Shown in pieces: positions 1-64,000 of a stretch of DNA of 64,000 nucleotides. A model generated the notes under the pieces. The model was not told where the DNA came from and made no database searches. It was given only the letters and a program-made list of their open reading frames with translations. A program made the translations under genes and the position numbers. This DNA is from Chthonomonas calidirosea T49. GTDB lineage: Bacteria; Armatimonadota; Chthonomonadetes; Chthonomonadales; Chthonomonadaceae. Location: NCBI RefSeq assembly GCF_000427095.1, contig NC_021487.1, positions 994,266-1,058,265 of the forward strand, in the 5' to 3' direction. Within the stretch, counting starts at the first letter, position 1, and the number at the start of each line of letters is the position of its first letter.

Positions 1-1967
1 CGGCGACCGGAGTAGGCGGCATTCTGCGCGACATCTTTACGATGGGTGCTCGCCCTGTTGCTATTCTCAATTCGCTGCGATTCGGCCCGCTCGACGAGCC
101 GCGTAACCGCTATCTTTTTGAGCACGTGGTGGCGGGGATCAGCCACTACGGTAACTGCGTTGGCGTTCCCACGGTAGCCGGTGAGGTCTACTTCCATCCC
201 TGCTACAGCGGTAATCCGCTCGTTAACGCCATGGCTGTGGGCGTGGTGGAGCGCAGAAAGATCGCCCGGGCTGTCGCTGAAGGCGTGGGTAATCCCGTGA
301 TCTATGTTGGTAGCAGTACAGGGAAGGACGGTATTCATGGTGCCACCTTCGCAAGCGTGGAGCTGGGGCCGGATAGCGAAAGCAAACGCCCTAATGTGCA
401 AATGGGCGACCCCTTTATGGAAAAACTGCTGATAGAGGCCACGCTTGAAGCGCTTGCCTCTGGTTGCATTGTGGGAATTCAGGATATGGGGGCGGCAGGC
501 CTCACCTGCTCCACATGCGAAACGGCTTCGAAAGCAGGCACAGGGATAGAGATTGATGTTCGGAAAGTGCCCCTTCGCGAACCCAACATGACCCCTTATG
601 AGATTATGCTCTCCGAATCGCAGGAACGGATGCTCTGCATAGCTCGTAAAGGAACGGAGGAGAACGTCCTTGCTATTTTTCGAAAATGGGGGCTTCACGC
701 TGTTGTTATTGGCCACGTTACAAACGATGGCCTGGTACGGGTGCGCGATGGGGAGACCGTAGTGGCTGAAGTGCCCGCTAAAGCGCTTACCGATGCTTGT
801 CCTACTTACTACTTGGAGACCGAAGAGCCTGATATGGTGCGCGCTCTCCAGCAGTTTGACCCCCTCTCCTTGCCAGACCTGCGTGCTGAAGAGGAGGGAG
901 GTGATGGCCCTTCCTGCTCGGAGTGCCTGCTGCGCCTCTTGGATAGCCCCTCCCTTGCCAACAAAGAGTGGGTTACCCAGCAGTATGATAGCATGGTTCA
1001 AACCCAAACGGTCTATGCTCCTGGGGCCGATGCGGCCGTGTTGCGTATTCGTGGGAGCAAAAAGGGAATCGCGCTCACAATAGATGGCAACGGCCGCTAC
1101 TGTTATCTTGATCCCTTTATCGGGGCGCAAATCGCCGTGGCGGAGGCGGCAAGAAATGTCGTTTGTGTCGGTGCGCGCCCCGCTGGCATTACCGATAACC
1201 TGAACTTCGCCAATCCGGAAAAGCCAGACCGGTTCTGGCAATTTCGACGCGCGGTGGAGGGCATTGCTGCGGCCGCCGAGGCCTTCCAAATACCCGTGGT
1301 CTCCGGAAATGTCTCTTTCTATAACGAAACACCCGACGGCCCCATCTATCCCACACCGACCATTGGGATGCTGGGCATCCTCGACGATCTCAGTCGTCGT
1401 TGCCAGCCCGCGTTTCGACGCGAAGGGGATATCCTCCTGCTTCTAGAGGCCTACCAAGACCCCTCCGGCGGTCTCGGAGGCAGCGAATACCTAAGCCTGA
1501 TTCATGGAAAAGAGGCAGGCCGCCCACCGCACATAGATCTGTCGGGCGAAGAGCGGTTGCATGCCCTTCTGCTTCACCTCATCGGCGAGCGCCTGATCGC
1601 CTCTTGCCACGACATTTCCGAAGGAGGACTGGCCGTCTGCCTGGCCGAGTGTGCCATTTTAGGAAACTTGGGCGCCCGTGTGCTGCTTGCACCCGCTGAA
1701 TTTACCCTGCCACGCGCTGCCGTTCTTTTTGGGGAGGCCCAAGGACGCGTGGTGATCTCGGTAAAGGACGATAAAGCGCTTAAACGGGTTGAGCATCTCG
1801 CCGTTGAGTTCGACGTACGTCCCCGCTGGATTGGAACGGTCGGCGGCGATCGTCTTTACATCGCGCATGGAACCACCGATCTGATTGACCTGCCTATCGC
1901 GCAGTTAGCGCAAGCATGGCATCAAGCCATTCCCCGACGAATGCAAAGCGCCCATTCTGTGGCTTGA
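1..1967 (+). CDS. purL: Phosphoribosylformylglycinamidine synthase subunit PurL (5' end outside window)
   Basis: FGAM synthetase of de novo purine synthesis (FGAR plus glutamine-derived ammonia gives FGAM, ATP-dependent, cytosolic). The frame is open to the window edge: the codons before the ATG at 42 read [15 protein letters not shown], a PurL core motif, so the real start is upstream and about the first 90-100 residues are missing. Visible motifs are [45 protein letters not shown] and, near the C terminus, [11 protein letters not shown]. The length fits the short PurL of PurLQS complexes (about 740 aa), not the 1,300 aa fused form. It ends 20 nt before purF and heads the co-directional pur run. 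Confidence 0.96.
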
Positions 1968-1987
1968 GAAACGCTAAGGAAACAGAG

Positions 1988-3499
1988 ATGGATAACTTTT
2001 TGAAAAATGAAAGGTGCCCCGACTCCGATAGCCCTAAAGAGGAGTGCGGGATCTTTGGCATCTATGCCCCCGGTGAAGAGGTTTCCCGCATCGCCTTTTT
2101 CGGCCTGTTTGCACTTCAACACCGAGGTCAAGAGAGCGCTGGCATCGCCGTCTCTGATGGCCACAGCATTCGCCTTCATAAAGAGATGGGGCTTGTGACG
2201 CAGGTCTTTAATGAAGAGAGCATCCGCGCTCTTAAAGGCATCAGCGCGATCGGCCATACACGCTACTCCACCACCGGGTCGAGCGTCCTGTGTAACGCTC
2301 AGCCGCTTGTTGGTTTCTCAAGCTGCGGCCCCATCGCCGTCGCCCATAATGGCAATCTCATTAACACCTCTGAACTTCGTAACGAACTCGAAGCACAGGG
2401 GTGCATCTTTGAGACCACAAATGATAGTGAAGTCATCGCACAGCTGCTTGCCCGGGCCTATCGTGGCAACATCGAGACCGCCATGCGCGACGTTATGGAG
2501 CGCATTAAAGGCGCCTACTCGCTCGTTGTGCTGACCCCAGATAAACTGCTTGGTGTGCGCGACCCTTGCGGCATCCGGCCTCTCTGCCTAGGCCGACTCG
2601 GCAATGGGCACTACGTCATCGCTTCAGAAAGCTGCGCCCTTACCACCGTAGGTGCCAACTATCTTCGCGAAGTGGAACCCGGCGAGATCATCTCTATCGG
2701 CAAAAATGGGCTGCAAGAGATTCAGGCCATTCCCATGCACCGACGTGCTACCTGTCTTCTCGAATTCATCTACTTCGCCCGGCCCGATAGCATGCTCTAC
2801 AACCGAACCCTGCACACCGTGCGCAGAAGAATGGGGCAAGAGCTAGCTCGCGAACATCCCTGCCCCGGCGCCCATGTCGTGATCCCAATCCCTGATACCG
2901 GCACCCCGGCAGCGCTCGGCTACGCCGAGGTGTCGCGCATCCCCTACGGCGAAGGTGTTATTAAGAGCCGCTACATTCAGCGGACCTTTATTCAGCCAAG
3001 TCAGCGCATGCGGGATATGGGTGCTCGAATGAAATATACGCCTCTTAAGGAGACGTTGGCAGGCCGTAAGGTCGTTATGGTGGACGATACCATTGTGCGC
3101 GGTACCACCACCGATAAGCTCGTGCGAATGCTCTTCGAGGCCGGAGCCGCCGAGGTCCATGTTCGTATCACGGCCCCACCGGTAAAATATCCCTGCTTTT
3201 ATGGCATTGATATGGCGGATCAAGACGAACTCGTGGCAGCCCGTCATTCCGTGGAAGAGATACGCCAGCTTATCGGAGCAACCTCTTTGGGCTACCTTTC
3301 TCTCCAAGGTGTTTTACGCGCCATTGATATGGGACGTGACAACTTCTGTCGTGCCTGCTTCGATGGCAAATACCCTGTGCCAATTCCACAACGGGTAAAG
3401 CTGACGAAGATGATGCTCGAAGAGCCTACCAAACGCCTCGCTCATGTGGGCACCGGCTCCGAAGAGAGCCTGTTAGCCCCAAGCGATAGCGAAGAGTAA
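1988..3499 (+). CDS. purF: Amidophosphoribosyltransferase PurF
   Basis: First committed step of purine synthesis: PRPP plus glutamine gives phosphoribosylamine. The ATG at 1988 is chosen because AAGGA (1976-1980) sits 7 nt upstream; the frame opens earlier, but that stretch overlaps purL. This start puts the N-terminal-nucleophile Cys at residue 20 (ECGIFGIY), implying a 19-residue propeptide cleaved off, as in Bacillus-type PurF. The glutaminase half carries HRGQESAGI, and the transferase half carries the PRPP loop VVMVDDTIVRGTTT near residues 360-373. Cysteines in CLLEF, PCFYG and CRACFDG match the [4Fe-4S] ligands of the Bacillus type. 503 aa, normal length. Likely translated from the purL transcript. 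Confidence 0.97.
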   Translation: MDNFLKNERCPDSDSPKEECGIFGIYAPGEEVSRIAFFGLFALQHRGQESAGIAVSDGHSIRLHKEMGLVTQVFNEESIRALKGISAIGHTRYSTTGSSVLCNAQPLVGFSSCGPIAVAHNGNLINTSELRNELEAQGCIFETTNDSEVIAQLLARAYRGNIETAMRDVMERIKGAYSLVVLTPDKLLGVRDPCGIRPLCLGRLGNGHYVIASESCALTTVGANYLREVEPGEIISIGKNGLQEIQAIPMHRRATCLLEFIYFARPDSMLYNRTLHTVRRRMGQELAREHPCPGAHVVIPIPDTGTPAALGYAEVSRIPYGEGVIKSRYIQRTFIQPSQRMRDMGARMKYTPLKETLAGRKVVMVDDTIVRGTTTDKLVRMLFEAGAAEVHVRITAPPVKYPCFYGIDMADQDELVAARHSVEEIRQLIGATSLGYLSLQGVLRAIDMGRDNFCRACFDGKYPVPIPQRVKLTKMMLEEPTKRLAHVGTGSEESLLAPSDSEE

Positions 3500-3544
3500 G
3501 CTCTATGCCCTTGCCGCTGCACGGGTCATAAGGAGGACTTTCCT

Positions 3545-4285
3545 ATGGAAATCAACAAACGTGTTTCGTTGCCTTTTGTTCTCGTTGCTACTGGAGCTAC
3601 GGCTGCCGCTGTCGCGGCCCGCCTCTATACTGCGAGGAAATCTGGGCAAAATGGGGCAGAACTGCTTACCGAGGCACTTCTTGAAACCGAGGCACTTCGC
3701 GATGCGGCACGCAGTTTACCCGACTCCGCCACCGCGCTTGGGCACTGCGTGAACTACCTACTGCGATTTACGGCCGCATCCATCGAAGGCGTACCCCTTG
3801 GGCTCCATCTGTCTCACCCACAGCCTAGCGTTACAAAACATCATCCCAAAACGCAAGCCGTGGCCACGGTGGTCACAGCAGCGGACTCTCCCTCCCTCCG
3901 TTTCGACTATGCCGTGGCGCTTCCCGACGGGACGGAAGTCCGCGGCACACGCACCTTGGGAGCGCCCCATCTTTCGAGCCTTATGCCGGCTCGTTCCCTA
4001 ACCGACACCCTTCAGGTCAATCTGACGGAAAACTATACCGTGCAAATGGAAACGGAAATAGATGTTTTTGAAAACCTGCTCGGCTGGCAGACTCGTTGCA
4101 AAGGCACTGTTGTGTTAAGAGATAATCTTGGTAACGTCGGACGTATTCAGGTTACCCCCGATGGCTCTCTCATAGGTACCATCACGCGTGGGGGACGGAT
4201 CGTGGGACGAGTGGAGGGGAAAATGCCTGCCGACTTCCGCTTTCGTCCCTATGAACTCACTACAGATGAGGGATCGAACCGATGA
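3545..4285 (+). CDS. Hypothetical membrane-anchored protein inside the purine run
   Basis: I do not recognise a family. The 246 aa product has one N-terminal hydrophobic stretch (residues about 9-26, Ala/Val/Leu-rich, then RLYTARKSG), so it is probably anchored or exported. The rest is soluble and beta-prone, with a Gly/Thr-rich C-terminal part around ITRGGRIVGRVEGK. The start is clear: AAGGAGGAC lies just before ATG 3545. Its stop overlaps the purM start (ATGA, 4282-4285), so the two are probably translationally coupled. Its position between purF and purM is unusual because no purine enzyme has this sequence type. A role in purine metabolism is not supported by anything except position. Confidence 0.8.
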   Translation: MEINKRVSLPFVLVATGATAAAVAARLYTARKSGQNGAELLTEALLETEALRDAARSLPDSATALGHCVNYLLRFTAASIEGVPLGLHLSHPQPSVTKHHPKTQAVATVVTAADSPSLRFDYAVALPDGTEVRGTRTLGAPHLSSLMPARSLTDTLQVNLTENYTVQMETEIDVFENLLGWQTRCKGTVVLRDNLGNVGRIQVTPDGSLIGTITRGGRIVGRVEGKMPADFRFRPYELTTDEGSNR

Positions 4286-5325
4286 GCGACCTGCGCCTCA
4301 CCTACCGTGATGCGGGAGTGGATATAGATGCGGCCAATGAAGCCGTTCATCGAATGCGTGAACATGTGCGCAGCACCTTCACACCGCAGGTGTTAACCGA
4401 CATTGGCAGCTTTGGCGGCATGTTCGCTCTAAACGGCCTTGATGGATATTCAGACCCCGTTCTGGTCTCCAGTATTGACGGAGTCGGCACAAAAGTGAAA
4501 ATAGCCGCTCAGCTAGGCGCGCATAGCAGCATAGGTCAAGACCTTGTCAATCACTGCGTCAACGACATCTTAGTGCAAGGCGCGCGGGCCCTTTTCTTCC
4601 TTGACTACTTTGGAACAGGTCGCCTTGTTCCCAGCGTCGCAGAGGAGATCATTCGCGGGCTATCGGAGGCCTGCAAGAACGTGGGTTGCGCTTTGATCGG
4701 AGGAGAGACGGCAGAGATGCCAGGCCTCTATCCGGAAGGAGAGTACGACTTAGTGGGTTGCATCGTCGGCATTGTCGATCGGCATCGTATCATTGATGGC
4801 ACAAAGGTAGCCCCCGGAGACACCGTGATTGGGCTGGCTTCTAATGGATTGCATACCAACGGCTTTTCTTTGGTACGCAAAGCCCTGCTAGAGGGGCCTG
4901 AGCCTTTCTCTCTCTACGAATATATTCCGTGCTTGGGACGCACGCTCGGTGAGGAGTTGCTAGCCGTCCATCGCTGCTACGCGCCCACTATTCTGCCTCT
5001 GCTCACCACCTTCGATATCCACGCTATGGCTCATATTACCGGCGGCGGTTTTTATGAAAACATCCCACGTGTCGTTCCACCTGACTGCTCCATCATCATT
5101 GATCGGCGTAGCTGGAAAGTGCCTCCCATTTTCACGCTTATCCAAGAAAAAGGAGGCGTTCCTGAACCCGAAATGTACCGTACGTTTAACATGGGTATCG
5201 GGATGGTGCTCATCGCACCCCCAGAGCAAGCTCCTCTTATCGTAAACCACCTTAATGAGGCTGGCGAAGTGGCCTCTATCATTGGCGATATCCGCCAAGG
5301 CGTTCATGAGGTCGTCATTATCTGA
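4282..5325 (+). CDS. purM: Phosphoribosylaminoimidazole synthetase (AIR synthetase) PurM
   Basis: Converts FGAM to AIR with ATP, the step after PurL. Same fold superfamily as PurL. Motifs in order: IGSFGGMFALNG, SSIDGVGTKVKIA, HCVNDILVQGA, the catalytic-core stretch GGETAEMPGLYPEGEYDLVG, ASNGLHTNGFSLVRK and AHITGGGFYENIPRV. 347 aa, the usual length. ATG 4282 overlaps the preceding stop (ATGA), and the purM stop overlaps the next start (TGATG at 5323-5327), so coupling runs through three genes. Confidence 0.97.
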   Translation: MSDLRLTYRDAGVDIDAANEAVHRMREHVRSTFTPQVLTDIGSFGGMFALNGLDGYSDPVLVSSIDGVGTKVKIAAQLGAHSSIGQDLVNHCVNDILVQGARALFFLDYFGTGRLVPSVAEEIIRGLSEACKNVGCALIGGETAEMPGLYPEGEYDLVGCIVGIVDRHRIIDGTKVAPGDTVIGLASNGLHTNGFSLVRKALLEGPEPFSLYEYIPCLGRTLGEELLAVHRCYAPTILPLLTTFDIHAMAHITGGGFYENIPRVVPPDCSIIIDRRSWKVPPIFTLIQEKGGVPEPEMYRTFNMGIGMVLIAPPEQAPLIVNHLNEAGEVASIIGDIRQGVHEVVII

Positions 5326-6011
5326 TGCTGGAACCTAAACCTTCCTGTCTGCTATGGGACATTGACGGCACACTGATTGATACCACTAAACTGATCGCGG
5401 CCGCGCTCGATCATATCTACCGTCGTTTCTACCACCAAACCCTCTCAGAAAGCGAGCTTCGTGCCCTCATCGGCACACCACTGAAACACCAGATAAGAGT
5501 TTTCGGCGAGCCGGAAGCTTTTGGCACGGACGAGAACACCGTTATCCAGGCCTTCATTGAGTACTATGAGGCTCACCGTGATCAGGAGCGCATTCTATTG
5601 CCTGTGATCTCCGTCCTCAAAGAGGGCAAGCGCCGTGGTTTTCCCACGGGATTGGTAACCTCTAAAAATCGTGCTGAAATCGCCAACACCTTGCCTCGCC
5701 TTCATATTGCCGACGATGTGGACGTGGTCATCACCGCAGACGATACCCCCAACCCAAAGCCGGCCCCTGATGGTCTGCTTGCGGCTTTAGATTGTCTTCG
5801 CATTCCTCCGTCGCAACGCCCTCTTGCCGTCTATATCGGCGATACCGTGCACGATGTGCAGGCCGCCCGGGCCGCTGGGATTCGCTCCATTGCGGTTACT
5901 TGGGGAGCTGCTCCGCGCTCCCTGCTCGAAACCCAAAAGCCAACCGCTTTGTGCGATACGCCGGATGCGCTCGCACATCTGCTTTTTGGAACATCTTCGC
6001 CAAAAACCTAG
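5325..6011 (+). CDS. HAD-superfamily phosphatase (phosphoglycolate phosphatase-like)
   Basis: A 228 aa haloacid-dehalogenase-type hydrolase. Motif I is LLWDIDGTLID (nucleophile Asp and acid/base Asp), motif II Thr is in GLVTSKN, motif III Lys is in NPKPAPDG and motif IV is YIGDTVHDVQAA. An alpha-helical cap follows motif I, as in the Gph/PGMB subfamily. The substrate cannot be read from sequence; a small phosphometabolite, such as 2-phosphoglycolate or a nucleotide-pathway phosphate, is plausible. The start overlaps the purM stop (TGATG), so it is very likely expressed with the purine genes. Confidence 0.88.
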   Translation: MLEPKPSCLLWDIDGTLIDTTKLIAAALDHIYRRFYHQTLSESELRALIGTPLKHQIRVFGEPEAFGTDENTVIQAFIEYYEAHRDQERILLPVISVLKEGKRRGFPTGLVTSKNRAEIANTLPRLHIADDVDVVITADDTPNPKPAPDGLLAALDCLRIPPSQRPLAVYIGDTVHDVQAARAAGIRSIAVTWGAAPRSLLETQKPTALCDTPDALAHLLFGTSSPKT

Positions 6012-6044
6012 GATCAACGATTTAGGAAAGGTACCACCCACTCG

Positions 6045-7043
6045 ATGGCAGCACCGCAACGTCTTCAAGGCTCTTGGATGGACTTCCAGCATCAGAATCC
6101 TCACGATGGGGACTACTGGAACGAAACGACCCGTCGTTTCACCGATTCGCAGTGGCGAGGAAAAATTGCAGAAATGGCACAACTCCATTTGGAGTACGTG
6201 GTACTGATGTCCTCCGCCTTAGACAACTGCGCCTTCTATCCATCTCGTCTGATGCCACGACACGATCTGGCCTGCGCTGACCCCATTGCAGCGGTCTTAG
6301 AGGCGGCAGAGGAACACGGGCTCAAAGTTTTTGTTAGCGCCGGCTTCTATGGACATACGACGGAGGAGACCAGCGATGCCCCCGACTATCTCGCCTGGCA
6401 CCAAGCTTTGGCACAAGAGCTTATAGAGCGTTACGGCGCCTTTAAAGCGTTCTATGGATGGTATGTACCCAACGAGGCCGAGATACGCGGCCATTTCAGC
6501 GAGAACATGATGGGCTTCCTACCGGTCTTTGCACACTATCTTCGCTCCCTCTCCTCACACCATCGCATTCTTATCGCTCCCTACGGCACTCGGCAGGTGC
6601 AGGAGGATGAGACGTTTCTCAAGCAACTTTTAACCCTCGGCCAGGCCGGAGTGGATTTTATCGCTTATCAAGATGAGGTAGGCGTGCGAAAAACCAAAGT
6701 GGAAGAGCTAGACGCCATCTACGCACGCCTGCGTCGTCTGCACCAGCAGGCCGCCCATAGAGGCCCTACCCCAGAGCTCTGGGCCGATGTGGAACTGTTC
6801 GAGTTTGAAGGGGCCACCTATGCAAGCGCCCTCATTCCCGCCGACTTCCACCGAATCCTACGACAACTCACAGCCATCGCTCCTCACGTTGAAACCATCC
6901 TCTGCTACCAGACACATGGGCTTCTCAACCCACCCAATAGCCCTCAGCATTGTGGTCACCCCAACTCCGTCCACCTCTGGCAGGCCTATCAGGCCTATTT
7001 AGCGCAAACCTTTCCCTCGCTCGTCGCCCTAAACGATCTATGA
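6045..7043 (+). CDS. DUF4434-type, TIM-barrel glycosidase-like protein
   Basis: The 332 aa product resembles the DUF4434 family (putative glycosidase-like barrels). The N terminus has the typical FQHQNPHDGDYWNE pattern, followed by LEYVVLMSSA, a GLKVFVSAGFYG strand, AFYGWYVPNEAEI (candidate catalytic acid region), ILIAPYGTRQ and VDFIAYQDEVGVRK. It has no signal peptide, so it is probably cytosolic. The start at 6045 has AGGAAAGG about 14 nt upstream, rather far; ATG 6078, just before the conserved FQHQ, is an alternative. Its stop overlaps the next start (ATGA, 7040-7043). The substrate is unknown. Confidence 0.75.
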   Translation: MAAPQRLQGSWMDFQHQNPHDGDYWNETTRRFTDSQWRGKIAEMAQLHLEYVVLMSSALDNCAFYPSRLMPRHDLACADPIAAVLEAAEEHGLKVFVSAGFYGHTTEETSDAPDYLAWHQALAQELIERYGAFKAFYGWYVPNEAEIRGHFSENMMGFLPVFAHYLRSLSSHHRILIAPYGTRQVQEDETFLKQLLTLGQAGVDFIAYQDEVGVRKTKVEELDAIYARLRRLHQQAAHRGPTPELWADVELFEFEGATYASALIPADFHRILRQLTAIAPHVETILCYQTHGLLNPPNSPQHCGHPNSVHLWQAYQAYLAQTFPSLVALNDL

Positions 7044-7782
7044 TGGCATCCAATCTCGAATCGCAGGGATCTCCTAAAGAAGTCTCCCTTTTGGTCTGCG
7101 CTGCAACCCCCCAAGAGCTCGCGGCTTTCTGGTCTGACGATGAGGTCGCCCCGATCTCTCAACCAACGGCCTGGGGCTACCAGGGAACCGTTGCGTGGGT
7201 CTGCACGGGTGTAGGCATTCCCTCCATCTTCGCCGCCCTCTATTCCCTACTCGATTCGCTGCAACCGTCTCTCCTGTTGCACATCGGGATCGCGGGAGCC
7301 TATCCCCATGCTGGTCTTCAGATCGGCGATATCGTGCTTGCTGAATCGGAAACCTATGGTGACATCGGCTTCGAGTTGCCCCACCCCCCTTTTTTCGCCC
7401 AATTCGCGAAGCGCCTTTCAGCCATTCCCTCTACTCAACCCCTCTGTCCCTCGCCCTGCCCGACGAGTGGGTCGCCGCTTCATGGGATATGAACTTCCAT
7501 GTAAAGCGAGGGCGAGGGTGCACTGTCAATCAGTGTACCGGCACGCTAGAAACAGCCCAGCTGCGCCGCTCTCTTTTTCAGGCGGACTTTGAAAGTATGG
7601 AGGGGGCGGCAGTGGCGCAGATCGGCCACCAAAAGGATATCCCTGTGTGCGAGATACGCGCTATCAGCAATATCGCAAGCACACGAGATATGCGCCCGGA
7701 AAACATTCGCCTTGCATTGGCACATCTACGCCACTATCTTCAGGCTTGCCGAATGCAAAAACAAGTTGACCGTCTCTCTTAA
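7040..7782 (+). pseudogene. mqnB: Futalosine hydrolase MqnB in two frames (slippery run, split gene or frameshift)
   Basis: MqnB cleaves futalosine in the futalosine route to menaquinone. The N-terminal part (7040-7492) shows VSLLVCAATPQEL, HIGIAGAYP and IGDIVLAESETYGDIGF. The C-terminal part (7489-7782, -1 frame) shows TVNQCTGT, the active-site FESMEGAAVAQIG and EIRAISNIASTRD. Together they make one normal-length enzyme. The frames can be joined only after a TGA near 7360; within that stretch lies C6T6 at 7384-7395, containing the heptamer C_CCT_TTT (7387-7393) in the correct 0-frame phase. A -1 slip gives HPPFFRPIREAPF and reaches the C-terminal frame without a stop. Alternatives are a lost base, a sequencing error, or two polypeptides coupled by ATGA at 7489. 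ATGATG at 7040 overlaps the previous stop. Confidence 0.75.
7384..7395 (+). other. C6T6 homopolymer with -1 slippery heptamer in mqnB
   Basis: Six C then six T. In the upstream mqnB frame the codons are CAC CCC CCT TTT TTC, so C_CCT_TTT at 7387-7393 has the X_XXY_YYZ layout of classical -1 frameshift sites. I saw no strong downstream stem or upstream Shine-Dalgarno-like stimulator. A homopolymer of this kind is equally a hot spot for indels and base-calling errors. Confidence 0.5.
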
Positions 7783-8192
7783 GAGGCCATCGGCTGCTGC
7801 TGATGCCACTGTAGAAGCTCTTTTAGGTCATAGCCTACAATGGCTTGCGAACCAAAATAGCGAGCTAGGTTAAGCGCCGCTAACGACTCGCTTCCGGGCT
7901 GCAACCAGAGATAGGGAATCTTCAGATGCCCTGCTATACGTATGATCTCCAGCGCCTTTTCGGGCGATGTTGCCACCACCACGCAGTCAAGCGGATCAGC
8001 AATGTTATCTAACGAGGGGTATGCGGGGTCGCCATCCAACTCGTTCTGTTGTGGGTGCACCAAATAGACACGATATCCTGCCGTTTTCAGCTGACGATAG
8101 AGTTGAAAAAGCGCATCGTCCTTTGTGCCATCTCCGCAAAGGGCAAAGCGCTTTTTATGCAGCACCTGTTCTGCAAGGGCGCGTAACGACAC
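7779..8192 (-). CDS. CoA-binding (YccU-type, Rossmann) domain protein
   Basis: A 137 aa single-domain protein of the CoA_binding_2 type. It has the N-terminal nucleotide loop RFALCGDGTKDD, then GYRVYLVHPQQNELDG, the VVATSPEKALEII strand-helix, and IPYLWLQPGSES where the family usually has a W-Q-x-G motif. Members bind CoA-like ligands; no enzymatic role is established. The start is GTG at 8192 with AGGAGG 5 nt upstream. It converges with mqnB and overlaps its end by 4 nt, with no terminator between them. Confidence 0.8.
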   Translation of the reverse strand: MSLRALAEQVLHKKRFALCGDGTKDDALFQLYRQLKTAGYRVYLVHPQQNELDGDPAYPSLDNIADPLDCVVVATSPEKALEIIRIAGHLKIPYLWLQPGSESLAALNLARYFGSQAIVGYDLKELLQWHQQQPMAS

Positions 8193-8389
8193 TCGTTCCT
8201 CCTTTTAACCCGAAAGTTGTCAGCTCGTCCTTTAATAGCTTACCCGTAAAGGCCGGTAGTACGGTATTGCATCGGTTTTCTTCGAGTTATCGCCTCTTCG
8301 TTGGTCTGACCGCTGTTTTCCGTGCTTTTTGAACGCAGAAAAGTTCTCTATGGCGTATTCTATAAAGAGAGGGAAGAGGGAAGCCAGCC

Positions 8390-9235
8390 ATGTCCTTTTT
8401 TGAAAACGAATCGCAGCCGCAGCAGGAGACGATCCAGCAGCAGATTGCGGCCCAGGTCAATACCTTAGCGCGTCGTCGTGAGGTAGAAAGGCAGATCGAG
8501 AGCCTTTTAGACACGGCCAAAAAGTTGCGTCTTTACCGGCGCCGCATGTGGACGGTGCGCGTCTGTTGGTTAGCTTTTATTATTTTTCTGTGCTACCTTA
8601 CCCATTTCAAGATCATACAGTTTTGGTGGCTTTTCGCAATGGGGGGCGGCAGCGCGGCCATGGCAGAGCGTACCCTAAGCCGCTTACGTGAGGAGGTTCA
8701 TGCGGTAATTAAGGCAGGTGATCCGTGCGCCGTAGGGGCTCTTGCTTTAATGACACGCGAGCGGGATATCTTTATACGCCAGGCAGCCGATAGGGCTTTA
8801 CGTCGTCTCCTGCCCCAGGTAAAAGCCAGCGATGCCAAATATATTAACAACGAGCAGATGAATGCACTGCTGCTGCTCCTGGCCAGCAGTGATTCGGAGA
8901 TGCAGGTAGCGATTCTGAAGGCCTTAGAACAGATCGGCGATGAACGTGCCTTGGTGGTGGTAGAACAGCTCGCCACAAGTGATCTACCCGAAGTGAAGGC
9001 GGAAGTGCGCGATGCGGCACGTGCCTGTCTCCCCTATCTTCATGCCAAAGCGCGCCTAGCCGCCGAACGCGCCACCCTGCTGAGAGGCACTGTCGCCCCC
9101 GTATCCCCCGCCCAGCCCGACGAACTGCTCCGTCCCACTATGCCGACCACGTTCAACACGCCATCAGAACAGCTTCTACGCGCCACCGAACGCGAAGCAG
9201 AGCCTTCGGAACCACACGAAGAGAGGGAGGCTTAA
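8390..9235 (+). CDS. Membrane protein with HEAT-like repeats
   Basis: Unknown function, 281 aa. Residues 1-45 are Gln-rich and helical (likely coiled coil). Two hydrophobic stretches follow (about 57-88, including CWLAFIIFLCYLTHF and FWWLFAMGGGSAAM). Then come short helical HEAT/PBS-like repeats (IRQAADRALRRLLP, VAILKALEQIGDERAL, VKAEVRDAARACLPYL) and a Pro/Thr/Glu-rich tail. HEAT repeats usually mediate protein contacts. AGAGGGAAG precedes ATG 8390. The stop codon lies inside the palindrome at 9221-9246. Confidence 0.72.
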   Translation: MSFFENESQPQQETIQQQIAAQVNTLARRREVERQIESLLDTAKKLRLYRRRMWTVRVCWLAFIIFLCYLTHFKIIQFWWLFAMGGGSAAMAERTLSRLREEVHAVIKAGDPCAVGALALMTRERDIFIRQAADRALRRLLPQVKASDAKYINNEQMNALLLLLASSDSEMQVAILKALEQIGDERALVVVEQLATSDLPEVKAEVRDAARACLPYLHAKARLAAERATLLRGTVAPVSPAQPDELLRPTMPTTFNTPSEQLLRATEREAEPSEPHEEREA

Positions 9236-9246
9236 GCCTCCCTCTC
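9221..9246. terminator. Perfect 26-nt palindrome between convergent genes
   Basis: The left half GAGAGGGAGGCTT is followed directly by its exact reverse complement, with no spacer. It contains the stop of the upstream gene and lies 34 nt before the end of the convergent SorC-type gene. As RNA it would fold on either strand (with a few loop bases unpaired), but there is no clean T-tract. A bidirectional terminator is likely; a DNA-binding palindrome is the alternative. Confidence 0.5.
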
Positions 9247-9279
9247 TATGGCCCGCAGCGTGTAGATCAAGCTCGAAGC

Positions 9280-10581
9280 TTAGCTGCGACGCGAGCTTCG
9301 ACGTGCTTGTAGCAGCCTTTCGGCCGTCTCCCTATCGGTGCAGAGATCGTGAACGATCGGCTGTTTCCAACCCATCGCCTGCCACTCAAGCACCGAATAG
9401 ATGGCGTCGAACTTTGTAGCACCGCCGGCGACAACAACGACCTTCGGCACCAACATGAGCTGCTCTATGGTAACGGAGAGCAGACGATCGTTGATGGCCT
9501 GCACGTAGGACTCTAGCTCCTTCAGATCGGTTGGCGACATATGTTTGCGCGCCGCCAGAGTGATAAAGAGGCGATTGCAGAGGTCGCCAACGGCACAGGT
9601 AAATCCGGGCTTGCCGTTATTCGTGTAGCGCGCAATCAGATCGATCATCTTGCCCAACTCGGGCTGGAGGTTGCCCATCATGGGTTCGTGCAGCCCCACA
9701 ATAAAGCGATGGCCCGATTTGGGGCGCACCCCTCCGATACCAACTAGCGCAAGCGTAGGTACATAGACATCGTCTTCTGCGGCAATCCCCGTGCTTGTAC
9801 CTAATGCCCTTTGTCGCGCCTTCTCCTCCCAGACCTTCGGTGAAATCCAGCGGCCTGGCCCTTCGGATAGCCATTCGGACACCATCTCGGGCGTTTTGGC
9901 TGCCACCGGCAGGCTCAAGCGAATGAGCTGCGCATCGGGAAAGGCGCGGGCAAGCCAAGAGCCGCTAATGTCGGCATCCATAGCCCGGCGAGCGTCGGGG
10001 CTTTCCATAGACCACACTTCCGCAGCGATATTGCCGTTTAAAGAGACCACTTTCACGCCGCGCACGTTGCGTTTATCGTAGATGTGCTTGTTGAATAGGC
10101 TCTCGCAGGTATAGAACACCGCTCGGCCGGAAGAGAGTGCTACGATCTCGTTCTGGCGAATGATCGTATCCAGATAGTCCGCGCACAGTTGGCCTAGAGC
10201 CTGATGTAAGCGGTCATCGGCAAGGCTGCTTTCGAGCGTTTCGGAATGCCCCGACATATCGGCCACAATCGCCGTTTGCAGTCCATAGGCAGCCATCAGC
10301 TCTCGCTCAAGGTGGTCTACGCGCGGTGGTTTGAAGGGCGCGTTTTCATCAATGTGAACGCGCACGATCCCGCTATCAAGAGCAAACCGGTAGAGACGAG
10401 AGATGGTGCTCGCATCAATATGCGCTAAATTGGGTTCGGAGTTTAGCAGTTGTTGCAGAATCTCCTTCTGCTCCATTCGATCAACCAGAACCATCTTTGC
10501 AATGCGCGCCGCAAGTCGCCTTCGATCGGCAGGATCGAGCGCCGGGCGACGCCCTCGTCGTTTTCCTGTGGTGGTCGTCAT
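9280..10581 (-). CDS. SorC/DeoR-type sugar-binding transcriptional regulator
   Basis: A 433 aa regulator. The N-terminal helix-turn-helix region (about residues 20-75: RRLAARIAKMVLVDRMEQKEI then HIDASTISRLYRFALDSGIV) precedes a long SorC-type sugar-phosphate-binding domain (RELMAAYGLQTAIVAD, IVALSSGRAVFYTCES, VVSLNGNI, LALVGIGGV, AVGDLCNRLF, VVVVAGGATKFDAI). Family members sense a phosphorylated sugar. An RRGRRP patch near the N terminus may be an extra DNA contact. It is transcribed divergently from the PhyH leader/gene across 10582-11104, so that unit is a possible target (inference). Confidence 0.88.
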   Translation of the reverse strand: MTTTTGKRRGRRPALDPADRRRLAARIAKMVLVDRMEQKEILQQLLNSEPNLAHIDASTISRLYRFALDSGIVRVHIDENAPFKPPRVDHLERELMAAYGLQTAIVADMSGHSETLESSLADDRLHQALGQLCADYLDTIIRQNEIVALSSGRAVFYTCESLFNKHIYDKRNVRGVKVVSLNGNIAAEVWSMESPDARRAMDADISGSWLARAFPDAQLIRLSLPVAAKTPEMVSEWLSEGPGRWISPKVWEEKARQRALGTSTGIAAEDDVYVPTLALVGIGGVRPKSGHRFIVGLHEPMMGNLQPELGKMIDLIARYTNNGKPGFTCAVGDLCNRLFITLAARKHMSPTDLKELESYVQAINDRLLSVTIEQLMLVPKVVVVAGGATKFDAIYSVLEWQAMGWKQPIVHDLCTDRETAERLLQARRSSRRS

Positions 10582-10866
10582 ATCTGTTTGCTTTTCCTTT
10601 CACATCAAAAGACTTAGTCGCCTATTTCCACGTTGTTTGGCAATTATAAGTATAGCATATGCAAGCTCTAACTAAAAAGACTCTCCGATTCGATTCTACA
10701 GGCTATTGAGCCGAAGAATTTGCATCTTTTCCATTCCCTAGCTAAAAAATACCCTCTTTTCTATACGCCTCTACCCCCAAAATCCATGGCAAGGCCATTT
10801 TGCCGCCCACGCACCTCGTTTTCTGTTTTTCTCTGTAAAAAAACTAGCAAATTTTTGGAGAATCAG

Positions 10867-10896
10867 TTGACACGACAAACACTTCTATGATATACT
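10867..10896 (+). promoter_or_regulatory. Sigma-70-type promoter for the PhyH leader RNA
   Basis: TTGACA at 10867-10872, an 18-nt spacer, and TATACT at 10891-10896 in an AT-rich context. Predicted start of transcription is near 10903, about 200 nt before the PhyH ATG and about 60 nt before a terminator hairpin. Confidence 0.7.
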
Positions 10897-10902
10897 ATAA
10901 AC

Positions 10903-11004
10903 GAAGGTATCCTTCTTTCTCGTCCTCAATTGCAGTGTACCCAGGTGCGCGGATGCCACTTGCGGTGCCGCCCGGCTTCAATGGCGAAGCCGGGCACCTT
11001 TTTT
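10903..11004 (+). ncRNA. Candidate leader RNA / attenuator upstream of the PhyH gene
   Basis: From the predicted start to the end of the T-tract is about 100 nt. It contains a 5-bp hairpin GAAGG/CCTTC near its 5' end, a possible GCAGTG/CACTTGC pairing with one bulge, and a terminator hairpin. I could not match it to a riboswitch class known to me. It may be a stand-alone small RNA or a ligand- or protein-controlled attenuator for the downstream dioxygenase gene. Start and structure are inferred. Confidence 0.45.
10964..11004 (+). terminator. Intrinsic terminator in the PhyH leader
   Basis: Arms GGTG-(CCG bulge)-CCCGGCTTC (10964-10979) and GAAGCCGGGCACC (10986-10998), a 6-nt loop, then T6 (10999-11004). 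Textbook Rho-independent form. It lies about 100 nt before the PhyH ATG and after a strong promoter, so full-length mRNA requires readthrough or another start site. Confidence 0.8.
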
Positions 11005-11104
11005 CTGTAAGCAGGGAAACTCTCAACCAAGGACCAATTGTAGATCCAAAGGGAGTGACCCAAATTTGCAACGATACCCAAATCTTGAACCGAGGAGATT
11101 CTTT

Positions 11105-11953
11105 ATGAGCGTATTCACCCCAGAAGACTTGGCGTTCTTCGAGGAGAACGGCTACGTCGTCGCTCGCAACGTAGTGCCCGTGGAGCTGTGTAACGCTGTG
11201 GTCAACGCTATCTTTGAGTTTCTCGGCATGGACCCCAACAATCCAGAGGACTGGTATCGCCCACCTTTAAAACCCGGCGGGATGATCGAAATGTACCAGC
11301 ATCAAGCTCTGTGGGACACTCGCCAGTATCCCCGTGTCCACCAAGCTTTCTCCGAGATCTACGGCACCCATAAACTCTGCGTTACTATAGACCGCGTGGG
11401 TATGAAGCCGCCTCGCCATCCAGACCACCCTGAATACGACCACAAGGGCTTCATCCATTGGGACGTAGATACCTCTAAACTGCCTCTGCCATTCAGCGTC
11501 CAAGGCGTCTTGTGCCTCACCGATACAACGGAAGATATGGGAGGCTTTCAGTGCATTCCTGGCTTCCATAAAGGGCTTGAAGAGTGGATCGCCACACAAC
11601 CGCCCGATAGAAATCCGCGTGTCCCCGATCTCAATGCTCTCCCGCCAGGCAAAAAGGTGGTTCCCATCCCCGCAAAAGCCGGCGACCTCATCATCTGGAT
11701 CAATACCCTCGCCCACGGCAACGGGCATAACGTCTCGAACCGCCCCCGTTTCTCTCAATATATCTCGATGTTTCCCGCAGAACGCCTCACCGAAGAGCAG
11801 CGCCAACACCGCATACACTGCTGGCAGAACCGCCTCCCACCTGGTAACAGCGTCTTTCCAGGAGATCCGCGAGAGATCGAGCAGAAGTACCAAAAAACCG
11901 CGGAACTCACTCCTCTTGGCCGCAAACTGCTTGGCCTCGATCCGTGGGATTAG
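11105..11953 (+). CDS. Phytanoyl-CoA dioxygenase (PhyH) family protein
   Basis: A 282 aa Fe(II)/2-oxoglutarate-dependent dioxygenase of the PhyH family. The metal-binding His and Asp are in FIHWDVDT, the double-stranded-helix strands include FSVQGVLCLTDTTEDMGGFQCIPGSH-like sequence, and the distal His/Arg lie in LAHGNGHNVSNRPRFSQYI. Start ATG 11105 is chosen for GAGGAGA 6-7 nt upstream; the frame opens earlier (11066) without a ribosome site. The substrate is unknown, since family members hydroxylate diverse small molecules. It is preceded by a leader with a terminator, diverges from a SorC-type regulator, and is followed by a terminator. Confidence 0.9.
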   Translation: MSVFTPEDLAFFEENGYVVARNVVPVELCNAVVNAIFEFLGMDPNNPEDWYRPPLKPGGMIEMYQHQALWDTRQYPRVHQAFSEIYGTHKLCVTIDRVGMKPPRHPDHPEYDHKGFIHWDVDTSKLPLPFSVQGVLCLTDTTEDMGGFQCIPGFHKGLEEWIATQPPDRNPRVPDLNALPPGKKVVPIPAKAGDLIIWINTLAHGNGHNVSNRPRFSQYISMFPAERLTEEQRQHRIHCWQNRLPPGNSVFPGDPREIEQKYQKTAELTPLGRKLLGLDPWD

Positions 11954-11968
11954 GTAGAGGCTTACTTA

Positions 11969-12005
11969 CGCCCCCTCGCGGTGCCAGCGAGGGGGCGGTC
12001 TTTTT
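11969..12005 (+). terminator. Intrinsic terminator after the PhyH gene
   Basis: An 11-bp perfect stem CGCCCCCTCGC / GCGAGGGGGCG (11969-11979 and 11987-11997), a 7-nt loop, then GTC and T5. It lies 16 nt after the PhyH stop. The hairpin could also slow convergent alaS transcripts, though there is no T-tract on that strand. Confidence 0.88.
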
Positions 12006-12022
12006 CTAATCTCAGGGGTGCT

Positions 12023-14758
12023 CTAAGGCTTTTGCTTTTTCTGCGCTCTTACTAAATCCGGCACCGTCTTAAGCGCTTCGGTAAGCTTGGAATAATCCCT
12101 GCCGCCGGCCGTCGCAAAATCGGCCCTACCTCCTCCACCGCCGCCTATGATCTTGGCAAGCTCTCTCACCAAGTTCCCTGCATGATAGCCTTGTTGAACC
12201 AGGTCAGCCGTAACTTTGGCCGCAACAAGTCCCTTTTCTTCGACGGCAGTTCCCAATACGACAATCGCCGTTTTCAAGCGCCCCGCAACTCGTTCCGCCA
12301 GGTCGCCCAATGTTTTGGCATCTACTCCCTCAATTGAGGTGGCTAATACAGGAACCCCATCCACGAGCGTCGGTTCTAACGTATCAAGGCGGGCAATTGA
12401 GCGCTCCAGCAGCAACTGACGATTACGTTTCGCAAGCTCGTCTCTTTCTCTGATAAGACGGTCTAAAGCAACTATCACATCATCCAAACGCTTCACCTGG
12501 GCTCGCAGCAACGTCGGAAGCTGCTTGATCGACTGTTCACGTTGCAGAGTATATTGCCAAGCGGCTCGGCCGGTTACCGCCTCAATACGCCTTACTCCGG
12601 ACGCGATGCCGGTTTCGGAGACGATTCGGAAAAGCCCTACTTGGCTCGTGCGCTGCAGATGCGTTCCCCCACAAAGCTCAATGCTAAACCCCGGAATCTC
12701 GATAACGCGTACGCGCTCGCCATACTTCTCCCCAAAAAGCGCCATAGCGCCTCGCGCTTTGGCCTCCTCAAGGGGCACATCCCAATGAACCTCTAGCTCC
12801 ACGTCGTTCAAGATCTCGGCATTGACCAACTCCTCTACCTGCCGCAACTCATCGTCAGTCATTGGAGCCGTGTGGGTAAAGTCGAAACGCAGTCGGTCCG
12901 GCGCTACTAAAGAGCCTTTTTGATACACATGGGTGCCAAGCACCTGTCGAAGAGCCGCCTGCAAAAGATGGGTCGCCGTATGGTTTCGCATGATGTCGAG
13001 GCGACGCACTCGATCCACCGTTGCATAAACCTTCTGCCCTACTCGCAGCTCCCCTTCCTGAACTATTACGGAGTGAAGATAGACCCCTAAGGCACTTTTC
13101 TGGGTATCACACACTTCGGCTCGTAGTGCACAGGTTGTCTCTCCCTCGGGTGCCACCAACGTGCCGGTGTCGCCAACCTGCCCGCCCGCTTCAGCATAGA
13201 ACGGAGTTCGGTCAAGCACAACGGTTACTTTCTCTCCTGCTCGTGCAAACTCCACGCGCTGGTCCCCTACGTAGATGGCCAGCACCTTCGCCACCGCCTG
13301 CAGCGTATGATAGCCAAGAAACTCCGTCGGCGGCAGATCGGCACCGATGACGCCCATAAGCACGGAGGCAGAAAAGACCTCTCTATCTATTTTGCTCGAC
13401 TGCTGTGATCGCACACGCTGCGTTTCCAGCTCCGCCTCAAAACCCTCTAAATCAACCTCTACACCCACCTCTGCGGCTAGCTCTTGGGTAAGCCTTAGCG
13501 GAAAGCCATAGGTATCGTAAAGGCGAAATACATCATGACCGGGGAGACGTTTGGTTGCCTGAACCTCCACGGAATGCAGCATATCCGTCAGAATGCGCAT
13601 CCCTCTGTCGAGAGTGCGGCGGAACTGCTCCTCCTCTGTGCGGATCGTCTGAAGAATAAGGGCACGTCGCTCCTCGAGCTCCGGATAGAAATCGCGCATC
13701 TGTGCGATCACATGGGGAGCCACCTCATGAAGGAAGGGGGAATCGAATCCCAAAGCCATTTTGCCATAACGCACGGCACGTCGCATTATGTAGCGCAGCA
13801 CGTACCCACGTCCCTCATTGGAGGGCAAAATGCCGTCAGCGATGCAGAAAACCATGCAGCGCGTATGTTCGGCAACCACCCGAAAAGCGAAATCCGTGGG
13901 TGACATGCTGCCCTCGTACCGTACTCCGGCCAATTTCTCGATCGCTTCCAATGTAGAGCCGAACAGATCGGTCTCGAACACACTGCGTTTCCCTTGGGCA
14001 ATATAAGCGATACGATCAAGCCCCGCCCCCGTATCATTATTCTTTTGAGGTAGCGGGGTTAAGATCGGTTTGCCATCTGCGTCCGTACTACGATTATACT
14101 GAGTAAATACGTTATTCCAAATCTCTAGCCACCGTCCTTCTGCCTCATCTTTAAGGAAGCGCTGCGTCGGTGTCAGCTGGGGATCGGTGGTTAGCTCTTC
14201 CAACGGCACCAAGCGATAGTAGACCTCCGAACATGGTCCACAAGGCCCATCAGGCCCTTCGCTAAGAACGTTGGCCGGCCAAAAGTTCTTGTCTTCGTCG
14301 AGACGATGGATGCGGTCTTCAGGCAGACCTATCTTTTCATGCCAAATGGCGTAGGATTCCTCATCGTCTTTATAAACCGTTGCGCATAGCCGCTCTGGTT
14401 CAAGCCCGACCACCTGGGTTAAGAACTCCCATGTCCACGGAATAACTTCTGCTTTAAAGTAGTCGCCAAAGCTAAAGTTGCCTAGCATCTCAAAGAAGGT
14501 ACAATGCGAGTAGTCTCCCACACTATCAATGTCGCCAGTGCGCACGCATTTCTGCACCGTTGTAATGCGCCGTGAGGGTGGGGTTGCAACCCCAGCAAAA
14601 TAGGGCTTAAACTGCTGCATTCCCGAACCGGTAAAGAGAGTCGACTCGTCAAGATGACCCAGCACATCTATGGGTATCAGCGGTGCTCCCGGCAAATGCA
14701 GATGCCCTCGCTCCTTAAAAAACTCGATATAGGCCCTTCGCAAAACGTGGGCTTGCAT
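12023..14758 (-). CDS. alaS: Alanine--tRNA ligase
   Basis: Charges tRNA-Ala. 911 aa. The N-terminal class II core has motif TFFEMLGNFSFGDYFK; the strip before it reads KCVRTGDIDSVGDYSH rather than the common KHNDLENVG form, a variant I recall from Chloroflexi/Deinococcus-type enzymes. The editing domain has the zinc ligands HTATHLL and CGGTH, and the C-Ala region is Gly-rich (IIGGGGGGRADFA). ATG 14758 has a weak GAGGTAG about 8 nt upstream. Monocistronic by position: the next gene downstream is convergent, and upstream there is an 86-nt spacer. Confidence 0.97.
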   Translation of the reverse strand: MQAHVLRRAYIEFFKERGHLHLPGAPLIPIDVLGHLDESTLFTGSGMQQFKPYFAGVATPPSRRITTVQKCVRTGDIDSVGDYSHCTFFEMLGNFSFGDYFKAEVIPWTWEFLTQVVGLEPERLCATVYKDDEESYAIWHEKIGLPEDRIHRLDEDKNFWPANVLSEGPDGPCGPCSEVYYRLVPLEELTTDPQLTPTQRFLKDEAEGRWLEIWNNVFTQYNRSTDADGKPILTPLPQKNNDTGAGLDRIAYIAQGKRSVFETDLFGSTLEAIEKLAGVRYEGSMSPTDFAFRVVAEHTRCMVFCIADGILPSNEGRGYVLRYIMRRAVRYGKMALGFDSPFLHEVAPHVIAQMRDFYPELEERRALILQTIRTEEEQFRRTLDRGMRILTDMLHSVEVQATKRLPGHDVFRLYDTYGFPLRLTQELAAEVGVEVDLEGFEAELETQRVRSQQSSKIDREVFSASVLMGVIGADLPPTEFLGYHTLQAVAKVLAIYVGDQRVEFARAGEKVTVVLDRTPFYAEAGGQVGDTGTLVAPEGETTCALRAEVCDTQKSALGVYLHSVIVQEGELRVGQKVYATVDRVRRLDIMRNHTATHLLQAALRQVLGTHVYQKGSLVAPDRLRFDFTHTAPMTDDELRQVEELVNAEILNDVELEVHWDVPLEEAKARGAMALFGEKYGERVRVIEIPGFSIELCGGTHLQRTSQVGLFRIVSETGIASGVRRIEAVTGRAAWQYTLQREQSIKQLPTLLRAQVKRLDDVIVALDRLIRERDELAKRNRQLLLERSIARLDTLEPTLVDGVPVLATSIEGVDAKTLGDLAERVAGRLKTAIVVLGTAVEEKGLVAAKVTADLVQQGYHAGNLVRELAKIIGGGGGGRADFATAGGRDYSKLTEALKTVPDLVRAQKKQKP

Positions 14759-14844
14759 CTTCTACTACCTCGTTCCTTTCCTACGTTCTCGTCATAAGTA
14801 TACAACAGGAAGAGGATGCCTTCACACAACTAGCCCTGGATATC

Positions 14845-16530
14845 TCATAAAACCGCAAACCTCTGCTCGCCCTCAGAAATCACCAAATAACGGTTAATAG
14901 GCACATCAACAAAAACGTCCACACGACCGCTAGGCCATTTTACCGTTAACTGCCTCACTTCTCTCTCATTGCCAAGCCCAAAATGAACGCGAGGGTCCGA
15001 AGAAGACATATAAGAGCCACCAGCTTGGCATTGGCGTAGAAGGCGCTTTTCTCCCGCTTCCACCACTAGGAGAGCACCGTAGCCACTGCGATTGGAGCGT
15101 TTCCCTTCAAGCCGGATACCGAGCCAGTTCCCAACTGGCTCCGTTTCGTTGTGCAGTAATAGGGGACATCCTTCGCTATCCACAATCAACAGATCAACGC
15201 GACCATCGTTATCGTAGTCTCCGACAGCTAAACCTCGGCCTACGATAGGGCGCATGAGATCGCTCCCTGCAAGAGGCGTTACATCCGAAAAAAGAAGAGG
15301 ATCGCCCCCACTATTTTGCAGCAATAGGCACGGCTGCCGGTAGCTAGTGGAGGGATCGATCTGATGGATATTATCCTGTACATGGCCGTTCGAAAAGATG
15401 AGGTCGAGCCACCCATCGTTATTAAAATCAAAAAATTTGGCTCCGAAAGCAACATACGGCCTGGCGATGTCGGCAATACCTGTATTGCGGGATCGATCGA
15501 CAAATATATGATCTCCTTCATTGTGATATAAACATTTTTCCTCGTGCTGAAAGGTCGCTACGACTAGGTCCAGTTTCCCGTCGTTATCATAATCACCCCA
15601 GTCTACACCCATTCCACCGTGAATATTCCCCATTCCATCGGTAGCAACCCCAGCCTCGCGCCCAATGTCATGATATACCCATCTCTTTCCCTGATATGCC
15701 GGATAAAGTAGGTTGCCCTCTATCTCATCGTTCGAGTAGACGATAGAAGGCCTCCCAGAACCGTCAAAGTCGGCACACGCAACTCCTAAGCATCTTCCAG
15801 AACCCTGAGCATGATAGAAAGAGGTTTTGTTGCTAAACCGCCCATCGCCAAGATTAGCGTAGAAAACGCAATGCTCCGGTTTGTAGTAGCGAGGGCCACA
15901 AGAGGTCTTAACGCCGCGGTCTGTGCACAGCTGAGGAGTTACGTGGGGACCAAAAACTGCATAGTTTCCTATGATGAGATCGAGGTATCCACTGTTGGTG
16001 GTTTGCACCCAAGCCGCCGAAGTGCCCCAAGGTTGTGGAGCGATGCCACTCTGTGCCGTTACCTCCCGAAAATGGCTCCCCCCCTCGTTGTGTAACAACG
16101 CTCCCCCTCGGTAGGCTGTCAGGTAGATGTCCACATACCCATCGTTGTCGTAGTCCCCAACCGCACAGCCCAGAAAATGGCCATGCAGCTTATCGAGACC
16201 GGTTTGACGGGTGACGTTTTGGAAATGCCCTTTTCCATCGCCACGGTAGAGAGCGAGAGAGCTTCCGACGAGGAGGATATCGAGGTTGCCGTCGTTATCG
16301 AAGTCGAGGAAGGCGCATCCATTGCCGATGGTTTGAAGGATGTTGAGGGGGCGAGGGCCGGGGATGACCCAGCGGTAGTCCAGACCGGCATGAGAGGACA
16401 TATCCACAAACCTAGGCCCTTGCTCTCTCAACTTGCGTTTTGGAGGGAACGCAGAGAGCACTTGACACCCCGAAAGCGACCCAACAAGGAGAGTCTTGCC
16501 AAGGAGCTTCCATAGCTCTCTGCGTGTCAC
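14845..16530 (-). CDS. FG-GAP/VCBS repeat and ASPIC/UnbV lipoprotein
   Basis: A 561 aa exported protein. I choose GTG 16530: it gives MTRRELWKLLGKTLLVGSLSGC, a twin-Arg-like lipoprotein signal with lipobox LSGC, has AGGG 7 nt upstream and avoids overlapping the preceding gene. The open frame runs on to 16707. Repeated FG-GAP blades carry Ca-binding-like loops (FDNDGNLD, YDNDGYVD, YDNDGKLD, FNNDGWLD, YDNDGRVD), making a beta-propeller. The C terminus is an ASPIC/UnbV domain (NWLGIRLEGKRSNRSGYGA ... VHFGLGNE ... VKWPSGRVD). Such proteins are surface or periplasmic and of unknown role. It is last in a cluster with a small membrane protein and a TPR protein. Confidence 0.88.
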   Translation of the reverse strand: MTRRELWKLLGKTLLVGSLSGCQVLSAFPPKRKLREQGPRFVDMSSHAGLDYRWVIPGPRPLNILQTIGNGCAFLDFDNDGNLDILLVGSSLALYRGDGKGHFQNVTRQTGLDKLHGHFLGCAVGDYDNDGYVDIYLTAYRGGALLHNEGGSHFREVTAQSGIAPQPWGTSAAWVQTTNSGYLDLIIGNYAVFGPHVTPQLCTDRGVKTSCGPRYYKPEHCVFYANLGDGRFSNKTSFYHAQGSGRCLGVACADFDGSGRPSIVYSNDEIEGNLLYPAYQGKRWVYHDIGREAGVATDGMGNIHGGMGVDWGDYDNDGKLDLVVATFQHEEKCLYHNEGDHIFVDRSRNTGIADIARPYVAFGAKFFDFNNDGWLDLIFSNGHVQDNIHQIDPSTSYRQPCLLLQNSGGDPLLFSDVTPLAGSDLMRPIVGRGLAVGDYDNDGRVDLLIVDSEGCPLLLHNETEPVGNWLGIRLEGKRSNRSGYGALLVVEAGEKRLLRQCQAGGSYMSSSDPRVHFGLGNEREVRQLTVKWPSGRVDVFVDVPINRYLVISEGEQRFAVL

Positions 16531-16549
16531 GAAAATACCCTGGGAGAGG

Positions 16550-16804
16550 TTAGTGTCCAGCCGAGCCCTGCCCATAATAACGTGCATAAGGAGGAACCTG
16601 CCCCCCACCGCCAGACTGAGAATACATATATCCTTGCGTATAGCTCTGTGAATACTGCTGTTGTAAGTTCTGTATGTTGGGTTTTTGCGGTGGAGGGCTG
16701 GCAGCACGATTGTTCCCTAGGGTAAAGTGATAAATCACGAATCCGAGAACGAGCACGGCGATAACGCAAAAAGCGATTGCAGCTGATAAGAGTTGCTTGT
16801 TCAT
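16550..16804 (-). CDS. Small single-pass membrane protein, Gln/Tyr/Gly-rich
   Basis: 84 aa. One transmembrane helix (residues about 5-28, LSAAIAFCVIAVLVLGFVIY) is followed by a low-complexity tail with PPPQKPNIQNL, QQQYSQSYTQGYMYSQS and a GGGG run. AAAGGAGC lies about 10 nt before ATG 16804. Spacing is 19 nt on each side to the TPR gene and the ASPIC lipoprotein gene, so co-transcription is likely. I recognise no family. Confidence 0.75.
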   Translation of the reverse strand: MNKQLLSAAIAFCVIAVLVLGFVIYHFTLGNNRAASPPPQKPNIQNLQQQYSQSYTQGYMYSQSGGGGQVPPYARYYGQGSAGH

Positions 16805-16823
16805 CTAGCTAAAAGCTCCTTTC

Positions 16824-18839
16824 TTATTTTGAAGAGACCGCAAAGGTAAGTTCTTGTACTCGTTTTTCTGCCATCTTAGCAGCCTGCAGATTACCTAAAG
16901 CGCGTGCCACGATAGCAAGTTGTCGGAATGTATCGGCAGCATTCGGGGCAAGCTGTGCAGAAAGGCTAAGTTGGCGAAAAGCAGTCTTCAGATCGCCCTG
17001 TTTAAGCGCAATCATCCCCCGTGCATAGGCACGGATGGCAGAGAGGGAAGGGTCTGTACCAGAGAGTGCTAACTGCTTTTGAGCTTCATGGAGGTCACTG
17101 AGTGAAGATCCTTGCCGAGCCAGGAGGCTTGCCAACAAGGCATGTGCCCGGTGATCATAGGGCAACAGAAAAACAAGCTGTTGAGCTGTTTGTAACGCCT
17201 GACTAAGTTGGCCGTTTCTAATTTGAAGCTCAAGCAAGAATTCCGCGCAGGCGCTATTCTCGGGATCGAGCACAAAGGCCTGTTGTGCTAAGGCTTCTGC
17301 CTTCTGCACATCGGAGTACGTGAGATCTGGTTTCGCGAGAAGAGCCCTTGCCTTGCCGAATAAAATATCTGATGGAAGAGGATGCTTGATTCGATACGCC
17401 CAATAGGCCTGAATTCTCTTTCGAATGGGATTAATGCGTTGAGGGTGCCATTTGACCGTGGCATCGTACTCAATTTGGGCAGAACGCAGCCGATTGAGCC
17501 CCAGCCAGGCATTACCAAGCGCTTCATGGGCACTAGGGTTAGCCGTAGCGATCTGTACGGCACGTTGCGCCAGAGGAAGTGCTTCTTGAGCAAAATGCGC
17601 ATCCGTCAAGCTGTTAGCGGTCGCGATAAGAACCTGAGGAGCATCTGCGGGGAGGTGTAGAGCCTCTGCCCAGTTACGTAAACACCCTTCTACATCGCCT
17701 CGCTGTGCTAAAAGCTCCGCCATTTCTCGATGAAGGGGTGATGATTGCGGATGTACCCGTAAGGCATCATAAAGTCGTTGATAGCGATCGGCCCCCTTTT
17801 GGCATAAGAGATAGAGACGCTGCCAGCGTGCCACTTCTTTGGGTTGGTCGAGCTTTTGATAAACCTCCCTCAAGGTTAGTGGTGCCGTCGGATCATAGGG
17901 ATAAAGCTGATAGGCTCTCATAAGCGGCGCCACCGCTTGCCGGTAGTCACCCAATAGGAAATAGGCTCTCCCTTCCGCAAGCCATGCGGCTGCGTCTCGT
18001 GGAGAGAGCTTTAAAGCCTGTTGGGCTTGCACAAGCGCCTCATTTATGTCTTGAGAACTCCTCGCGTGCTGAAGCAACCAGGTTGCGAAGGCCTGGCGTA
18101 TGGTCTCTTGCTGCGGAGCTAGGCGAATGGCTTGCATAAACTGCTTGCGAGCGGCAGTCTGCTGGTTTGCATCCGACAGAAGCAGGGCGAGGGTGGCTCG
18201 ATTTGCTGCGCTACCCGGATTAAGAGCTACCGCCTTTTGGGCTGCCTGTAGGGCCTGCGTATTATCCCCTAAAGCCTCACGCGCAACAGCCAGATAGGCC
18301 CAAGCCTCTCCAAGTGTTGGGTCAAGTTGTAGGGCCTTTTGCAGTTCCTCCGAAGCCTTATCCATAGCACGTTGGCTAACATAGAACTTTCCCATGAGGT
18401 AATGCGCCTGAGCGGAGTGGGGATGAGTGCCCACATATTGACGAAGCTCACCAAAAGCCGCAGTTACCAACCCACTACCTAGCAAGGCACGTGCCCATTC
18501 ATCGCGATAGTTTGGATTGTCTGGGTCTAGCCCAACGGCATGGCGCAAAATAGGATCGGCATGAACATAGTCCCCGCGTTGGTTAAGCTTAAGGCCTAAA
18601 TAGTAGAGAAAAATAGGATCTACACGATGTTTTGGAAATTGCTGAATCATTTGCGACAGCGGCATATGCCGATATCGCCATCGGAGGAACCAGGGACTAG
18701 TCAATAAAGCCCAGACCCCGACGAAAGCTATTATGCCTATAAGAAAGCAGACAAATAGGCGTCGTAGAACTTTATAATAACCACTTATATTGGCTAGTCT
18801 GCTACGCCTATGCTCATCTGCTACGCGCTGCGTTATCAT
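16824..18839 (-). CDS. Membrane-anchored TPR protein
   Basis: 671 aa from ATG 18839. One transmembrane helix near residues 25-50 (RRLFVCFLIGIIAFVGVWALL) is followed by at least ten tetratricopeptide repeats, for example AHYLMGKFYVSQRAMDKASE, AWAYLAVAREALGDNTQALQ and AAWLAEGRAYFLLGDYRQA. TPRs mediate protein-protein contacts. The start is uncertain: the frame opens at a TTG at 18866, but that codon lies in the hairpin 18862-18898 and neither start has a well-spaced ribosome site. TPR plus ASPIC/UnbV gene pairs recur in several soil and thermophilic phyla (from memory), suggesting a shared envelope role. Confidence 0.85.
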   Translation of the reverse strand: MITQRVADEHRRSRLANISGYYKVLRRLFVCFLIGIIAFVGVWALLTSPWFLRWRYRHMPLSQMIQQFPKHRVDPIFLYYLGLKLNQRGDYVHADPILRHAVGLDPDNPNYRDEWARALLGSGLVTAAFGELRQYVGTHPHSAQAHYLMGKFYVSQRAMDKASEELQKALQLDPTLGEAWAYLAVAREALGDNTQALQAAQKAVALNPGSAANRATLALLLSDANQQTAARKQFMQAIRLAPQQETIRQAFATWLLQHARSSQDINEALVQAQQALKLSPRDAAAWLAEGRAYFLLGDYRQAVAPLMRAYQLYPYDPTAPLTLREVYQKLDQPKEVARWQRLYLLCQKGADRYQRLYDALRVHPQSSPLHREMAELLAQRGDVEGCLRNWAEALHLPADAPQVLIATANSLTDAHFAQEALPLAQRAVQIATANPSAHEALGNAWLGLNRLRSAQIEYDATVKWHPQRINPIRKRIQAYWAYRIKHPLPSDILFGKARALLAKPDLTYSDVQKAEALAQQAFVLDPENSACAEFLLELQIRNGQLSQALQTAQQLVFLLPYDHRAHALLASLLARQGSSLSDLHEAQKQLALSGTDPSLSAIRAYARGMIALKQGDLKTAFRQLSLSAQLAPNAADTFRQLAIVARALGNLQAAKMAEKRVQELTFAVSSK

Positions 18840-18861
18840 TGGCTTTATCGTATTTGGAAGG

Positions 18862-18898
18862 GTCAACAGGAGGAGAGAAAGCTCTTCCTCCTGTTGAC
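18862..18898. terminator. 13-bp perfect hairpin between prepilin and TPR genes
   Basis: Arms GTCAACAGGAGGA (18862-18874) and TCCTCCTGTTGAC (18886-18898), with an 11-nt loop. It begins 15 nt after the stop of the prepilin-like gene. There is no T-tract on either strand. On the minus-strand RNA the only AGGAGG in the spacer is locked in this stem, so it may act as a processing or translation-control hairpin rather than a terminator. Confidence 0.5.
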
Positions 18899-18912
18899 TC
18901 CTATCGTCACCT

Positions 18913-19743
18913 TTATTGGTGGTTGCGAAGGATGTCCTGTGGAGAATTAATCACTGCATTCATTACATTAGCATCCACCGACTTTACGTGCCCGTCGGCA
19001 AACACCGCATTGAATTTGCCGAAATGACGTGCTGCCGGCCGACGTCCTCCATTACGACAACTACCAAAGTCCTCCTGCTCCGGGATCCCAAAGTCCCAGT
19101 CCACCGATCCGTTTTCCTTCCATATCTTCGGATGCATGTTAAATGGACCAGGCCCATCGGTACCACAGCCGGACCAACTTCCGCTTCCTGGGATATCGAA
19201 GTTGGGATCGGCCGCTTTATTTTGAGGTGTTCCGAACTCAGCCGCGTCGGCAACTGCTACCAAATTGGCCGGAGAGTAGAGGCTGGCGAGCTTAGCACCA
19301 GGAAATGCACCATTGCCACCGCCCAAATTCACCCAGCCTATTGTTAGTCCTCCAAAGGCATTGTAGCCATAGCTTGTTGGGTCCCATCCTGATCCGATAT
19401 AGGGATCGTCTGGGCAATTAAAGATGCCACGGGCTTGCCCCGTCGCGGCACTATAGGGCATACCGTCGCCGTATTTTTGCACATACGGCTGGATGCTAAT
19501 GCGCCAAATACATTTTTGAGCATCAAGCGAAGGGCCTCCCCATCCGCATGGGAAGGTCTCGTCATAGTCTTGGACGTACATATCTATGCCTAGACCGATC
19601 TGCTTGAGATTGCTCGTGCAGGTTATGGCTCGTGCTCTTTCTCGCGCTTGGGCAAACACGGGAAAGAGAATTGCAGCCAGAATCGCTATAATGGCGATGA
19701 CCACGAGCAATTCAATAAGCGTGAATGCATTTTTCACTTTCAT
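18913..19743 (-). CDS. Prepilin-type protein with H-X9-DG motif (DUF1559-like)
   Basis: 276 aa type IV pilin/pseudopilin-like. The N-terminal cleavage site [20 protein letters not shown] has Glu at +5 and a 20-residue hydrophobic helix; the C terminus has the H-X9-DG signature ([12 protein letters not shown]). ATG 19743 is chosen because AGGAGG lies 6 nt upstream and MKVKN directly precedes the prepilin motif; the open frame extends to 19821 without support. Such proteins are expanded in Planctomycetes, Verrucomicrobia and Armatimonadota and need a prepilin peptidase encoded elsewhere. It lies 64 nt downstream of lacI, probably on a transcript feeding the TPR cluster. Confidence 0.92.
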
Positions 19744-19807
19744 ATGTCTCCTCCTATACATATCGTTCTCGAAAATGTATATAATGGTTTTGATAGCAAC
19801 AAAGTGA

Positions 19808-20806
19808 CTAGGTTGTGTCACCGCAAACCAACTCTACGGGCAGCACCACCTCCTTCTGCAGATTCTCATCTTTACTCTCGATCTGCTCCACTAATAAGGC
19901 GATAGCACGGCTTGCCACATCGAACCAAGGAGCCTTAATAGTTGTTAACCGATGAAAGAGACTCCCCATGGTACGAATGCCATCATATCCCATAACCGCA
20001 ACATCGCCTGGAACGTTCATCCCTCTATCACGGCAGATCATCAGCGTATCGAGAGCCGACATATCGTTCCAACAAACGACCGCTGTGGCCTGACAGCTCT
20101 TTAGCACCTCACAGAAAGCGTCTACGGCTTTAGCATCATTCGCTATATTTTCTAGGCCCCGCCAGGTAGTGACTTTCATACGATAGTTTTGGGCGCACTC
20201 CATAAAACCATCGTAGCGAAGACATGCGGATATCAGCGGCCGATCGCTCGCCCTGTAAAGCACCTGAGAATGCCCCCTGCCAGCTAGATGCTCCGCCTGA
20301 AGTTTGCCCCCGATAAAATCGTCTACCACTACCGAAGGCAAACTTTCTATAGCATCAGCAATAGCAACCACCGGTAAGTGCGATTTTGCCAGAAGCGTCA
20401 CTAGAGGATCGTCCGCAGAAGTATGGACAACAAGCCCATCCAAACGTCCATCCACCAGTTCAGCATAAATGTCTTTGACGGAGCGACGAGGAAACGTCCC
20501 ATGAACTAATAGATCAAGCCGATGCAGATCACATCCTCGCTGTAACCCACCTATGATCTCAGCATAGAATGGCAGACTAGCGTTCAGGTATCCAAGACCG
20601 CCATAAAACCCTATAATGCCTGTTCGTTTCTTTCGTAAGGAGCGAGCGATTGCATTTGGAAAGTAGTTGAGCTCAGTGGCCGCCTGTAAAACCCTCTGTT
20701 GGGTAGCTCTGGAGACACGAACGTGGGTTAGGTTTCTGTTGAGAACGGCAGAAACCGTCATACGACTGACGCCAGCTCGTTTAGCGACGTCCTCTAAAGT
20801 CACCAT
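19808..20806 (-). CDS. LacI-family transcriptional regulator
   Basis: 332 aa. The N-terminal helix-turn-helix [20 protein letters not shown] with hinge helix [12 protein letters not shown] is followed by a periplasmic-binding-protein-like effector domain ([57 protein letters not shown]). It represses or activates sugar genes in response to a ligand. ATG 20806 is chosen, although the frame is open to 20899, because a consensus promoter overlaps the upstream ATG (20872), so the mRNA starts after it. A CG-centred palindrome at the predicted transcription start suggests autoregulation. The next gene downstream encodes a prepilin-like protein. Confidence 0.92.
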
Positions 20807-20846
20807 CCTGCGGTCTTTCTGTTCCTTTTTCACCGTACTATCCACT

Positions 20847-20862
20847 GATTTATCGGTAAATC
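20847..20862. promoter_or_regulatory. Putative LacI-type operator at the lacI start site
   Basis: GATTTATCGGTAAATC, a 16-nt near-perfect palindrome with a central CG and one mismatched pair, the format typical of LacI-family operators. It lies immediately downstream of the -10 box of the gene's own promoter. Confidence 0.55.
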
Positions 20863-20870
20863 TATAATCC

Positions 20871-20899
20871 ATTATAACAAAGGTTTGATTGGCTGTCAA
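20871..20899 (-). promoter_or_regulatory. Consensus promoter of the lacI-type gene
   Basis: TTGACA (complement of 20894-20899), a 17-nt spacer, and TATAAT (complement of 20871-20876): all twelve consensus bases. Predicted start of transcription is near 20864, giving a leader of about 57 nt and ruling out upstream start codons. Confidence 0.82.
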
Positions 20900-20946
20900 G
20901 AGATTAACCCAAAAATTTTCTTATTGTTTTCTTCCCATTCCTCAAA

Positions 20947-20974
20947 GCTCCGCAATTTCTTGGATTCGCGGAGC
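20947..20974 (-). terminator. Hairpin after the 118-aa membrane protein gene
   Basis: A 7-bp perfect stem GCTCCGC/GCGGAGC with a 14-nt loop, starting 5 nt after the stop at 20979, then TTTG on the minus strand. A weak intrinsic terminator. Confidence 0.5.
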
Positions 20975-20978
20975 GATC

Positions 20979-21335
20979 TCATTTGTTTGAATGTGTCTTC
21001 ACAGGGTTTTGGTGTAAGCCCTTATGTGCTGATAAGTAGCGATAGCGCATCCTGAGAAGATCGGCACCGTGTCCCCCCGTCATACTATCTAGCCAATCTC
21101 TATCATCTGGGGATACTTTCGAGATGTCTCCATGCGTTTCAATCGCAAGTTTATCTACTTGCTTGGCCGCCAAATCCCCGTGCTCTACATAGTCCCGATA
21201 GAGATATCGTTGGCTTGGAAGTGGAGCATGAGGCTTGGGCGCAGTAGCACGGCTCACGAAGAATAAGAAAAGCCCCAAAAGCAGCACAGCACCAATTACA
21301 AAGAACTTCATCTCCCGCCCCTCTGCGCTTTGCAT
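20979..21335 (-). CDS. Hypothetical single-pass membrane protein
   Basis: 118 aa, unrecognised. ATG 21335 is chosen for GGAGG 6 nt upstream; the frame is open to 21380. Residues about 9-27 are a hydrophobic helix (MKFFVIGAVLLLGLFLFFVS). A Pro-rich linker and a polar domain follow, ending DDRDWLDSMTGGHGADLLRMRYRYL. It faces away from the LarA-like gene across a short divergent spacer. Confidence 0.7.
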   Translation of the reverse strand: MQSAEGREMKFFVIGAVLLLGLFLFFVSRATAPKPHAPLPSQRYLYRDYVEHGDLAAKQVDKLAIETHGDISKVSPDDRDWLDSMTGGHGADLLRMRYRYLSAHKGLHQNPVKTHSNK

Positions 21336-21427
21336 CTGCTTCCTCCAACAATGCCACAAATCTTCTCGTCGCCATTCCACAGCTGGGTATTATTATAACA
21401 TGTCAACTTATGCCAAAGGAGCCGCTC

Positions 21428-22756
21428 ATGCAGATAGATCTTCCCACCCACCTGTTCACCTTTCCAGAGGTGCCCCTGCCTACCGTCTGGAGTGTGCGCC
21501 AACTAGAACGCACTCCTGCCCTTTCCCAAGAGCAGGTAGAGAAAAGCACCCGTGAAGCTCTTGAGACACTACTTGCGTCGTGTTCGCTTCCTCACCATGC
21601 CTCGGTCGCGGTTGGCGTAGGCAGTCGGGGTATCGCAAATCTCGCCCTCATCGTTCGCACGGTAGTCGGCGTGCTGAAAGCGCATGGACACTGTCCTTTC
21701 ATCGTTCCCGCCATGGGCAGCCACGGCGGCGCCACAGCCCAAGGACAGACGGAAGTCCTTTATAGCTACGGCATTACCCCAGAAAACGTTGGCGCCGAAA
21801 TCAAAGCCACCATGGAGGTCGCTCCCATCGGAGAACTTACGCAAGAGGCTGGAGATTATAAAGGCTTTCCTGTTGTCTGTGATCGTAACGCCCTCCAAGC
21901 CGATGCGATTTTGCTGATCAACCGCATCAAACCGCACACCGACTTTACCGGCCCCATTGAAAGCGGCATCGCCAAAATGCTGGCCATCGGTCTTGGAAAA
22001 CAACAGGGCGCCGAACGTATCCATCACTTTGGAGCCACCGGCCTTCGTGACCTCATGCCCTACGTAGCCCGCTTCATGGTCGAACGCCTCCCCATCTTAG
22101 GCGGCATCGCGCTTATTGAGAACTCTCTCGGACATACCTGTGAAATCCATCCGCTTCCACCTCACGCCATCGGGCGAGCACCAGAAGAGGCGCTCCTGGA
22201 TAAGAGTCGTAAGCTGATGCCCCATCTGCCTTTCAACTCTCTTGACCTTCTATTGGTAGACGAGATGGGCAAAAACATTAGCGGATCCTGCATGGATACA
22301 CATGTCATTGGTCGAGCCGTTATGCCCTCCATCCCCGAATCCGAATGGGACGGTCCGAACATCCGTCTCATTGCCGTTTTTGATCTAACCGATGCATCCC
22401 ACGGCAATGCCGCCGCCTTTGGCCTCGCCGATATGATCACCGAGCGTCTCGCCAAAAAGATCGATTTCGTCGCCTCCTACATCAACATGCGTACTAGTGG
22501 TGAAGGCGGCACCCAACGTGCCCGATTGCCCCTGATCCTGCCTACACCAGAAGATTGCGTGCGCACCGGTATTGCGACCTGCGGCAGAGGCGACTGGGCT
22601 AAAGTGCGCCTCGCGCGTATCCGAAATACGGCCGATCTCCAAAACCTTGAAATAAGCCAAGCCCTGCTCGAGGAAGCAAAAAGAAACCCGGATCTCGAAG
22701 TCGCTACGGAGGGACATGCCTTAGACCTAAGCCAACCGCTGCCCGCTGGGCGATAG
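21428..22756 (+). CDS. LarA-like (DUF2088) protein
   Basis: 442 aa protein related to the N-terminal domain of nickel-dependent lactate racemase. The dinucleotide-like stretch VAVGVGSRGIANLALIVRTV is followed by FIVPAMGSHGGATAQGQ, NRIKPHTDFTGPIESGIAKM and LLLVDEMGKNISGSCMDT. In true LarA these regions hold the Ni-pincer cofactor, made by LarB/C/E, which are not in the window. It may be a racemase or epimerase acting on another hydroxy acid or sugar acid. ATG 21428 has AAAGGAG 6 nt upstream; the frame opens at 21410. Confidence 0.8.
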   Translation: MQIDLPTHLFTFPEVPLPTVWSVRQLERTPALSQEQVEKSTREALETLLASCSLPHHASVAVGVGSRGIANLALIVRTVVGVLKAHGHCPFIVPAMGSHGGATAQGQTEVLYSYGITPENVGAEIKATMEVAPIGELTQEAGDYKGFPVVCDRNALQADAILLINRIKPHTDFTGPIESGIAKMLAIGLGKQQGAERIHHFGATGLRDLMPYVARFMVERLPILGGIALIENSLGHTCEIHPLPPHAIGRAPEEALLDKSRKLMPHLPFNSLDLLLVDEMGKNISGSCMDTHVIGRAVMPSIPESEWDGPNIRLIAVFDLTDASHGNAAAFGLADMITERLAKKIDFVASYINMRTSGEGGTQRARLPLILPTPEDCVRTGIATCGRGDWAKVRLARIRNTADLQNLEISQALLEEAKRNPDLEVATEGHALDLSQPLPAGR

Positions 22757-22776
22757 GACAACCCGAGCGAGCCCTT

Positions 22777-24168
22777 TTAGAAGTGAATGGCTAATTGGGT
22801 AGTGAATACGGAGTTGCCGGTAGAGCGGGATGTATCTAACAGGGGAGAGGTACTGTTGCCGTATTGATAGAGCAGTTGCAACATCGCGTTGCGAGTGAGA
22901 TTTAAACCGGCCCCTAATGTGAAAAACTGCTGAGAGGAGAGAGAACGCCCTCCAAGACCGGAGGCAGTTGAGAGATCGTAAAAAATGCTCTCAAACCCCG
23001 CACTCAGATGCAAGCCAGGGAACGGGTCCCAGACGACTCCCGCCTGTCCACGGTATACTCCGTTCAAAACCATATCCGATAGGGCATCTCTATTGTTGGG
23101 ATTCATCAGGATTTCGCCCATCAAGTAGCTTTGAAGCGACCGAGATAGCCGCAACGAAAAACTAGTAAACGGCCCCTCCAACAGGGTGCTGTTCGACAAC
23201 AGAAGGCTACTTGCTAGAAGTGAGTTATTATCGAGCGAAGGCGCCACAAACTGAAAGCCCAATTCCGCACTCGCCGGCCCGTTGGCATACCCTATGTGAA
23301 AACGATAGGCATTGCTTCCCAGCAAGGCATAGCTGTTTCCATCGAGGATGGGAACTAAATTGCGTAGTGCCTCGGCTTGCAGAGTAACGTTGGGCTGAAG
23401 CTGATAGGTGAGACGTGTCGTGTAAGACAGGAACCCAGCACTTGGAGGAAGCAGCGGATCAAAGGCAGTGGCATCACCTAGTTGCATCTGCAGTTGTGCG
23501 GCGCGAGCCAGAGAGAGTTGAAAGGCAACTCCAGGGCTAGAGGCGTTGCTAAGCCGTAAAGCATTGCCTAGGTCTGCGATATTCGCTGTGGGCAGCAACG
23601 CGGCCTCAACGGCCCTAGACGAGGATGACCTGACAAACGCATTGCCAGTCGGCAATGACGGTTCTAACAAAGGAAGTTGAGGGTCTACATGGGCGGTCAC
23701 TTGCAAAGAGGGGCTAGGAACCGAAGCTGATAAGGCCGAATTTGCAGAATTGGTAAGTGATGCCTCTACAGCGGCAACGCTAGCCTCAGCCGCAGCATGC
23801 GTCTCGCCTAGCATCTTCAACTCCGGCTCGAACTCCGCCACTAGCCGCTTGAGCGGCTCGATGTCTTTAAGGGTAATATGCGTTGCCGAGCTCGCTACAG
23901 AGAGCCTATCAAGAGCACGCTTCAAAGCCACAGCCAACTCGTAGCGAGAGCGAAGGGTTTTTCCTTGAAAATAGTCTGCTGGATAGCCGGTAATCGCCCC
24001 CTCTTGCTGAAGGGTCGCCAACGCCGTATAGGCCCAGCTACCGGCAGGAACATCTTGGAAAGGATTCGGCGTCTGTTGTGCCCAGCTCACCCGTGCGACT
24101 ACCAATAGAAGCAGAGCAGCTCCAAAAAGAAAAAGGCTATTCCACTGTAAACTCGATCTTCTGACCAT
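22777..24168 (-). CDS. SLH-domain outer-membrane beta-barrel protein
   Basis: 463 aa. Signal peptide (LFLFGAALLLLVVARVSWAQQ), then one S-layer homology domain at about residues 37-90 (FQDVPAGSWAYTALATLQQE, ITGYPADYFQGKTLRSRYEL), a helical segment (about 95-150) and a long amphipathic, strand-rich C-terminal domain ending TTQLAIHF. The terminal Phe and alternating pattern are typical of outer-membrane barrels, and SLH-plus-barrel architecture is known from cyanobacterial and Deinococcus/Thermus porins. It points to a diderm envelope. It has its own promoter upstream (24234-24263). Confidence 0.85.
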   Translation of the reverse strand: MVRRSSLQWNSLFLFGAALLLLVVARVSWAQQTPNPFQDVPAGSWAYTALATLQQEGAITGYPADYFQGKTLRSRYELAVALKRALDRLSVASSATHITLKDIEPLKRLVAEFEPELKMLGETHAAAEASVAAVEASLTNSANSALSASVPSPSLQVTAHVDPQLPLLEPSLPTGNAFVRSSSSRAVEAALLPTANIADLGNALRLSNASSPGVAFQLSLARAAQLQMQLGDATAFDPLLPPSAGFLSYTTRLTYQLQPNVTLQAEALRNLVPILDGNSYALLGSNAYRFHIGYANGPASAELGFQFVAPSLDNNSLLASSLLLSNSTLLEGPFTSFSLRLSRSLQSYLMGEILMNPNNRDALSDMVLNGVYRGQAGVVWDPFPGLHLSAGFESIFYDLSTASGLGGRSLSSQQFFTLGAGLNLTRNAMLQLLYQYGNSTSPLLDTSRSTGNSVFTTQLAIHF

Positions 24169-24202
24169 CTCTGCCCCAACCTAACGCCGTCTCACCAATA
24201 AC

Positions 24203-24219
24203 AAGGTTTTCAAAACCTT
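24203..24219. promoter_or_regulatory. Inverted repeat in the leader of the SLH-barrel gene
   Basis: AAGGTTTT-C-AAAACCTT, 8-bp perfect arms around one base, about 15 nt downstream of the -10 box of the predicted promoter. A candidate operator; the regulator is unknown. Confidence 0.4.
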
Positions 24220-24233
24220 CGCGTCTTCAATAT

Positions 24234-24263
24234 ATAATACTAGTGTCAACGTCGTTCTGTCAA
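24234..24263 (-). promoter_or_regulatory. Promoter of the SLH-barrel gene
   Basis: TTGACA (complement of 24258-24263), an 18-nt spacer and TATTAT (complement of 24234-24239). Predicted leader of about 60 nt. Confidence 0.6.
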
Positions 24264-24293
24264 CAGGATTTTTTTGCCACTATCGCTTTGAAC

Positions 24294-25622
24294 TCAATCG
24301 TTCAAGAGAATACGGGCACTGTGGCTAGGGATCGTCACTACCCTCACCGGTCGTCTCTTCAGTTGCCCCATCGGCACCCCTGAAGCAGGAACCGGCCCAC
24401 CTCCCTCAGCCTCCACTAAATACTCGGTATGGCCTAAATCTATCTTTACAGGACGCGTATCGGGGTTTACTAAGACCATCCCCCTAGCAAAGTCGCGGCG
24501 ATAGACTCCCCAGGCCACATCCCAGTCGGCCGAAATCGTGCGGGCAGGCTCTGACAGCGGGGCACCTAGCGATATCGTGTATTCGGGATACCACGAAAGA
24601 GTGCTGGTATCGAACATGTTGATATATGTATGTCGCCCCTTGATCAGCAGGTACGAGCCCATCACAAACCATCGCGCATCGTAGTCCGAATCGCGTATGT
24701 AAGATTGGCAGATCACAATCTTATCAGCTCGGATAAGAGCTAAAAGGCGATTCATCTGAAGTTGCCAATCGCTCGGCGCATAGTAGTTTCCTGGCCCCGA
24801 CAGCGCAAATCCCTCGTTCATTCCCCCATCCCCAACCGCGTAGTTTGTGGTGTCCCACGCATTCACCAAACCACCTAAATTCGGCAGATAGTAAAAGTGT
24901 TCTGGCTGATCATGCAACGCCTTGCAACAGTAAGCACCATATAGGTTGAGATTCGGTATCCAGTTCTGCTTGCACGCTTCAACATGAGAGAACCACGCAA
25001 ATGGTGGGTTCACCTGGTTCATGAGAATATCCTGCGTGTAACTATCAGCGAACACCCCGTCATCTTCGTTATCGCGTAGTCTTTGCAGAGCCGTTTCCAC
25101 CCAATACTTCGGCCAGCCAGAAATGGGTTCCCCATTTCTAAAGAGAATGTTCATCACGTCCCAATGGTAGACATTTTGGGAAATTGGGCTTCCGTCAGCA
25201 GTCCTCAAAAACCAGTGCGGATGTTGTTTTATATAGCCAAAATCGTTCGTCCATCGTTCTCCATCTAAGAAAGCTGCAGTGCCGGCTCCCACAGCAAGCT
25301 GATAGTGCAATATAATGAAATGTGGGTTCAACTTGCGAATCGTCTCCGCCCAACTGCGGGTCTCCTTTTGAGTGCCCGCATAGTGGTCTGCAATAAACCG
25401 CCATTGGGCCGGGCTTAAAGAGTTTGCTGCCGGCAGCTGATCGGAAAAGACGACGATCCGGTCGGTCGTATCGGGAAAGGGATGCGCTTCAGCACCAATG
25501 GGCGGTATGGGACGTGCCCTCACTTGCCCCCAAAGCAAAATCCATCCTACGCACACTATTGTCAATGAACGCCCTCGACGTCGCTTTGGGCATGGAGGGT
25601 ACGCTCGACGGATGAAATACAT
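24294..25622 (-). CDS. Secreted glycosidase-like protein (putative TIM barrel)
   Basis: 442 aa. ATG 25622 with AAGGAGGT 9 nt upstream; the frame is open to 25688 without a ribosome site. A basic N-region (KRRRGR) and hydrophobic core (SLTIVCVGWILLWGQVRA) make a signal peptide. The body resembles the hypothetical glycosyl hydrolase families built on TIM barrels: RKLNPHFIILHYQLAVG, HWDVMNILF, DGVFADSYTQDI (candidate acidic pair), YYLPNLGGLVNAWD, IVICQSYIRDSD. The C-terminal part looks like an immunoglobulin-like sheet (GMVLVNPDTRPVKIDLG). Substrate unknown; probably extracellular or periplasmic polysaccharide work. Confidence 0.68.
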   Translation of the reverse strand: MYFIRRAYPPCPKRRRGRSLTIVCVGWILLWGQVRARPIPPIGAEAHPFPDTTDRIVVFSDQLPAANSLSPAQWRFIADHYAGTQKETRSWAETIRKLNPHFIILHYQLAVGAGTAAFLDGERWTNDFGYIKQHPHWFLRTADGSPISQNVYHWDVMNILFRNGEPISGWPKYWVETALQRLRDNEDDGVFADSYTQDILMNQVNPPFAWFSHVEACKQNWIPNLNLYGAYCCKALHDQPEHFYYLPNLGGLVNAWDTTNYAVGDGGMNEGFALSGPGNYYAPSDWQLQMNRLLALIRADKIVICQSYIRDSDYDARWFVMGSYLLIKGRHTYINMFDTSTLSWYPEYTISLGAPLSEPARTISADWDVAWGVYRRDFARGMVLVNPDTRPVKIDLGHTEYLVEAEGGGPVPASGVPMGQLKRRPVRVVTIPSHSARILLND

Positions 25623-25786
25623 CTGGCAACTACCTCCTTGCCAGTTGGCACCATCTACTCCTACGATACCAGGCGTTCTCCGCACCATACGCTACGCTCC
25701 AGACCGCCCCAGTGCTTGCTCTACAGAACAAGCGCTATGACACGTCTACAGATCGCCTTCTGAAGTCCCTCGGGAGGGCTGAAAAG

Positions 25787-25816
25787 GAGAGAGAATCCCT
25801 TTTTTGTATCTCTCTC
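25787..25816 (-). terminator. Second hairpin downstream of the Pro-Tyr-Gly-rich gene
   Basis: 8-bp perfect arms GAGAGAGA/TCTCTCTC (25787-25794 and 25809-25816) with a 14-nt loop; on the minus strand followed by CTTTTC. Tandem with the hairpin at 25835-25858. Confidence 0.4.
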
Positions 25817-25834
25817 ATATCCCTAAAAGTAGGA

Positions 25835-25858
25835 TGGGGTGAGGCTTTCCCCACCCCA
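25835..25858 (-). terminator. Hairpin downstream of the Pro-Tyr-Gly-rich gene
   Basis: 7-bp perfect GC-rich arms TGGGGTG/CACCCCA with a 10-nt loop, 27 nt after the stop at 25885, followed on the minus strand by TCCTACTTTT. A probable intrinsic terminator of moderate strength. Confidence 0.5.
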
Positions 25859-25884
25859 CGGGAAGCAGCTACTAAACCTTCGCA

Positions 25885-27579
25885 CTAGGAGTGCGAGACG
25901 CTGGTCAGATTCGTGATGGTGCTTGTTCGCACAGTTATGGCGTGGAGTTGTTCTGGGGAGAGCACTCCTCCGGCGCCGTAGGGGCTGCTGCCGGGCACCC
26001 CTGGCATCGAGCTGCCTCCGGCATACGGCGGCCTACCTCCCATCCCGTAAGGAGAGGAGCTACCTCCATAAGGAGGCATTCCAGGATACCCCCCTGGTGC
26101 TCCCGGATAGCCTCCTGGTGCACCGGTGTAGCCACCGTAAGGGGACGACGATCCACCTCCGTAGGAAGGCCCTCCCACAGGCGGGCCACCGGGCCTCATA
26201 CCGCCTCGGCGTCCACCATAGGGAGCACCACCGTAAGGCATGCCACCGTATGGAGCACCGCTCATTGAATATGGTGAGGAGGTTCCACCCATTCCGTAGG
26301 GGCCACCGGGCATGCCCGGATACTTCCCTTCATAGGGCATACCGCCCGGCCCTCCATAAGGCACTCCATAGCTAGTAGTGGTGAGACCATTGGCCGTGGC
26401 GTTGTTGATCTGCGCAGGCGTATCTCCCTTAATCGTCAGCGTGCTGACAATCTTTACCACGCGCCCCGCCGTGTAGGCGAAGTAGATGTCGCGCTCGTAA
26501 GTGATCTTGGGCTTCTGAATAGGAATGCCATTAAACATAATCGTTTCAGGCAGCTTAGCAGTCTCCGTGGTAGAGTCAAACGATTGATGAATCTTGGCAG
26601 TTGGGTAGCCATTCTGCCACTCTAAATCTACCAGGCGACTATGCAGAGTCACTTTAGGCTGATCGCTCGACGGCAAACCGGGGATATCTATGCGCTGCTC
26701 CGGCGTTATCCACGTCTCTCCCACAGAGACCGCCGCCTCCGGTAGTGTAGGCAAGTTAAGCGCATCTAGCTCCAAAATACTGGGTTGGGCCGATGCGGTG
26801 GTTCCCTGTTGGTAAGCCGCCAATTGGCCTTGCGGCGGAGATCCTATGTTCACGGAGTTCGAGTCGACCTCATAGTGAATTCGCCCCAATGCATCGAGTA
26901 GCTGATAGACTGAGTCGGGCAGCTGATCCTGAGGATAGATAAACTGCTGCCCACCCTGCATGACAGTTAATGCCGTGAGCTTGTCGCGAACGAGAGCCTC
27001 TGGCAAAGGCTGTTCTATATCGAAAAGCAGCCTGCTCTCAATCGAAGAGAGGGGCACGTCGCTGCTGGATCCGGTCTCCGAAAAGCCTCCTACAATTACT
27101 GAAGAACTGTCGCGGGTGTAGTGATATTGAAAACCTTCCGGAAACCGATAGCGCAAGCGCAAAACAGAGGGGCCGTTGTGAATGATATTGGCAACGTTGA
27201 CGCGGATGGAAGTCGAGCCGATCTGGACGCTACCGCTGGCTTGATCGGGCGCCGGGCCGAAAAGCACTAGCCGCACTGTATGCTCACCATCGGATACTCC
27301 TAAATCTTTTGTGGCCCAAATATAGGTAAAGGGTTTATCGGAGTTCTGTTGTGGATAGATCGCAGCGGTGAACTTCCCATCTATGTAGACACCCACATAG
27401 CCTTCAGGCGGTATGCTAGCACGCGGAACCTCAATTGCTACGTTCTCACGAACGGTGGCGCCATCCGGTGGGCGAATGATGGTAAACGGTATCCCCTGCC
27501 CTCGCGCCCATGGCGTCCCTAGAAACCATAGAACAGGGAGCAAGTAGACGCATAAGCGCACCATGTTACGGTAGAACAT
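25885..27579 (-). CDS. Secreted protein with Ig-like domain and Pro-Tyr-Gly-rich repeats
   Basis: 564 aa, unrecognised. Signal peptide MFYRNMVRLCVYLLPVLWFL...ARGQG. The N-terminal domain (about 30-125) looks Ig-like (IRPPDGATVRENVAIEV, GYVGVYIDGKF). A central domain (about 130-400) is strand-rich. Residues about 405-540 are low-complexity repeats of PYGG, PYGMGG and GGYPGAPGGYPGMP, then a short C-terminal SPEQLHAITVRTSTI. Gly/Tyr/Pro tracts are often disordered and adhesive or matrix-like. ATG 27579 has GGAGGAGGGG 9 nt upstream and fits the promoter at 27632-27660; the frame is open to 27660. Followed by two hairpins. Confidence 0.78.
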   Translation of the reverse strand: MFYRNMVRLCVYLLPVLWFLGTPWARGQGIPFTIIRPPDGATVRENVAIEVPRASIPPEGYVGVYIDGKFTAAIYPQQNSDKPFTYIWATKDLGVSDGEHTVRLVLFGPAPDQASGSVQIGSTSIRVNVANIIHNGPSVLRLRYRFPEGFQYHYTRDSSSVIVGGFSETGSSSDVPLSSIESRLLFDIEQPLPEALVRDKLTALTVMQGGQQFIYPQDQLPDSVYQLLDALGRIHYEVDSNSVNIGSPPQGQLAAYQQGTTASAQPSILELDALNLPTLPEAAVSVGETWITPEQRIDIPGLPSSDQPKVTLHSRLVDLEWQNGYPTAKIHQSFDSTTETAKLPETIMFNGIPIQKPKITYERDIYFAYTAGRVVKIVSTLTIKGDTPAQINNATANGLTTTSYGVPYGGPGGMPYEGKYPGMPGGPYGMGGTSSPYSMSGAPYGGMPYGGAPYGGRRGGMRPGGPPVGGPSYGGGSSSPYGGYTGAPGGYPGAPGGYPGMPPYGGSSSPYGMGGRPPYAGGSSMPGVPGSSPYGAGGVLSPEQLHAITVRTSTITNLTSVSHS

Positions 27580-27631
27580 CGTCAACGACCCCTCCTCCAA
27601 AAATCTCTTACTGCTTCCGAAAGTGTATTTC

Positions 27632-27660
27632 AGTGTATCATAGTTCCTTGTACAAGTCAA
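27632..27660 (-). promoter_or_regulatory. Promoter of the Pro-Tyr-Gly-rich protein gene
   Basis: TTGACT (complement of 27655-27660), a 17-nt spacer and TACACT (complement of 27632-27637). It overlaps the most upstream in-frame start, supporting ATG 27579. Confidence 0.5.
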
Positions 27661-27702
27661 GCACTCAATTTATCTATACGGAGGAAAGCAGACAGAGGAG
27701 TT

Positions 27703-27724
27703 ATTTGGATATTTCTATCCAAAT
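27703..27724. promoter_or_regulatory. 9-bp inverted repeat next to the aldo/keto reductase promoter
   Basis: ATTTGGATA (27703-27711), a 4-nt spacer, and TATCCAAAT (27716-27724). It ends 1 nt before the -35 box of the reductase promoter, a normal place for an activator or repressor site. Confidence 0.5.
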
Positions 27725-27725
27725 A

Positions 27726-27755
27726 TTGACTCAGCCTTCCCCAATGTTGGATACT
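27726..27755 (+). promoter_or_regulatory. Promoter of the aldo/keto reductase gene
   Basis: TTGACT at 27726-27731, an 18-nt spacer and GATACT at 27750-27755 (TACTAT at 27752 is an overlapping alternative). About 65 nt before the ATG. Confidence 0.45.
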
Positions 27756-27819
27756 ATATTTAGTAGCGAAAATGGCTAGAAGGGTTCACCGCCCTTCGTC
27801 TCTTCTGAGGAGGTAAAAC

Positions 27820-28839
27820 ATGGAATACCGTGTGTTAGGCGAAACGGGGCTTAAAGCTTCCACTGTGGGTTTTGGCGTCTGGACGGTCGCCACGACCATG
27901 TGGGGCATTAACGACGATGAGGTGGGCATTCGCCTGCTGCGACGTGCTTTCGATCTCGGCATCAACTTTTTTGATACCGCCGACGTCTATGGCGACGGCA
28001 AGGGCGAGACGCTGCTCGCCGACGCTCTCGAAGGCCACCGCGATGAGATCGTCATCGCTACCAAATTCGGCTACGATTTCTACAACTACCCCGGTGTCCA
28101 GCCCGGCCAGAGAGAAAGGCCCCAAGACTGGACGCCCACCTTCGTGCGTAGCGCCTGTGAAAAGAGCTTACAACGCTTGCGCACCGATCATATAGACCTT
28201 TACCAACTTCACAACCCGCGCCTCTCCGCACTTCAAAACGACGATCTTTTTGCCACCCTTGAAGCGCTTAAGCAAGAAGGCAAAATTCGCTCCTATGGTG
28301 CGGCCTTAGGGCCGGCGCTACGGCCTGAACGCCAGGTGGAAGAGGGTCTCTACAGCGTTAAAGAGCGCCGTATGGCTGTCCAGATCATCTATAACATGCT
28401 AGAACAACAGCTCGGTGAACCGATCTGCCCGGCAGCTAAGGAGGCTGGTGTTCCCGTTATCGTGCGCGTGCCCCATGCTTCCGGCATTTTGGAAGGACGC
28501 TACACCACAGAAACCACCTTCGATACGAACGACCATCGTAGCTTCCGCCTCGTCAACGATCAGATGCGCCAAGAGTGGCTCATCAATGGCCTAAAGAAGC
28601 TGGAAAAACTGCGCTTTGCCGCCGAATCGGCAGGTCGTACCCCTGGTCAAATGGCCATCCAGTGGTTGCTCGCCCAGCCTGCTATTGTATCGGTGTTGCC
28701 CAATATCTATGACCACGCTCAGTTGGAGGAGTTCGCTAAAGCCCCCGATACTCCCCCCTTCACCCAAGAAGAGCTGAACAAAGTCGCCGATCTTTATGCC
28801 CATAACTTCTACCTGGAACCGTTGGAAGCTGCCCCCTAA
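27820..28839 (+). CDS. Aldo/keto reductase
   Basis: 339 aa NAD(P)H-dependent oxidoreductase with the AKR TIM barrel. The catalytic tetrad residues appear as Asp and Tyr in [14 protein letters not shown], Lys in VIATKFGYD and His in [10 protein letters not shown]. The cofactor region is seen in [20 protein letters not shown]. Sequence style is that of the YhdN/IolS-like group acting on sugars or small aldehydes; the substrate is unknown. AGGAGGTAAAAC precedes ATG 27820. Promoter and inverted repeat upstream, hairpin downstream. Confidence 0.93.
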
Positions 28840-28874
28840 AGGAGCCAAGGTTCAAAGCGCTAAATCGTCAATGC

Positions 28875-28904
28875 CTTCTCCATCCTCATAGGGATATGGA
28901 GAAG
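28875..28904 (+). terminator. Hairpin after the aldo/keto reductase gene
   Basis: 9-bp perfect arms CTTCTCCAT/ATGGAGAAG with a 12-nt loop, 35 nt after the stop. No T-tract follows (AGGGTG), so it may be an mRNA 3' end stabiliser rather than an intrinsic terminator. Confidence 0.4.
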
Positions 28905-28987
28905 AGGGTGAAACTTGTTGTCCAATTTGGGGTCTAAAAAGGAGGTGATGCATCGCGATTGATCGTTGTGAAGGAAGGAGCAAGGAG

Positions 28988-30073
28988 TTGGTCGCTACCA
29001 GCCTGCGGTGTGCACGGATGATATTTGCGCCCAATATTGTAGTGAAGGTGCTCTTCGTTCTGTTTGGTGTGGCTTTTGCCTGTCCGATTCAAGCGCAGAT
29101 CGGTCGATCGCGTGCACCAAGCCCTTCCAAACCGGTACAAACGCCCACTCCTCCTTCGCCTCCGACTCTCAATCTCATGCCTTTGCCAAAAGTTATCTCG
29201 GCAAGCAGAAACATCAAATTGTGGGACACCAGCGGCCAACCTACCCTGCAGATCGACCCAAATACCGGTGACATTAACGCTCTGGCGCTGGGCACGAAAG
29301 ACGGCCAGCAAACACTGATCTCTGGTGGAGCGGATGGCGTTGTGCGCCTCTGGAACCTTGCCTCAGGTGCGCCCGGCGACACCCTTGCAGTAAACCACGG
29401 CCCCATAACCGCACTTGCCATCTCGCCCGACAATATGATCCTCGCCGTGGGAGCCGCCGATGGAACCATTAGCCTATGGGCCTGGAAACAAGGGCGTCTG
29501 CTTGCAGCGGTGCCCGCTCACAGTGATGCGGTTACAGGCCTCATCTATGCTTCAGATAACCACACCCTCATTAGCGCTAGCGCCGACCGACAGATACGGG
29601 TATGGCTGCTTCTGGATAATGGACGCCGAATTGTTTTGCGCTCTAGCATTCTAGCCCACGATGCTCCGATCACCGGTATCGCGCTTCTTTCAGGAGGCAC
29701 ACAGGTCGCCAGCGTCTCAGAAGACGGCTATCTGATGATCTGGGACCTCGCCACTGGTGCACAGATTCGACGTATTTTCGTGTGCGAACGTGGCGTTACT
29801 GCCCTCGCCGTCTCCCCTGACGGCAAAACCCTGGCCACTGGGGACTTCAACGGTCATATCCGCCTTTGGAATGCCATCACAGGAATGCCTCTCACTTTCC
29901 AAGGAAACCTACCTCAACCCCCCCGAACGCTCCTTTGGAGTGCCGATGGTACAATGCTCGTCTGCGGCGCAGCCGATAATACTCTTAGCTTTTGGAACGT
30001 AAATACAGATAAGCAGGTCGCCTGTATCGCAGCCCACGACAGCCCAGTACGGGCGCTCGTACTGGCACCCTAA
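28988..30073 (+). CDS. Exported WD40 repeat protein
   Basis: 361 aa from TTG 28988 (GGAAGGAG about 7 nt upstream). ATG 29018 is the main alternative and gives a cleaner signal peptide, MIFAPNIVVKVLFVLFGVAFACPIQAQ. A Pro/Ser-rich linker is followed by six or seven WD40 blades, for example LISGGADGVVRLWNLASG, LAVGAADGTISLWAWKQG, LISASADRQIRVWLLLDN, VASVSEDGYLMIWDLATG and LATGDFNGHIRLWNAITG, forming a beta-propeller. Role unknown, presumably a binding scaffold outside the cytoplasm. It is followed 29 nt later by the HemQ-type gene. Confidence 0.87.
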   Translation: MVATSLRCARMIFAPNIVVKVLFVLFGVAFACPIQAQIGRSRAPSPSKPVQTPTPPSPPTLNLMPLPKVISASRNIKLWDTSGQPTLQIDPNTGDINALALGTKDGQQTLISGGADGVVRLWNLASGAPGDTLAVNHGPITALAISPDNMILAVGAADGTISLWAWKQGRLLAAVPAHSDAVTGLIYASDNHTLISASADRQIRVWLLLDNGRRIVLRSSILAHDAPITGIALLSGGTQVASVSEDGYLMIWDLATGAQIRRIFVCERGVTALAVSPDGKTLATGDFNGHIRLWNAITGMPLTFQGNLPQPPRTLLWSADGTMLVCGAADNTLSFWNVNTDKQVACIAAHDSPVRALVLAP

Positions 30074-30102
30074 TTACCGATCTACTACCAAGGAGATGAA
30101 CG

Positions 30103-30795
30103 ATGGAAAACCGTGGCCGTACCATGGTCGAGTTCGCTTTCTACAAAGTTGACCCCGCTTGGCGACGCCAACCCGATGAGGTTCGAGAAAAAGATAAGGC
30201 CGACTTCACCTGCGCGGTGGAAGAGGCCGCCGACGAAATGATGATTCGTAGCTACTCCCTTACTGGCATTCGTGGAGATGTAGACCTCCTGCTTTGGATG
30301 GCCTCACCAGACCTTGACCTTCTGCGAAATCACGCAGCCCGCTTTCTACGAACCGGTATCGGTCGCTGGATGACACAGCCCTACTGCTTCCTCTCCATGA
30401 CCAAAGCCTCCCAATACAAAGACCCGACCGCAAAAAACGAGCCGGAAGGACGTCGTCTCATCATCCGACCCACCGGACGCAAATTCCTTTTTGTCTATCC
30501 CTTCGTCAAAACGCGCGCCTGGTATCGAATGCCCTATGAGGAACGCCAAAAAGCTATGGCGGAGCATATAGAGCTTGGACATAAGTATCCTACAGTTAAA
30601 CTTAACACCACCTACTCTTTCGGCATTGATGATCAAGAGTTCGTGGTTGCCTTTGAAACCGACATTCCGGCCGACTTTCTCGATCTTGTCCAACATATGC
30701 GCGAATCGGAGGCGAGCGCCTATACCCTACGGGATACACCAACCTTTACATGCGTACAGGTACCACTGCGTGAAGCGCTCGATGCGATTGGCTAG
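30103..30795 (+). CDS. hemQ: Chlorite-dismutase-family protein (HemQ-type, coproheme decarboxylase)
   Basis: 230 aa Cld-fold protein. The C-terminal half has PFVKTRAWYRMPYEERQKAM and EHIELGHKYPTVK, which correspond to the conserved WY.MP.EER strip and the proximal heme His region of HemQ, then FVVAFETDIPADFLDLVQHMR. HemQ converts coproheme III to heme b, the last step of the coproporphyrin-dependent pathway. The family assignment is firm; the enzymatic assignment is likely because non-respiratory family members in such bacteria are usually HemQ. AAGGAG lies 7 nt before ATG 30103. Sits between WD40 and queG genes, 15 nt before queG. Confidence 0.82.
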   Translation: MENRGRTMVEFAFYKVDPAWRRQPDEVREKDKADFTCAVEEAADEMMIRSYSLTGIRGDVDLLLWMASPDLDLLRNHAARFLRTGIGRWMTQPYCFLSMTKASQYKDPTAKNEPEGRRLIIRPTGRKFLFVYPFVKTRAWYRMPYEERQKAMAEHIELGHKYPTVKLNTTYSFGIDDQEFVVAFETDIPADFLDLVQHMRESEASAYTLRDTPTFTCVQVPLREALDAIG

Positions 30796-30810
30796 CGCTT
30801 TTCTAGCCAC

Positions 30811-31902
30811 ATGATGCAGACCACAACGACGCGCGAAGAGCAGATCAAAGCCTATGCCAAAGAGCTAGGTTTCGATCTCGTCGGGATCGCAGAGGCTATC
30901 CCTTCGATCTTTCAACAACAGTATCGCGATTGGCTCGAAAAGGGATATGCCGGCCAGATGGAATATCTTGCCCGAAATTTGGAGCGACGGCTGAATCCGC
31001 AAGAGCTTTTGCCCAATGCACGCTCGCTTATCGTCGTTGCTATGAACTACTATGCCGACACAGAAGAGGGGCCTGGTACTCCTCCCGTACGTCCAAACCA
31101 TGCCATTTTCGCTCGTTACGCTCGTGGAGACGACTACCATGATGTCATTACAAAACGTCTCTATCAGCTGTTGGAGTACATAAAAAAACGGATCGATCCA
31201 AATGCTGCTGGGCGTGTCTATGTAGATGCTGGCCCCCTGCTTGAAAGAGAGGTAGCTCAACGTGCTGGTTTAGGTTGGTTTGGTAAAAACACCATGTTGA
31301 TCAACTCGCGTCGTGGCTCGTACTTCTTTCTTGGTGCTTTGGTAACCGATCTCGATCTCGAGCCCGATAGGCCGGCCCAGGGGCATTGCGGACGATGCAA
31401 GCGCTGTATCGAGGCCTGCCCCACAGGTGCTCTGATCGCTCCCTATCAGCTCGATGCCCGCCGCTGTATATCCTATCTCACTATCGAACTCAAAGAGGCC
31501 ATTCCCGTTGAGTTGCGCCCTGCACTATCGGCCAACGGCAACCGCATTTTCGGCTGCGATATCTGTCAGGAGGTCTGCCCCTTCAACCAAAAGTTTAGCG
31601 TGCCCACCACAGAGCCGGCGTTTCAACCTCGTGAGATCACTCGAAATAGTCGCTTAGTCAACCTGTTGCAATTAAGCGAACCAGAGTTTCGAGAGAAGTT
31701 TCGAAAAAGCCCCGTAAAAAGAGCAAAACGAAGGGGCCTGCTGCGCAACGTCGCCACTGCCCTTGCCTACAGCGACGATCCAGAGGCCGAAGCCGCGCTT
31801 CAAAACGCTGCCGAGCACGACCCTGACCCCCTCGTGCGTGAGCATGCAGCTTGGGCGCTCGACACGTTAAGAAAGCGCAAAACTACCTCCTCATCTCCCT
31901 AA
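30811..31902 (+). CDS. queG: Epoxyqueuosine reductase QueG
   Basis: Reduces epoxyqueuosine to queuosine in tRNA, using cobalamin and two [4Fe-4S] clusters. 363 aa. The N-terminal cobalamin-binding domain includes GFDLVGIAEA and YVDAGPLLEREVAQRAGLGW with catalytic Asp, then GKNTMLINSRRGSYFFLG. Clusters are ligated by CGRCKRCIEACP and CDICQEVCP. The C terminus has a short HEAT-like repeat (AALQNAAEHDPDPLVREHAAWAL), as in the longer QueG type. Starts ATGATG at 30811 with no clear ribosome site. Confidence 0.95.
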   Translation: MMQTTTTREEQIKAYAKELGFDLVGIAEAIPSIFQQQYRDWLEKGYAGQMEYLARNLERRLNPQELLPNARSLIVVAMNYYADTEEGPGTPPVRPNHAIFARYARGDDYHDVITKRLYQLLEYIKKRIDPNAAGRVYVDAGPLLEREVAQRAGLGWFGKNTMLINSRRGSYFFLGALVTDLDLEPDRPAQGHCGRCKRCIEACPTGALIAPYQLDARRCISYLTIELKEAIPVELRPALSANGNRIFGCDICQEVCPFNQKFSVPTTEPAFQPREITRNSRLVNLLQLSEPEFREKFRKSPVKRAKRRGLLRNVATALAYSDDPEAEAALQNAAEHDPDPLVREHAAWALDTLRKRKTTSSSP

Positions 31903-32014
31903 GACTGAACCAGGGCAAACCCTCAGCTCTCTTACACACACCAAGTTTCACAACAGAGCCCCCATTCCGTAACAGCCATAGCACTAAAAACACACCCCCT
32001 ATAAAAACCTCCTC

Positions 32015-32043
32015 TTGATTTTCCTACGAGGACATGATATAAT
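32015..32043 (+). promoter_or_regulatory. Promoter of the small TPR protein gene
   Basis: TTGATT at 32015-32020, a 17-nt spacer and TATAAT at 32038-32043. Predicted leader of about 105 nt before ATG 32155. Confidence 0.68.
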
Positions 32044-32154
32044 CGCATCTAGTTTCCAGGGAACAAGTCAGAACAGAACAAACGGGGTCGCTCAACGCCA
32101 TTATCCTTGATTATGATGACCATAGAACCCCGAAAAACCTTTAGGGAGACACGC

Positions 32155-32526
32155 ATGACAATGAGCTGCTTAGAAAACAGCATCCTGGAACGTGGTATCG
32201 CATATAAGAACGAGGGCCAGTATGATGAGGCTGTCGCCGCCTTTAAAGAGGTCTTGGAGAAAGACCCCAACTCCTGCGACGCGCATCATCAGCTCGGTCT
32301 TGTCTACGGCTTTACCGGTCTCTTCGACGAGTCGCTCGAAGAGCTTCAAAAAGCCGTACAACTTGCTGCCGAGCGCGTGGATATCCGGCTCGACCTCGCC
32401 CTTACCTACTCGATGCTCGGCATGTACGATGAAGCGACGGCGGAGTTCCAGGAAGTGCTGCGTCTTGACCCAAATAACAAACGCGCCACCGACAGCCTAA
32501 AATTCATTAAGGAGATGCTTGGATAG
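32155..32526 (+). CDS. Small cytosolic TPR protein
   Basis: 124 aa, almost entirely three tetratricopeptide repeats (LERGIAYKNEGQYDEAVAAF, AHHQLGLVYGFTGLFDESLE, LDLALTYSMLGMYDEATAEF) and a capping helix. No signal or membrane segment; probably an adaptor. ATG 32155 is chosen because AGGGAG lies 7 nt upstream; the frame opens at 32107, and ATG 32161 is also possible. It precedes the YfhO-type gene by about 50 nt. Confidence 0.82.
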   Translation: MTMSCLENSILERGIAYKNEGQYDEAVAAFKEVLEKDPNSCDAHHQLGLVYGFTGLFDESLEELQKAVQLAAERVDIRLDLALTYSMLGMYDEATAEFQEVLRLDPNNKRATDSLKFIKEMLG

Positions 32527-32579
32527 CGAACGCCGCATTGCCACATGCTGCTGTGCCCTCTCGCCAAGGTGTGGCGCGC

Positions 32580-34997
32580 TTGAACAAGTTTTCTATCTGG
32601 TTCCCGCCCGTTTTTTATCTCTTACTTGCTGCCGTCTTTCTCTACCGTACAACCTTCGTAGGGGATGTTTTTTTGCCTGCCGGTCTGCTAGGCTATATTG
32701 CCCCTTACCAGACCGCGATTCACGCCCACTCGCTGCCACCGTGGAACCCGCTGCGCTGGGATGGCATTGCCCAGTTCTATCCCTGGCGCCTGTTCGCTGC
32801 CCGAACGGTCCGCTCCGGATTGCTGCCCTTATGGAATCCCTATCAGTTCTGTGGCGCGCCCTTCGTCGCCAATAGCCAGTCCGCCGTTTTCTATCCCCCT
32901 AATCTCCTGTTCGATCCTCTTCCAACAACAATCGCTTTTAACCTCAACGCCCTCCTGCACCTTACCCTCTGTGGGTGGTTTACCTACCTGTTCCTAAAAC
33001 AGCTTCGGTGCTCCACACTTTCATCCTTGCTTGGCGGCTGCGTCTATGCCTATTCGGCCTGGCAGGTGCAGTGGCTCCAGCTACCCACCTTTCTCGCCAC
33101 ATCCTGCTGGTTTCCTTTGGTTCTACGCCAGCTCTACCGGCTTCTGCGCACACATAGTGCGCCAGGCACATCTCTTACCTCTGCAGGCGCCTCTATAGGC
33201 CTCATGCTGCTGGCTGGGCATCTGCAGATCGCCTTCTATGGTCTACTAGCCGCTTCTCTCTGGTCGCTTGCCCTTCTTATTCGTACAGCGAACGAACGGA
33301 AAGCCTTGGGAAGATCAATCGCACTATCTGCAGGTGCCTTTCTACTTGGAGGTCTACTCTGTGCTGTTCAGCTGTTGCCAACCTTAGAGCTTTCGCGTCT
33401 ATCTCATCGTGCCACCCAGGCCACAACAGCAGGATACCAAGAGTACGTCGGCTACGCGCTTCAGCCCTATGAACTGACTACCCTCTTTTTGCCCAACCTC
33501 ACCGGCAACGATTACGATCCGCAAAACCATTATTGGGGATTTTATCTGCAATCTGCCGCCAACGCGTTAGTGGCTGTGCGACATAACGCCGCCGAAACGG
33601 CCCTGTATGTAGGAATTCTCCCTCTGCTTTTGGCTGCATTAGCCGTCTATCGTGCGTTGCAACGCCAATCCCTAAACTATCGGGCTCTGTTTTTCGTGCT
33701 TCTCGCCGTGCTCGCACTCCTTATGGCGCTCGGCACCCCATTAGATGCGCTCTTTTATTTCGGCATTCCGGGTTTTGGGGCCTCTGGATCGCCAGCACGC
33801 ATCTTAGTGCTTTGGGCTCTCGCCATCGCCTGTTTAGCCGCCTTTGGTTTGGACTACCTGCTTGAATCGCCGCCTAATAAGCGTGCTCTCCTGGCCCTTT
33901 TTGCGGTCTTACTAGCCGGCTTTGGCCTTTGCCTCTTTTTGGTCTCTCAGGCACTATCCGTTCCGCTTCCCGGTTTTGATCTGCTCCACGTGCCCACCTT
34001 CTCTCAAGCGCTCTCCCGTATCCCTTACGATTGGGTTCGCCTCGGAGCCGGCTTTATTCTGGCCGCCGTTCTCTTTTGGCAGGCGCATCGACGCTCCAAG
34101 TCAGTTTCCTTCACTCTAGCTGTTAGTTGCCTTGCTATCACGATCGCCGACCTATTTTGGACCGGCATCCCGATCAACCCAGTTGCCCGCCCAGCCTGGG
34201 TCTACCCTCGCACGCCTGGCATTCGCTACCTACAAGCCCATCTCGGCCATGAACGGATATTTCCCATTAATCGGTTCTGGAGCCTCGATCATCCGCCACC
34301 GGCTGTTCTCCCTCCCAATGGGGCTATGGTCTACCAGCTTCGCGATGTGCAAGGTTACGATTCCCTGTTTCCTGGCCAATTGAAAGCCTATGCTGACCAA
34401 TTTGCCCGCCCTAACCGCTTTGGTGTGAGCGACGCTAGCCCTCCAGAAGTAGGTAATATGGTGTTTTTTCAAAACCCGAATGCCCCGCTGCTTCCGACAA
34501 CCAGCGCTCGCTATGCGGTAGCACTGCCCACCGACAACCCAGCCTTTGCCAATGTCACCTTGCCCCCCTCAACCCCACCACTATCGCTCTCAAGCAATGA
34601 CCTTACCCTCTACCTGCTATCTTCCGCTCTGCCGCGCGCCCGATTTCTATCGGATAATCCCAAACTCCTAAACCCGCCGGTAACATATCTTCAAGACCTC
34701 CCAACCCGTGTCGTCTTACGAGTTACGGCGCTCACCAGCGGACTGCTTATTCTCGCCGACGAAAACTACCCTGGCTGGGAAGCAACGGTAGATAAGCAGC
34801 CCGTTCCTATTCTCACTCCACCTGCCTCTCAAGGTTCGCTATTTCGAGCCGTACGCCTTGCTCCAGGCAACCATATTGTCGCATTTCAGTTTCAGCCTTC
34901 AAGCTTTAACATCGGACTTTATTTAAGCCTAACAGGCCTTTTGATTCTCTGTTGGGAATCGTCCAAAAACCTATTCCGAAGTCGCAAAACCATGTAA
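32580..34997 (+). CDS. YfhO-type polytopic membrane protein (GT-C-like)
   Basis: 805 aa with about a dozen transmembrane helices across residues 5-530, then a soluble C-terminal part with a last helix near 785-800. The first extracytoplasmic loop carries PWNPLRWDGIAQFYPWR and FCGAPFVANSQSAVFYPPN, the YfhO/GT-C signature area with acidic residues. Related proteins transfer sugars from polyprenyl carriers onto surface polymers; the exact job here is unknown. The start is uncertain: I take TTG 32580 (MNKFSIWFPP) with AAGGTG 8 nt upstream; GTG 32571 and TTG 32538 are in frame. It may use polyprenyl-phosphate sugars such as those made by the transferase at 38334-39107 (inference). Confidence 0.85.
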   Translation: MNKFSIWFPPVFYLLLAAVFLYRTTFVGDVFLPAGLLGYIAPYQTAIHAHSLPPWNPLRWDGIAQFYPWRLFAARTVRSGLLPLWNPYQFCGAPFVANSQSAVFYPPNLLFDPLPTTIAFNLNALLHLTLCGWFTYLFLKQLRCSTLSSLLGGCVYAYSAWQVQWLQLPTFLATSCWFPLVLRQLYRLLRTHSAPGTSLTSAGASIGLMLLAGHLQIAFYGLLAASLWSLALLIRTANERKALGRSIALSAGAFLLGGLLCAVQLLPTLELSRLSHRATQATTAGYQEYVGYALQPYELTTLFLPNLTGNDYDPQNHYWGFYLQSAANALVAVRHNAAETALYVGILPLLLAALAVYRALQRQSLNYRALFFVLLAVLALLMALGTPLDALFYFGIPGFGASGSPARILVLWALAIACLAAFGLDYLLESPPNKRALLALFAVLLAGFGLCLFLVSQALSVPLPGFDLLHVPTFSQALSRIPYDWVRLGAGFILAAVLFWQAHRRSKSVSFTLAVSCLAITIADLFWTGIPINPVARPAWVYPRTPGIRYLQAHLGHERIFPINRFWSLDHPPPAVLPPNGAMVYQLRDVQGYDSLFPGQLKAYADQFARPNRFGVSDASPPEVGNMVFFQNPNAPLLPTTSARYAVALPTDNPAFANVTLPPSTPPLSLSSNDLTLYLLSSALPRARFLSDNPKLLNPPVTYLQDLPTRVVLRVTALTSGLLILADENYPGWEATVDKQPVPILTPPASQGSLFRAVRLAPGNHIVAFQFQPSSFNIGLYLSLTGLLILCWESSKNLFRSRKTM

Positions 34998-35008
34998 GGA
35001 GGGATCGA

Positions 35009-35443
35009 GTGTCGGAACCAGTTGTATTACATAGCAAACAGCACGTCTACTTCGACATGATGGATCCGCAGCATCATCTTCACAATGCGGAGTATCTGGT
35101 GCTATTTGAGCGAGCCCGATTCGAGTTGTGGCGTGCGCTGGGAGAAGGGGCCTATCCAGAAAACCCCGATCTCGATTGGCCTTATGTGGTCGCCCGCAAT
35201 GAGATCAACTACCGGGCTCCCATAGAGCATATTCAGCCTGTGGATATTTTTGTGACAGTAAGTCGTCTTGGCAATAGCAGCCTCACGCTCTCCTTTAAAA
35301 TGTATCGGGAAGATGGAGAACTGGCCGCAGATGGCATCACGGTCATTGTAAGAGTGGATCCTCAAACGCGCCGCCCACGCCCATGGTCAGAGAAGTTCCG
35401 CTCGCTCATCGCCCCTTATTGCGCGGATGCGAAGAGCGAATAA
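35009..35443 (+). CDS. Acyl-CoA thioesterase, hotdog fold (4HBT/YbgC-like)
   Basis: 144 aa. The catalytic signature region is VYFDMMDPQHHLHNAEYLVLFERARFEL, matching the D-x-x-x-H-x-N-x-x-Y pattern of 4-hydroxybenzoyl-CoA-type thioesterases. Hydrolyses an acyl-CoA; the chain is unknown. The start is GTG 35009 with AAGGAGGG just upstream; the frame extends back into the yfhO-type gene to 34952 but without a site. It lies 11 nt after the YfhO-type gene, so likely co-transcribed. Confidence 0.85.
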   Translation: MSEPVVLHSKQHVYFDMMDPQHHLHNAEYLVLFERARFELWRALGEGAYPENPDLDWPYVVARNEINYRAPIEHIQPVDIFVTVSRLGNSSLTLSFKMYREDGELAADGITVIVRVDPQTRRPRPWSEKFRSLIAPYCADAKSE

Positions 35444-35466
35444 GACCGGTCACGTTTGCAAAGGGT

Positions 35467-35949
35467 CTACTCGCGGGGTGAGATGATGATGCGCCGGTCT
35501 GGCTCCTCGCCTTCGCTATAGGTACGCACATCGGGGTCATCGGCAAGCGCTTTATGGATAATACGGCGTTCGTGAGGAGGAAGCGGCTCCAGCTCCGCCT
35601 CCTGATTCATCGCTTTCACCTCTTGGGCCAGCTCCAGCGCGCGAGCGCGCAACGCGGCTGCCCGCCGTTCCCGATAGCCATCCGCATCGAGCACGAGCCG
35701 TAGCTCACCGTGAACGCGGCGGACGAGAATGTTATTGGCTATAAACTGAAGCGCGTCCAGCGATTTTCCCGCATGCCCCCAATATCGTTGGGCATCCTCA
35801 CCTACAAGCTCCACATAAAAGTAACACCCTTGCATCTCACGTCCCACCGGACGCACATCATGCGGCAGCCGATCGCATATCTCGTTCATGAGCTGTAGGG
35901 CGATCCGCTGCTGTTCGCTCAGAGTTTCGCTATCTATAGGGTTGCTCAT
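35467..35949 (-). CDS. jag: Jag/EloR-type RNA-binding protein (KH and R3H domains)
   Basis: 160 aa. A KH domain spans about residues 25-100 (CYFYVELVGEDAQRYWGHAG, then KSLDALQFIANNIL), and the C-terminal R3H domain has the R-x3-H core in PPHERRIIHKAL. No N-terminal Jag_N domain. In other bacteria this RNA-binding protein, next to yidC, affects cell elongation and envelope synthesis. ATG 35949 with GGAGAGA upstream; the frame continues to 36102 inside yidC but without support. Last gene of the rpmH-rnpA-yidD-yidC-jag cluster; converges with the thioesterase gene, 23 nt apart. Confidence 0.9.
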   Translation of the reverse strand: MSNPIDSETLSEQQRIALQLMNEICDRLPHDVRPVGREMQGCYFYVELVGEDAQRYWGHAGKSLDALQFIANNILVRRVHGELRLVLDADGYRERRAAALRARALELAQEVKAMNQEAELEPLPPHERRIIHKALADDPDVRTYSEGEEPDRRIIISPRE

Positions 35950-35989
35950 TTGCTTCGACTCTCTCCTTAATTGAGTTAGCAAACGGACA

Positions 35990-37327
35990 CTATCTCTTCT
36001 TACGACGTGGACGCGGAGCAGGTCGTGCGCTTGACGAACGCGATGGTGAGGAACTGGCGGATGGAGATGCGCTGGTTGACGATACAGGGGAAGATTGGCC
36101 ATCGCGCTCGCCCCCTTTTCCGTTCTCCCACGTCACTTTCAACGTAACGGCCCCGTTTCCCGCGGTAGCCTGCGCCAACTTCGTGGGGCGGTAGATGTAG
36201 TAGTACTGTTGGGCCGCAGAGATCAGGTTTAGTACTAGCCAGTAGAGCAAGAACGCAGAAGACCATCCCTCCTGATAGAAAAAGTAGATCATGATAAAGG
36301 TCATGATAAGCGAGCTTGTCTGCTGTTGCTGAGCCATCTGCGGATCGCTTACGGGGGTGAGCTTAATAGAGAGATACATGCTTGCCGCATAGATCAGCAG
36401 CAGCGGCACATCCATCTCCGCAAGATTATGGGCTACGATGCCGGGAAACCGGTCGGCCAAATGGCTGCCAATCCATAAGAAATGCCCGTTCGCAAAATGA
36501 ATCTCATAGGCACGAATCCATTCAAACATGAGGATCAGGAGTGGATACTGGATGAGCATGGGAAGACACGAGGCAAACTGGTTTACGCCATGCTCCTTGT
36601 AGGCCTCCTGCACCTTACGGAACATCACCTGCGGTTCGTCTTTATAGCGCGCCTGTATCTCACGAATGATGGGCTGCATGCGTTGCATCTCGCGCTGATT
36701 GGCGTAGATACGCAGCATGAGCGGAAATGTAAGCGCTCGCACAATGATGGCCAACAAAACAAGAGCGAACCAGTAGCTGAAGTCAGGGTTTCGACCCGTT
36801 ATCGCGACCAGAGCATCTATGAACTTATAGCCTAGACTGTGCGAGTTACGCCGATCTATGCGCTCGTCAACAACCTTCAATAACTGGTCTACTTGCGGGT
36901 TTTGAGCGACTTTCGTGTTGGCGAAAGAGCGCTTTAGCTCAATAAGCGCTTGCCGTGCTAGCAGGTCACCTTGGGCATGCTTTGCATCTAGCTCATGAAG
37001 GGCTTCAGGGGTTAGGTGCTCAGGGTCAGCGGCATGAATTTGAGCCGGAGTACCATAATAGTTCGGGTTGGAGGTAAACTGCGCTAGCTCCCAAAGCGCC
37101 TCGGCAGCCAGCTCCGGATCACGGCTCGCATTCTGGTTCTTCACGGCCATAAAGGTGCCTACAGCGGCATCCGGATCGGTGGCTTCAAGTTGGCGCGCAT
37201 GTTCTAAAGTATAAGGGGGTAAGCCTTGAGGGCCTCGGTTGCACCCTGTCAGTAGGGCACCGAGAACGATGAGAATAACACTAAACACCAAGAAACGCTG
37301 TGTAACTTTCAACGACAATCTCCTCAT
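35990..37327 (-). CDS. yidC: Membrane protein insertase YidC
   Basis: 445 aa. A lipoprotein signal with lipobox LLTGC (Cys 29) is followed by a periplasmic helical region without the large P1 beta domain, then the 60KD_IMP core at about 175-375: LVLLAIIVRALTFPLMLRIY with the conserved hydrophilic-groove Arg, the coiled cytoplasmic loop REMQRMQPIIREIQARYKD and further helices. The C-terminal tail is Ser/Pro/Arg-rich and strongly basic (PAPRPRRKKR), fit to bind ribosomes. Lipid-anchored short YidC is unusual for a diderm. The ATG at 37327 lacks a ribosome site; an in-frame TTG 15 nt later has AGGAGA 6 nt ahead and would keep the signal peptide. Confidence 0.95.
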   Translation of the reverse strand: MRRLSLKVTQRFLVFSVILIVLGALLTGCNRGPQGLPPYTLEHARQLEATDPDAAVGTFMAVKNQNASRDPELAAEALWELAQFTSNPNYYGTPAQIHAADPEHLTPEALHELDAKHAQGDLLARQALIELKRSFANTKVAQNPQVDQLLKVVDERIDRRNSHSLGYKFIDALVAITGRNPDFSYWFALVLLAIIVRALTFPLMLRIYANQREMQRMQPIIREIQARYKDEPQVMFRKVQEAYKEHGVNQFASCLPMLIQYPLLILMFEWIRAYEIHFANGHFLWIGSHLADRFPGIVAHNLAEMDVPLLLIYAASMYLSIKLTPVSDPQMAQQQQTSSLIMTFIMIYFFYQEGWSSAFLLYWLVLNLISAAQQYYYIYRPTKLAQATAGNGAVTLKVTWENGKGGERDGQSSPVSSTSASPSASSSPSRSSSARPAPRPRRKKR

Positions 37328-37382
37328 AAGTTGCAGGTGGATCCGAGATCTACTCCTAATGCGAGAGGTGCAACGGCCGTCT

Positions 37383-37601
37383 TCACGGTACCGGATCGTA
37401 CCCTCCTATCGAAAGAGGGTTGCACCGCACAATCCGTCGTAGCCCTAAAGCCACACCCGTGTAAACCCCGTATTTTTCGATGGCCTGGATCATATATTCA
37501 GAACAGGAGGGGTAGTAGCGGCATACTCTTGGACGGTAGGGCCGCGTCGCTTGGTACATCCGGACCAAACCGATCAGTCCTTTGCGAATAAGCCAACTCA
37601 T
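37383..37601 (-). CDS. yidD: Membrane protein insertion efficiency factor YidD
   Basis: 72 aa from ATG 37601. Family motifs are present: [25 protein letters not shown] with its paired cysteines, [18 protein letters not shown] and a [13 protein letters not shown] end. YidD assists Sec/YidC insertion at the inner membrane. The frame is open to an ATG at 37682 that overlaps the rnpA 3' end and has AGGCAGG 8 nt upstream, so a 99-aa form is possible. Standard neighbour of rnpA and yidC. Confidence 0.93.
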
Positions 37602-37629
37602 TCGCGCTGTAAAGCCCTGTTGTGTCAAT

Positions 37630-38037
37630 CTAGCCCCCTGCTCCCTCTCCTCCACTGCTACTGTTCTCCCCTCCAGCCTCATCTAGAATACCTGCCTGCT
37701 GTAAAACCGCACTCACTGCAGTCAACACATCCGGCCATGCACGCTTTAACAGAGACGACCTCGCCACGAAAACAAGATCATAGGGCTCCTGTTTCAGTCT
37801 TTTTACCTGTAGCCGAACGGCCTCACGCAAGCGCCGACGCAATCGGTTGCGTATCACAGCCTTTCCGACTTTCTTGCTTACCACAAACCCAATGCGCGGA
37901 TGCGATGGGTTTGAAGCGTCGTCTCCATTCCGTTTTCGCAGATAAAGCACCACATCTCGGTTTACCAACGAACGCCCCTCCCGATAGACAGCCTGAAAAT
38001 CTTTACGAGCACGCAGGCGCAACGGACGCGGCAACAT
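37630..38037 (-). CDS. rnpA: Ribonuclease P protein component
   Basis: 135 aa basic protein that binds RNase P RNA and aids pre-tRNA 5' processing. The start [21 protein letters not shown] is the family N terminus; the frame is open to 38145 but that stretch is not conserved. The RNR signature is [20 protein letters not shown]. The C-terminal Gly/Ser/Glu tail ([14 protein letters not shown]) is an extension. Overlaps the longer yidD form; 117 nt downstream of rpmH. Confidence 0.95.
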
Positions 38038-38154
38038 CGTTGTCTCTAAAAGGTGGCGTTCTGTAGTGCATACGGAATGAAGGCGCGAACGGTTTCCTAC
38101 TTTTAGGCTCCTCTTCGCGCCTTCCGAATACCCCAGAGGCCCCAAACAGCATCG

Positions 38155-38289
38155 TTAGTGAACAAGTAGATGGCGACCCTTCTGCCGACGCCGACGCAGC
38201 ACATTCCGTCCATCATGCGTGCGCATACGACTGCGAAAGCCGTGCACACGCTTGTGCCGCCTGTTATGGGGCTGATATGTTCGCTTCAT
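38155..38289 (-). CDS. rpmH: 50S ribosomal protein L34
   Basis: 44 aa: [20 protein letters not shown] and so on, ending [11 protein letters not shown], the classic L34. ATG 38289 with GAGGGAA just upstream. First gene of the rpmH-rnpA-yidD-yidC-jag cluster, with TATAAT at 38322-38327 in front. In many bacteria dnaA and oriC lie upstream of rpmH; here the neighbours are a glycosyltransferase and gpsA. Confidence 0.96.
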
Positions 38290-38321
38290 TTCCCTCGTCT
38301 CCTCACGAACAATTGTCTCCT

Positions 38322-38327
38322 ATTATA
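38322..38327 (-). promoter_or_regulatory. -10 box upstream of rpmH
   Basis: TATAAT on the minus strand, about 33 nt before the rpmH ATG. The -35 region (TTCCGA, 18-nt spacer) is weak. It overlaps the last codons of the neighbouring glycosyltransferase gene. Confidence 0.42.
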
Positions 38328-38333
38328 GCATGT

Positions 38334-39107
38334 TCAGAGCCTTTTTCGGAAGGGATGTTTGCTACTATTACTATACTGAAATCGCAAGCGCCATGGCATC
38401 TGCACCGACTCCCAAATAACCTGCCGCGTCATCTTTGAGCGCCCATGGCGCCTATCGGTAAAAACGATCGGCACCTCCACAATACGCAAGCCTGCACGGT
38501 AAGCCCGAAAAACCATTTCGACGGCAAAAGCATAGCCCTCCGAAACCACCTCCTCCAGATTCAGGCGCTGCAGGGCCGAGGCGCGCCAACAGCGAAAGCC
38601 CGAGGTGGCATCTCTTACCGGAACGCCGGTGATAAGATGGACATAAAAGTTAGCCCACCGACTTAACAATACACGATGAAACGGCCAATCGCGTACACCG
38701 CCCCCTTTTACATAACGCGAGCCTAAAACAACATCCGCCCCCTCAGCCGCTTCTATCAGATTAGGCAGGTAGCGTGGATCATGCGAGAGGTCGGCATCCA
38801 TCTGAACAATGTATTCATAACACCCCTCCTGTAAAAGGCGCGAAAAAGCTTCACGGTAGGCACGCCCTAATCCGCGCGGCCCCTCCCGCCGATAGACACA
38901 AAGCCCATCATGCTGAGAACGTAGTCCTTCTGCTATCTCGGCAGTACCGTCGGGCGATCCATCATCCACAACCCACAGGTGCGTTCCAGGCAATGCCGCA
39001 TATACCTGATGAACTACTAGTGCGATGTTCTCCGCCTCATTATAGGTTGGTATAACGACTACAACCCGCTTCAAAGCGCTTGCCCTCTCATCCCCCTCTC
39101 TTTCCAT
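38334..39107 (-). CDS. Polyprenol-phosphate mannosyltransferase-like GT2 glycosyltransferase
   Basis: 257 aa GT2 enzyme of the dolichyl-phosphate mannose synthase (DPM1) type. Motifs: VVVIPTYNEAENI, LWVVDDGSPDGT, YIVQMDADLSHDPRYLP (the DAD metal site), VLGSRYVKGGGVRDWP, RDATSGFRCWR and the C-terminal DRRHGRSKM. It transfers a sugar from a nucleotide sugar to polyprenyl phosphate at the membrane face. No C-terminal membrane helices, so cytosolic/peripheral. Could feed GT-C enzymes such as the YfhO-type protein. 30 nt downstream of gpsA. Confidence 0.9.
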   Translation of the reverse strand: MEREGDERASALKRVVVVIPTYNEAENIALVVHQVYAALPGTHLWVVDDGSPDGTAEIAEGLRSQHDGLCVYRREGPRGLGRAYREAFSRLLQEGCYEYIVQMDADLSHDPRYLPNLIEAAEGADVVLGSRYVKGGGVRDWPFHRVLLSRWANFYVHLITGVPVRDATSGFRCWRASALQRLNLEEVVSEGYAFAVEMVFRAYRAGLRIVEVPIVFTDRRHGRSKMTRQVIWESVQMPWRLRFQYSNSSKHPFRKRL

Positions 39108-39137
39108 CGAGAGAACAGAAGCTGTAACGCGGCGATT

Positions 39138-40229
39138 TCAGCACGTTTCGAGGCCACACGATGCGCCCTCGCTCTTTAGAGGCCTTAGCATGAGGTTGCG
39201 GATGATCTCTTCAGGGGAAAACCCCTCAAAAAGTAGGCGGTGTAAAGCCTGGCTCAAAGGCATCTCCACCCCATAACGTCGCGCCAGGTCGCATAAGACG
39301 CGCGTCGTCGGCACCCCTTCGGCCACTTGCCCGATCTCACGTAGAACCTCTTCAAGTGCTTTCCCTTGCCCGATTCCATATCCCACACGGTAGTTACGCG
39401 ACAGGCGGCTATGGGCCGTGGCGATAAGATCTCCCACTCCGGAAAGACCGGAAAAGGTCTCCGCTTTGGCTCCCTGCGCCCTACCGAGTCGGATCGTCTC
39501 CATCAATCCACGCGTCATAAAAGCAGCCCGCGCATTATCTCCATAACCAAGGGCATCGCAAACCCCTATGCCGATGGCGATTGCATTTTTTACAGCTCCC
39601 CCCAGCTCTACTCCAACCACATCTGCGCTGGTATAAACGCGAAAAGTGGGCACAGCTTGTTGTGCGAAAACCTGCTGAATGTGACGAGCGGTTTCCTCAT
39701 AAAAGGCGGCCACCACGGTGGCTGTCGGCACCCCTCGTGCCATCTCGACAGCTAAATTGGGGCCGGACAACACTGCCAACCGCTTCTCTACCTGAGGAAT
39801 CACCTCCATGAGAACTTGACTCATTCGAAAGCCCGTCCCCTCCTCCAGCCCCTTGGTAGCAGAAAGCACAAAGGCGCTCGGCGGCAGTAAAGGCCGAATG
39901 GATTCGGCCACCGAGCGCACCGCATCGCTTGGAACCGCAAAAATGACTCCCTCGGTTTCCGTCAGAGCTTCCTCAAGGCATGAGGTAATCTCGATATTTA
40001 AAGGTAGGGGAAAACCAGGAAGATAGCGCCGGTTCTCTCGCTCGCGTCGTAACGCCTCCGCATGCTCCGGGTTTCGCGCCCAAAGGCAAACGCGATGGGC
40101 GTTGTCGGCCAAAATAAGAGCTAATGCCGTTCCCCAGCTCCCGGCTCCCAATATAGCCAGACGTCTCTGGGCAACCCCTCGATCGACTAGGGAAGCCAAA
40201 TCTCCTCTCTCCATGCCTATTAACGACAA
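39138..40229 (-). CDS. gpsA: Glycerol-3-phosphate dehydrogenase [NAD(P)+]
   Basis: Makes sn-glycerol-3-phosphate from dihydroxyacetone phosphate for phospholipids. 363 aa. The Rossmann loop ILGAGSWGTALALIL is followed by NRRYLPG, VLSATKGLE, VLSGPNLAVEMARGVPT, the catalytic VELGGAVKNAIAIGIGV region and SGVGDLIATAHSRLSRN. The start is taken as TTG 40229 because AAGGGAG lies 8 nt upstream; ATG 40214 is in frame without a site. Either gives a 20-residue leader before the Rossmann fold. Likely co-transcribed with the glycosyltransferase downstream. Confidence 0.95.
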   Translation of the reverse strand: MSLIGMERGDLASLVDRGVAQRRLAILGAGSWGTALALILADNAHRVCLWARNPEHAEALRRERENRRYLPGFPLPLNIEITSCLEEALTETEGVIFAVPSDAVRSVAESIRPLLPPSAFVLSATKGLEEGTGFRMSQVLMEVIPQVEKRLAVLSGPNLAVEMARGVPTATVVAAFYEETARHIQQVFAQQAVPTFRVYTSADVVGVELGGAVKNAIAIGIGVCDALGYGDNARAAFMTRGLMETIRLGRAQGAKAETFSGLSGVGDLIATAHSRLSRNYRVGYGIGQGKALEEVLREIGQVAEGVPTTRVLCDLARRYGVEMPLSQALHRLLFEGFSPEEIIRNLMLRPLKSEGASCGLETC

Positions 40230-40461
40230 ACCTACTCCCTTGGCAGATAGTCTAAAACTGTGCCAAATAAAGCCACAGGGCTTCCTAAGGTGCCCTCAAA
40301 GTCTACCCCAATTTCCCTAAACTGCGCCTCTCATACAGCAGCGCCCGCACCACAATGGACTTTAGGAGAAAAGGCAAGGATATCCTTTACAAGCCTCGGT
40401 GAATGGTGTTCATTCTCTGCCGAAGCGATGCGAAAGGCCAGGACGCGACCACAGACCAGCC

Positions 40462-41826
40462 TCAGATCACTGGCCCGCTAGCCACCTCATACTCGCCCTG
40501 AATGCCCTTTACGATATGTGTAGCCCTACGACGCCAATAGTTGCCGAAATAGGATGCCAAACGCACCGCCTCTTGTGGATAGACATCTATGAGATTGCGG
40601 GTTTCACGCGGATCCTCTAGAAGGTTATACAGCTCATCGGTCTCACCTTCAGGCCTCTGGATATAACTCCAAATGCCATCACGAATGCAGCGATCGACCC
40701 CTGCATGGTAGCCAGCAATCACTGCCTCCCGATGCTTCTCCTCCTGCCCCAAGAGAACGGGAGCAAACGACCTCCCATGCATCGAGGCCGCATCGTTCTT
40801 TAATCCTATCAACTCAAGCAGCGTCGGCAGAAGATCGGGGAACTGTACCAACGCTTTGGTTCTACGCGGTGCGCCGTTTGGCAGACGCACCAGAAAAGGA
40901 ACTTTAAGTAGCTCCGAGTAGAGCCTATCGGCCCCTTTTAAGAACTTTCCGTGATCGGCCAACGGATGACCATGGTCGGCCAGCAGCACGATGATCGAAT
41001 CGTCGAAATAGCCGTTCTCAGCTAGGCACGTAAATAACGGCTCAAGGCAGTGATCTACAAAGCTTACCTCGCCGGCGTAAAGCCCGCGGATATAGGCTAT
41101 CTGCTCTTCTGTAGCCCACGCGGCAGCCTGCCCGCCCATCGGCATAATAAGCCGTGGGCCTTTGTAAGAGGGATCGGTGTAGGTATCAAAGCGTTTTGGC
41201 GGATCCCAAGGCTCATGGGGATCAAAAGAGTCGATCCAACAGAAAATTTTTTCATGACACCGGTTTTTCTTTAACCAATCGCAGGCTTGCTCCACAACTT
41301 TGGCCGGAAACCAGTCGGTCTCTTGAGTAAAATCGTCGGTATTCGCCAGAAACTGTGCCACTAACTGACGCCACTGAGGGGGGTAGTTTTCATTCACATA
41401 GCTCGTAACATTACGCCGCGTGGGGGCGGAGTTGTAAGGGTCATACTCTTGTCCCCGAATCCAATGGTAGGCGTTAAAGCCGCGGTGATAGTTCATTCCA
41501 GGAGCGCGATAGTGATAGGTGTCTGAGATAAGACCGCAAACATATCCTTCTTTTCGCAAAATCTCCGCCATGGGAATATCGGTTGGCGCAAGCGGTTGCC
41601 ACGGACGATAGGGCAAGGAGAACTGGCCGGTCATCAGCTCCATCCGTATGGGGATGGTGGGTAGACCGCAGGGATAGGCGTTTTCAAACGCCACGCACTG
41701 CTGGGCGAAAGCATCTATGTTGGGCGTTCGACAGGCTGGGATCCCCTCAAAAGCTGGTTTGCCTTGATGATAGAAACTGACATGATCCTGACGAAGCGAA
41801 TCCAGACAGATGATAATGATGTTCAT
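40462..41826 (-). CDS. Sulfatase-fold hydrolase with Thr at the nucleophile position
   Basis: 454 aa alkaline-phosphatase-superfamily enzyme. The N-terminal metal site is NIIIICLDSLRQDH, then RTPNIDAFAQ. The signature that in sulfatases reads C/S-x-P-x-R is TIPIR (Thr 57) followed by MELMTG. Later metal ligands appear in IIVLLADHGHPLADHGKFLKG. Thr is the nucleophile in phosphodiesterase and LtaS-type relatives, so a phospho- rather than sulfo-substrate is possible. ATG 41826 has GGAGAG 5 nt upstream; the frame opens at 41841. No signal peptide, so cytosolic as read. Confidence 0.85.
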   Translation of the reverse strand: MNIIIICLDSLRQDHVSFYHQGKPAFEGIPACRTPNIDAFAQQCVAFENAYPCGLPTIPIRMELMTGQFSLPYRPWQPLAPTDIPMAEILRKEGYVCGLISDTYHYRAPGMNYHRGFNAYHWIRGQEYDPYNSAPTRRNVTSYVNENYPPQWRQLVAQFLANTDDFTQETDWFPAKVVEQACDWLKKNRCHEKIFCWIDSFDPHEPWDPPKRFDTYTDPSYKGPRLIMPMGGQAAAWATEEQIAYIRGLYAGEVSFVDHCLEPLFTCLAENGYFDDSIIVLLADHGHPLADHGKFLKGADRLYSELLKVPFLVRLPNGAPRRTKALVQFPDLLPTLLELIGLKNDAASMHGRSFAPVLLGQEEKHREAVIAGYHAGVDRCIRDGIWSYIQRPEGETDELYNLLEDPRETRNLIDVYPQEAVRLASYFGNYWRRRATHIVKGIQGEYEVASGPVI

Positions 41827-42012
41827 TGAGTCTCTCCACAAAGAGCCTTTGCATTGGGTTAGGGTAAGTTTCTACGAACTCCTAAGCCTTCCCTGCCTAA
41901 GACACTTCAGTTGCCATAAGAGGAAGGGACGCGAAATAACCCTCAACAGACGCACCCCTAACAAAATAGGGATATAAGTGCCCAAATCGCAATTTATAGG
42001 ACGTACTTTCAG

Positions 42013-43584
42013 CTAACAGCCCTGCGCCCAAGGTGCGGTCTTGATGATCTCTCGTATGGTTTCCGGAGTAAAGCCCAGCTTCTCCGCCCCCCGAACAACA
42101 TCCTCAAAATCAACACCATATCGGTTTTGTTTATGCGGATCGCAGAGTCCGGCTACGTTCAGATTCTCGACGGCCTCGGCAACGGCACGCTCGAAGCAGA
42201 GAAGGGCTGCAGGAGTTGGTTGTTCCAACACTGCGTCCAGCATTGCCTCACACCGCGCCCAGCCTTCCATAAAGTCCTTGCGGTCTTCTGCCATATAGTG
42301 CGCCGCCAAATTTGGGCGGCGGAGCCTTCGGGCCATTTCGGAAAAGCTAGCGGCAGCAAAGTAGAACATGCTGAGGGCTGCAAACAGGGGAAAGCAGCCC
42401 ATCGCTTTACGGCAAGCGGCCACATAACGTGCAGTGAAATCGGCCTCGGCCAGCGCAACCTCTGCGTAGATCGGCAGGGCTCGGGAAAGGTGAGACTCTT
42501 CCAAACCGTGCTGCCAGATGGTTGCCAGCCGTAATATGCCTAGCAAGTTGAGCGGAAACCCCGTTGAGAACAACGGGTCAATGGAGGCCATCGCCGAAGG
42601 CAGCATCGCCCACCCCTCTCCAACCACGCTCTGACTTCGCCATGGCAGGCTAGGAACGAAAATAAAGGGCCTTATCGTTTGTGCCCCGTCGAAAAGCTCT
42701 TGCAGAGAGGGATAACGGGCTAGCAGTCGCTTCCATCCTCCCTCAGGATCGGCCGCCACACCCAGCTGCACCGCCAGCGTCTCATCAAGTGCAGCGCCCG
42801 CACTTGTTATGCCGTTATTAAATCGCAGCACCCATATCCAGCCCCCATTAAAAAGATGATGCACGGCCGCATCGTCCATGGGATAAGGCGCTGGACAAGG
42901 TAAAACGTAGTCGGGAACGGTTTCACATCGTCTGACATCGGTGAAATGCGTATAGACCGCCTGCGTTTTTGGGTAGTTAGAAAATCCTCTATTCGGAATG
43001 ACGAAAGCGCGTGAAAGAAACCCTCGGGGACCACTTGCATCCACCACAAACCGACAGGAAAAGACCATCGGTTTGCCCAACCGTTCTCCTTCAAGCCGCC
43101 ATCCACCGCCCGGTTGCCGCTGCAAACGAACGAGATCCGTGTGGTCGGTATAGTCTACGCCCATTCGTTGAGCCTCTTCTACGAGCAGAGCATCCACGTC
43201 CGCCCGATACCAGTGTGTATCCGCTACCTCATCACATGGGCTAGCGGCCACCATCAGTTGGGAGGCTGGATCGGTAGAGGCATTGCAGTGACGTCCCTCG
43301 ATATGTTCAAAGAAGGTAAATCCGCGTTTGAGGCCGCAAGCAACTTGGGGATAGGTACGTTGCCAACTGCCATAGGCGCTCAGAATACGTAGCACCGGCA
43401 GATCGTAACGCTCCGCAGTCTCTTCCAATAGGAGGTTGAACAAGGGCGATGTGGATTCACCGATAGCAAAACGAGGATGGGTTCCTCGTTCTACCAAAAG
43501 AACGCGATACCCCAGGCGCCTCGCGATCATCCCTAGAATCGAGCCACCAAACCCCGACCCCACAATCGCTATATCAAAATCCAT
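42013..43584 (-). CDS. Tryptophan-halogenase-like FAD-dependent oxidoreductase
   Basis: 523 aa. The N-terminal FAD site is DIAIVGSGFGGSILGMIARR with VLLVERGTHPRFAIGESTSP. A LKRGFTFFEH strip matches the area of the catalytic Lys in flavin halogenases, and FVVDASGPRGF and IDPLFSTGFP are standard for the superfamily. The W-x-W-x-I-P halogenase motif is only partly kept (GGWIWVLRF). It may be a halogenase, hydroxylase or reductase of a small molecule; a reduced-flavin partner is not in the window. 148 nt downstream of a MATE exporter gene on the same strand. GGAAGAGGG precedes ATG 43584. Confidence 0.82.
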   Translation of the reverse strand: MDFDIAIVGSGFGGSILGMIARRLGYRVLLVERGTHPRFAIGESTSPLFNLLLEETAERYDLPVLRILSAYGSWQRTYPQVACGLKRGFTFFEHIEGRHCNASTDPASQLMVAASPCDEVADTHWYRADVDALLVEEAQRMGVDYTDHTDLVRLQRQPGGGWRLEGERLGKPMVFSCRFVVDASGPRGFLSRAFVIPNRGFSNYPKTQAVYTHFTDVRRCETVPDYVLPCPAPYPMDDAAVHHLFNGGWIWVLRFNNGITSAGAALDETLAVQLGVAADPEGGWKRLLARYPSLQELFDGAQTIRPFIFVPSLPWRSQSVVGEGWAMLPSAMASIDPLFSTGFPLNLLGILRLATIWQHGLEESHLSRALPIYAEVALAEADFTARYVAACRKAMGCFPLFAALSMFYFAAASFSEMARRLRRPNLAAHYMAEDRKDFMEGWARCEAMLDAVLEQPTPAALLCFERAVAEAVENLNVAGLCDPHKQNRYGVDFEDVVRGAEKLGFTPETIREIIKTAPWAQGC

Positions 43585-43732
43585 CCCTCTTCCCGATAAA
43601 CACTTATCTCCTCATCCATTTTACCTCTCTGCAGTTGTTCCAATACGATCTCTTTCGGCTCTATCGGCCTGCAATCCCGAAAAAGAGTTTGCCGGTCAGC
43701 GGCAGCAAATTTGAGAAACCCTGCTTCTAAGC

Positions 43733-45181
43733 CTAAACAGACACTTTTTTCCAACTGCCACCACGAAACAGCGCAAGCATCAGCAGCCCAGTGAGAATGG
43801 TGCTTGCAGCCATGGAGAGCCAGGCCCCATGGGTTTGCAAGCCCAGTGGGAAAATAAGCCACCAGGCCAGCGGCAAACGGATAAACCACATAGTGAGGAT
43901 GGTAATTAAGGTAGGTCGCATTGTATCACCTGCTCCCTGCAGGCCGCCTGTCAACACCATAGCTAGCGCCAAAAAAGGCTCACTGAAAGCGTTGACGCGC
44001 AGATAGTCGCAGCCCAAAGCGATCACGCTTGCATCACTGGTAAAAAGCCCGGCAAAAGGACGGGCGCAAAGATAGAAGATGGCCGCCATTACCGACATAA
44101 TGCCCACCCCCTGCCAAGTGGCCGCATAGGCGAAACGCTCCGCGCGTTTGGGGTCTCCAGCCCCTAAACTCTGTCCAACTAGCGCTTGGGCTGCCACACT
44201 GTAACCAACACCCGGCATAAACGCAATAGCTTCAGCCCGCACACCGATGTTCAGCGCAGCGACGCCAGCGCTTGCCGCGGCCGCCCGTGCCAGCATACCT
44301 GTAAACGACATCATCCCCAACTGTCGGATTACGGCGTTGACCGAAGCGGGTATCCCTACACGAAGGATCCGTAGCCACCAACGAGAGCTGGGCAAAAGAT
44401 GCCCAAGATGATAGGTATCTGGCAAACCAGCAGGCTGGCCCAACGCTACAAGATAGAGCAGTGTGCCCACAGTAATTGAGCTGGCCAAAGCTGTGCCTGC
44501 ACCGTAGATTCCTAGTTTTGGCAGCCCTAGATGCCCATAGATAAGCAGCCAGTCGAAACTCATATGAATGGCGATCATGACCCATTGGATGCGTAGAGGC
44601 GTTCGCGTGTCTCCAAGTCCCCGAAAAACACCCATGAGCGCATTGAGAAGAAAGATGCAAGGCGTAGCTAGCAAGGCCACATGGAGAAACTGCTCACAGA
44701 GCCTCATCGCCAATCCATCGGCTTCACCTCCTAATAAGAGCCGAGCCATAACCCCACGAAAACTAAAGAAAAGCAAGCCGAACAGCAATCCCATGGTTAG
44801 GCCAAGGGTTAACGACTGCCCAGATGCCTGTGCCGCCTCCTTGCGTTCGTTGGCCCCTACAAAGCGGGCTACCAAAGCCGTCGAGCCCACGGAAACGCCC
44901 ATCGCTAACGAGATCAGCAAGAAGATAACCTGGCCTCCCACGCCGGTTGCAGCCAGCGCTTGGGCGGCGTAGGGCAGGTGTCCCACGAAGAGCGTATCCA
45001 TGAGGCCATTGAAGGTCTGCAGAAGCATCGTGGCCACAGCGGGCCAGGCCAATTGCCAGACCACCGTGTGAACTTCGCGCCCACTTTGGGCCGGTCGCGC
45101 CACCAAATGTGTTTCGATGGGAGCTTCCACGGGTTCAGAGACCGGCTCCAAAGGAAAGGCCTCTTCGCCTTGCAGACTCAA
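43733..45181 (-). CDS. MATE-family efflux transporter
   Basis: 482 aa, twelve predicted transmembrane helices in two MatE halves. The N-terminal helix pattern VWQLAWPAVATMLLQTFNGLMDTLFVGHL and the first-half FRGLGDTRTPLRIQW are family hallmarks, mirrored by GGLQGAGDTMRPTLI in the second half. Exports cationic drugs or metabolites with Na+ or H+. The start is TTG 45181 with AGGAGGAA 3-5 nt upstream, and about 40 polar residues precede helix 1. Lies 22 nt after the DUF1854 gene. Could export the product of the flavoprotein downstream (inference). Confidence 0.92.
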   Translation of the reverse strand: MSLQGEEAFPLEPVSEPVEAPIETHLVARPAQSGREVHTVVWQLAWPAVATMLLQTFNGLMDTLFVGHLPYAAQALAATGVGGQVIFLLISLAMGVSVGSTALVARFVGANERKEAAQASGQSLTLGLTMGLLFGLLFFSFRGVMARLLLGGEADGLAMRLCEQFLHVALLATPCIFLLNALMGVFRGLGDTRTPLRIQWVMIAIHMSFDWLLIYGHLGLPKLGIYGAGTALASSITVGTLLYLVALGQPAGLPDTYHLGHLLPSSRWWLRILRVGIPASVNAVIRQLGMMSFTGMLARAAAASAGVAALNIGVRAEAIAFMPGVGYSVAAQALVGQSLGAGDPKRAERFAYAATWQGVGIMSVMAAIFYLCARPFAGLFTSDASVIALGCDYLRVNAFSEPFLALAMVLTGGLQGAGDTMRPTLITILTMWFIRLPLAWWLIFPLGLQTHGAWLSMAASTILTGLLMLALFRGGSWKKVSV

Positions 45182-45203
45182 CAGTTCCTCCTACAGGTGC
45201 AAC

Positions 45204-45743
45204 CTATAGGTTGCGCATGATAATGCCTAAACTCTTCGCGTCAAGGCGATTGATATCGGGGAATTCAAAACGATTGCCATCCACATCTGTGATCAAGAGA
45301 CGCGTGGACGACAGCTCCTGGATATTATCCCGTAGATTACGAACAACAAACTCCTTTTCGCCCCGATCGGTCTCAACGCGCCAATAGACCGCCCCATACT
45401 CTTCTTTCACCGAGATAACACGCTCCACAACGGGCACAAAGTAGCGCTTCTCTAACTCTTCATCTAAAATTTGGCGAGATTCAGGGTCTAAATGCGACGG
45501 GTCTACTAAAATCCCAATGTCCTTTCCGGCCCCGTCCAAAAAGCCGATATAGTGGTCGGGGTCAGAAAGCGGAAAAGCGCGAGCGGCGATGATACGCAGA
45601 TAGGTGCATTCATCCTGCAGGGTGAGGCGAGTTACACCTCCGGTTCGGAAAAGTTTTATTCGTTTCGGGTCGAGTATTCGCAGCTCATAGGAGGCCGTTG
45701 GCCGCTCTGATGAACCCTCTACGCCGTTCTGCGATGCTGGCAT
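45204..45743 (-). CDS. DUF1854 family protein
   Basis: 179 aa soluble protein of the DUF1854 family. Recognisable blocks: RLTLQDECTYLRIIAARAFPLSDPDHYIGFLD, GILVDPSHLDPESRQILDEELE, RYFVPVVERVISVKEEYGAVYW and RLLITDVDGNRFEFPDINRLD. Some family members sit beside ABC transporters in cyanophycin clusters (from memory); no such genes are here. AAAGGAG lies 10 nt before ATG 45743. Between hom (69 nt upstream) and the MATE gene. Confidence 0.85.
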   Translation of the reverse strand: MPASQNGVEGSSERPTASYELRILDPKRIKLFRTGGVTRLTLQDECTYLRIIAARAFPLSDPDHYIGFLDGAGKDIGILVDPSHLDPESRQILDEELEKRYFVPVVERVISVKEEYGAVYWRVETDRGEKEFVVRNLRDNIQELSSTRLLITDVDGNRFEFPDINRLDAKSLGIIMRNL

Positions 45744-45811
45744 TGTCTCTTCTCTCCTTTAGAGAATTGGATGTGCAGCTCCGCACACCCTTAAGGAAAC
45801 GAGCCTCTTTT

Positions 45812-47122
45812 TTAGTCATTCCACTCTTCTACCCGAATCCAGTTAGAAACCTCTACAACCACCGGCAGATGACGGATGATCTCGAGCGCTTCCCGAATGG
45901 CTCTGCAAGGCGCCTCGTGCATAACCCACACGATATCGGTCTGTTTTCCTTTGATCGTTTTTTGGATCATCGCCTCGATGTTGATGTCGTAGTCACCGAA
46001 CACTTTGGAGATAGCCGCCAGCACGCCGGGGCGGTCGTGCACTACCATACGGATATAGTGGCGCGTATCCACCTCATCTATTGGCAGTATTGTGCGTCGT
46101 TCAAAGCAGGTACAGCCCACACGCCCTGTAGCGCCAAAGCGGAGGTTACGACAAGTATCTATGATATCGCCTACAACCGCGCTGCCCGTAGGGCCTGATC
46201 CGGCCCCTCGGCCGTAAAACATCACGTCCCCAACAGAATCGCCCCGTACGAAAACCGCGTTGTACACGTCGTGCACGCTGGCCAAAGGATGGTTTTTCGC
46301 CAGAAGCGTGGGGTGCACGCGCACCTGCATGCGATCCTCACCTACCCGCCGAGCGATGCCGAGCAGCTTGATAGTGTAGCCAAGTTCTTCAGCATAGGCG
46401 ATGTCGGCCGCCTCTATATGCTCGATGCCCTCCACATAAACGTCCTCCACGTTAACGCGACTCATAAAGGCGATGGAGGCTAAAATGGCGATCTTATAGC
46501 GCGCATCATGACCGGCGATGTCGCTAGTGGGATCGGCCTCGGCATAACCCAGCGATTGGGCCTCTTTCAAAGCCGTACTCAGATCGGTCTTCTCCTCCGC
46601 CATCGCTGTAAGAATGTAGTTCGTCGTGCCGTTGATGATCCCGATCACCTCTTCGATTCGGTTACCCGCCAAACTGTTTTTCATGGGCTGGATGATCGGA
46701 ATCCCCCCGGCCACGCTCCCCTCAAACTGAAAGTCGAGGTTACGTCGTGCGGCCTCCTCCATCAGCTCATGGCCAACACGGGCGATCATCTCTTTGTTGG
46801 CCGTAACCACCTGCTTCCCATTTTGCAAGGCCCGCAGCACATACTCTCGGGCCGGTTCAACCCCTCCAATGAGCTCACAGATGATGTCTATTTCCGGATC
46901 ATCTATTACCTCATAGGCGTTTTCTGTCAGCAGGGCGGCATCTACCTTCACCGCTCTAGGGCGGCTCTTGTCGCGAACGGCGATGCGGCGCACCTCGATA
47001 GGTAAGCCGATTTTTCGTTCGATGGCATGACGATTGCGCTGCAGAAGGGAGACGGTGCCGGAACCAACTACACCCAGCCCTAGCAGCCCAATACGGATTT
47101 TCTCTTTCTGGAAGGGGCGCAT
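45812..47122 (-). CDS. hom: Homoserine dehydrogenase
   Basis: 436 aa. Reduces aspartate semialdehyde to homoserine for threonine and methionine synthesis. The Rossmann loop is RIGLLGLGVVGSGTV, then GKQVVTANKEMIA, EGSVAGGIPIIQPMKNSLAGNRIE and the catalytic GINGTTNYIL and GYAEADPTSDIAGHDARYK. The C-terminal ACT domain (YIRMVVHDRPGVLAAISKVFGDYDIN) implies threonine feedback. ATG 47122 is preferred over GTG 47128 because AAGGAG lies 5 nt upstream. 22 nt after accB. Confidence 0.96.
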   Translation of the reverse strand: MRPFQKEKIRIGLLGLGVVGSGTVSLLQRNRHAIERKIGLPIEVRRIAVRDKSRPRAVKVDAALLTENAYEVIDDPEIDIICELIGGVEPAREYVLRALQNGKQVVTANKEMIARVGHELMEEAARRNLDFQFEGSVAGGIPIIQPMKNSLAGNRIEEVIGIINGTTNYILTAMAEEKTDLSTALKEAQSLGYAEADPTSDIAGHDARYKIAILASIAFMSRVNVEDVYVEGIEHIEAADIAYAEELGYTIKLLGIARRVGEDRMQVRVHPTLLAKNHPLASVHDVYNAVFVRGDSVGDVMFYGRGAGSGPTGSAVVGDIIDTCRNLRFGATGRVGCTCFERRTILPIDEVDTRHYIRMVVHDRPGVLAAISKVFGDYDINIEAMIQKTIKGKQTDIVWVMHEAPCRAIREALEIIRHLPVVVEVSNWIRVEEWND

Positions 47123-47144
47123 CCTCACTCCTTAGAGCCTTCAT

Positions 47145-47654
47145 CTATGAATTGTCGGTCTGAATCACCATAAGAGGCGTGCCGGCCTCTACGAGCTGGC
47201 CATCCTCCACTAAAATGGCTACCACGACACCCGCATATTCCGACTTAAACTCTGAAAAGACCTTCATGGCTTCTAACACGCCAACCGTTTGGCCCACCTC
47301 CACCCGATCGCCCACATTAACAAGAGGCGGTGCACCTGGCTTTTCCGAGCGATAAAAAACGCCCACCATCGGCGAGGTGAGACGCACCCGCCCTGGTGCC
47401 TCCTCGTTCGAATCGGCGCGGCGTTCTTTACGTTTTGTCGGCGCAGCAGGAACAGCTGGCGCCTGCACAGGAGCTGGTGCCGCAATCATCGGGGGGGTTA
47501 CCGAAGTGGCGAAACTCTTCGTCTGCTCTGCGAGAGGCCCTCTTACGCGCAGGTAGCGCCCCTCCTCTTCGATCACCAACTCTGCTAAACCGCGCGATTC
47601 CACGAGCGCAACGATACGAGCGATCTCCTCTAGTTCAAACCCAAGAATGGCCAT
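47145..47654 (-). CDS. accB: Biotin carboxyl carrier protein of acetyl-CoA carboxylase
   Basis: 169 aa. The N-terminal helical region (ELEEIARIVALVESRGLAELVIEEEGRYLRV) is followed by a Pro/Ala linker and a C-terminal biotinyl domain with EAMKV, whose Lys (near residue 130) carries biotin. It shuttles carboxyl groups in malonyl-CoA formation. accC, its usual partner, is not adjacent; the next gene is hom, 22 nt away. A plausible promoter lies upstream (47714-47741). Confidence 0.94.
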   Translation of the reverse strand: MAILGFELEEIARIVALVESRGLAELVIEEEGRYLRVRGPLAEQTKSFATSVTPPMIAAPAPVQAPAVPAAPTKRKERRADSNEEAPGRVRLTSPMVGVFYRSEKPGAPPLVNVGDRVEVGQTVGVLEAMKVFSEFKSEYAGVVVAILVEDGQLVEAGTPLMVIQTDNS

Positions 47655-47713
47655 AGAAAACTATTGCTCCATCCAGAAAGGCCACATCGTGCGTTAAACC
47701 TTCCTCCATGCAA

Positions 47714-47741
47714 ATTTTAAGACACTATGACGAGTATACAA
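47714..47741 (-). promoter_or_regulatory. Possible accB-hom promoter
   Basis: TTGTAT (complement of 47736-47741), a 16-nt spacer and TAAAAT (complement of 47714-47719), in the 128-nt gap between pheT and accB. About 60 nt before the accB ATG. Confidence 0.4.
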
Positions 47742-47782
47742 CCTTACGCACAGAAAATCAAGAATGAGCACCGCAGAGCACA

Positions 47783-49888
47783 CTATGCAGGAAAGACAGC
47801 GCCACAACGCTCCTCCAACACGTGCCGGATACGCTCAACTGCCGTATTCACCTCAACCTCTGTCAGCGTGCCCGTCTCCGAACGAAACGTAAATGAAAGC
47901 GTTAGGCTTTTCCACCCCTCCGGCAACGGCTCGCCTGTGTAGACATCAGTGAGCCGAACGGCCTCTAGAATGGGAAGCTGCAACGTCTTGATGGCCTCAT
48001 CCACCTGCTTGTAGAGCACATCTGGGGGTATGCGAGGAGCCAGATCGCGCGTTACCGCAGGAAAGCGTGACGGGGGACGATAAGGCTTATCCTCTTTGGG
48101 TAGAGCCGCCTGTAAGGCCTCCACGCTGAGTTCAAATAGATAGAGGCGCTCCCGAAGATCCAACGCCACAGCATAATCCGGAAGAAGCTCGCCGAGGATA
48201 CCACCGTCAAATGCTTCATCGGTTAACCGCACTAACGCCGTGTGACGTGGGTGAAACTGCGGAAAACGCTCCGGCTGCTCAAGGGGAATGAAAGCAGCAT
48301 GATCTATGCGCAACGCCTTCAGAAGTTGCTCCACAATGCCTCGCAGCAGGTAAAAATCGGCCGGTTCCGGTTTGCCATGCTGTGTCCAATCCGGCGAACA
48401 CAGAGCGCCATACAATACTCCCCCAACCCTGACATACTCCTTTGGCTCCCTGGCTCCATCCGCTGTCTCTTCCCATTGCCACACACGCCCAATCTCGAAA
48501 AGTGCTAGGTTAGACTGTCCACGCGCCAGGTTGCGACGCACCGTCTCCACCAATAAGGGCAGCAGAGAGCGCCGTAAGAGGCTTACCCCCGAAGAGAGCG
48601 CGTTCCGCACCCGTACCCGCCGCGCTTCGTCGTCCAGCGCATCGAGGAGCGAAGGGCCGGACAGGCTATGGTTCATCACCTCTTGCAGCCCACAGCCCAC
48701 CAAGACCGTCCGAATACGCCTCAGCAGCTTGTGCTCCTCGCTGTCTCCGCCCAACGTGGTGGTTCCTACAGGCAGCCGCTCAGGAATAGCTTCGTAGCCA
48801 TGAATGCGTCCAACCTCTTCAATGAGGTCTTCCTCCAGTTTCAGATCGGGCCGAAAGGTCGGAACTTCCACCAACAACTTCTCTGCCTCGTCTTCGAGGG
48901 TAACCGTAAGACCTAGCCGTCGCAAGCAGTCCAAACAGGTTTGGGCCGATACCGGCACCCCCAGCAGCCGGGCAGCACGTGCGACCCTTAAGTCCAGTCG
49001 ACGCGGTTGAATGGGACAAGGATAGATGTCCACAACCCCGGGTACGGCCTCTGGCTGACCGATTTGAGCGAGCAATTGGCAGGCCCTATCGAGAGCGCGG
49101 ATCACGCCGTTAGGGTCTACAATGCGCTCAAAGCGGTAGGAGGCTTCAGTGCGAAGATTTAACTGACGGCAGGCACGACGTACCGCCAAAGAGTGGAAGT
49201 GTGCCGATTCCAACAAGATATCTGTAGTGGCATCGCCTACCTCAGAATTCGCTCCGCCCATTACACCGGCAACGGCCACGGGCCGATCGGCATCGGCGAT
49301 CACCAGAATATCTGGAGATAACACGCGCTCTTCGCCATCGAGGGTTGTAATCGTCTCTCCTGCCCGCGCCCGACGCACAACAATGCACTCTCCATGAAGC
49401 TTTTTGAGGTCGAAGGCGTGAAGCGGCTGGCCCAACTCCAGCATCACGTAGTTCGTTACATCCACCACATTGTTGATAGGACGCTGTCCGGCAGCGCGCA
49501 GCCGCTCCTGCATCCACTTGGGGGAGGGACCGATGCGGACACCCCTCACGATTCGAGCAGCATAGCGCGGGCAAAGATCTGGCTCCTCTATCCTCACCGA
49601 CGTCTGTTGTGCGGCCTCGCCACCGATCTGCGACGAGGGAATGGAGGGCAGGGTGAGAGGGCGATCGGTAAGCGCGGCGATCTCTCGCGCTACCCCCACC
49701 ATCGAGAGGCAATCGCCGCGGTTGGGCGTGACATAGAGGTCTAAAACAGGCGCGAGAGGACTCTCGGGGGTGGGCTCTCGCTCTACCGATTCCACCTCTA
49801 AACCGCCCATTGTAAGCCGAGTCGCCAATGTTTCGGCGCTCTCTTTGATCTCCACAAAATCTTGCAACCACGCTAAAGGCGCACGCAT
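47783..49888 (-). CDS. pheT: Phenylalanine--tRNA ligase beta subunit, short form
   Basis: 701 aa, against about 790-800 in common bacterial PheT. The N terminus (MRAPLAWLQDFVEI, GGLEVESVE) goes directly to VLDLYVTPNRGDCLSMVGVARE, so the EMAP-like tRNA-binding domain usually inserted there (about 100 aa) is missing. The B3/B4 editing region (FDLKKLHGECIVVRRA, ITTLDGEERVL, AGVMGGANSEV), the B5 domain, the core (FRPDLKLEEDLIEEVGRIHGYE) and the C-terminal anticodon-like fold domain (SRFPAVTRDLAPRIP) are present. GAGGGAGCAGGG precedes ATG 49888. 15 nt after pheS. Confidence 0.95.
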   Translation of the reverse strand: MRAPLAWLQDFVEIKESAETLATRLTMGGLEVESVEREPTPESPLAPVLDLYVTPNRGDCLSMVGVAREIAALTDRPLTLPSIPSSQIGGEAAQQTSVRIEEPDLCPRYAARIVRGVRIGPSPKWMQERLRAAGQRPINNVVDVTNYVMLELGQPLHAFDLKKLHGECIVVRRARAGETITTLDGEERVLSPDILVIADADRPVAVAGVMGGANSEVGDATTDILLESAHFHSLAVRRACRQLNLRTEASYRFERIVDPNGVIRALDRACQLLAQIGQPEAVPGVVDIYPCPIQPRRLDLRVARAARLLGVPVSAQTCLDCLRRLGLTVTLEDEAEKLLVEVPTFRPDLKLEEDLIEEVGRIHGYEAIPERLPVGTTTLGGDSEEHKLLRRIRTVLVGCGLQEVMNHSLSGPSLLDALDDEARRVRVRNALSSGVSLLRRSLLPLLVETVRRNLARGQSNLALFEIGRVWQWEETADGAREPKEYVRVGGVLYGALCSPDWTQHGKPEPADFYLLRGIVEQLLKALRIDHAAFIPLEQPERFPQFHPRHTALVRLTDEAFDGGILGELLPDYAVALDLRERLYLFELSVEALQAALPKEDKPYRPPSRFPAVTRDLAPRIPPDVLYKQVDEAIKTLQLPILEAVRLTDVYTGEPLPEGWKSLTLSFTFRSETGTLTEVEVNTAVERIRHVLEERCGAVFPA

Positions 49889-49903
49889 ACCCTGCTCCCT
49901 CGA

Positions 49904-50998
49904 TTAAAACTGTTGCAAAAATCGCAGATCGTTTTCCAAATAGAGCCGCAGATCATCCACACCGGTTCGCAGCATGTGGATCCGCTCAACACCCAACCCA
50001 AAGGCGAACCCTGTATAGCGCTCGGTATCTATACCATAACGACGGAGAATGTTAGGATGGATCATGCCGGCTCCCCCTATTTCGAGCCAGCGTACATTGC
50101 CATCAGGCATTCGCCATGAGATCGCATAGTCTACCCCAGGCTCAACAAACGGAAAGAAATCGGGGCGAAAGCGCACTTGGGTATTGGGCCCGAACATCGC
50201 TCGGGCAAAGGTGCCGAGAGTGCCCTTTAGGTCGGCCATGCTGATTCCCTCGTCCACCATGAACACATCCACCTGATGAAACGTGTGGTGATGTGTTGCG
50301 TCCACAGCCTCATAGCGGAAGCAACGGCCAATGGTGGCGATGCGGAAAGGAGGAGACCGTCTCTCCATGACACGTCCCTGAATGGCCGTGGTCTGCGTGC
50401 GCAGCAGCTTGGTTTCCGTAATGAAGAACGAGTTCTGCTCATCCATGGCCGGGTGGTCTTCCGGATAGTTGAGCACGGCAAAGTTATACTGATAGTCCTC
50501 AAGCTCCGGCCCTTCGACAAACTCGTAGCCCATGCCGATCAGCGTCTCACGAATTAGCTCGGCCGTTTGGGTCAGCGGATGCAGACGTCCAAACGGCAAA
50601 GCACGACCTGGGAGAGTCACATCGAGGGTTTTGGTTTTGGAGAGTTCGCGTCTTAGATGCGCAGCCGATTCCAGCCAGAGCTGGTTGCGGATCCGCAGCT
50701 CACGCATTGGATCGGACTCTGACAACATAAGCTTGATCAGGCGGGAGTGGCGCGCCTGAACCAGGGCCGTGAGGGTCTCGACAGCTTCGTTGAGGCGGGC
50801 ACCAACAAGAGGTCGCTGCTCTTTAGGTAACGTCCCTATCAAGCGTCGTAAACTGTTCAGCCCCTTATTTCGGCCTAGGTAGCGCTTTTCGACTTGTTCA
50901 AGCTCGGCTAAGTTCTGCGCGGCCTCAACGGCCGCCTGAGCCTCCTTCAATAACAACTGGATAATCTCCTCCAAGAACTGGCTAATTGGATCGCTCAC
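49904..50998 (-). CDS. pheS: Phenylalanine--tRNA ligase alpha subunit
   Basis: 364 aa catalytic subunit of the alpha2-beta2 enzyme. The N-terminal coiled coil (QAAVEAAQNLAELEQVEKRYLGRNKGL) contacts tRNA. The class II core includes HPLTQTAELIRETLIGMGYEF, HPAMDEQNSFF, FRIATIGRCFRYEAVDATHHHTFHQVDVFMVD and the motif 3 Arg in GFAFGLGVERIHML. The start is GTG 50998 with GGGAGGT 7 nt upstream. An intrinsic terminator (51013-51071) lies directly before this ribosome site, so expression may be attenuated. Confidence 0.96.
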   Translation of the reverse strand: MSDPISQFLEEIIQLLLKEAQAAVEAAQNLAELEQVEKRYLGRNKGLNSLRRLIGTLPKEQRPLVGARLNEAVETLTALVQARHSRLIKLMLSESDPMRELRIRNQLWLESAAHLRRELSKTKTLDVTLPGRALPFGRLHPLTQTAELIRETLIGMGYEFVEGPELEDYQYNFAVLNYPEDHPAMDEQNSFFITETKLLRTQTTAIQGRVMERRSPPFRIATIGRCFRYEAVDATHHHTFHQVDVFMVDEGISMADLKGTLGTFARAMFGPNTQVRFRPDFFPFVEPGVDYAISWRMPDGNVRWLEIGGAGMIHPNILRRYGIDTERYTGFAFGLGVERIHMLRTGVDDLRLYLENDLRFLQQF

Positions 50999-51012
50999 GA
51001 GATGAACCTCCC

Positions 51013-51071
51013 AAGAAAAACGCCTCGCCTCCTGTAGCGCTTTTTGCGAAAAGGCAGGAGCGAGCGAGGCG
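51013..51071 (-). terminator. Intrinsic terminator / attenuator before pheS
   Basis: On the minus strand: arm CGCCTCGC-(TCG bulge)-CTCCTG, a 20-nt loop that itself can pair CTTTT/AAAAG, arm CAGGAGGCGAGGCG, then TTTTTCTT. It follows the rplT stop by 30 nt and its T-tract ends just before the pheS Shine-Dalgarno. A 12-codon frame (51074-51112, one Phe codon) ends 2 nt before the stem, but its AGGAG abuts the ATG, so a leader peptide is doubtful. Confidence 0.78.
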
Positions 51072-51101
51072 CTTTAACGCGTTGGTAAAAAGGATACCCG
51101 A

Positions 51102-51476
51102 TTAGGCGGCATCTCCTGCAGCGTTAAGAGCGCTCGTCGCCTGAGCGACGAGCTGTGAAAACGCCTTTGGGTCATGAACGGCCATATCGGCCAACACTTT
51201 CCGGTCGAGGGCGATGCCGAGATATCGAAGCCCCTGAATAAAACGGCAGTATTGCAGCCCTTCTGCTCGACAGGCGGCGCTGATACGCGTGATCCAGAGG
51301 CGACGAAAATCGCGTTTGCGAGCACGCCTATCTCGATAGGCGTAGTTGCCCGATTTGAGAACCTGCTCGTTGGCGGGTCGGAAAAGGCGATGTTTTGCGC
51401 CCCAATACCCTTTGGCGGCCTCGATGATCTTTTTATGGCGTTTATGAGTGATGGTGCCACGTTTCACGCGCGGCAT
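51102..51476 (-). CDS. rplT: 50S ribosomal protein L20
   Basis: 124 aa basic protein, early 23S rRNA assembly. Begins [20 protein letters not shown] with the typical [20 protein letters not shown] block and [24 protein letters not shown] lies 8 nt before ATG 51476. In the infC-rpmI-rplT arrangement L20 often represses its own operon. Followed by the terminator ahead of pheS. Confidence 0.97.
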
Positions 51477-51529
51477 AAAGCTTACTCCTTCCTTCTCGTT
51501 TTAGCTGGATAGGGCAGCCGCTCGCCCAA

Positions 51530-51733
51530 TTAAAGCGCCGTGCCCAGCAAGCGCTTAATGCGCTTCCTATCCCCTTTGTAAAGCTCATCGCCGGCAAGAA
51601 GCGCCCGACGTCGGCTGCCATCTTTCTTGCGCATAAGGTGGTTTAAACCGGTTTTACCATGCAGCAACTTGCCGCTAGCCGTCTTAGTAAACCGCTTAAC
51701 AGCGGTTTTTCTGCTCTTAAGTTTCGTCTTCAT
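51530..51733 (-). CDS. rpmI: 50S ribosomal protein L35
   Basis: 67 aa: MKTKLKSRKTAVKRFTKTAS and a C-terminal KRIKRLLGTAL. ATG 51733 with GGGG close upstream; a TTG 9 nt earlier is in frame. A hairpin (51748-51769) and a possible internal promoter lie just ahead. 53 nt before rplT. Confidence 0.96.
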   Translation of the reverse strand: MKTKLKSRKTAVKRFTKTASGKLLHGKTGLNHLMRKKDGSRRRALLAGDELYKGDRKRIKRLLGTAL

Positions 51734-51747
51734 AGTCCCCAATATAA

Positions 51748-51769
51748 GGCGGTTCGCGTCAAAACCGCC
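51748..51769 (-). promoter_or_regulatory. Hairpin in the infC-rpmI spacer
   Basis: 7-bp perfect stem GGCGGTT/AACCGCC with an 8-nt loop, ending 15 nt before the rpmI ATG. It could regulate rpmI translation (L20-binding element in other bacteria; inference) or protect a 5' end starting at the internal promoter. Confidence 0.42.
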
Positions 51770-51777
51770 ATCTATGC

Positions 51778-51806
51778 GTTTTAGGTTGGTTCGATTCTGT
51801 TGTCAA
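51778..51806 (-). promoter_or_regulatory. Possible internal promoter for rpmI-rplT
   Basis: TTGACA (complement of 51801-51806, overlapping the infC stop), a 17-nt spacer and TAAAAC (complement of 51778-51783). Predicted start near 51771, immediately before the hairpin. Confidence 0.4.
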
Positions 51807-52351
51807 GCACCTGTTTTAGGGCTTAAGACCATGATGAGCTGTTTGCCCTCTAAAACCGGAGGTCGCTCCACTTGCGCACAGTCGGCGAGTTGCTGGACGA
51901 TTCGCTCCATCGTCTGCTTGCCGAGCTCAGGTCGCGTGATGCCACGCCCAATAAAGCGGAAGGTGACCTTCACCTTATTGCCCTCTTGCAGAAAACGAGC
52001 GATGTTTTTGACCTTGATCTGCAGATCGTGGTCGCTGATCATCCCCGAACGAGGGTCAATACGAACGTCTTTTACCTCGCCCTGCTGCCGCTGCTTCCTC
52101 TGTTGCTCCCGTTCACGCTTTGTCTGCTCATACTTAATGCGACCGTAGTCGCCGATTCTACAGACAGGAGGCTGCGCCATAGGCGCCACCTCTATCAAAT
52201 CCAAGCCCTTTTCCTGGGCTAGTGCGAGCGCATCTCGCACATTCATGATTCCGAGCGCCTGGCCGTTTTCGTCTATCACGCGTACATCGCGCACACGTGT
52301 TTCCCGAGGCCCGCGCAGAATCTGCTCGTTAATACGCAGGTCTTTGTTGAT
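51803..52351 (-). CDS. infC: Translation initiation factor IF-3 (ATC start)
   Basis: 182 aa from the ATC at 52351 (MNKDLRINEQIL...). GGAGG (52360-52364) lies 8 nt upstream of this ATC, and the family N terminus begins at this place. The first conventional in-frame start, GTG 52378, has no ribosome site. IF-3 rejects non-AUG starts, and infC in Escherichia coli and Bacillus uses AUU for autoregulation, so ATC fits that logic. Body: VRVIDENGQALGIMNVRDAL, GLDLIEVAPMAQPPVCRIGDYGRIKYEQ, a basic linker, and the C-terminal domain KVTFRFIGRGITRPELG. Leads the infC-rpmI-rplT(-pheST) group. Confidence 0.95.
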   Translation of the reverse strand: MNKDLRINEQILRGPRETRVRDVRVIDENGQALGIMNVRDALALAQEKGLDLIEVAPMAQPPVCRIGDYGRIKYEQTKREREQQRKQRQQGEVKDVRIDPRSGMISDHDLQIKVKNIARFLQEGNKVKVTFRFIGRGITRPELGKQTMERIVQQLADCAQVERPPVLEGKQLIMVLSPKTGA

Positions 52352-52685
52352 GTCTGCAACCTCCGTTTCGAACCTCACCCAACACCGAGGCTGGGTGCGA
52401 CGTAAAACGGCTCCCCCAAGTTATTCCCATAGAGTACGGCGTAATATACCACTCCATCACGTTTTTGTCAAGAATACCCCAACAGAGCTTCTCTTCCAAA
52501 AGTTCCCTACCGTGAAATTTTGACGCCGTGTTGCGCTCTTACCCGTCTAACCTAGGTGTGGGCAAAAGCTACGACTGGCGCAAATGAAGGAACTTGCTTT
52601 CGCAAGCGGATACCCGTCCATAAGGATGAAACACCAGAGAGGCGTTCTCATCCTAGACCCGCTCCCAGGAAAGGAGAAAGCGAAA
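52352..52685. other. 334-nt divergent spacer between infC and a membrane protein gene
   Basis: On the minus strand: the infC promoter (52443-52471), an 85-nt leader and the infC ribosome site (52360-52364). On the plus strand: an open frame from 52584 without a site, and AAAGGAG ahead of ATG 52686. No clear plus-strand promoter and no RNA gene seen. Confidence 0.6.
52443..52471 (-). promoter_or_regulatory. infC operon promoter
   Basis: TTGACA (complement of 52466-52471), a 17-nt spacer and TATATT (complement of 52443-52448). Predicted start near 52436, leader about 85 nt. Confidence 0.72.
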
Positions 52686-53198
52686 ATGGTCTTCAAACCT
52701 TCTAGCGTGTCATGGCCGATAACTGCAAAGAGACCTATAGAGAGGCTCTCTTCCATAACGCCACTGCAGCGGCGGCGCTATGCGATCCTTCTTGCCTGCA
52801 CTATCCTCCTCCTCGGCCTGCTGCCCCTGATTCTCTTTAGTATGTGGCGCCTATCCCTACAACAAAACACCCTCCTTACCCGTTCTCGTAAGCTGATCGC
52901 CATGCACCCCGGCGAGAAGTATTACTGGGCTTCGCCCAACGAGCTTGTGGTCTGTAAAAATAGCATTCAAATAGGAACGACGGCACGTCAACTCATCCTT
53001 ACTTCTGTTAACTACACACCTACCGACGCCACCTACGCCCTCGCAGCCAAGGGTTCTGTCTTGTTAGGCAGCCTCGTCGTGCACACGTCCTCACTATCGC
53101 CATCAATTTTCCCTGCCACGAGCCCTTCTTACGACGACTGGCCGCGCATGTTCTACAAGGTGCCTGGCAAAAACGCCGTCAGCTTCTATTATATATAG
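52686..53198 (+). CDS. Hypothetical membrane protein, shorter paralogue of the next gene
   Basis: 170 aa, unrecognised. ATG 52686 with AAAGGAG 9 nt upstream; the frame opens at 52584. One transmembrane helix (RRYAILLACTILLLGLLPLILF) is followed by LLTRSRKLIAMHPGEKYYWASPNELVV and, at the end, VPGKNAVSFYYI. These two blocks match LLTRAHELTSIHPESGEIYAWL and VPGGKAVSFVY in the next gene, so the two are tandem paralogues. The middle of the domain is shorter here, and the protein stops where its neighbour continues, suggesting a reduced copy. Confidence 0.7.
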   Translation: MVFKPSSVSWPITAKRPIERLSSITPLQRRRYAILLACTILLLGLLPLILFSMWRLSLQQNTLLTRSRKLIAMHPGEKYYWASPNELVVCKNSIQIGTTARQLILTSVNYTPTDATYALAAKGSVLLGSLVVHTSSLSPSIFPATSPSYDDWPRMFYKVPGKNAVSFYYI

Positions 53199-53294
53199 GC
53201 CATCTCTACTTACAGACTCTACCCACGCAGAAGACCGGTACCAAATGAGCAGCTTAAAGCGATCTCTTATCGAACCAGCATGGAGGCAAATACA

Positions 53295-54209
53295 GTGAGA
53301 ACATCCGTTCTAACAACCTACTCGCAGAAGCGTATAGGCCGCAGCGCGATGCTTGTGATCTTCGCTCTACTTGCTTGCTTGGCTGGCGCACTCCTTCTTC
53401 CCCTTCTTGTTCACTCGTTTCAAAATCCTAATACCCTGCTTACACGAGCCCATGAGCTGACCTCCATCCACCCGGAAAGCGGTGAGATATACGCCTGGCT
53501 CTCGGCCGACCAGGTGGTGTTCTATCGCCAAACAGCCCCCGTCTACACCGGCGGTGTTCTCCCAATCCGAACATACGACCTCACACATCATCTAACCACT
53601 CCTGTTCCAACTAACGCGTTGCAGGCGAATCCATCACTCCTCGCGGCCCTAGGACGAAGCACCATAGAGGTGCTCACCAGCCGTGCCCAACTCGCTCTCT
53701 ATCAGGCAAGTAGCCCTCTGCTGCCTTCCAATCTACATGTTCTCTTCAACACGCGCCATCAGTACGGCTTTGGAAGTCTGTTGCCTGATCTGCACATCTC
53801 TTTCTCCGTCACGCTTACCCCTCCTGCCCCTCCCATACCGCCAGGCACCACTCTCATCGGTTACGCTTCAACCGCCTCCGATTCGCGCGTCTACCTTACG
53901 CAGCAGCCTCTACCTGCGCCGATGTTCTTGAGATGGCTAAAGCGTATTTTTCCCAAACTTCCCAACCCTCAAAAAACGCTCTTCACGCTTTGGCTCTATC
54001 CGCAACATAGCGGACAGCTCCAAAAGCTGGGCGAGCTGGTGGTTAATACCCCTCCGAAACCCGCTCGATTTTTGGTTTTTCCAACCGACCCTCTTGACCT
54101 CCGCACCGTCCCTGGAGGGAAGGCCGTTAGTTTTGTTTACAACCATAGACTCTACTATTTGCCGTTACCAACGAACGCTGCGCCATCCTCCGTTTCGAAC
54201 ACAGAGTGA
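53295..54209 (+). CDS. Hypothetical membrane protein, longer tandem paralogue
   Basis: 304 aa, unrecognised. GTG 53295 is preferred because GGAGG lies 8 nt upstream; ATG 53280 is in frame without a site. One transmembrane helix (AMLVIFALLACLAGALLLPLLV) anchors an extracytoplasmic domain, strand-rich with Pro-rich loops (LTPPAPPIPPGTT), ending VPGGKAVSFVYNHRLYYLPL. Shares blocks with the gene before it. Function unknown; possibly a sensor-like or propeller-derived domain. Confidence 0.72.
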   Translation: MRTSVLTTYSQKRIGRSAMLVIFALLACLAGALLLPLLVHSFQNPNTLLTRAHELTSIHPESGEIYAWLSADQVVFYRQTAPVYTGGVLPIRTYDLTHHLTTPVPTNALQANPSLLAALGRSTIEVLTSRAQLALYQASSPLLPSNLHVLFNTRHQYGFGSLLPDLHISFSVTLTPPAPPIPPGTTLIGYASTASDSRVYLTQQPLPAPMFLRWLKRIFPKLPNPQKTLFTLWLYPQHSGQLQKLGELVVNTPPKPARFLVFPTDPLDLRTVPGGKAVSFVYNHRLYYLPLPTNAAPSSVSNTE

Positions 54210-54247
54210 ACGATGTTTGCAATTTTTGAGAGTTACGTCTTACATTT

Positions 54248-55534
54248 TCAAGGCCTTCGCTGCAGCTGTCCCAACATCTCGTAGACCCTTACCGTCGCCT
54301 GATTTACCAGCCTCTCACCAGCGCCCACCTCTATCCACGCTGTAGGGCCGCTGGCCCCGTACCCTCCGTACGCCGCCGCACGAATCGTTGGGAAATAGCC
54401 GAAATAGCCGTTGGCATAACCTAACAACAGGCTATCCCGGACGGGGCAGCACTCCCGCCAACTTTGTTGGAAAGCGACAAAGGGCTCGCCGGGGATGGTC
54501 ATCAGCGCTAATCGCTTTCCAATGAGCACGGTGGTAAGAGGTACTCGGCTCTCCTGCTCCATGCGAGGATTAAACCAGCGAGCGAACTCCTCACCAAAGC
54601 TCTTAATAGCCGCTCGCCACGCTGAAGGCCGATATCGAGGTCGAAAGCGCAGGACCTCCTCTGTGCAGCCGATAGTGGTATCCTCCCAAATCTCGGTTCG
54701 AACGCCGCTTGCCACCCGTATCACCTCTTCTCCCAACCGTAAACCTGTCCAGTCCCGTAGCTTTATCTCGTTCTCCAACGGTGGAAGGTGCGCATAGTAG
54801 GGGTTGATGTCCCCCGTGGCTCCCTGAAGGAAGAAGCAGATCGGCTTGTTGTCAAACGCTTCGCGAACCATCCGCACGGTGACCCCAGGAAAATCGGCGG
54901 AATAGTTGAGGTTCACCGCATCCAAAACGACGGGATGACAGGCATGGTGTGCCAGAATTGCCAGTGGTTCACCATCATAGGTATCCAACCGAAGAACCGT
55001 AACGGTGGGATCTACAGGAGCGGTCGGAATCCGTTGTGGGTTGCTAGAGAACCAAATAACCGTACCATCTGGCTCTATCCTAAGTCGGTTATGACCGATA
55101 AAGGCGCGCCCATAGCCTATTCCAAGTCGCACCGGTTGCAGCCCTTTGACTGCCGTGTCTGTCGCCTGCACTATCTGCTCTAAAGCTGTCTGTTCCCATG
55201 GAGGCGTGCCGCCTGTGTACTCTTCCTGAATCACCGGTCCGGAATGAGTATGGGTCGCCGCGACAATAAGATAGTTAATTCCGCAACGCGTCCTCAACGC
55301 TCCTCTTAATTGCGCCAGGGAGGTCGCTCCAAACGTTCTTCCTAGGTCAAGCGATATCAAAGCGAGCCGCCTTAAGCCAGACTCCAGCACCAGCACGCGC
55401 GCATAGAGCGGATCGAGCACCCCCTGTGCAGGTTCTTTTCTCGCTGCGTAGCCCCACATCGGCAACCCTATTGGCGGCGTAATATCTCTCTCGGCCACAC
55501 CTGCCTTCAGATCAGCAACGCCCCTCCTTCTCAT
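54248..55534 (-). CDS. Neutral/alkaline ceramidase-like protein
   Basis: 428 aa. The N-terminal domain matches the neutral ceramidase fold: GVAERDITPPIGLPMWGYA, LALISLDLGRTF, the metal-site motif VAATHTHSGP, LAILAHHACHPVVLDAVNLNYSADFPG and FFLQGATGDINP. It lacks a signal peptide and the C-terminal Ig-like domain of secreted ceramidases, so it is a short cytosolic homologue; bacterial proteins of this type may cleave other amides. CAGGAAAA precedes ATG 55534. Confidence 0.85.
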   Translation of the reverse strand: MRRRGVADLKAGVAERDITPPIGLPMWGYAARKEPAQGVLDPLYARVLVLESGLRRLALISLDLGRTFGATSLAQLRGALRTRCGINYLIVAATHTHSGPVIQEEYTGGTPPWEQTALEQIVQATDTAVKGLQPVRLGIGYGRAFIGHNRLRIEPDGTVIWFSSNPQRIPTAPVDPTVTVLRLDTYDGEPLAILAHHACHPVVLDAVNLNYSADFPGVTVRMVREAFDNKPICFFLQGATGDINPYYAHLPPLENEIKLRDWTGLRLGEEVIRVASGVRTEIWEDTTIGCTEEVLRFRPRYRPSAWRAAIKSFGEEFARWFNPRMEQESRVPLTTVLIGKRLALMTIPGEPFVAFQQSWRECCPVRDSLLLGYANGYFGYFPTIRAAAYGGYGASGPTAWIEVGAGERLVNQATVRVYEMLGQLQRRP

Positions 55535-55727
55535 TTTTCCTGCACCTCACCGATTTTTTGTTGTGGTGATTAGATTTCGGTGGAATACTCCGTTTCTCCT
55601 GTTCCAGCATCATCTTTGTTTTACACAAGTTGTCACGATCTTCCCCATAAGGCGTTTTTTGTGGCTAAGATGCGTTCTGCTTTATGTTATTAGGGGCGCA
55701 TGTATATCCATTCAACGGAGACTCCAA

Positions 55728-56687
55728 ATGAAGCCCTCTTATGTCGTGCAGCTTATCGGCCTTTTAAGCTTTATAGCCGTTAGCTTCGCGCCTTGCGCGT
55801 CTGCTGCTGATATCAAGCTCACAAAAGACATCGACCCACAAGCTCTCCTTCTCCTCCAAAAACTGCAAGATACCTACTCGCATTGCACCGCCTGTTGCCT
55901 ACAGGAGAAAACGTTCGCAACCAATGAGCCTAACAAAGGCAAATCCCAAACAAGTGTCGGCATGAACACCTATCTTTTCCGTGCACCCGATTACCTCTAC
56001 TGCCTACGCGAACTTCCTGCAGATAAGAACTATCCGGCCGATCACATTCTGTTCTTTGTAGATGGCGAATCGCTCTACGCTCTATCCTACAATCACTCCG
56101 ACCACTACGTAAAAATGCCGCTCACAGCCGATCAAAAACAGCGGACGGCCTTGCCGCAACTCGTTGATACGGCCGATTCCCCACTCCTCGACCTCTTAGC
56201 GGGCTCTGCTGTCAGCGATCTCAGCGATCTCATAGAAATAGACAAAGGTCTGTTCTCGGCGCCTTATAGATTTCTATCATCATTTGCTTCATCCGATGTG
56301 TCCGGTATTGAATCGTTAAAAGTTGTTTCAAGCACACCTAAACAGAGCGTAGTGGATTTTTATATCACTCTCACGCTTACTCAATCGAAGCGGACGGGAC
56401 ATGTGACAATGGAGTGGAAGTTTTATCTCACTACCGAGCCCTCGGGCCAGACGCTGCTCACCCGCTACGAAAAGAACCTGCGAATAGACAATTTTAATGC
56501 CCATGGTGTCGAAGCATCTATGAGTGCAACAGTGACTAACATTTTCTTCTCCAACAGCACCGATGAGGGCTATCTCTGGCTCGCCTTCGCGCCTCCCCAA
56601 GGTGCAAAAGAACAGGACGCACCGGCCGGAACTAGTCTCGACGCGATCGACAAGCAGATCGGGTGGAACGATTTTAGCGACCCTTAA
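55728..56687 (+). CDS. Exported LolA/DUF2092-like protein
   Basis: 319 aa from ATG 55728 with GGAGA 7 nt upstream; the frame opens at 55563 but that part lacks a ribosome site. Signal peptide YVVQLIGLLSFIAVSFAPCASAADI. The mature start DPQALLLLQKLQDTYSHCTACCLQEKTF and the repeated strands resemble the half-barrel of LolA/LolB or DUF2092 periplasmic proteins. Cys-rich near the start (C-TACC). Function not established; a lipid- or lipoprotein-binding role would fit the fold (inference). Confidence 0.68.
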   Translation: MKPSYVVQLIGLLSFIAVSFAPCASAADIKLTKDIDPQALLLLQKLQDTYSHCTACCLQEKTFATNEPNKGKSQTSVGMNTYLFRAPDYLYCLRELPADKNYPADHILFFVDGESLYALSYNHSDHYVKMPLTADQKQRTALPQLVDTADSPLLDLLAGSAVSDLSDLIEIDKGLFSAPYRFLSSFASSDVSGIESLKVVSSTPKQSVVDFYITLTLTQSKRTGHVTMEWKFYLTTEPSGQTLLTRYEKNLRIDNFNAHGVEASMSATVTNIFFSNSTDEGYLWLAFAPPQGAKEQDAPAGTSLDAIDKQIGWNDFSDP

Positions 56688-56789
56688 GCGTGGTGCGTAG
56701 AAAACCTCATTGAACAGCTCAAGCGCTTTCACTCCCAAGCTTCTCAGCCCGCTCTAAGGTGCGCTCAGTTCTCCAGGAAAGGCGTAAGC

Positions 56790-57653
56790 CTAGTTGGTTA
56801 TCAGCTGAACTCCGGTAAGCCTTGGCGGAAGAGGTTGGTGGTGCGCTTTCAATGCGTCTAAGAACGCAGTTACCAGGGTAACTACGACCGATTCGGTTTT
56901 GACCGCCCCTAAACCATAGCCAGCAAAGTTCATGTGATTACTTCCTTTGATAACAGCCAGCCAGTTCCCCGCGCTTGGGAGACCCTCAAAAGCCTTCATG
57001 CGCCAGTGATAGTCTCCTTCTAACCCTTCATCTTGGGTTCCCGTGATCATCAAAATCGGTGACCTAATGGTTTCAGACGATCTCGCAGGAAAGATCACCC
57101 CCGGTCCATGGGGAGAGAGCGCGACATAGGCATCGAACCCTCCCTGAGGATGTAAATGAAACTTATTTTGGGCTCCTGCCTCCAACTGAACCGTAATGGC
57201 TCCCATAGAGTGGCCGATGAGGGCCTTGAAGGAAGGGTGGACCTTCTTCTGTACCCACTGAAGAGCTGCCGCGATATCCTCAAACCGAGCTGTGTAGTTT
57301 TGAGGATTGTTCACTATCTCAGCTAGTCCATCGCGCAAGCCCTTCGCACGAACCGCTTTCGCTAAGGCTTGAGGGCCACTTTCCGGATGCTCCACAACAA
57401 CAGCCAACCACCCATCTTTACTAAGAGCCTCTCCTAGGTAGCTATACCCGCGCTCTGTGCCCCCGGCGCCAGGCGAGATAATGGCCACGGCTGGATCCTT
57501 TGTATCGCTCGGCTCATAAACCATAAGCGCAAGGATACGGCCATCGGAGCGCTTTACATGAACCAATGTCTGCGCTCTAGCCGCCATGGAGTTTAGCAGC
57601 ATAAAGTTCGTGGTTAGTAGGAGTGTAAGGCTTGCTAGAAAAGTTGCACGCAT
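56790..57653 (-). CDS. Exported alpha/beta hydrolase
   Basis: 287 aa. Signal peptide ATFLASLTLLLTTNFMLL...ARAQ. The nucleophile elbow is ALIGHSMGAITVQ (Ser in G-H-S-M-G), with the oxyanion region VAIISPGAGGTERGYSYLGE and PILMITGTQDEGLEGD carrying the acid. The catalytic His is likely in IKGSNHMNFAGYG. Resembles dienelactone-hydrolase or platelet-activating-factor-acetylhydrolase-like esterases. AAGG lies 6 nt before ATG 57653. 11 nt after glyS, so probably co-transcribed. Confidence 0.88.
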   Translation of the reverse strand: MRATFLASLTLLLTTNFMLLNSMAARAQTLVHVKRSDGRILALMVYEPSDTKDPAVAIISPGAGGTERGYSYLGEALSKDGWLAVVVEHPESGPQALAKAVRAKGLRDGLAEIVNNPQNYTARFEDIAAALQWVQKKVHPSFKALIGHSMGAITVQLEAGAQNKFHLHPQGGFDAYVALSPHGPGVIFPARSSETIRSPILMITGTQDEGLEGDYHWRMKAFEGLPSAGNWLAVIKGSNHMNFAGYGLGAVKTESVVVTLVTAFLDALKAHHQPLPPRLTGVQLITN

Positions 57654-57664
57654 GTCGAACCTTG

Positions 57665-59080
57665 TTAACCTTTCTTCGGCATAATGCGCTCTCGAATATA
57701 GTTGTACAACTCTTTAATTGGAACGCGCTCTTGCTTCATAGTATCTCGATCGCGCACCGTCACCGTATCTTTTAGGCCATTATCCTCCGCCCGTCCTATT
57801 GTGTCGAAATCCACCGTCACGCAAAACGGTGTGCCGATCTCATCCTGTCGGCGATAGAGCTTCCCAATGCCTGCTGTATCGTCGTAGACCGTACGAAACT
57901 CGCCCGCCTCTTGCAACATTCGCTTAATACGCTTGGCAGTCTCTACGATCTGCGGTTCGTTCTTCTTTAAAGGAAGCACGGCCACCTTTATTGGGGCTAA
58001 GGCCGGTTTAAGTCGCAGCACCACACGCGTTTCTCCGTTATCCAGGCGCTCCTCGTCGTAGGCCTCACATAAAATGGCCAAAACCCCACGATCTACTCCC
58101 GCTGAAGGTTCGATAACATAGGGCACGATATGCCGATTGCTTGCCTGGTCAAAGTAGGTGAGACGCTCCGTGGAGTGCTCGTTTTTCTTAACCTTTGCGG
58201 TGATCTGAAGCTTATCTTGGTCGCGGGTGTGCGAGCCGAGATCGAAATCGGTGCGATTGGCGATTCCCTCAAGCTCTTCGGTTCCGATGGGATAGCGATA
58301 CATAATATCCACCGTCCGCTTTGAGTAGTGGGCAAGCTCATGAGGAGGCACCTCATAGAGTGAGAGGCGATCTGGGCTAAGGCCGCACACCTTAATCCAC
58401 CACTCCAAATGGTCTTTAATGAAGGCCTCATGAATAGCCTCATCTTCCCCAGGACGGCAGAAGTACTCTATCTCCATCTGCTCGAATTCACGGGTGCGGA
58501 ACACGAAGTTACGCGGGGTTACCTCATTGCGGAATGCTTTGCCGATCTGTGCAACACCAAAAGGCAGTTTGCGGCCGGTGGAGTCAAGTACATTTTTGAA
58601 GTTAATGAAAATACCTTGTGCGGTTTCAGGGCGCAAATAGGCGAAAGACTCTGGGTCCGGCACCGGCCCTACCTGCGTTTTAAACATCATATTAAACGGC
58701 CGTGGCTCGGTAAGCTCGCCCTCGCATTCACCGGGATGAAGTTTCGGGTGCTTTAAACAGCTAGCCTCCTGCAACTTGTCGGCGCGAAAGCGGCCTTTAC
58801 AGAGCTTGCAGTCCACAAGAGGGTCTACAAAGGTATCTTCATGACCGGAGTAGTACCAGACCCACCTATTCATAAGAATAGCCGAATCTAGGCCCTCCAT
58901 ATCGTCTCGGTCGTACACATTGTGCTGCCACCAGAGACGCTTAAGATTATTTTTTAACTCTACCCCTAAGGGACCGTAGTCGAAAGTTCCTTGTAGTCCT
59001 CCATATATCTCGCTTCCGGGGAAAATGAAACCTCGTCGTTTACACAACGATACGATCTGGTCTAAGGTCTGCGCAGCCAT
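57665..59080 (-). CDS. glyS: Glycine--tRNA ligase (class II, alpha2 type)
   Basis: 471 aa. The N terminus [17 protein letters not shown], the zinc-like cysteines CKLCKGRF, motif [43 protein letters not shown] (motif 2) and the motif 3 strip [18 protein letters not shown] define the homodimeric enzyme. The C-terminal anticodon-binding domain ([21 protein letters not shown] ... [30 protein letters not shown]) is intact. The ribosome site is weak (AAGGAA far upstream of ATG 59080). Confidence 0.97.
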
Positions 59081-59162
59081 GATAGGTATGCAAAATTCCT
59101 TTCTAAGGAGAACTCGTGGCAGTATGTTTTACCTCAATTTGGGGCAGATACTGTCCTCTTTC

Positions 59163-59837
59163 TCATCCCTTGCCAAGCTTGTAGGAATCGCTGCCAGAGG
59201 AACGCCGCCGAAACCGCATGAGCACCCCATCGAACCAGGCATCCACAATCTCATAAAGTATCCAAAGCAGAATCGCAAAAACGAGTATCACCTTGAGAAG
59301 CGCAGGGGTCTGAAACACGTGAACGATGCTGAACCAAACCGCCTTTGGATGCAACGCCACCTCCCAAGAGTTAAGTCGCACGACGAGCCCCAAATAGACG
59401 CCCAAGGAGATCAGAAGAAAAAAGGGCACAGCAAAGAAGCCGGGCTGCAGGCGTGCCTGACGCAGAACGCACGCAACCGGCCGAATCGCCAAAGCATAAC
59501 AGAGGATACCATAGCCGCTGTAGAGAAGGAAGAAGAACCCGAGCTTTGCTACCTGCAACTGCTGCCGCGGCGTTATCGCGGTATCTCGCAATTGCACCAG
59601 AGGGCTATCTGTGAAGAAGTGCCTCCATTCGGTAAGCAAATAACAGGTATTGGGCAGAAACACTAGCCATAAGAGGCACAGAGGAACAAAAATAAGAACC
59701 CAAAAAAAAGCCGCCAGGCCACGCCGCATCACACGCCGCTGTTTAAACCAACCGGCTAATAGAAAGCCTAAAACAACGGGTATAGTCGCTAGCGTGAGGT
59801 TATAAAGAACATAAGGCGGTGATTGCAGGGAATGCAT
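59163..59837 (-). CDS. DUF1361 integral membrane protein
   Basis: 224 aa with six or seven predicted membrane helices. DUF1361 hallmarks are LLWLVFLPNTCYLLTEWRHF, the pore-side Gly-rich helix and ISLGVYLGLVVRLNSWEVALHP. Function of the family is unknown. Separated by 21 nt from the small membrane protein gene upstream and 82 nt from glyS. Confidence 0.87.
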   Translation of the reverse strand: MHSLQSPPYVLYNLTLATIPVVLGFLLAGWFKQRRVMRRGLAAFFWVLIFVPLCLLWLVFLPNTCYLLTEWRHFFTDSPLVQLRDTAITPRQQLQVAKLGFFFLLYSGYGILCYALAIRPVACVLRQARLQPGFFAVPFFLLISLGVYLGLVVRLNSWEVALHPKAVWFSIVHVFQTPALLKVILVFAILLWILYEIVDAWFDGVLMRFRRRSSGSDSYKLGKG

Positions 59838-59858
59838 CGCGTCTTTTATACTCCTCCT

Positions 59859-60068
59859 CTATGGCTCTTTAGGCGGAGAGGGCATGTCTCGAAAAAGCTG
59901 ATAGCCCAACCGTAAGAGCACAAAACCGCACAGAACGAACAGCCAGGCCACTAACTGCCCCTCAAAAACACCAAAAAGCCCCCCGATGAGCCATAGCCCT
60001 CCGATGCTTAAGACACAACCGCCCCACAGCTTTTTCAGCCGATTGGGTTTGGCCTTAGGGTGCGGCAT
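59859..60068 (-). CDS. Small two-helix membrane protein
   Basis: 69 aa, unrecognised. Basic start (MPHPKAKPNRLKKLW), two hydrophobic helices (CVLSIGGLWLIGGLFGVF and LVAWLFVLCGFVLLRLGY) and a Pro-rich end. The start overlaps the end of the ChaN-like gene by 14 nt, so it depends on that transcript. GGAGGG lies 14 nt upstream, rather far. Confidence 0.65.
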   Translation of the reverse strand: MPHPKAKPNRLKKLWGGCVLSIGGLWLIGGLFGVFEGQLVAWLFVLCGFVLLRLGYQLFRDMPSPPKEP

Positions 60069-60975
60069 CGGTGTTCGCCGTTCCCTCCTTCGGATAGGTA
60101 AGAATTACGAAATCGCCCGCCTGTAGCGCAGACGCCTCTGGGACGTCGTGCGTTCGCATTTTCTGTATCGAGATCACTACGATCTTCAGCCGAGGACGCA
60201 GCTGTTTAACACGATCTACAATGCCCCACCCATAATCGCTATGCATTCGTCCGTTGATCTGCAGAAGATGGATCCTGGGATGCCGATCGTGAAAGCGGAC
60301 CAACGAGTCCGCCATCGTCGCGTCCCAAAGCGCCTGTGCCTCCTTCATATGCTGCAAGGTAGGCATGGCGGGATCGGCCATATTCTGCCCTTCATGCGCC
60401 GGCCCTAAAACAGTATCCAGCGCCTTGGAGTAGCCCTCCGGTAGCTGCATGGAGTAGGGTAAGGGAGGTAAGAAGACCTTCGAGGCTTTTGGAAGCCTTT
60501 CCAGTGCCTGCATACCCTCTCGACTCACTAAATTCACGTACCTACGGGGCGCATTGGCGGCAAGCACCGGTAGACCATGTGTCTTACAAAACTCTACCAA
60601 TGGCCGATAGTCCGTTTTATAGTTTGGCCAGGGGCGACTGCACGCCAGAAACTGCGGCTCCGTGATAAACCCCTGCAGATACTCATCGAGCGGTAACTGC
60701 ACGTCGCGCTCGAACATCTCTAAAGAGAGGGCAAGCTGTGGATGCGCTTTATAGAGATCCTCGAGTATTTGTAACTCTAATAGATGGGCTTGAGGGTCAT
60801 CGTGCTCTTCACCGACGAACACAATATCTGCTGTAACCAACTGCTGTAACATCTGAGACAAAGTACAAGGCTTCCCGCTAGCGTAGACGATATCGTTCGT
60901 GGTCTGCGACAAAGCCCTTCCCTCATAACCTATGCTAAGCAAGGCAATAAGCATGAAACACAAGAAAATGCGCAT
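60055..60975 (-). CDS. ChaN-family haem-regulated (lipo)protein-like
   Basis: 306 aa. Signal peptide MRIFLCFMLIALLSIGYEGRA. ChaN/DUF399 domain: ADIVFVGEEHDDPQAHLLEL, LALSLEMFERDVQLPLDEYL, PVLAANAPRRYVN, AQALWDATMADSLVRF and LLQINGRMHSDYGWG. ChaN binds haem in Campylobacter; here no lipobox Cys is seen, so it is soluble in the periplasm. 2 nt separate it from the glucosidase gene upstream, a sign of one transcript. Confidence 0.85.
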   Translation of the reverse strand: MRIFLCFMLIALLSIGYEGRALSQTTNDIVYASGKPCTLSQMLQQLVTADIVFVGEEHDDPQAHLLELQILEDLYKAHPQLALSLEMFERDVQLPLDEYLQGFITEPQFLACSRPWPNYKTDYRPLVEFCKTHGLPVLAANAPRRYVNLVSREGMQALERLPKASKVFLPPLPYSMQLPEGYSKALDTVLGPAHEGQNMADPAMPTLQHMKEAQALWDATMADSLVRFHDRHPRIHLLQINGRMHSDYGWGIVDRVKQLRPRLKIVVISIQKMRTHDVPEASALQAGDFVILTYPKEGTANTDAAP

Positions 60976-60977
60976 CG

Positions 60978-63674
60978 CTAGGCTCCACTTTGCTCAATTA
61001 GCTTGGCAATAAGGCCTGTCCACCCTGTCTGGTGGCTGGCACCAAGCCCTTTACCTGTATCCCCATGAAAATATTCATGGAAGGGAATGTAGTCTTTCCA
61101 ATTCGGGTCGGTCTGAAAAGTTTCGTTGTCGCCAAACACGGCGCGTCGCCCGTTCCCGTCCCTTAGGAAGATGTGCACCAGGCGATGAGAAAGCTCCGTA
61201 GCTACCTCCCATAGAGTCATCTGGTTGCCACTGCCTGTGGGGCATTCGACCTTGAACGAGTCGCGGAAATAGTAGTCAAAACGTTGCAAGGCTTCGATAA
61301 TGAGGTAGTTGATGGGGAACCAAATAGGCCCGCGCCAGTTGGAGTTGCCTCCAAACAAGGTTGTTCGTGATTCCGCCGGCTCATAGTCTACCGACCGTAT
61401 CTCCTGATTGAGATTGAGCACATACGGGTGCTGCTCATGATACTTGCTCACGCTCCGGATACCATAATCGCTCAAGAACTCGTTGGGGTCCAGCATTCGG
61501 CGCAGCACCTCTACCAACCGCTCTGGGCGCACAAGCGCTAGCAGTCGTCTATCTTGATCTCCCTTGACATGGAGATGACATACAAGGCTAGCTAGCTCAG
61601 GGTGCTTCTCCAAAAACCATTCGGCCCTCTCACGAAACTCAGACATTCGCTTCAGATCCTCATCCTCAATTGTCTCCACGGCGAGGATCGGAATGAGCCC
61701 CACGAGAGAGCGAGCTCGCAAAGGAATGGCCGTGCCGTCGGGCATGCGGAGCACGTCATAGAAAAAGTGGTCTTGCTCATCCCAAAGCGATATTCCCGAA
61801 TCGCCGATATTGTTGATGGCGCCGGCGATAAAGAGGAAATGCTCGAAAAATTTGATGGCCATATCCTCATAGGCAGGGTCGTCCCGAGCCAGCTCCACGG
61901 CAATGGCAAACATAGAGAGGCAGAAGAAGCCCATCCAGGCCGTTCCATCTGACTGCTCGAGTGTCTCTCCGCTTGGCAAGGGAGCGTTGCGGTCAAACAC
62001 CCCGATGTTGTCCATTCCTAAAAAACCACCCTGGAAGACGTTCCGGCCTTCAGGGTCTTTGCGATTGACCCACCAGGTAAAGTTCAATAAAAGCTTGTGA
62101 AAGATACGCTCAAGGAAATGGAGATCGGCCTTTCCTGTCAGCCGGTGTTCGATGCGATAGACTCTCAGGGCAGCCCATGCGTGCACGGGGGGATTTACGT
62201 CGTTAAAGTTCCACTCATAGGCAGGTAACTGTCCGTTGGGGTGCATCGCCCATTCGCGACAAAGAAGGATCAGCTGTCGCTTGGCGAAAGCGGGGTCAAT
62301 CAGCGCAAAGACGATACAGTGAAAGGCGAGGTCCCAGGCAGCATACCAGGGATACTCCCAAGTGTCGGGCATAGAGAACACATCGAAATTATCGAGGTGC
62401 CTCCAATCATGATTACGTCCGCTCTTGCGCTGCGGCGGTGGTGGCGGAAAGCCGGGGTCCCCATCTAGCCAGGTAGCCACGTTGTAGTGGTAGAACTGCT
62501 TGCTCCACAACATGCCGGCAAAAGCTTGGCGCTGGATGTTTTGCAGATCTTCGGAAGCGCCGTCGGGCACGTAGGCCGCATAGAAATCGTCTGCCTCCTG
62601 TTTACGTGTTCTGAAAATCCGCTCGAAAGAGACTCCAAGTGGCTCAGATATCGTGGACCAACGGGTAAGCCTCAAACGCACCTCGCATGTTTCACCCGCT
62701 CCTATCGTGAGGCGGTAACAGGCAGCCGCTTTTGTGCCCGTCTTTTCCGGATTGACAGCCTCAGACCGGCCCTGCACAATATAATCGTTGATACCATCCT
62801 TCACGTAGGGGGACGAATTGTTGACGCTAGGCCCATAGAGGCGCTGATAGTTGGTTTCATTATTGGTAAAAAGTAGCTCAGGTCCGCTCGAAATGCTCTG
62901 GCATAAAAGCCACATCTCTCCAATAATGGGGTGCTCCGCCCTAATCGCTTTGATCGCCTCAGCTTTTCCAGCAGGGTTTTCCGGCTGTGCAGCGGTTAAA
63001 TTGGGCACAGGTGTGTGTTCACCCCAAATCCATGTATTGCGAAACCAGAGAGTGGGTAATAAGGTGAGAGGAGCCGCTTCCGGCCCTCGATTCACCACGG
63101 TTATTCGAATCAAGATGTCCTCAGGAGCTTCTTTAGCGTACTCAACGAATACATCGAAATAGCGGTTCTCATTGAAGATGCCTGTGTCAAAAAGCTCGTA
63201 TTCAGGGTCTTCTTTTGTTTTGCGTGCGTTTTCATCAATAAGCTGTTGATAAGGATAAGCGGCTTGCGGATATTTATATAGAGCTTTCATGTAGGAGTGG
63301 GTGGGTGTGTTATCTAGAAAAAAGTAGTACTCCTTCACATCCTCTCCATGGTTGCCTTGATTGCCGGTAAGGCCAAAAAGCCGCTCTTTGAGGATAGGGT
63401 CCTTGTGATTCCAAAGAGCTAGGGCGAAGCAAAGATACTGACCACGATCGCAGATACCCAAAAGCCCATCCTCGTTCCACCGGTAGGCCTTTGAGCGGGC
63501 GTGGTCGTGTGGAAAGTACTCCCATGCGCTTCCATCGGGGCTATAATCCTCCCGCACGGTTCCCCATGCCCTTTCCGCAAGATAAGGCCCCCAGCGCTTC
63601 CAGTCCGCCGTGTGCAAGTTTGTCTGGTGCAGGCGCATCTCTTCGTCGTTCATTCCTCGCTCCTCTAGATCCAT
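60978..63674 (-). CDS. GH63/MGH1-like glucosidase
   Basis: 898 aa cytosolic (no signal) glycosidase of the mannosyl-oligosaccharide-glucosidase type. The N-terminal beta domain ([34 protein letters not shown]) is followed by an (alpha/alpha)6 barrel: [20 protein letters not shown] (catalytic acid region W-D), [20 protein letters not shown], ENWRKGxxx-like [33 protein letters not shown], and [22 protein letters not shown] near the end. Such enzymes trim glucosides, e.g. glucosylglycerate or trehalose-like solutes. ATG 63674 has AGGAG 6 nt upstream; ATG 63653 also has GAGGAG 6 nt upstream. Confidence 0.87.
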
Positions 63675-63689
63675 AGCGAACTCCTCTCC

Positions 63690-64000
63690 CTACGCAATAA
63701 TCGGTAGCGTTTTCGGAATCGGACGATTCAGCGATAACGCGCCGGTTTCAGTTACCGTAACAATATTTTCTAATCGAACTCCGTAGCGCCCCGATAGATA
63801 GATGCCAGGCTCGATGGAGAAACAGAAACCAGGCTCAAGGGGAAGCGTGTTCCCCTCTTGAATATAGGGTGGTTCGTGACAGGAAAGCCCAATGCCATGA
63901 CCGGTTCTATGGATGAAATTCTCTCCATAGCCGGCCCTCTGAATAACCTGTCTAGCTGCCCTATCTATCTCTTCACACAAGATACCAGGGCGCACGGCCG
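63690..64000 (-). CDS. M24 aminopeptidase P-like peptidase (5' part outside window)
   Basis: C-terminal end of a Xaa-Pro aminopeptidase/dipeptidase of the pita-bread fold. The frame is open to the window edge (codons before 63995 continue), so the start lies beyond 64000. Visible metal and substrate residues: FIHRTGHGIGLSCHEPP (His ligand), LEPGFCFSIEPGIYL (Glu ligand) and VRLENIVTVTETG (second Glu). Cleaves N-terminal residues before Pro. 15 nt upstream of the glucosidase gene and on the same strand. Confidence 0.9.
   Translation of the reverse strand, partial: AVRPGILCEEIDRAARQVIQRAGYGENFIHRTGHGIGLSCHEPPYIQEGNTLPLEPGFCFSIEPGIYLSGRYGVRLENIVTVTETGALSLNRPIPKTLPIIA

What the first reader, a model, noticed from the sequence alone, without database searches (positions are those of the whole stretch)
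7040..7782. mqnB is split by -1 at a C6T6 slippery run
Seen: the two halves of a futalosine hydrolase lie in adjacent frames. The 0-frame codons at the C6T6 run form C_CCT_TTT (7387-7393), a correctly phased -1 heptamer. After a -1 slip the reading (FFRPIREAPF... to the conserved TVNQCTGT) is stop-free. Known: such heptamers drive programmed frameshifts in dnaX and IS3-type genes. Inference: programmed recoding in a menaquinone-pathway gene, a recent one-base loss, or base-calling error. A fourth option is a natural two-chain enzyme, because ATG 7489 overlaps the first stop.
Basis: partly seen in the sequence, partly recalled or inferred. Interest (0 to 1): 0.6.

Follow-up and report, generated by a model that had tools for sequence, protein, structure and literature searches.

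The report
Sequencing error splitting an ordinary gene
A vitamin K2-pathway gene looks cut in two because the published genome, read with a method that miscounts repeated letters, almost certainly lacks one letter in a C6T6 stretch; the gene itself is ordinary.

Summary
The two halves of one futalosine hydrolase (mqnB) lie in adjacent frames and meet exactly at the C6T6 run 7384-7395. Read together they pass the curated MqnB cut-off (127.1 against 124.7 bits). All 22 phylum relatives checked are intact and lack the run; the rest of the Mqn pathway is present. The genome is 3,437,861 bp, exactly the published length of Chthonomonas calidirosea T49, sequenced by 454 Titanium plus Sanger at 20x, a homopolymer-prone method. 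In a 400-kb control sample of the same assembly three more genes break in the same -1 sense at homopolymers: the only murD, an essential gene (A6), a GAF-histidine kinase (T6) and a dihydroorotate dehydrogenase-like gene (C5). A second 400-kb sample added no confirmed case. The slippery heptamer is correctly phased, but phased heptamers are not enriched in this genome's unbroken genes. There is no Shine-Dalgarno stimulator, no significant downstream structure, and no relative shares the site. Best explanation: a one-base undercall in the assembly. A real recent deletion, perhaps leaky through slippage, is the main rival; programmed recoding and a two-chain enzyme are unlikely. Reads or Illumina-sequenced sister strains would settle it.

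The parts
7040..7492 (+). N-terminal half of mqnB (futalosine hydrolase), 0 frame, ending at an out-of-frame TGA
   Evidence: TIGR03664 profile 1-101, 51 bits; translation; ATG 7040 overlaps the stop of the preceding DUF4434 gene
7384..7395 (+). C6T6 run at which the reading frame breaks; one base short relative to relatives. Contains or overlaps phased heptamers C_CCT_TTT (7387-7393) and T_TTT_TTC (7390-7396)
   Evidence: sequence; switch point mapped by tblastn with relatives; only C6T6 in the genome
7390..7782 (+). C-terminal half of mqnB in the -1 frame, homologous from the run onwards, with the TVNQCTGT and ESMEGAAVAQ motifs
   Evidence: TIGR03664 profile 123-225, 71.9 bits; alignment with relatives
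7489..7782 (+). Shorter ORF from ATG 7489 (ATGA overlap with the first stop); candidate re-initiation product, judged incidental
   Evidence: ORF list; no Shine-Dalgarno-like core at proper spacing, only GGA 4 nt upstream

Best explanation
The gene in the living cell is most likely an ordinary, intact mqnB. The assembly is one base short in the C6T6 run because the 454-based sequence undercounted a homopolymer, and this shifts the rest of the gene into the -1 frame. The true run would be one base longer in C or in T (both give the same protein), and the enzyme would hydrolyse futalosine to dehypoxanthinyl futalosine in the Mqn menaquinone pathway. Shown here: the split, its exact position, intact relatives, other homopolymer frame breaks in the assembly including the only murD, and the published sequencing method. 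Inferred: that this particular break is an undercall and not a real deletion.
For: 1) The genome length of 3,437,861 bp equals the published T49T length; T49T was read by 454 Titanium + Sanger at 20x (PMC4959169 Table 1). [quoted passage not shown] 2) The frame switch falls inside the C6T6 run, and the read-through matches relatives column for column (GFELPHPPFFRPIREAPF against GFELPEPPYFQTIADSRF) with no further damage. 3) Other genes in the same assembly break in the same -1 sense at homopolymers: murD at A6 (L049:13497-13502), a GAF-histidine kinase at T6 (L050:14606-14611) and a DHOD-like gene at C5. This murD is the only full homologue in the genome, while four of five family relatives examined hold it intact; murD is essential (established knowledge), so that break is very unlikely to be real. 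4) MqnA, MqnD, MqnC and MqnE are present and mqnB is the only futalosine hydrolase; no MTA/SAH nucleosidase that could replace it was identified among the other PF01048 members, so loss of mqnB would leave a gap. 5) All 22 relatives are intact and none has the run.
Against: No raw reads and no second strain were available. A genuine one-base deletion in T49 looks identical in the assembly, since homopolymers are also mutation hot spots. The control rate is modest: three homology-supported -1 homopolymer breaks in the first 400-kb sample and none confirmed in the second. A GntR-type gene is broken in the + sense without a run, so not every break in the assembly is of this kind.
Confidence: 0.86

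Rival explanations
1. A real, recent one-base deletion in the run in strain T49: mqnB is a young pseudogene or a leaky allele, in which low-level ribosomal or polymerase slippage at the run restores some full-length enzyme.
For: The rest of the gene is undecayed; homopolymers mutate often (established knowledge); phased C_CCT_TTT and T_TTT_TTC would permit some -1 slippage.
Against: The remaining Mqn pathway is complete and no replacement hydrolase was identified, so loss should be costly. The single-copy essential murD shows the same kind of break, which points to the assembly.
Confidence: 0.1
2. Programmed -1 ribosomal frameshifting at C_CCT_TTT / T_TTT_TTC makes the full-length enzyme, with a short N-terminal product as alternative.
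For: Correctly phased tandem-slip heptamers and an open -1 frame.
Against: Site and break absent from all relatives; no Shine-Dalgarno-like stimulator upstream (only GAG); folding z-scores from -1.25 to +0.27; in the sampled long ORFs 9 C_CCT_TTT and 9 T_TTT_TTC occur in the slippery phase without a break; no known benefit of a truncated MqnB.
Confidence: 0.03
3. A natural two-chain enzyme: the second chain is re-initiated at ATG 7489, coupled to the overlapping TGA.
For: ATGA overlap at 7489-7492, the usual geometry of translational coupling.
Against: About 33 residues between the run and ATG 7489 that relatives have would be missing from the second chain and be replaced by unrelated residues on the first; no Shine-Dalgarno core at proper spacing; all relatives are single chains.
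Confidence: 0.01

Closest known systems
Homopolymer undercall errors of 454 pyrosequencing (PMC3116506)
   Same: One base short in a homopolymer, otherwise undamaged gene, several genes affected in one 454-based assembly, including an essential one
   Different: Nothing seen; proof from reads is missing
MqnB, futalosine hydrolase (NCBIfam TIGR03664; PNP/UDP phosphorylase superfamily PF01048)
   Same: Whole profile covered when both frames are read together, above the curated cut-off; family motifs present
   Different: Split over two frames in this assembly
Programmed -1 frameshifting of dnaX and IS3-type genes (established knowledge)
   Same: X_XXY_YYZ heptamer in the correct phase
   Different: No stimulatory Shine-Dalgarno or structure found, no conservation, no functional reason
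Slippage rescue at homopolymer tracts in endosymbiont pseudogenes (recalled, not checked here)
   Same: Single-base indel in a homopolymer within an otherwise intact gene
   Different: Described for long poly(A) tracts in AT-rich genomes; here C6T6 at about 54% G+C

Membership tests
MqnB futalosine hydrolase (TIGR03664) | Full-length profile match above the curated cut-off of 124.7 bits | tested here: met
   Read-through protein 127.1 bits, profile 1-225 of 228; each half alone is below the cut-off
MqnB futalosine hydrolase (TIGR03664) | Genome carries the rest of the futalosine pathway (MqnA, MqnC, MqnD, MqnE) | tested here: met
   Two PF02621 genes, one MqnC over its cut-off, one gene best matched to MqnE at 429.4 against a cut-off of 434.55 bits
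MqnB futalosine hydrolase (TIGR03664) | Hydrolysis of futalosine | not testable with these tools
   Needs an enzyme assay
Programmed -1 ribosomal frameshift site | X_XXY_YYZ heptamer in 0-frame phase | tested here: met
   C_CCT_TTT 7387-7393 and T_TTT_TTC 7390-7396
Programmed -1 ribosomal frameshift site | Stimulatory upstream Shine-Dalgarno or downstream stem-loop/pseudoknot | tested here: not met
   Only GAG 14 nt upstream; folding z from -1.25 to +0.27; pseudoknots not tested
Programmed -1 ribosomal frameshift site | Site and frame arrangement conserved in relatives | tested here: not met
   22 relatives intact, none with the run; no congeneric genome held
Assembly homopolymer error | Error-prone sequencing method used | tested here: met
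   T49 by 454 Titanium + Sanger at 20x, identical genome length
Assembly homopolymer error | Similar breaks elsewhere in the assembly, in genes that must be intact | tested here: met
   Only murD broken at A6; GAF-kinase at T6; DHOD-like at C5
Assembly homopolymer error | Reads or an independent assembly show a different run length | not testable with these tools
   No reads or sister-strain assemblies available

The most novel reading that the evidence does not exclude
The C6T6 sequence is real, and T49 makes full-length MqnB only by -1 slippage at the overlapping C_CCU_UUU / U_UUU_UUC heptamers, so that menaquinone synthesis depends on recoding (possibly in a strain-specific, leaky way).
Probability: 0.04. 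Interest if true: 0.6.

Novelty: not a real feature. Interest (0 to 1): 0.1.

Why it matters
If it were real recoding it would be, as far as I know, the first in a menaquinone-pathway gene. As it stands, the value is a warning: the reference genome of this isolated genus probably carries a modest number of one-base homopolymer errors that split genes, including murD and mqnB, and pathway reconstructions or gene-loss inferences that rely on it can be misled.

Tried and rejected
Programmed frameshift: rejected for lack of conservation, stimulators and enrichment of phased heptamers. Two-chain enzyme: rejected because of the missing segment. Replacement of MqnB by another hydrolase: the other three PF01048 genes score best as two MTA-phosphorylase-like proteins and an HpnG-like protein. 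Scan of GTDB genome contigs: gave only one relative, intact. Genus search: only the window's own genome is held, so no within-species comparison was possible. The T49 genome paper itself is not in the library. No paper in the library holds both 'futalosine hydrolase' and 'frameshift'.

Full report
What is there. The window is G000:C1:994266-1058265 of a single-contig genome of 3,437,861 bases. That is exactly the length published for Chthonomonas calidirosea T49T (PMC4959169, Table 1). The same table gives strain TKA4.10 the same length, but that genome was read by Ion Torrent and assembled on T49 as template, so either identification means a homopolymer-prone platform. At 7384-7395 lies C6T6, the only one in the genome.

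The split. The 0-frame ORF (ATG 7040/7043 to TGA 7490-7492) gives profile positions 1-101 of TIGR03664, futalosine hydrolase; the -1 frame from the run to 7782 gives positions 123-225. The read-through protein reaches 127.1 bits against a curated cut-off of 124.7, while neither half passes alone. Searching the DNA with 22 intact relatives from the phylum, the first frame aligns up to 7396 and the second from 7384 or 7387 in most of them. The frame switch is thus located within the run. Read through, the protein aligns without a gap at the junction: GFELPHPPFFRPIREAPF against, for example, GFELPEPPYFQTIADSRF. No further stop or frame change was seen.

Relatives. A search of 201 genomes of the phylum gave intact single-frame MqnB in other genera of the same family and elsewhere. 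At the homologous place their codons carry no C6T6 run; the longest runs nearby are five bases. No other genome of the genus is held, so the test could not be made within the species.

Need for the enzyme. Both PF02621 genes (MqnA/MqnD type), MqnC and MqnE are present. Among the PF01048 genes, mqnB is the only futalosine hydrolase; the others look like two methylthioadenosine phosphorylases and an HpnG-like protein. That makes a real loss of mqnB costly. It is an inference, since the menaquinone content of this species was not found in the library.

Control: is the assembly free of such breaks elsewhere? A codon-usage scan of the window plus twenty 20-kb stretches, followed by Pfam, found further same-strand breaks supported by homology. 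murD: N-terminal and middle domains in one frame, C-terminal domain in the -1 frame, junction at A6 (L049:13497-13502). A genome-wide search shows that this is the only full murD in G000 (profile 1-351 and 350-440 in two frames), while four of the five relatives examined carry it whole. A GAF-histidine kinase breaks in the -1 sense at T6. A dihydroorotate dehydrogenase-like gene breaks in the -1 sense at a C5 run; another intact DHOD gene exists. A GntR-type regulator breaks in the other sense with no run. A second 400-kb sample gave no confirmed same-family split, though a DNA methylase with a G8 run is a candidate for phase variation. The rate is therefore modest, about three -1 homopolymer breaks in 800 kb outside the window, but real. 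murD is essential (established knowledge), so its break is very unlikely to reflect the living cell. [quoted passage not shown]).

Is the heptamer special? C_CCT_TTT is in the slippery phase, and so is the overlapping T_TTT_TTC. In 441 long unbroken ORFs (673,506 bases) the slippery-phase counts are 9 of 48 for CCCTTTT and 9 of 26 for TTTTTTC, no enrichment. No Shine-Dalgarno-like core stands upstream of the run beyond a GAG, and folds of the region are unremarkable (z -1.17, -1.21, 0.27, -1.25). The murD junction (GAA AAA ACT) is not a tandem-slip heptamer at all, so recoding would not explain the breaks as a group.

Conclusion. The feature is best read as a one-base homopolymer undercall in the deposited sequence of an ordinary mqnB (0.86). 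A true recent deletion, possibly leaky, is the main rival (0.10). Programmed recoding (0.03) and a two-chain enzyme (0.01) are unlikely. Reads, or the Illumina assemblies of P488 and WRG1.2, would decide.

Noticed in passing
L049:13497-13502 (G000:C1 about 1,133,497-1,133,502): The only murD of the genome is split in the -1 sense at an A6 run: profile 1-351 in one frame, 350-440 in the other. Probably another assembly error.
   Followed up: yes
L050:14606-14611: GAF-domain histidine kinase split in the -1 sense at T6 (CCT TTT TTC, the same codons as in mqnB).
   Followed up: partly
L053:11649-12610, minus strand: Dihydroorotate dehydrogenase-like gene split in the -1 sense near a C5 run; another intact DHOD gene exists at C1:3169359.
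   Followed up: partly
L050:6025-7222: GntR-type regulator with a sugar-binding domain, broken in the + sense with no long homopolymer at the junction; a real mutation or another kind of error.
   Followed up: no
L085:3-1701, minus strand (G000:C1:20003-21701): N6_N4 DNA methylase whose frame appears to change at a G8 run, followed by a DUF559-like stretch; candidate for phase variation of a restriction-modification gene, or a miscounted run.
   Followed up: no
window 6045-7043: DUF4434 (glycosidase-like) gene directly upstream, whose stop overlaps the mqnB start (ATGA), with no Shine-Dalgarno-like core before mqnB.
   Followed up: no
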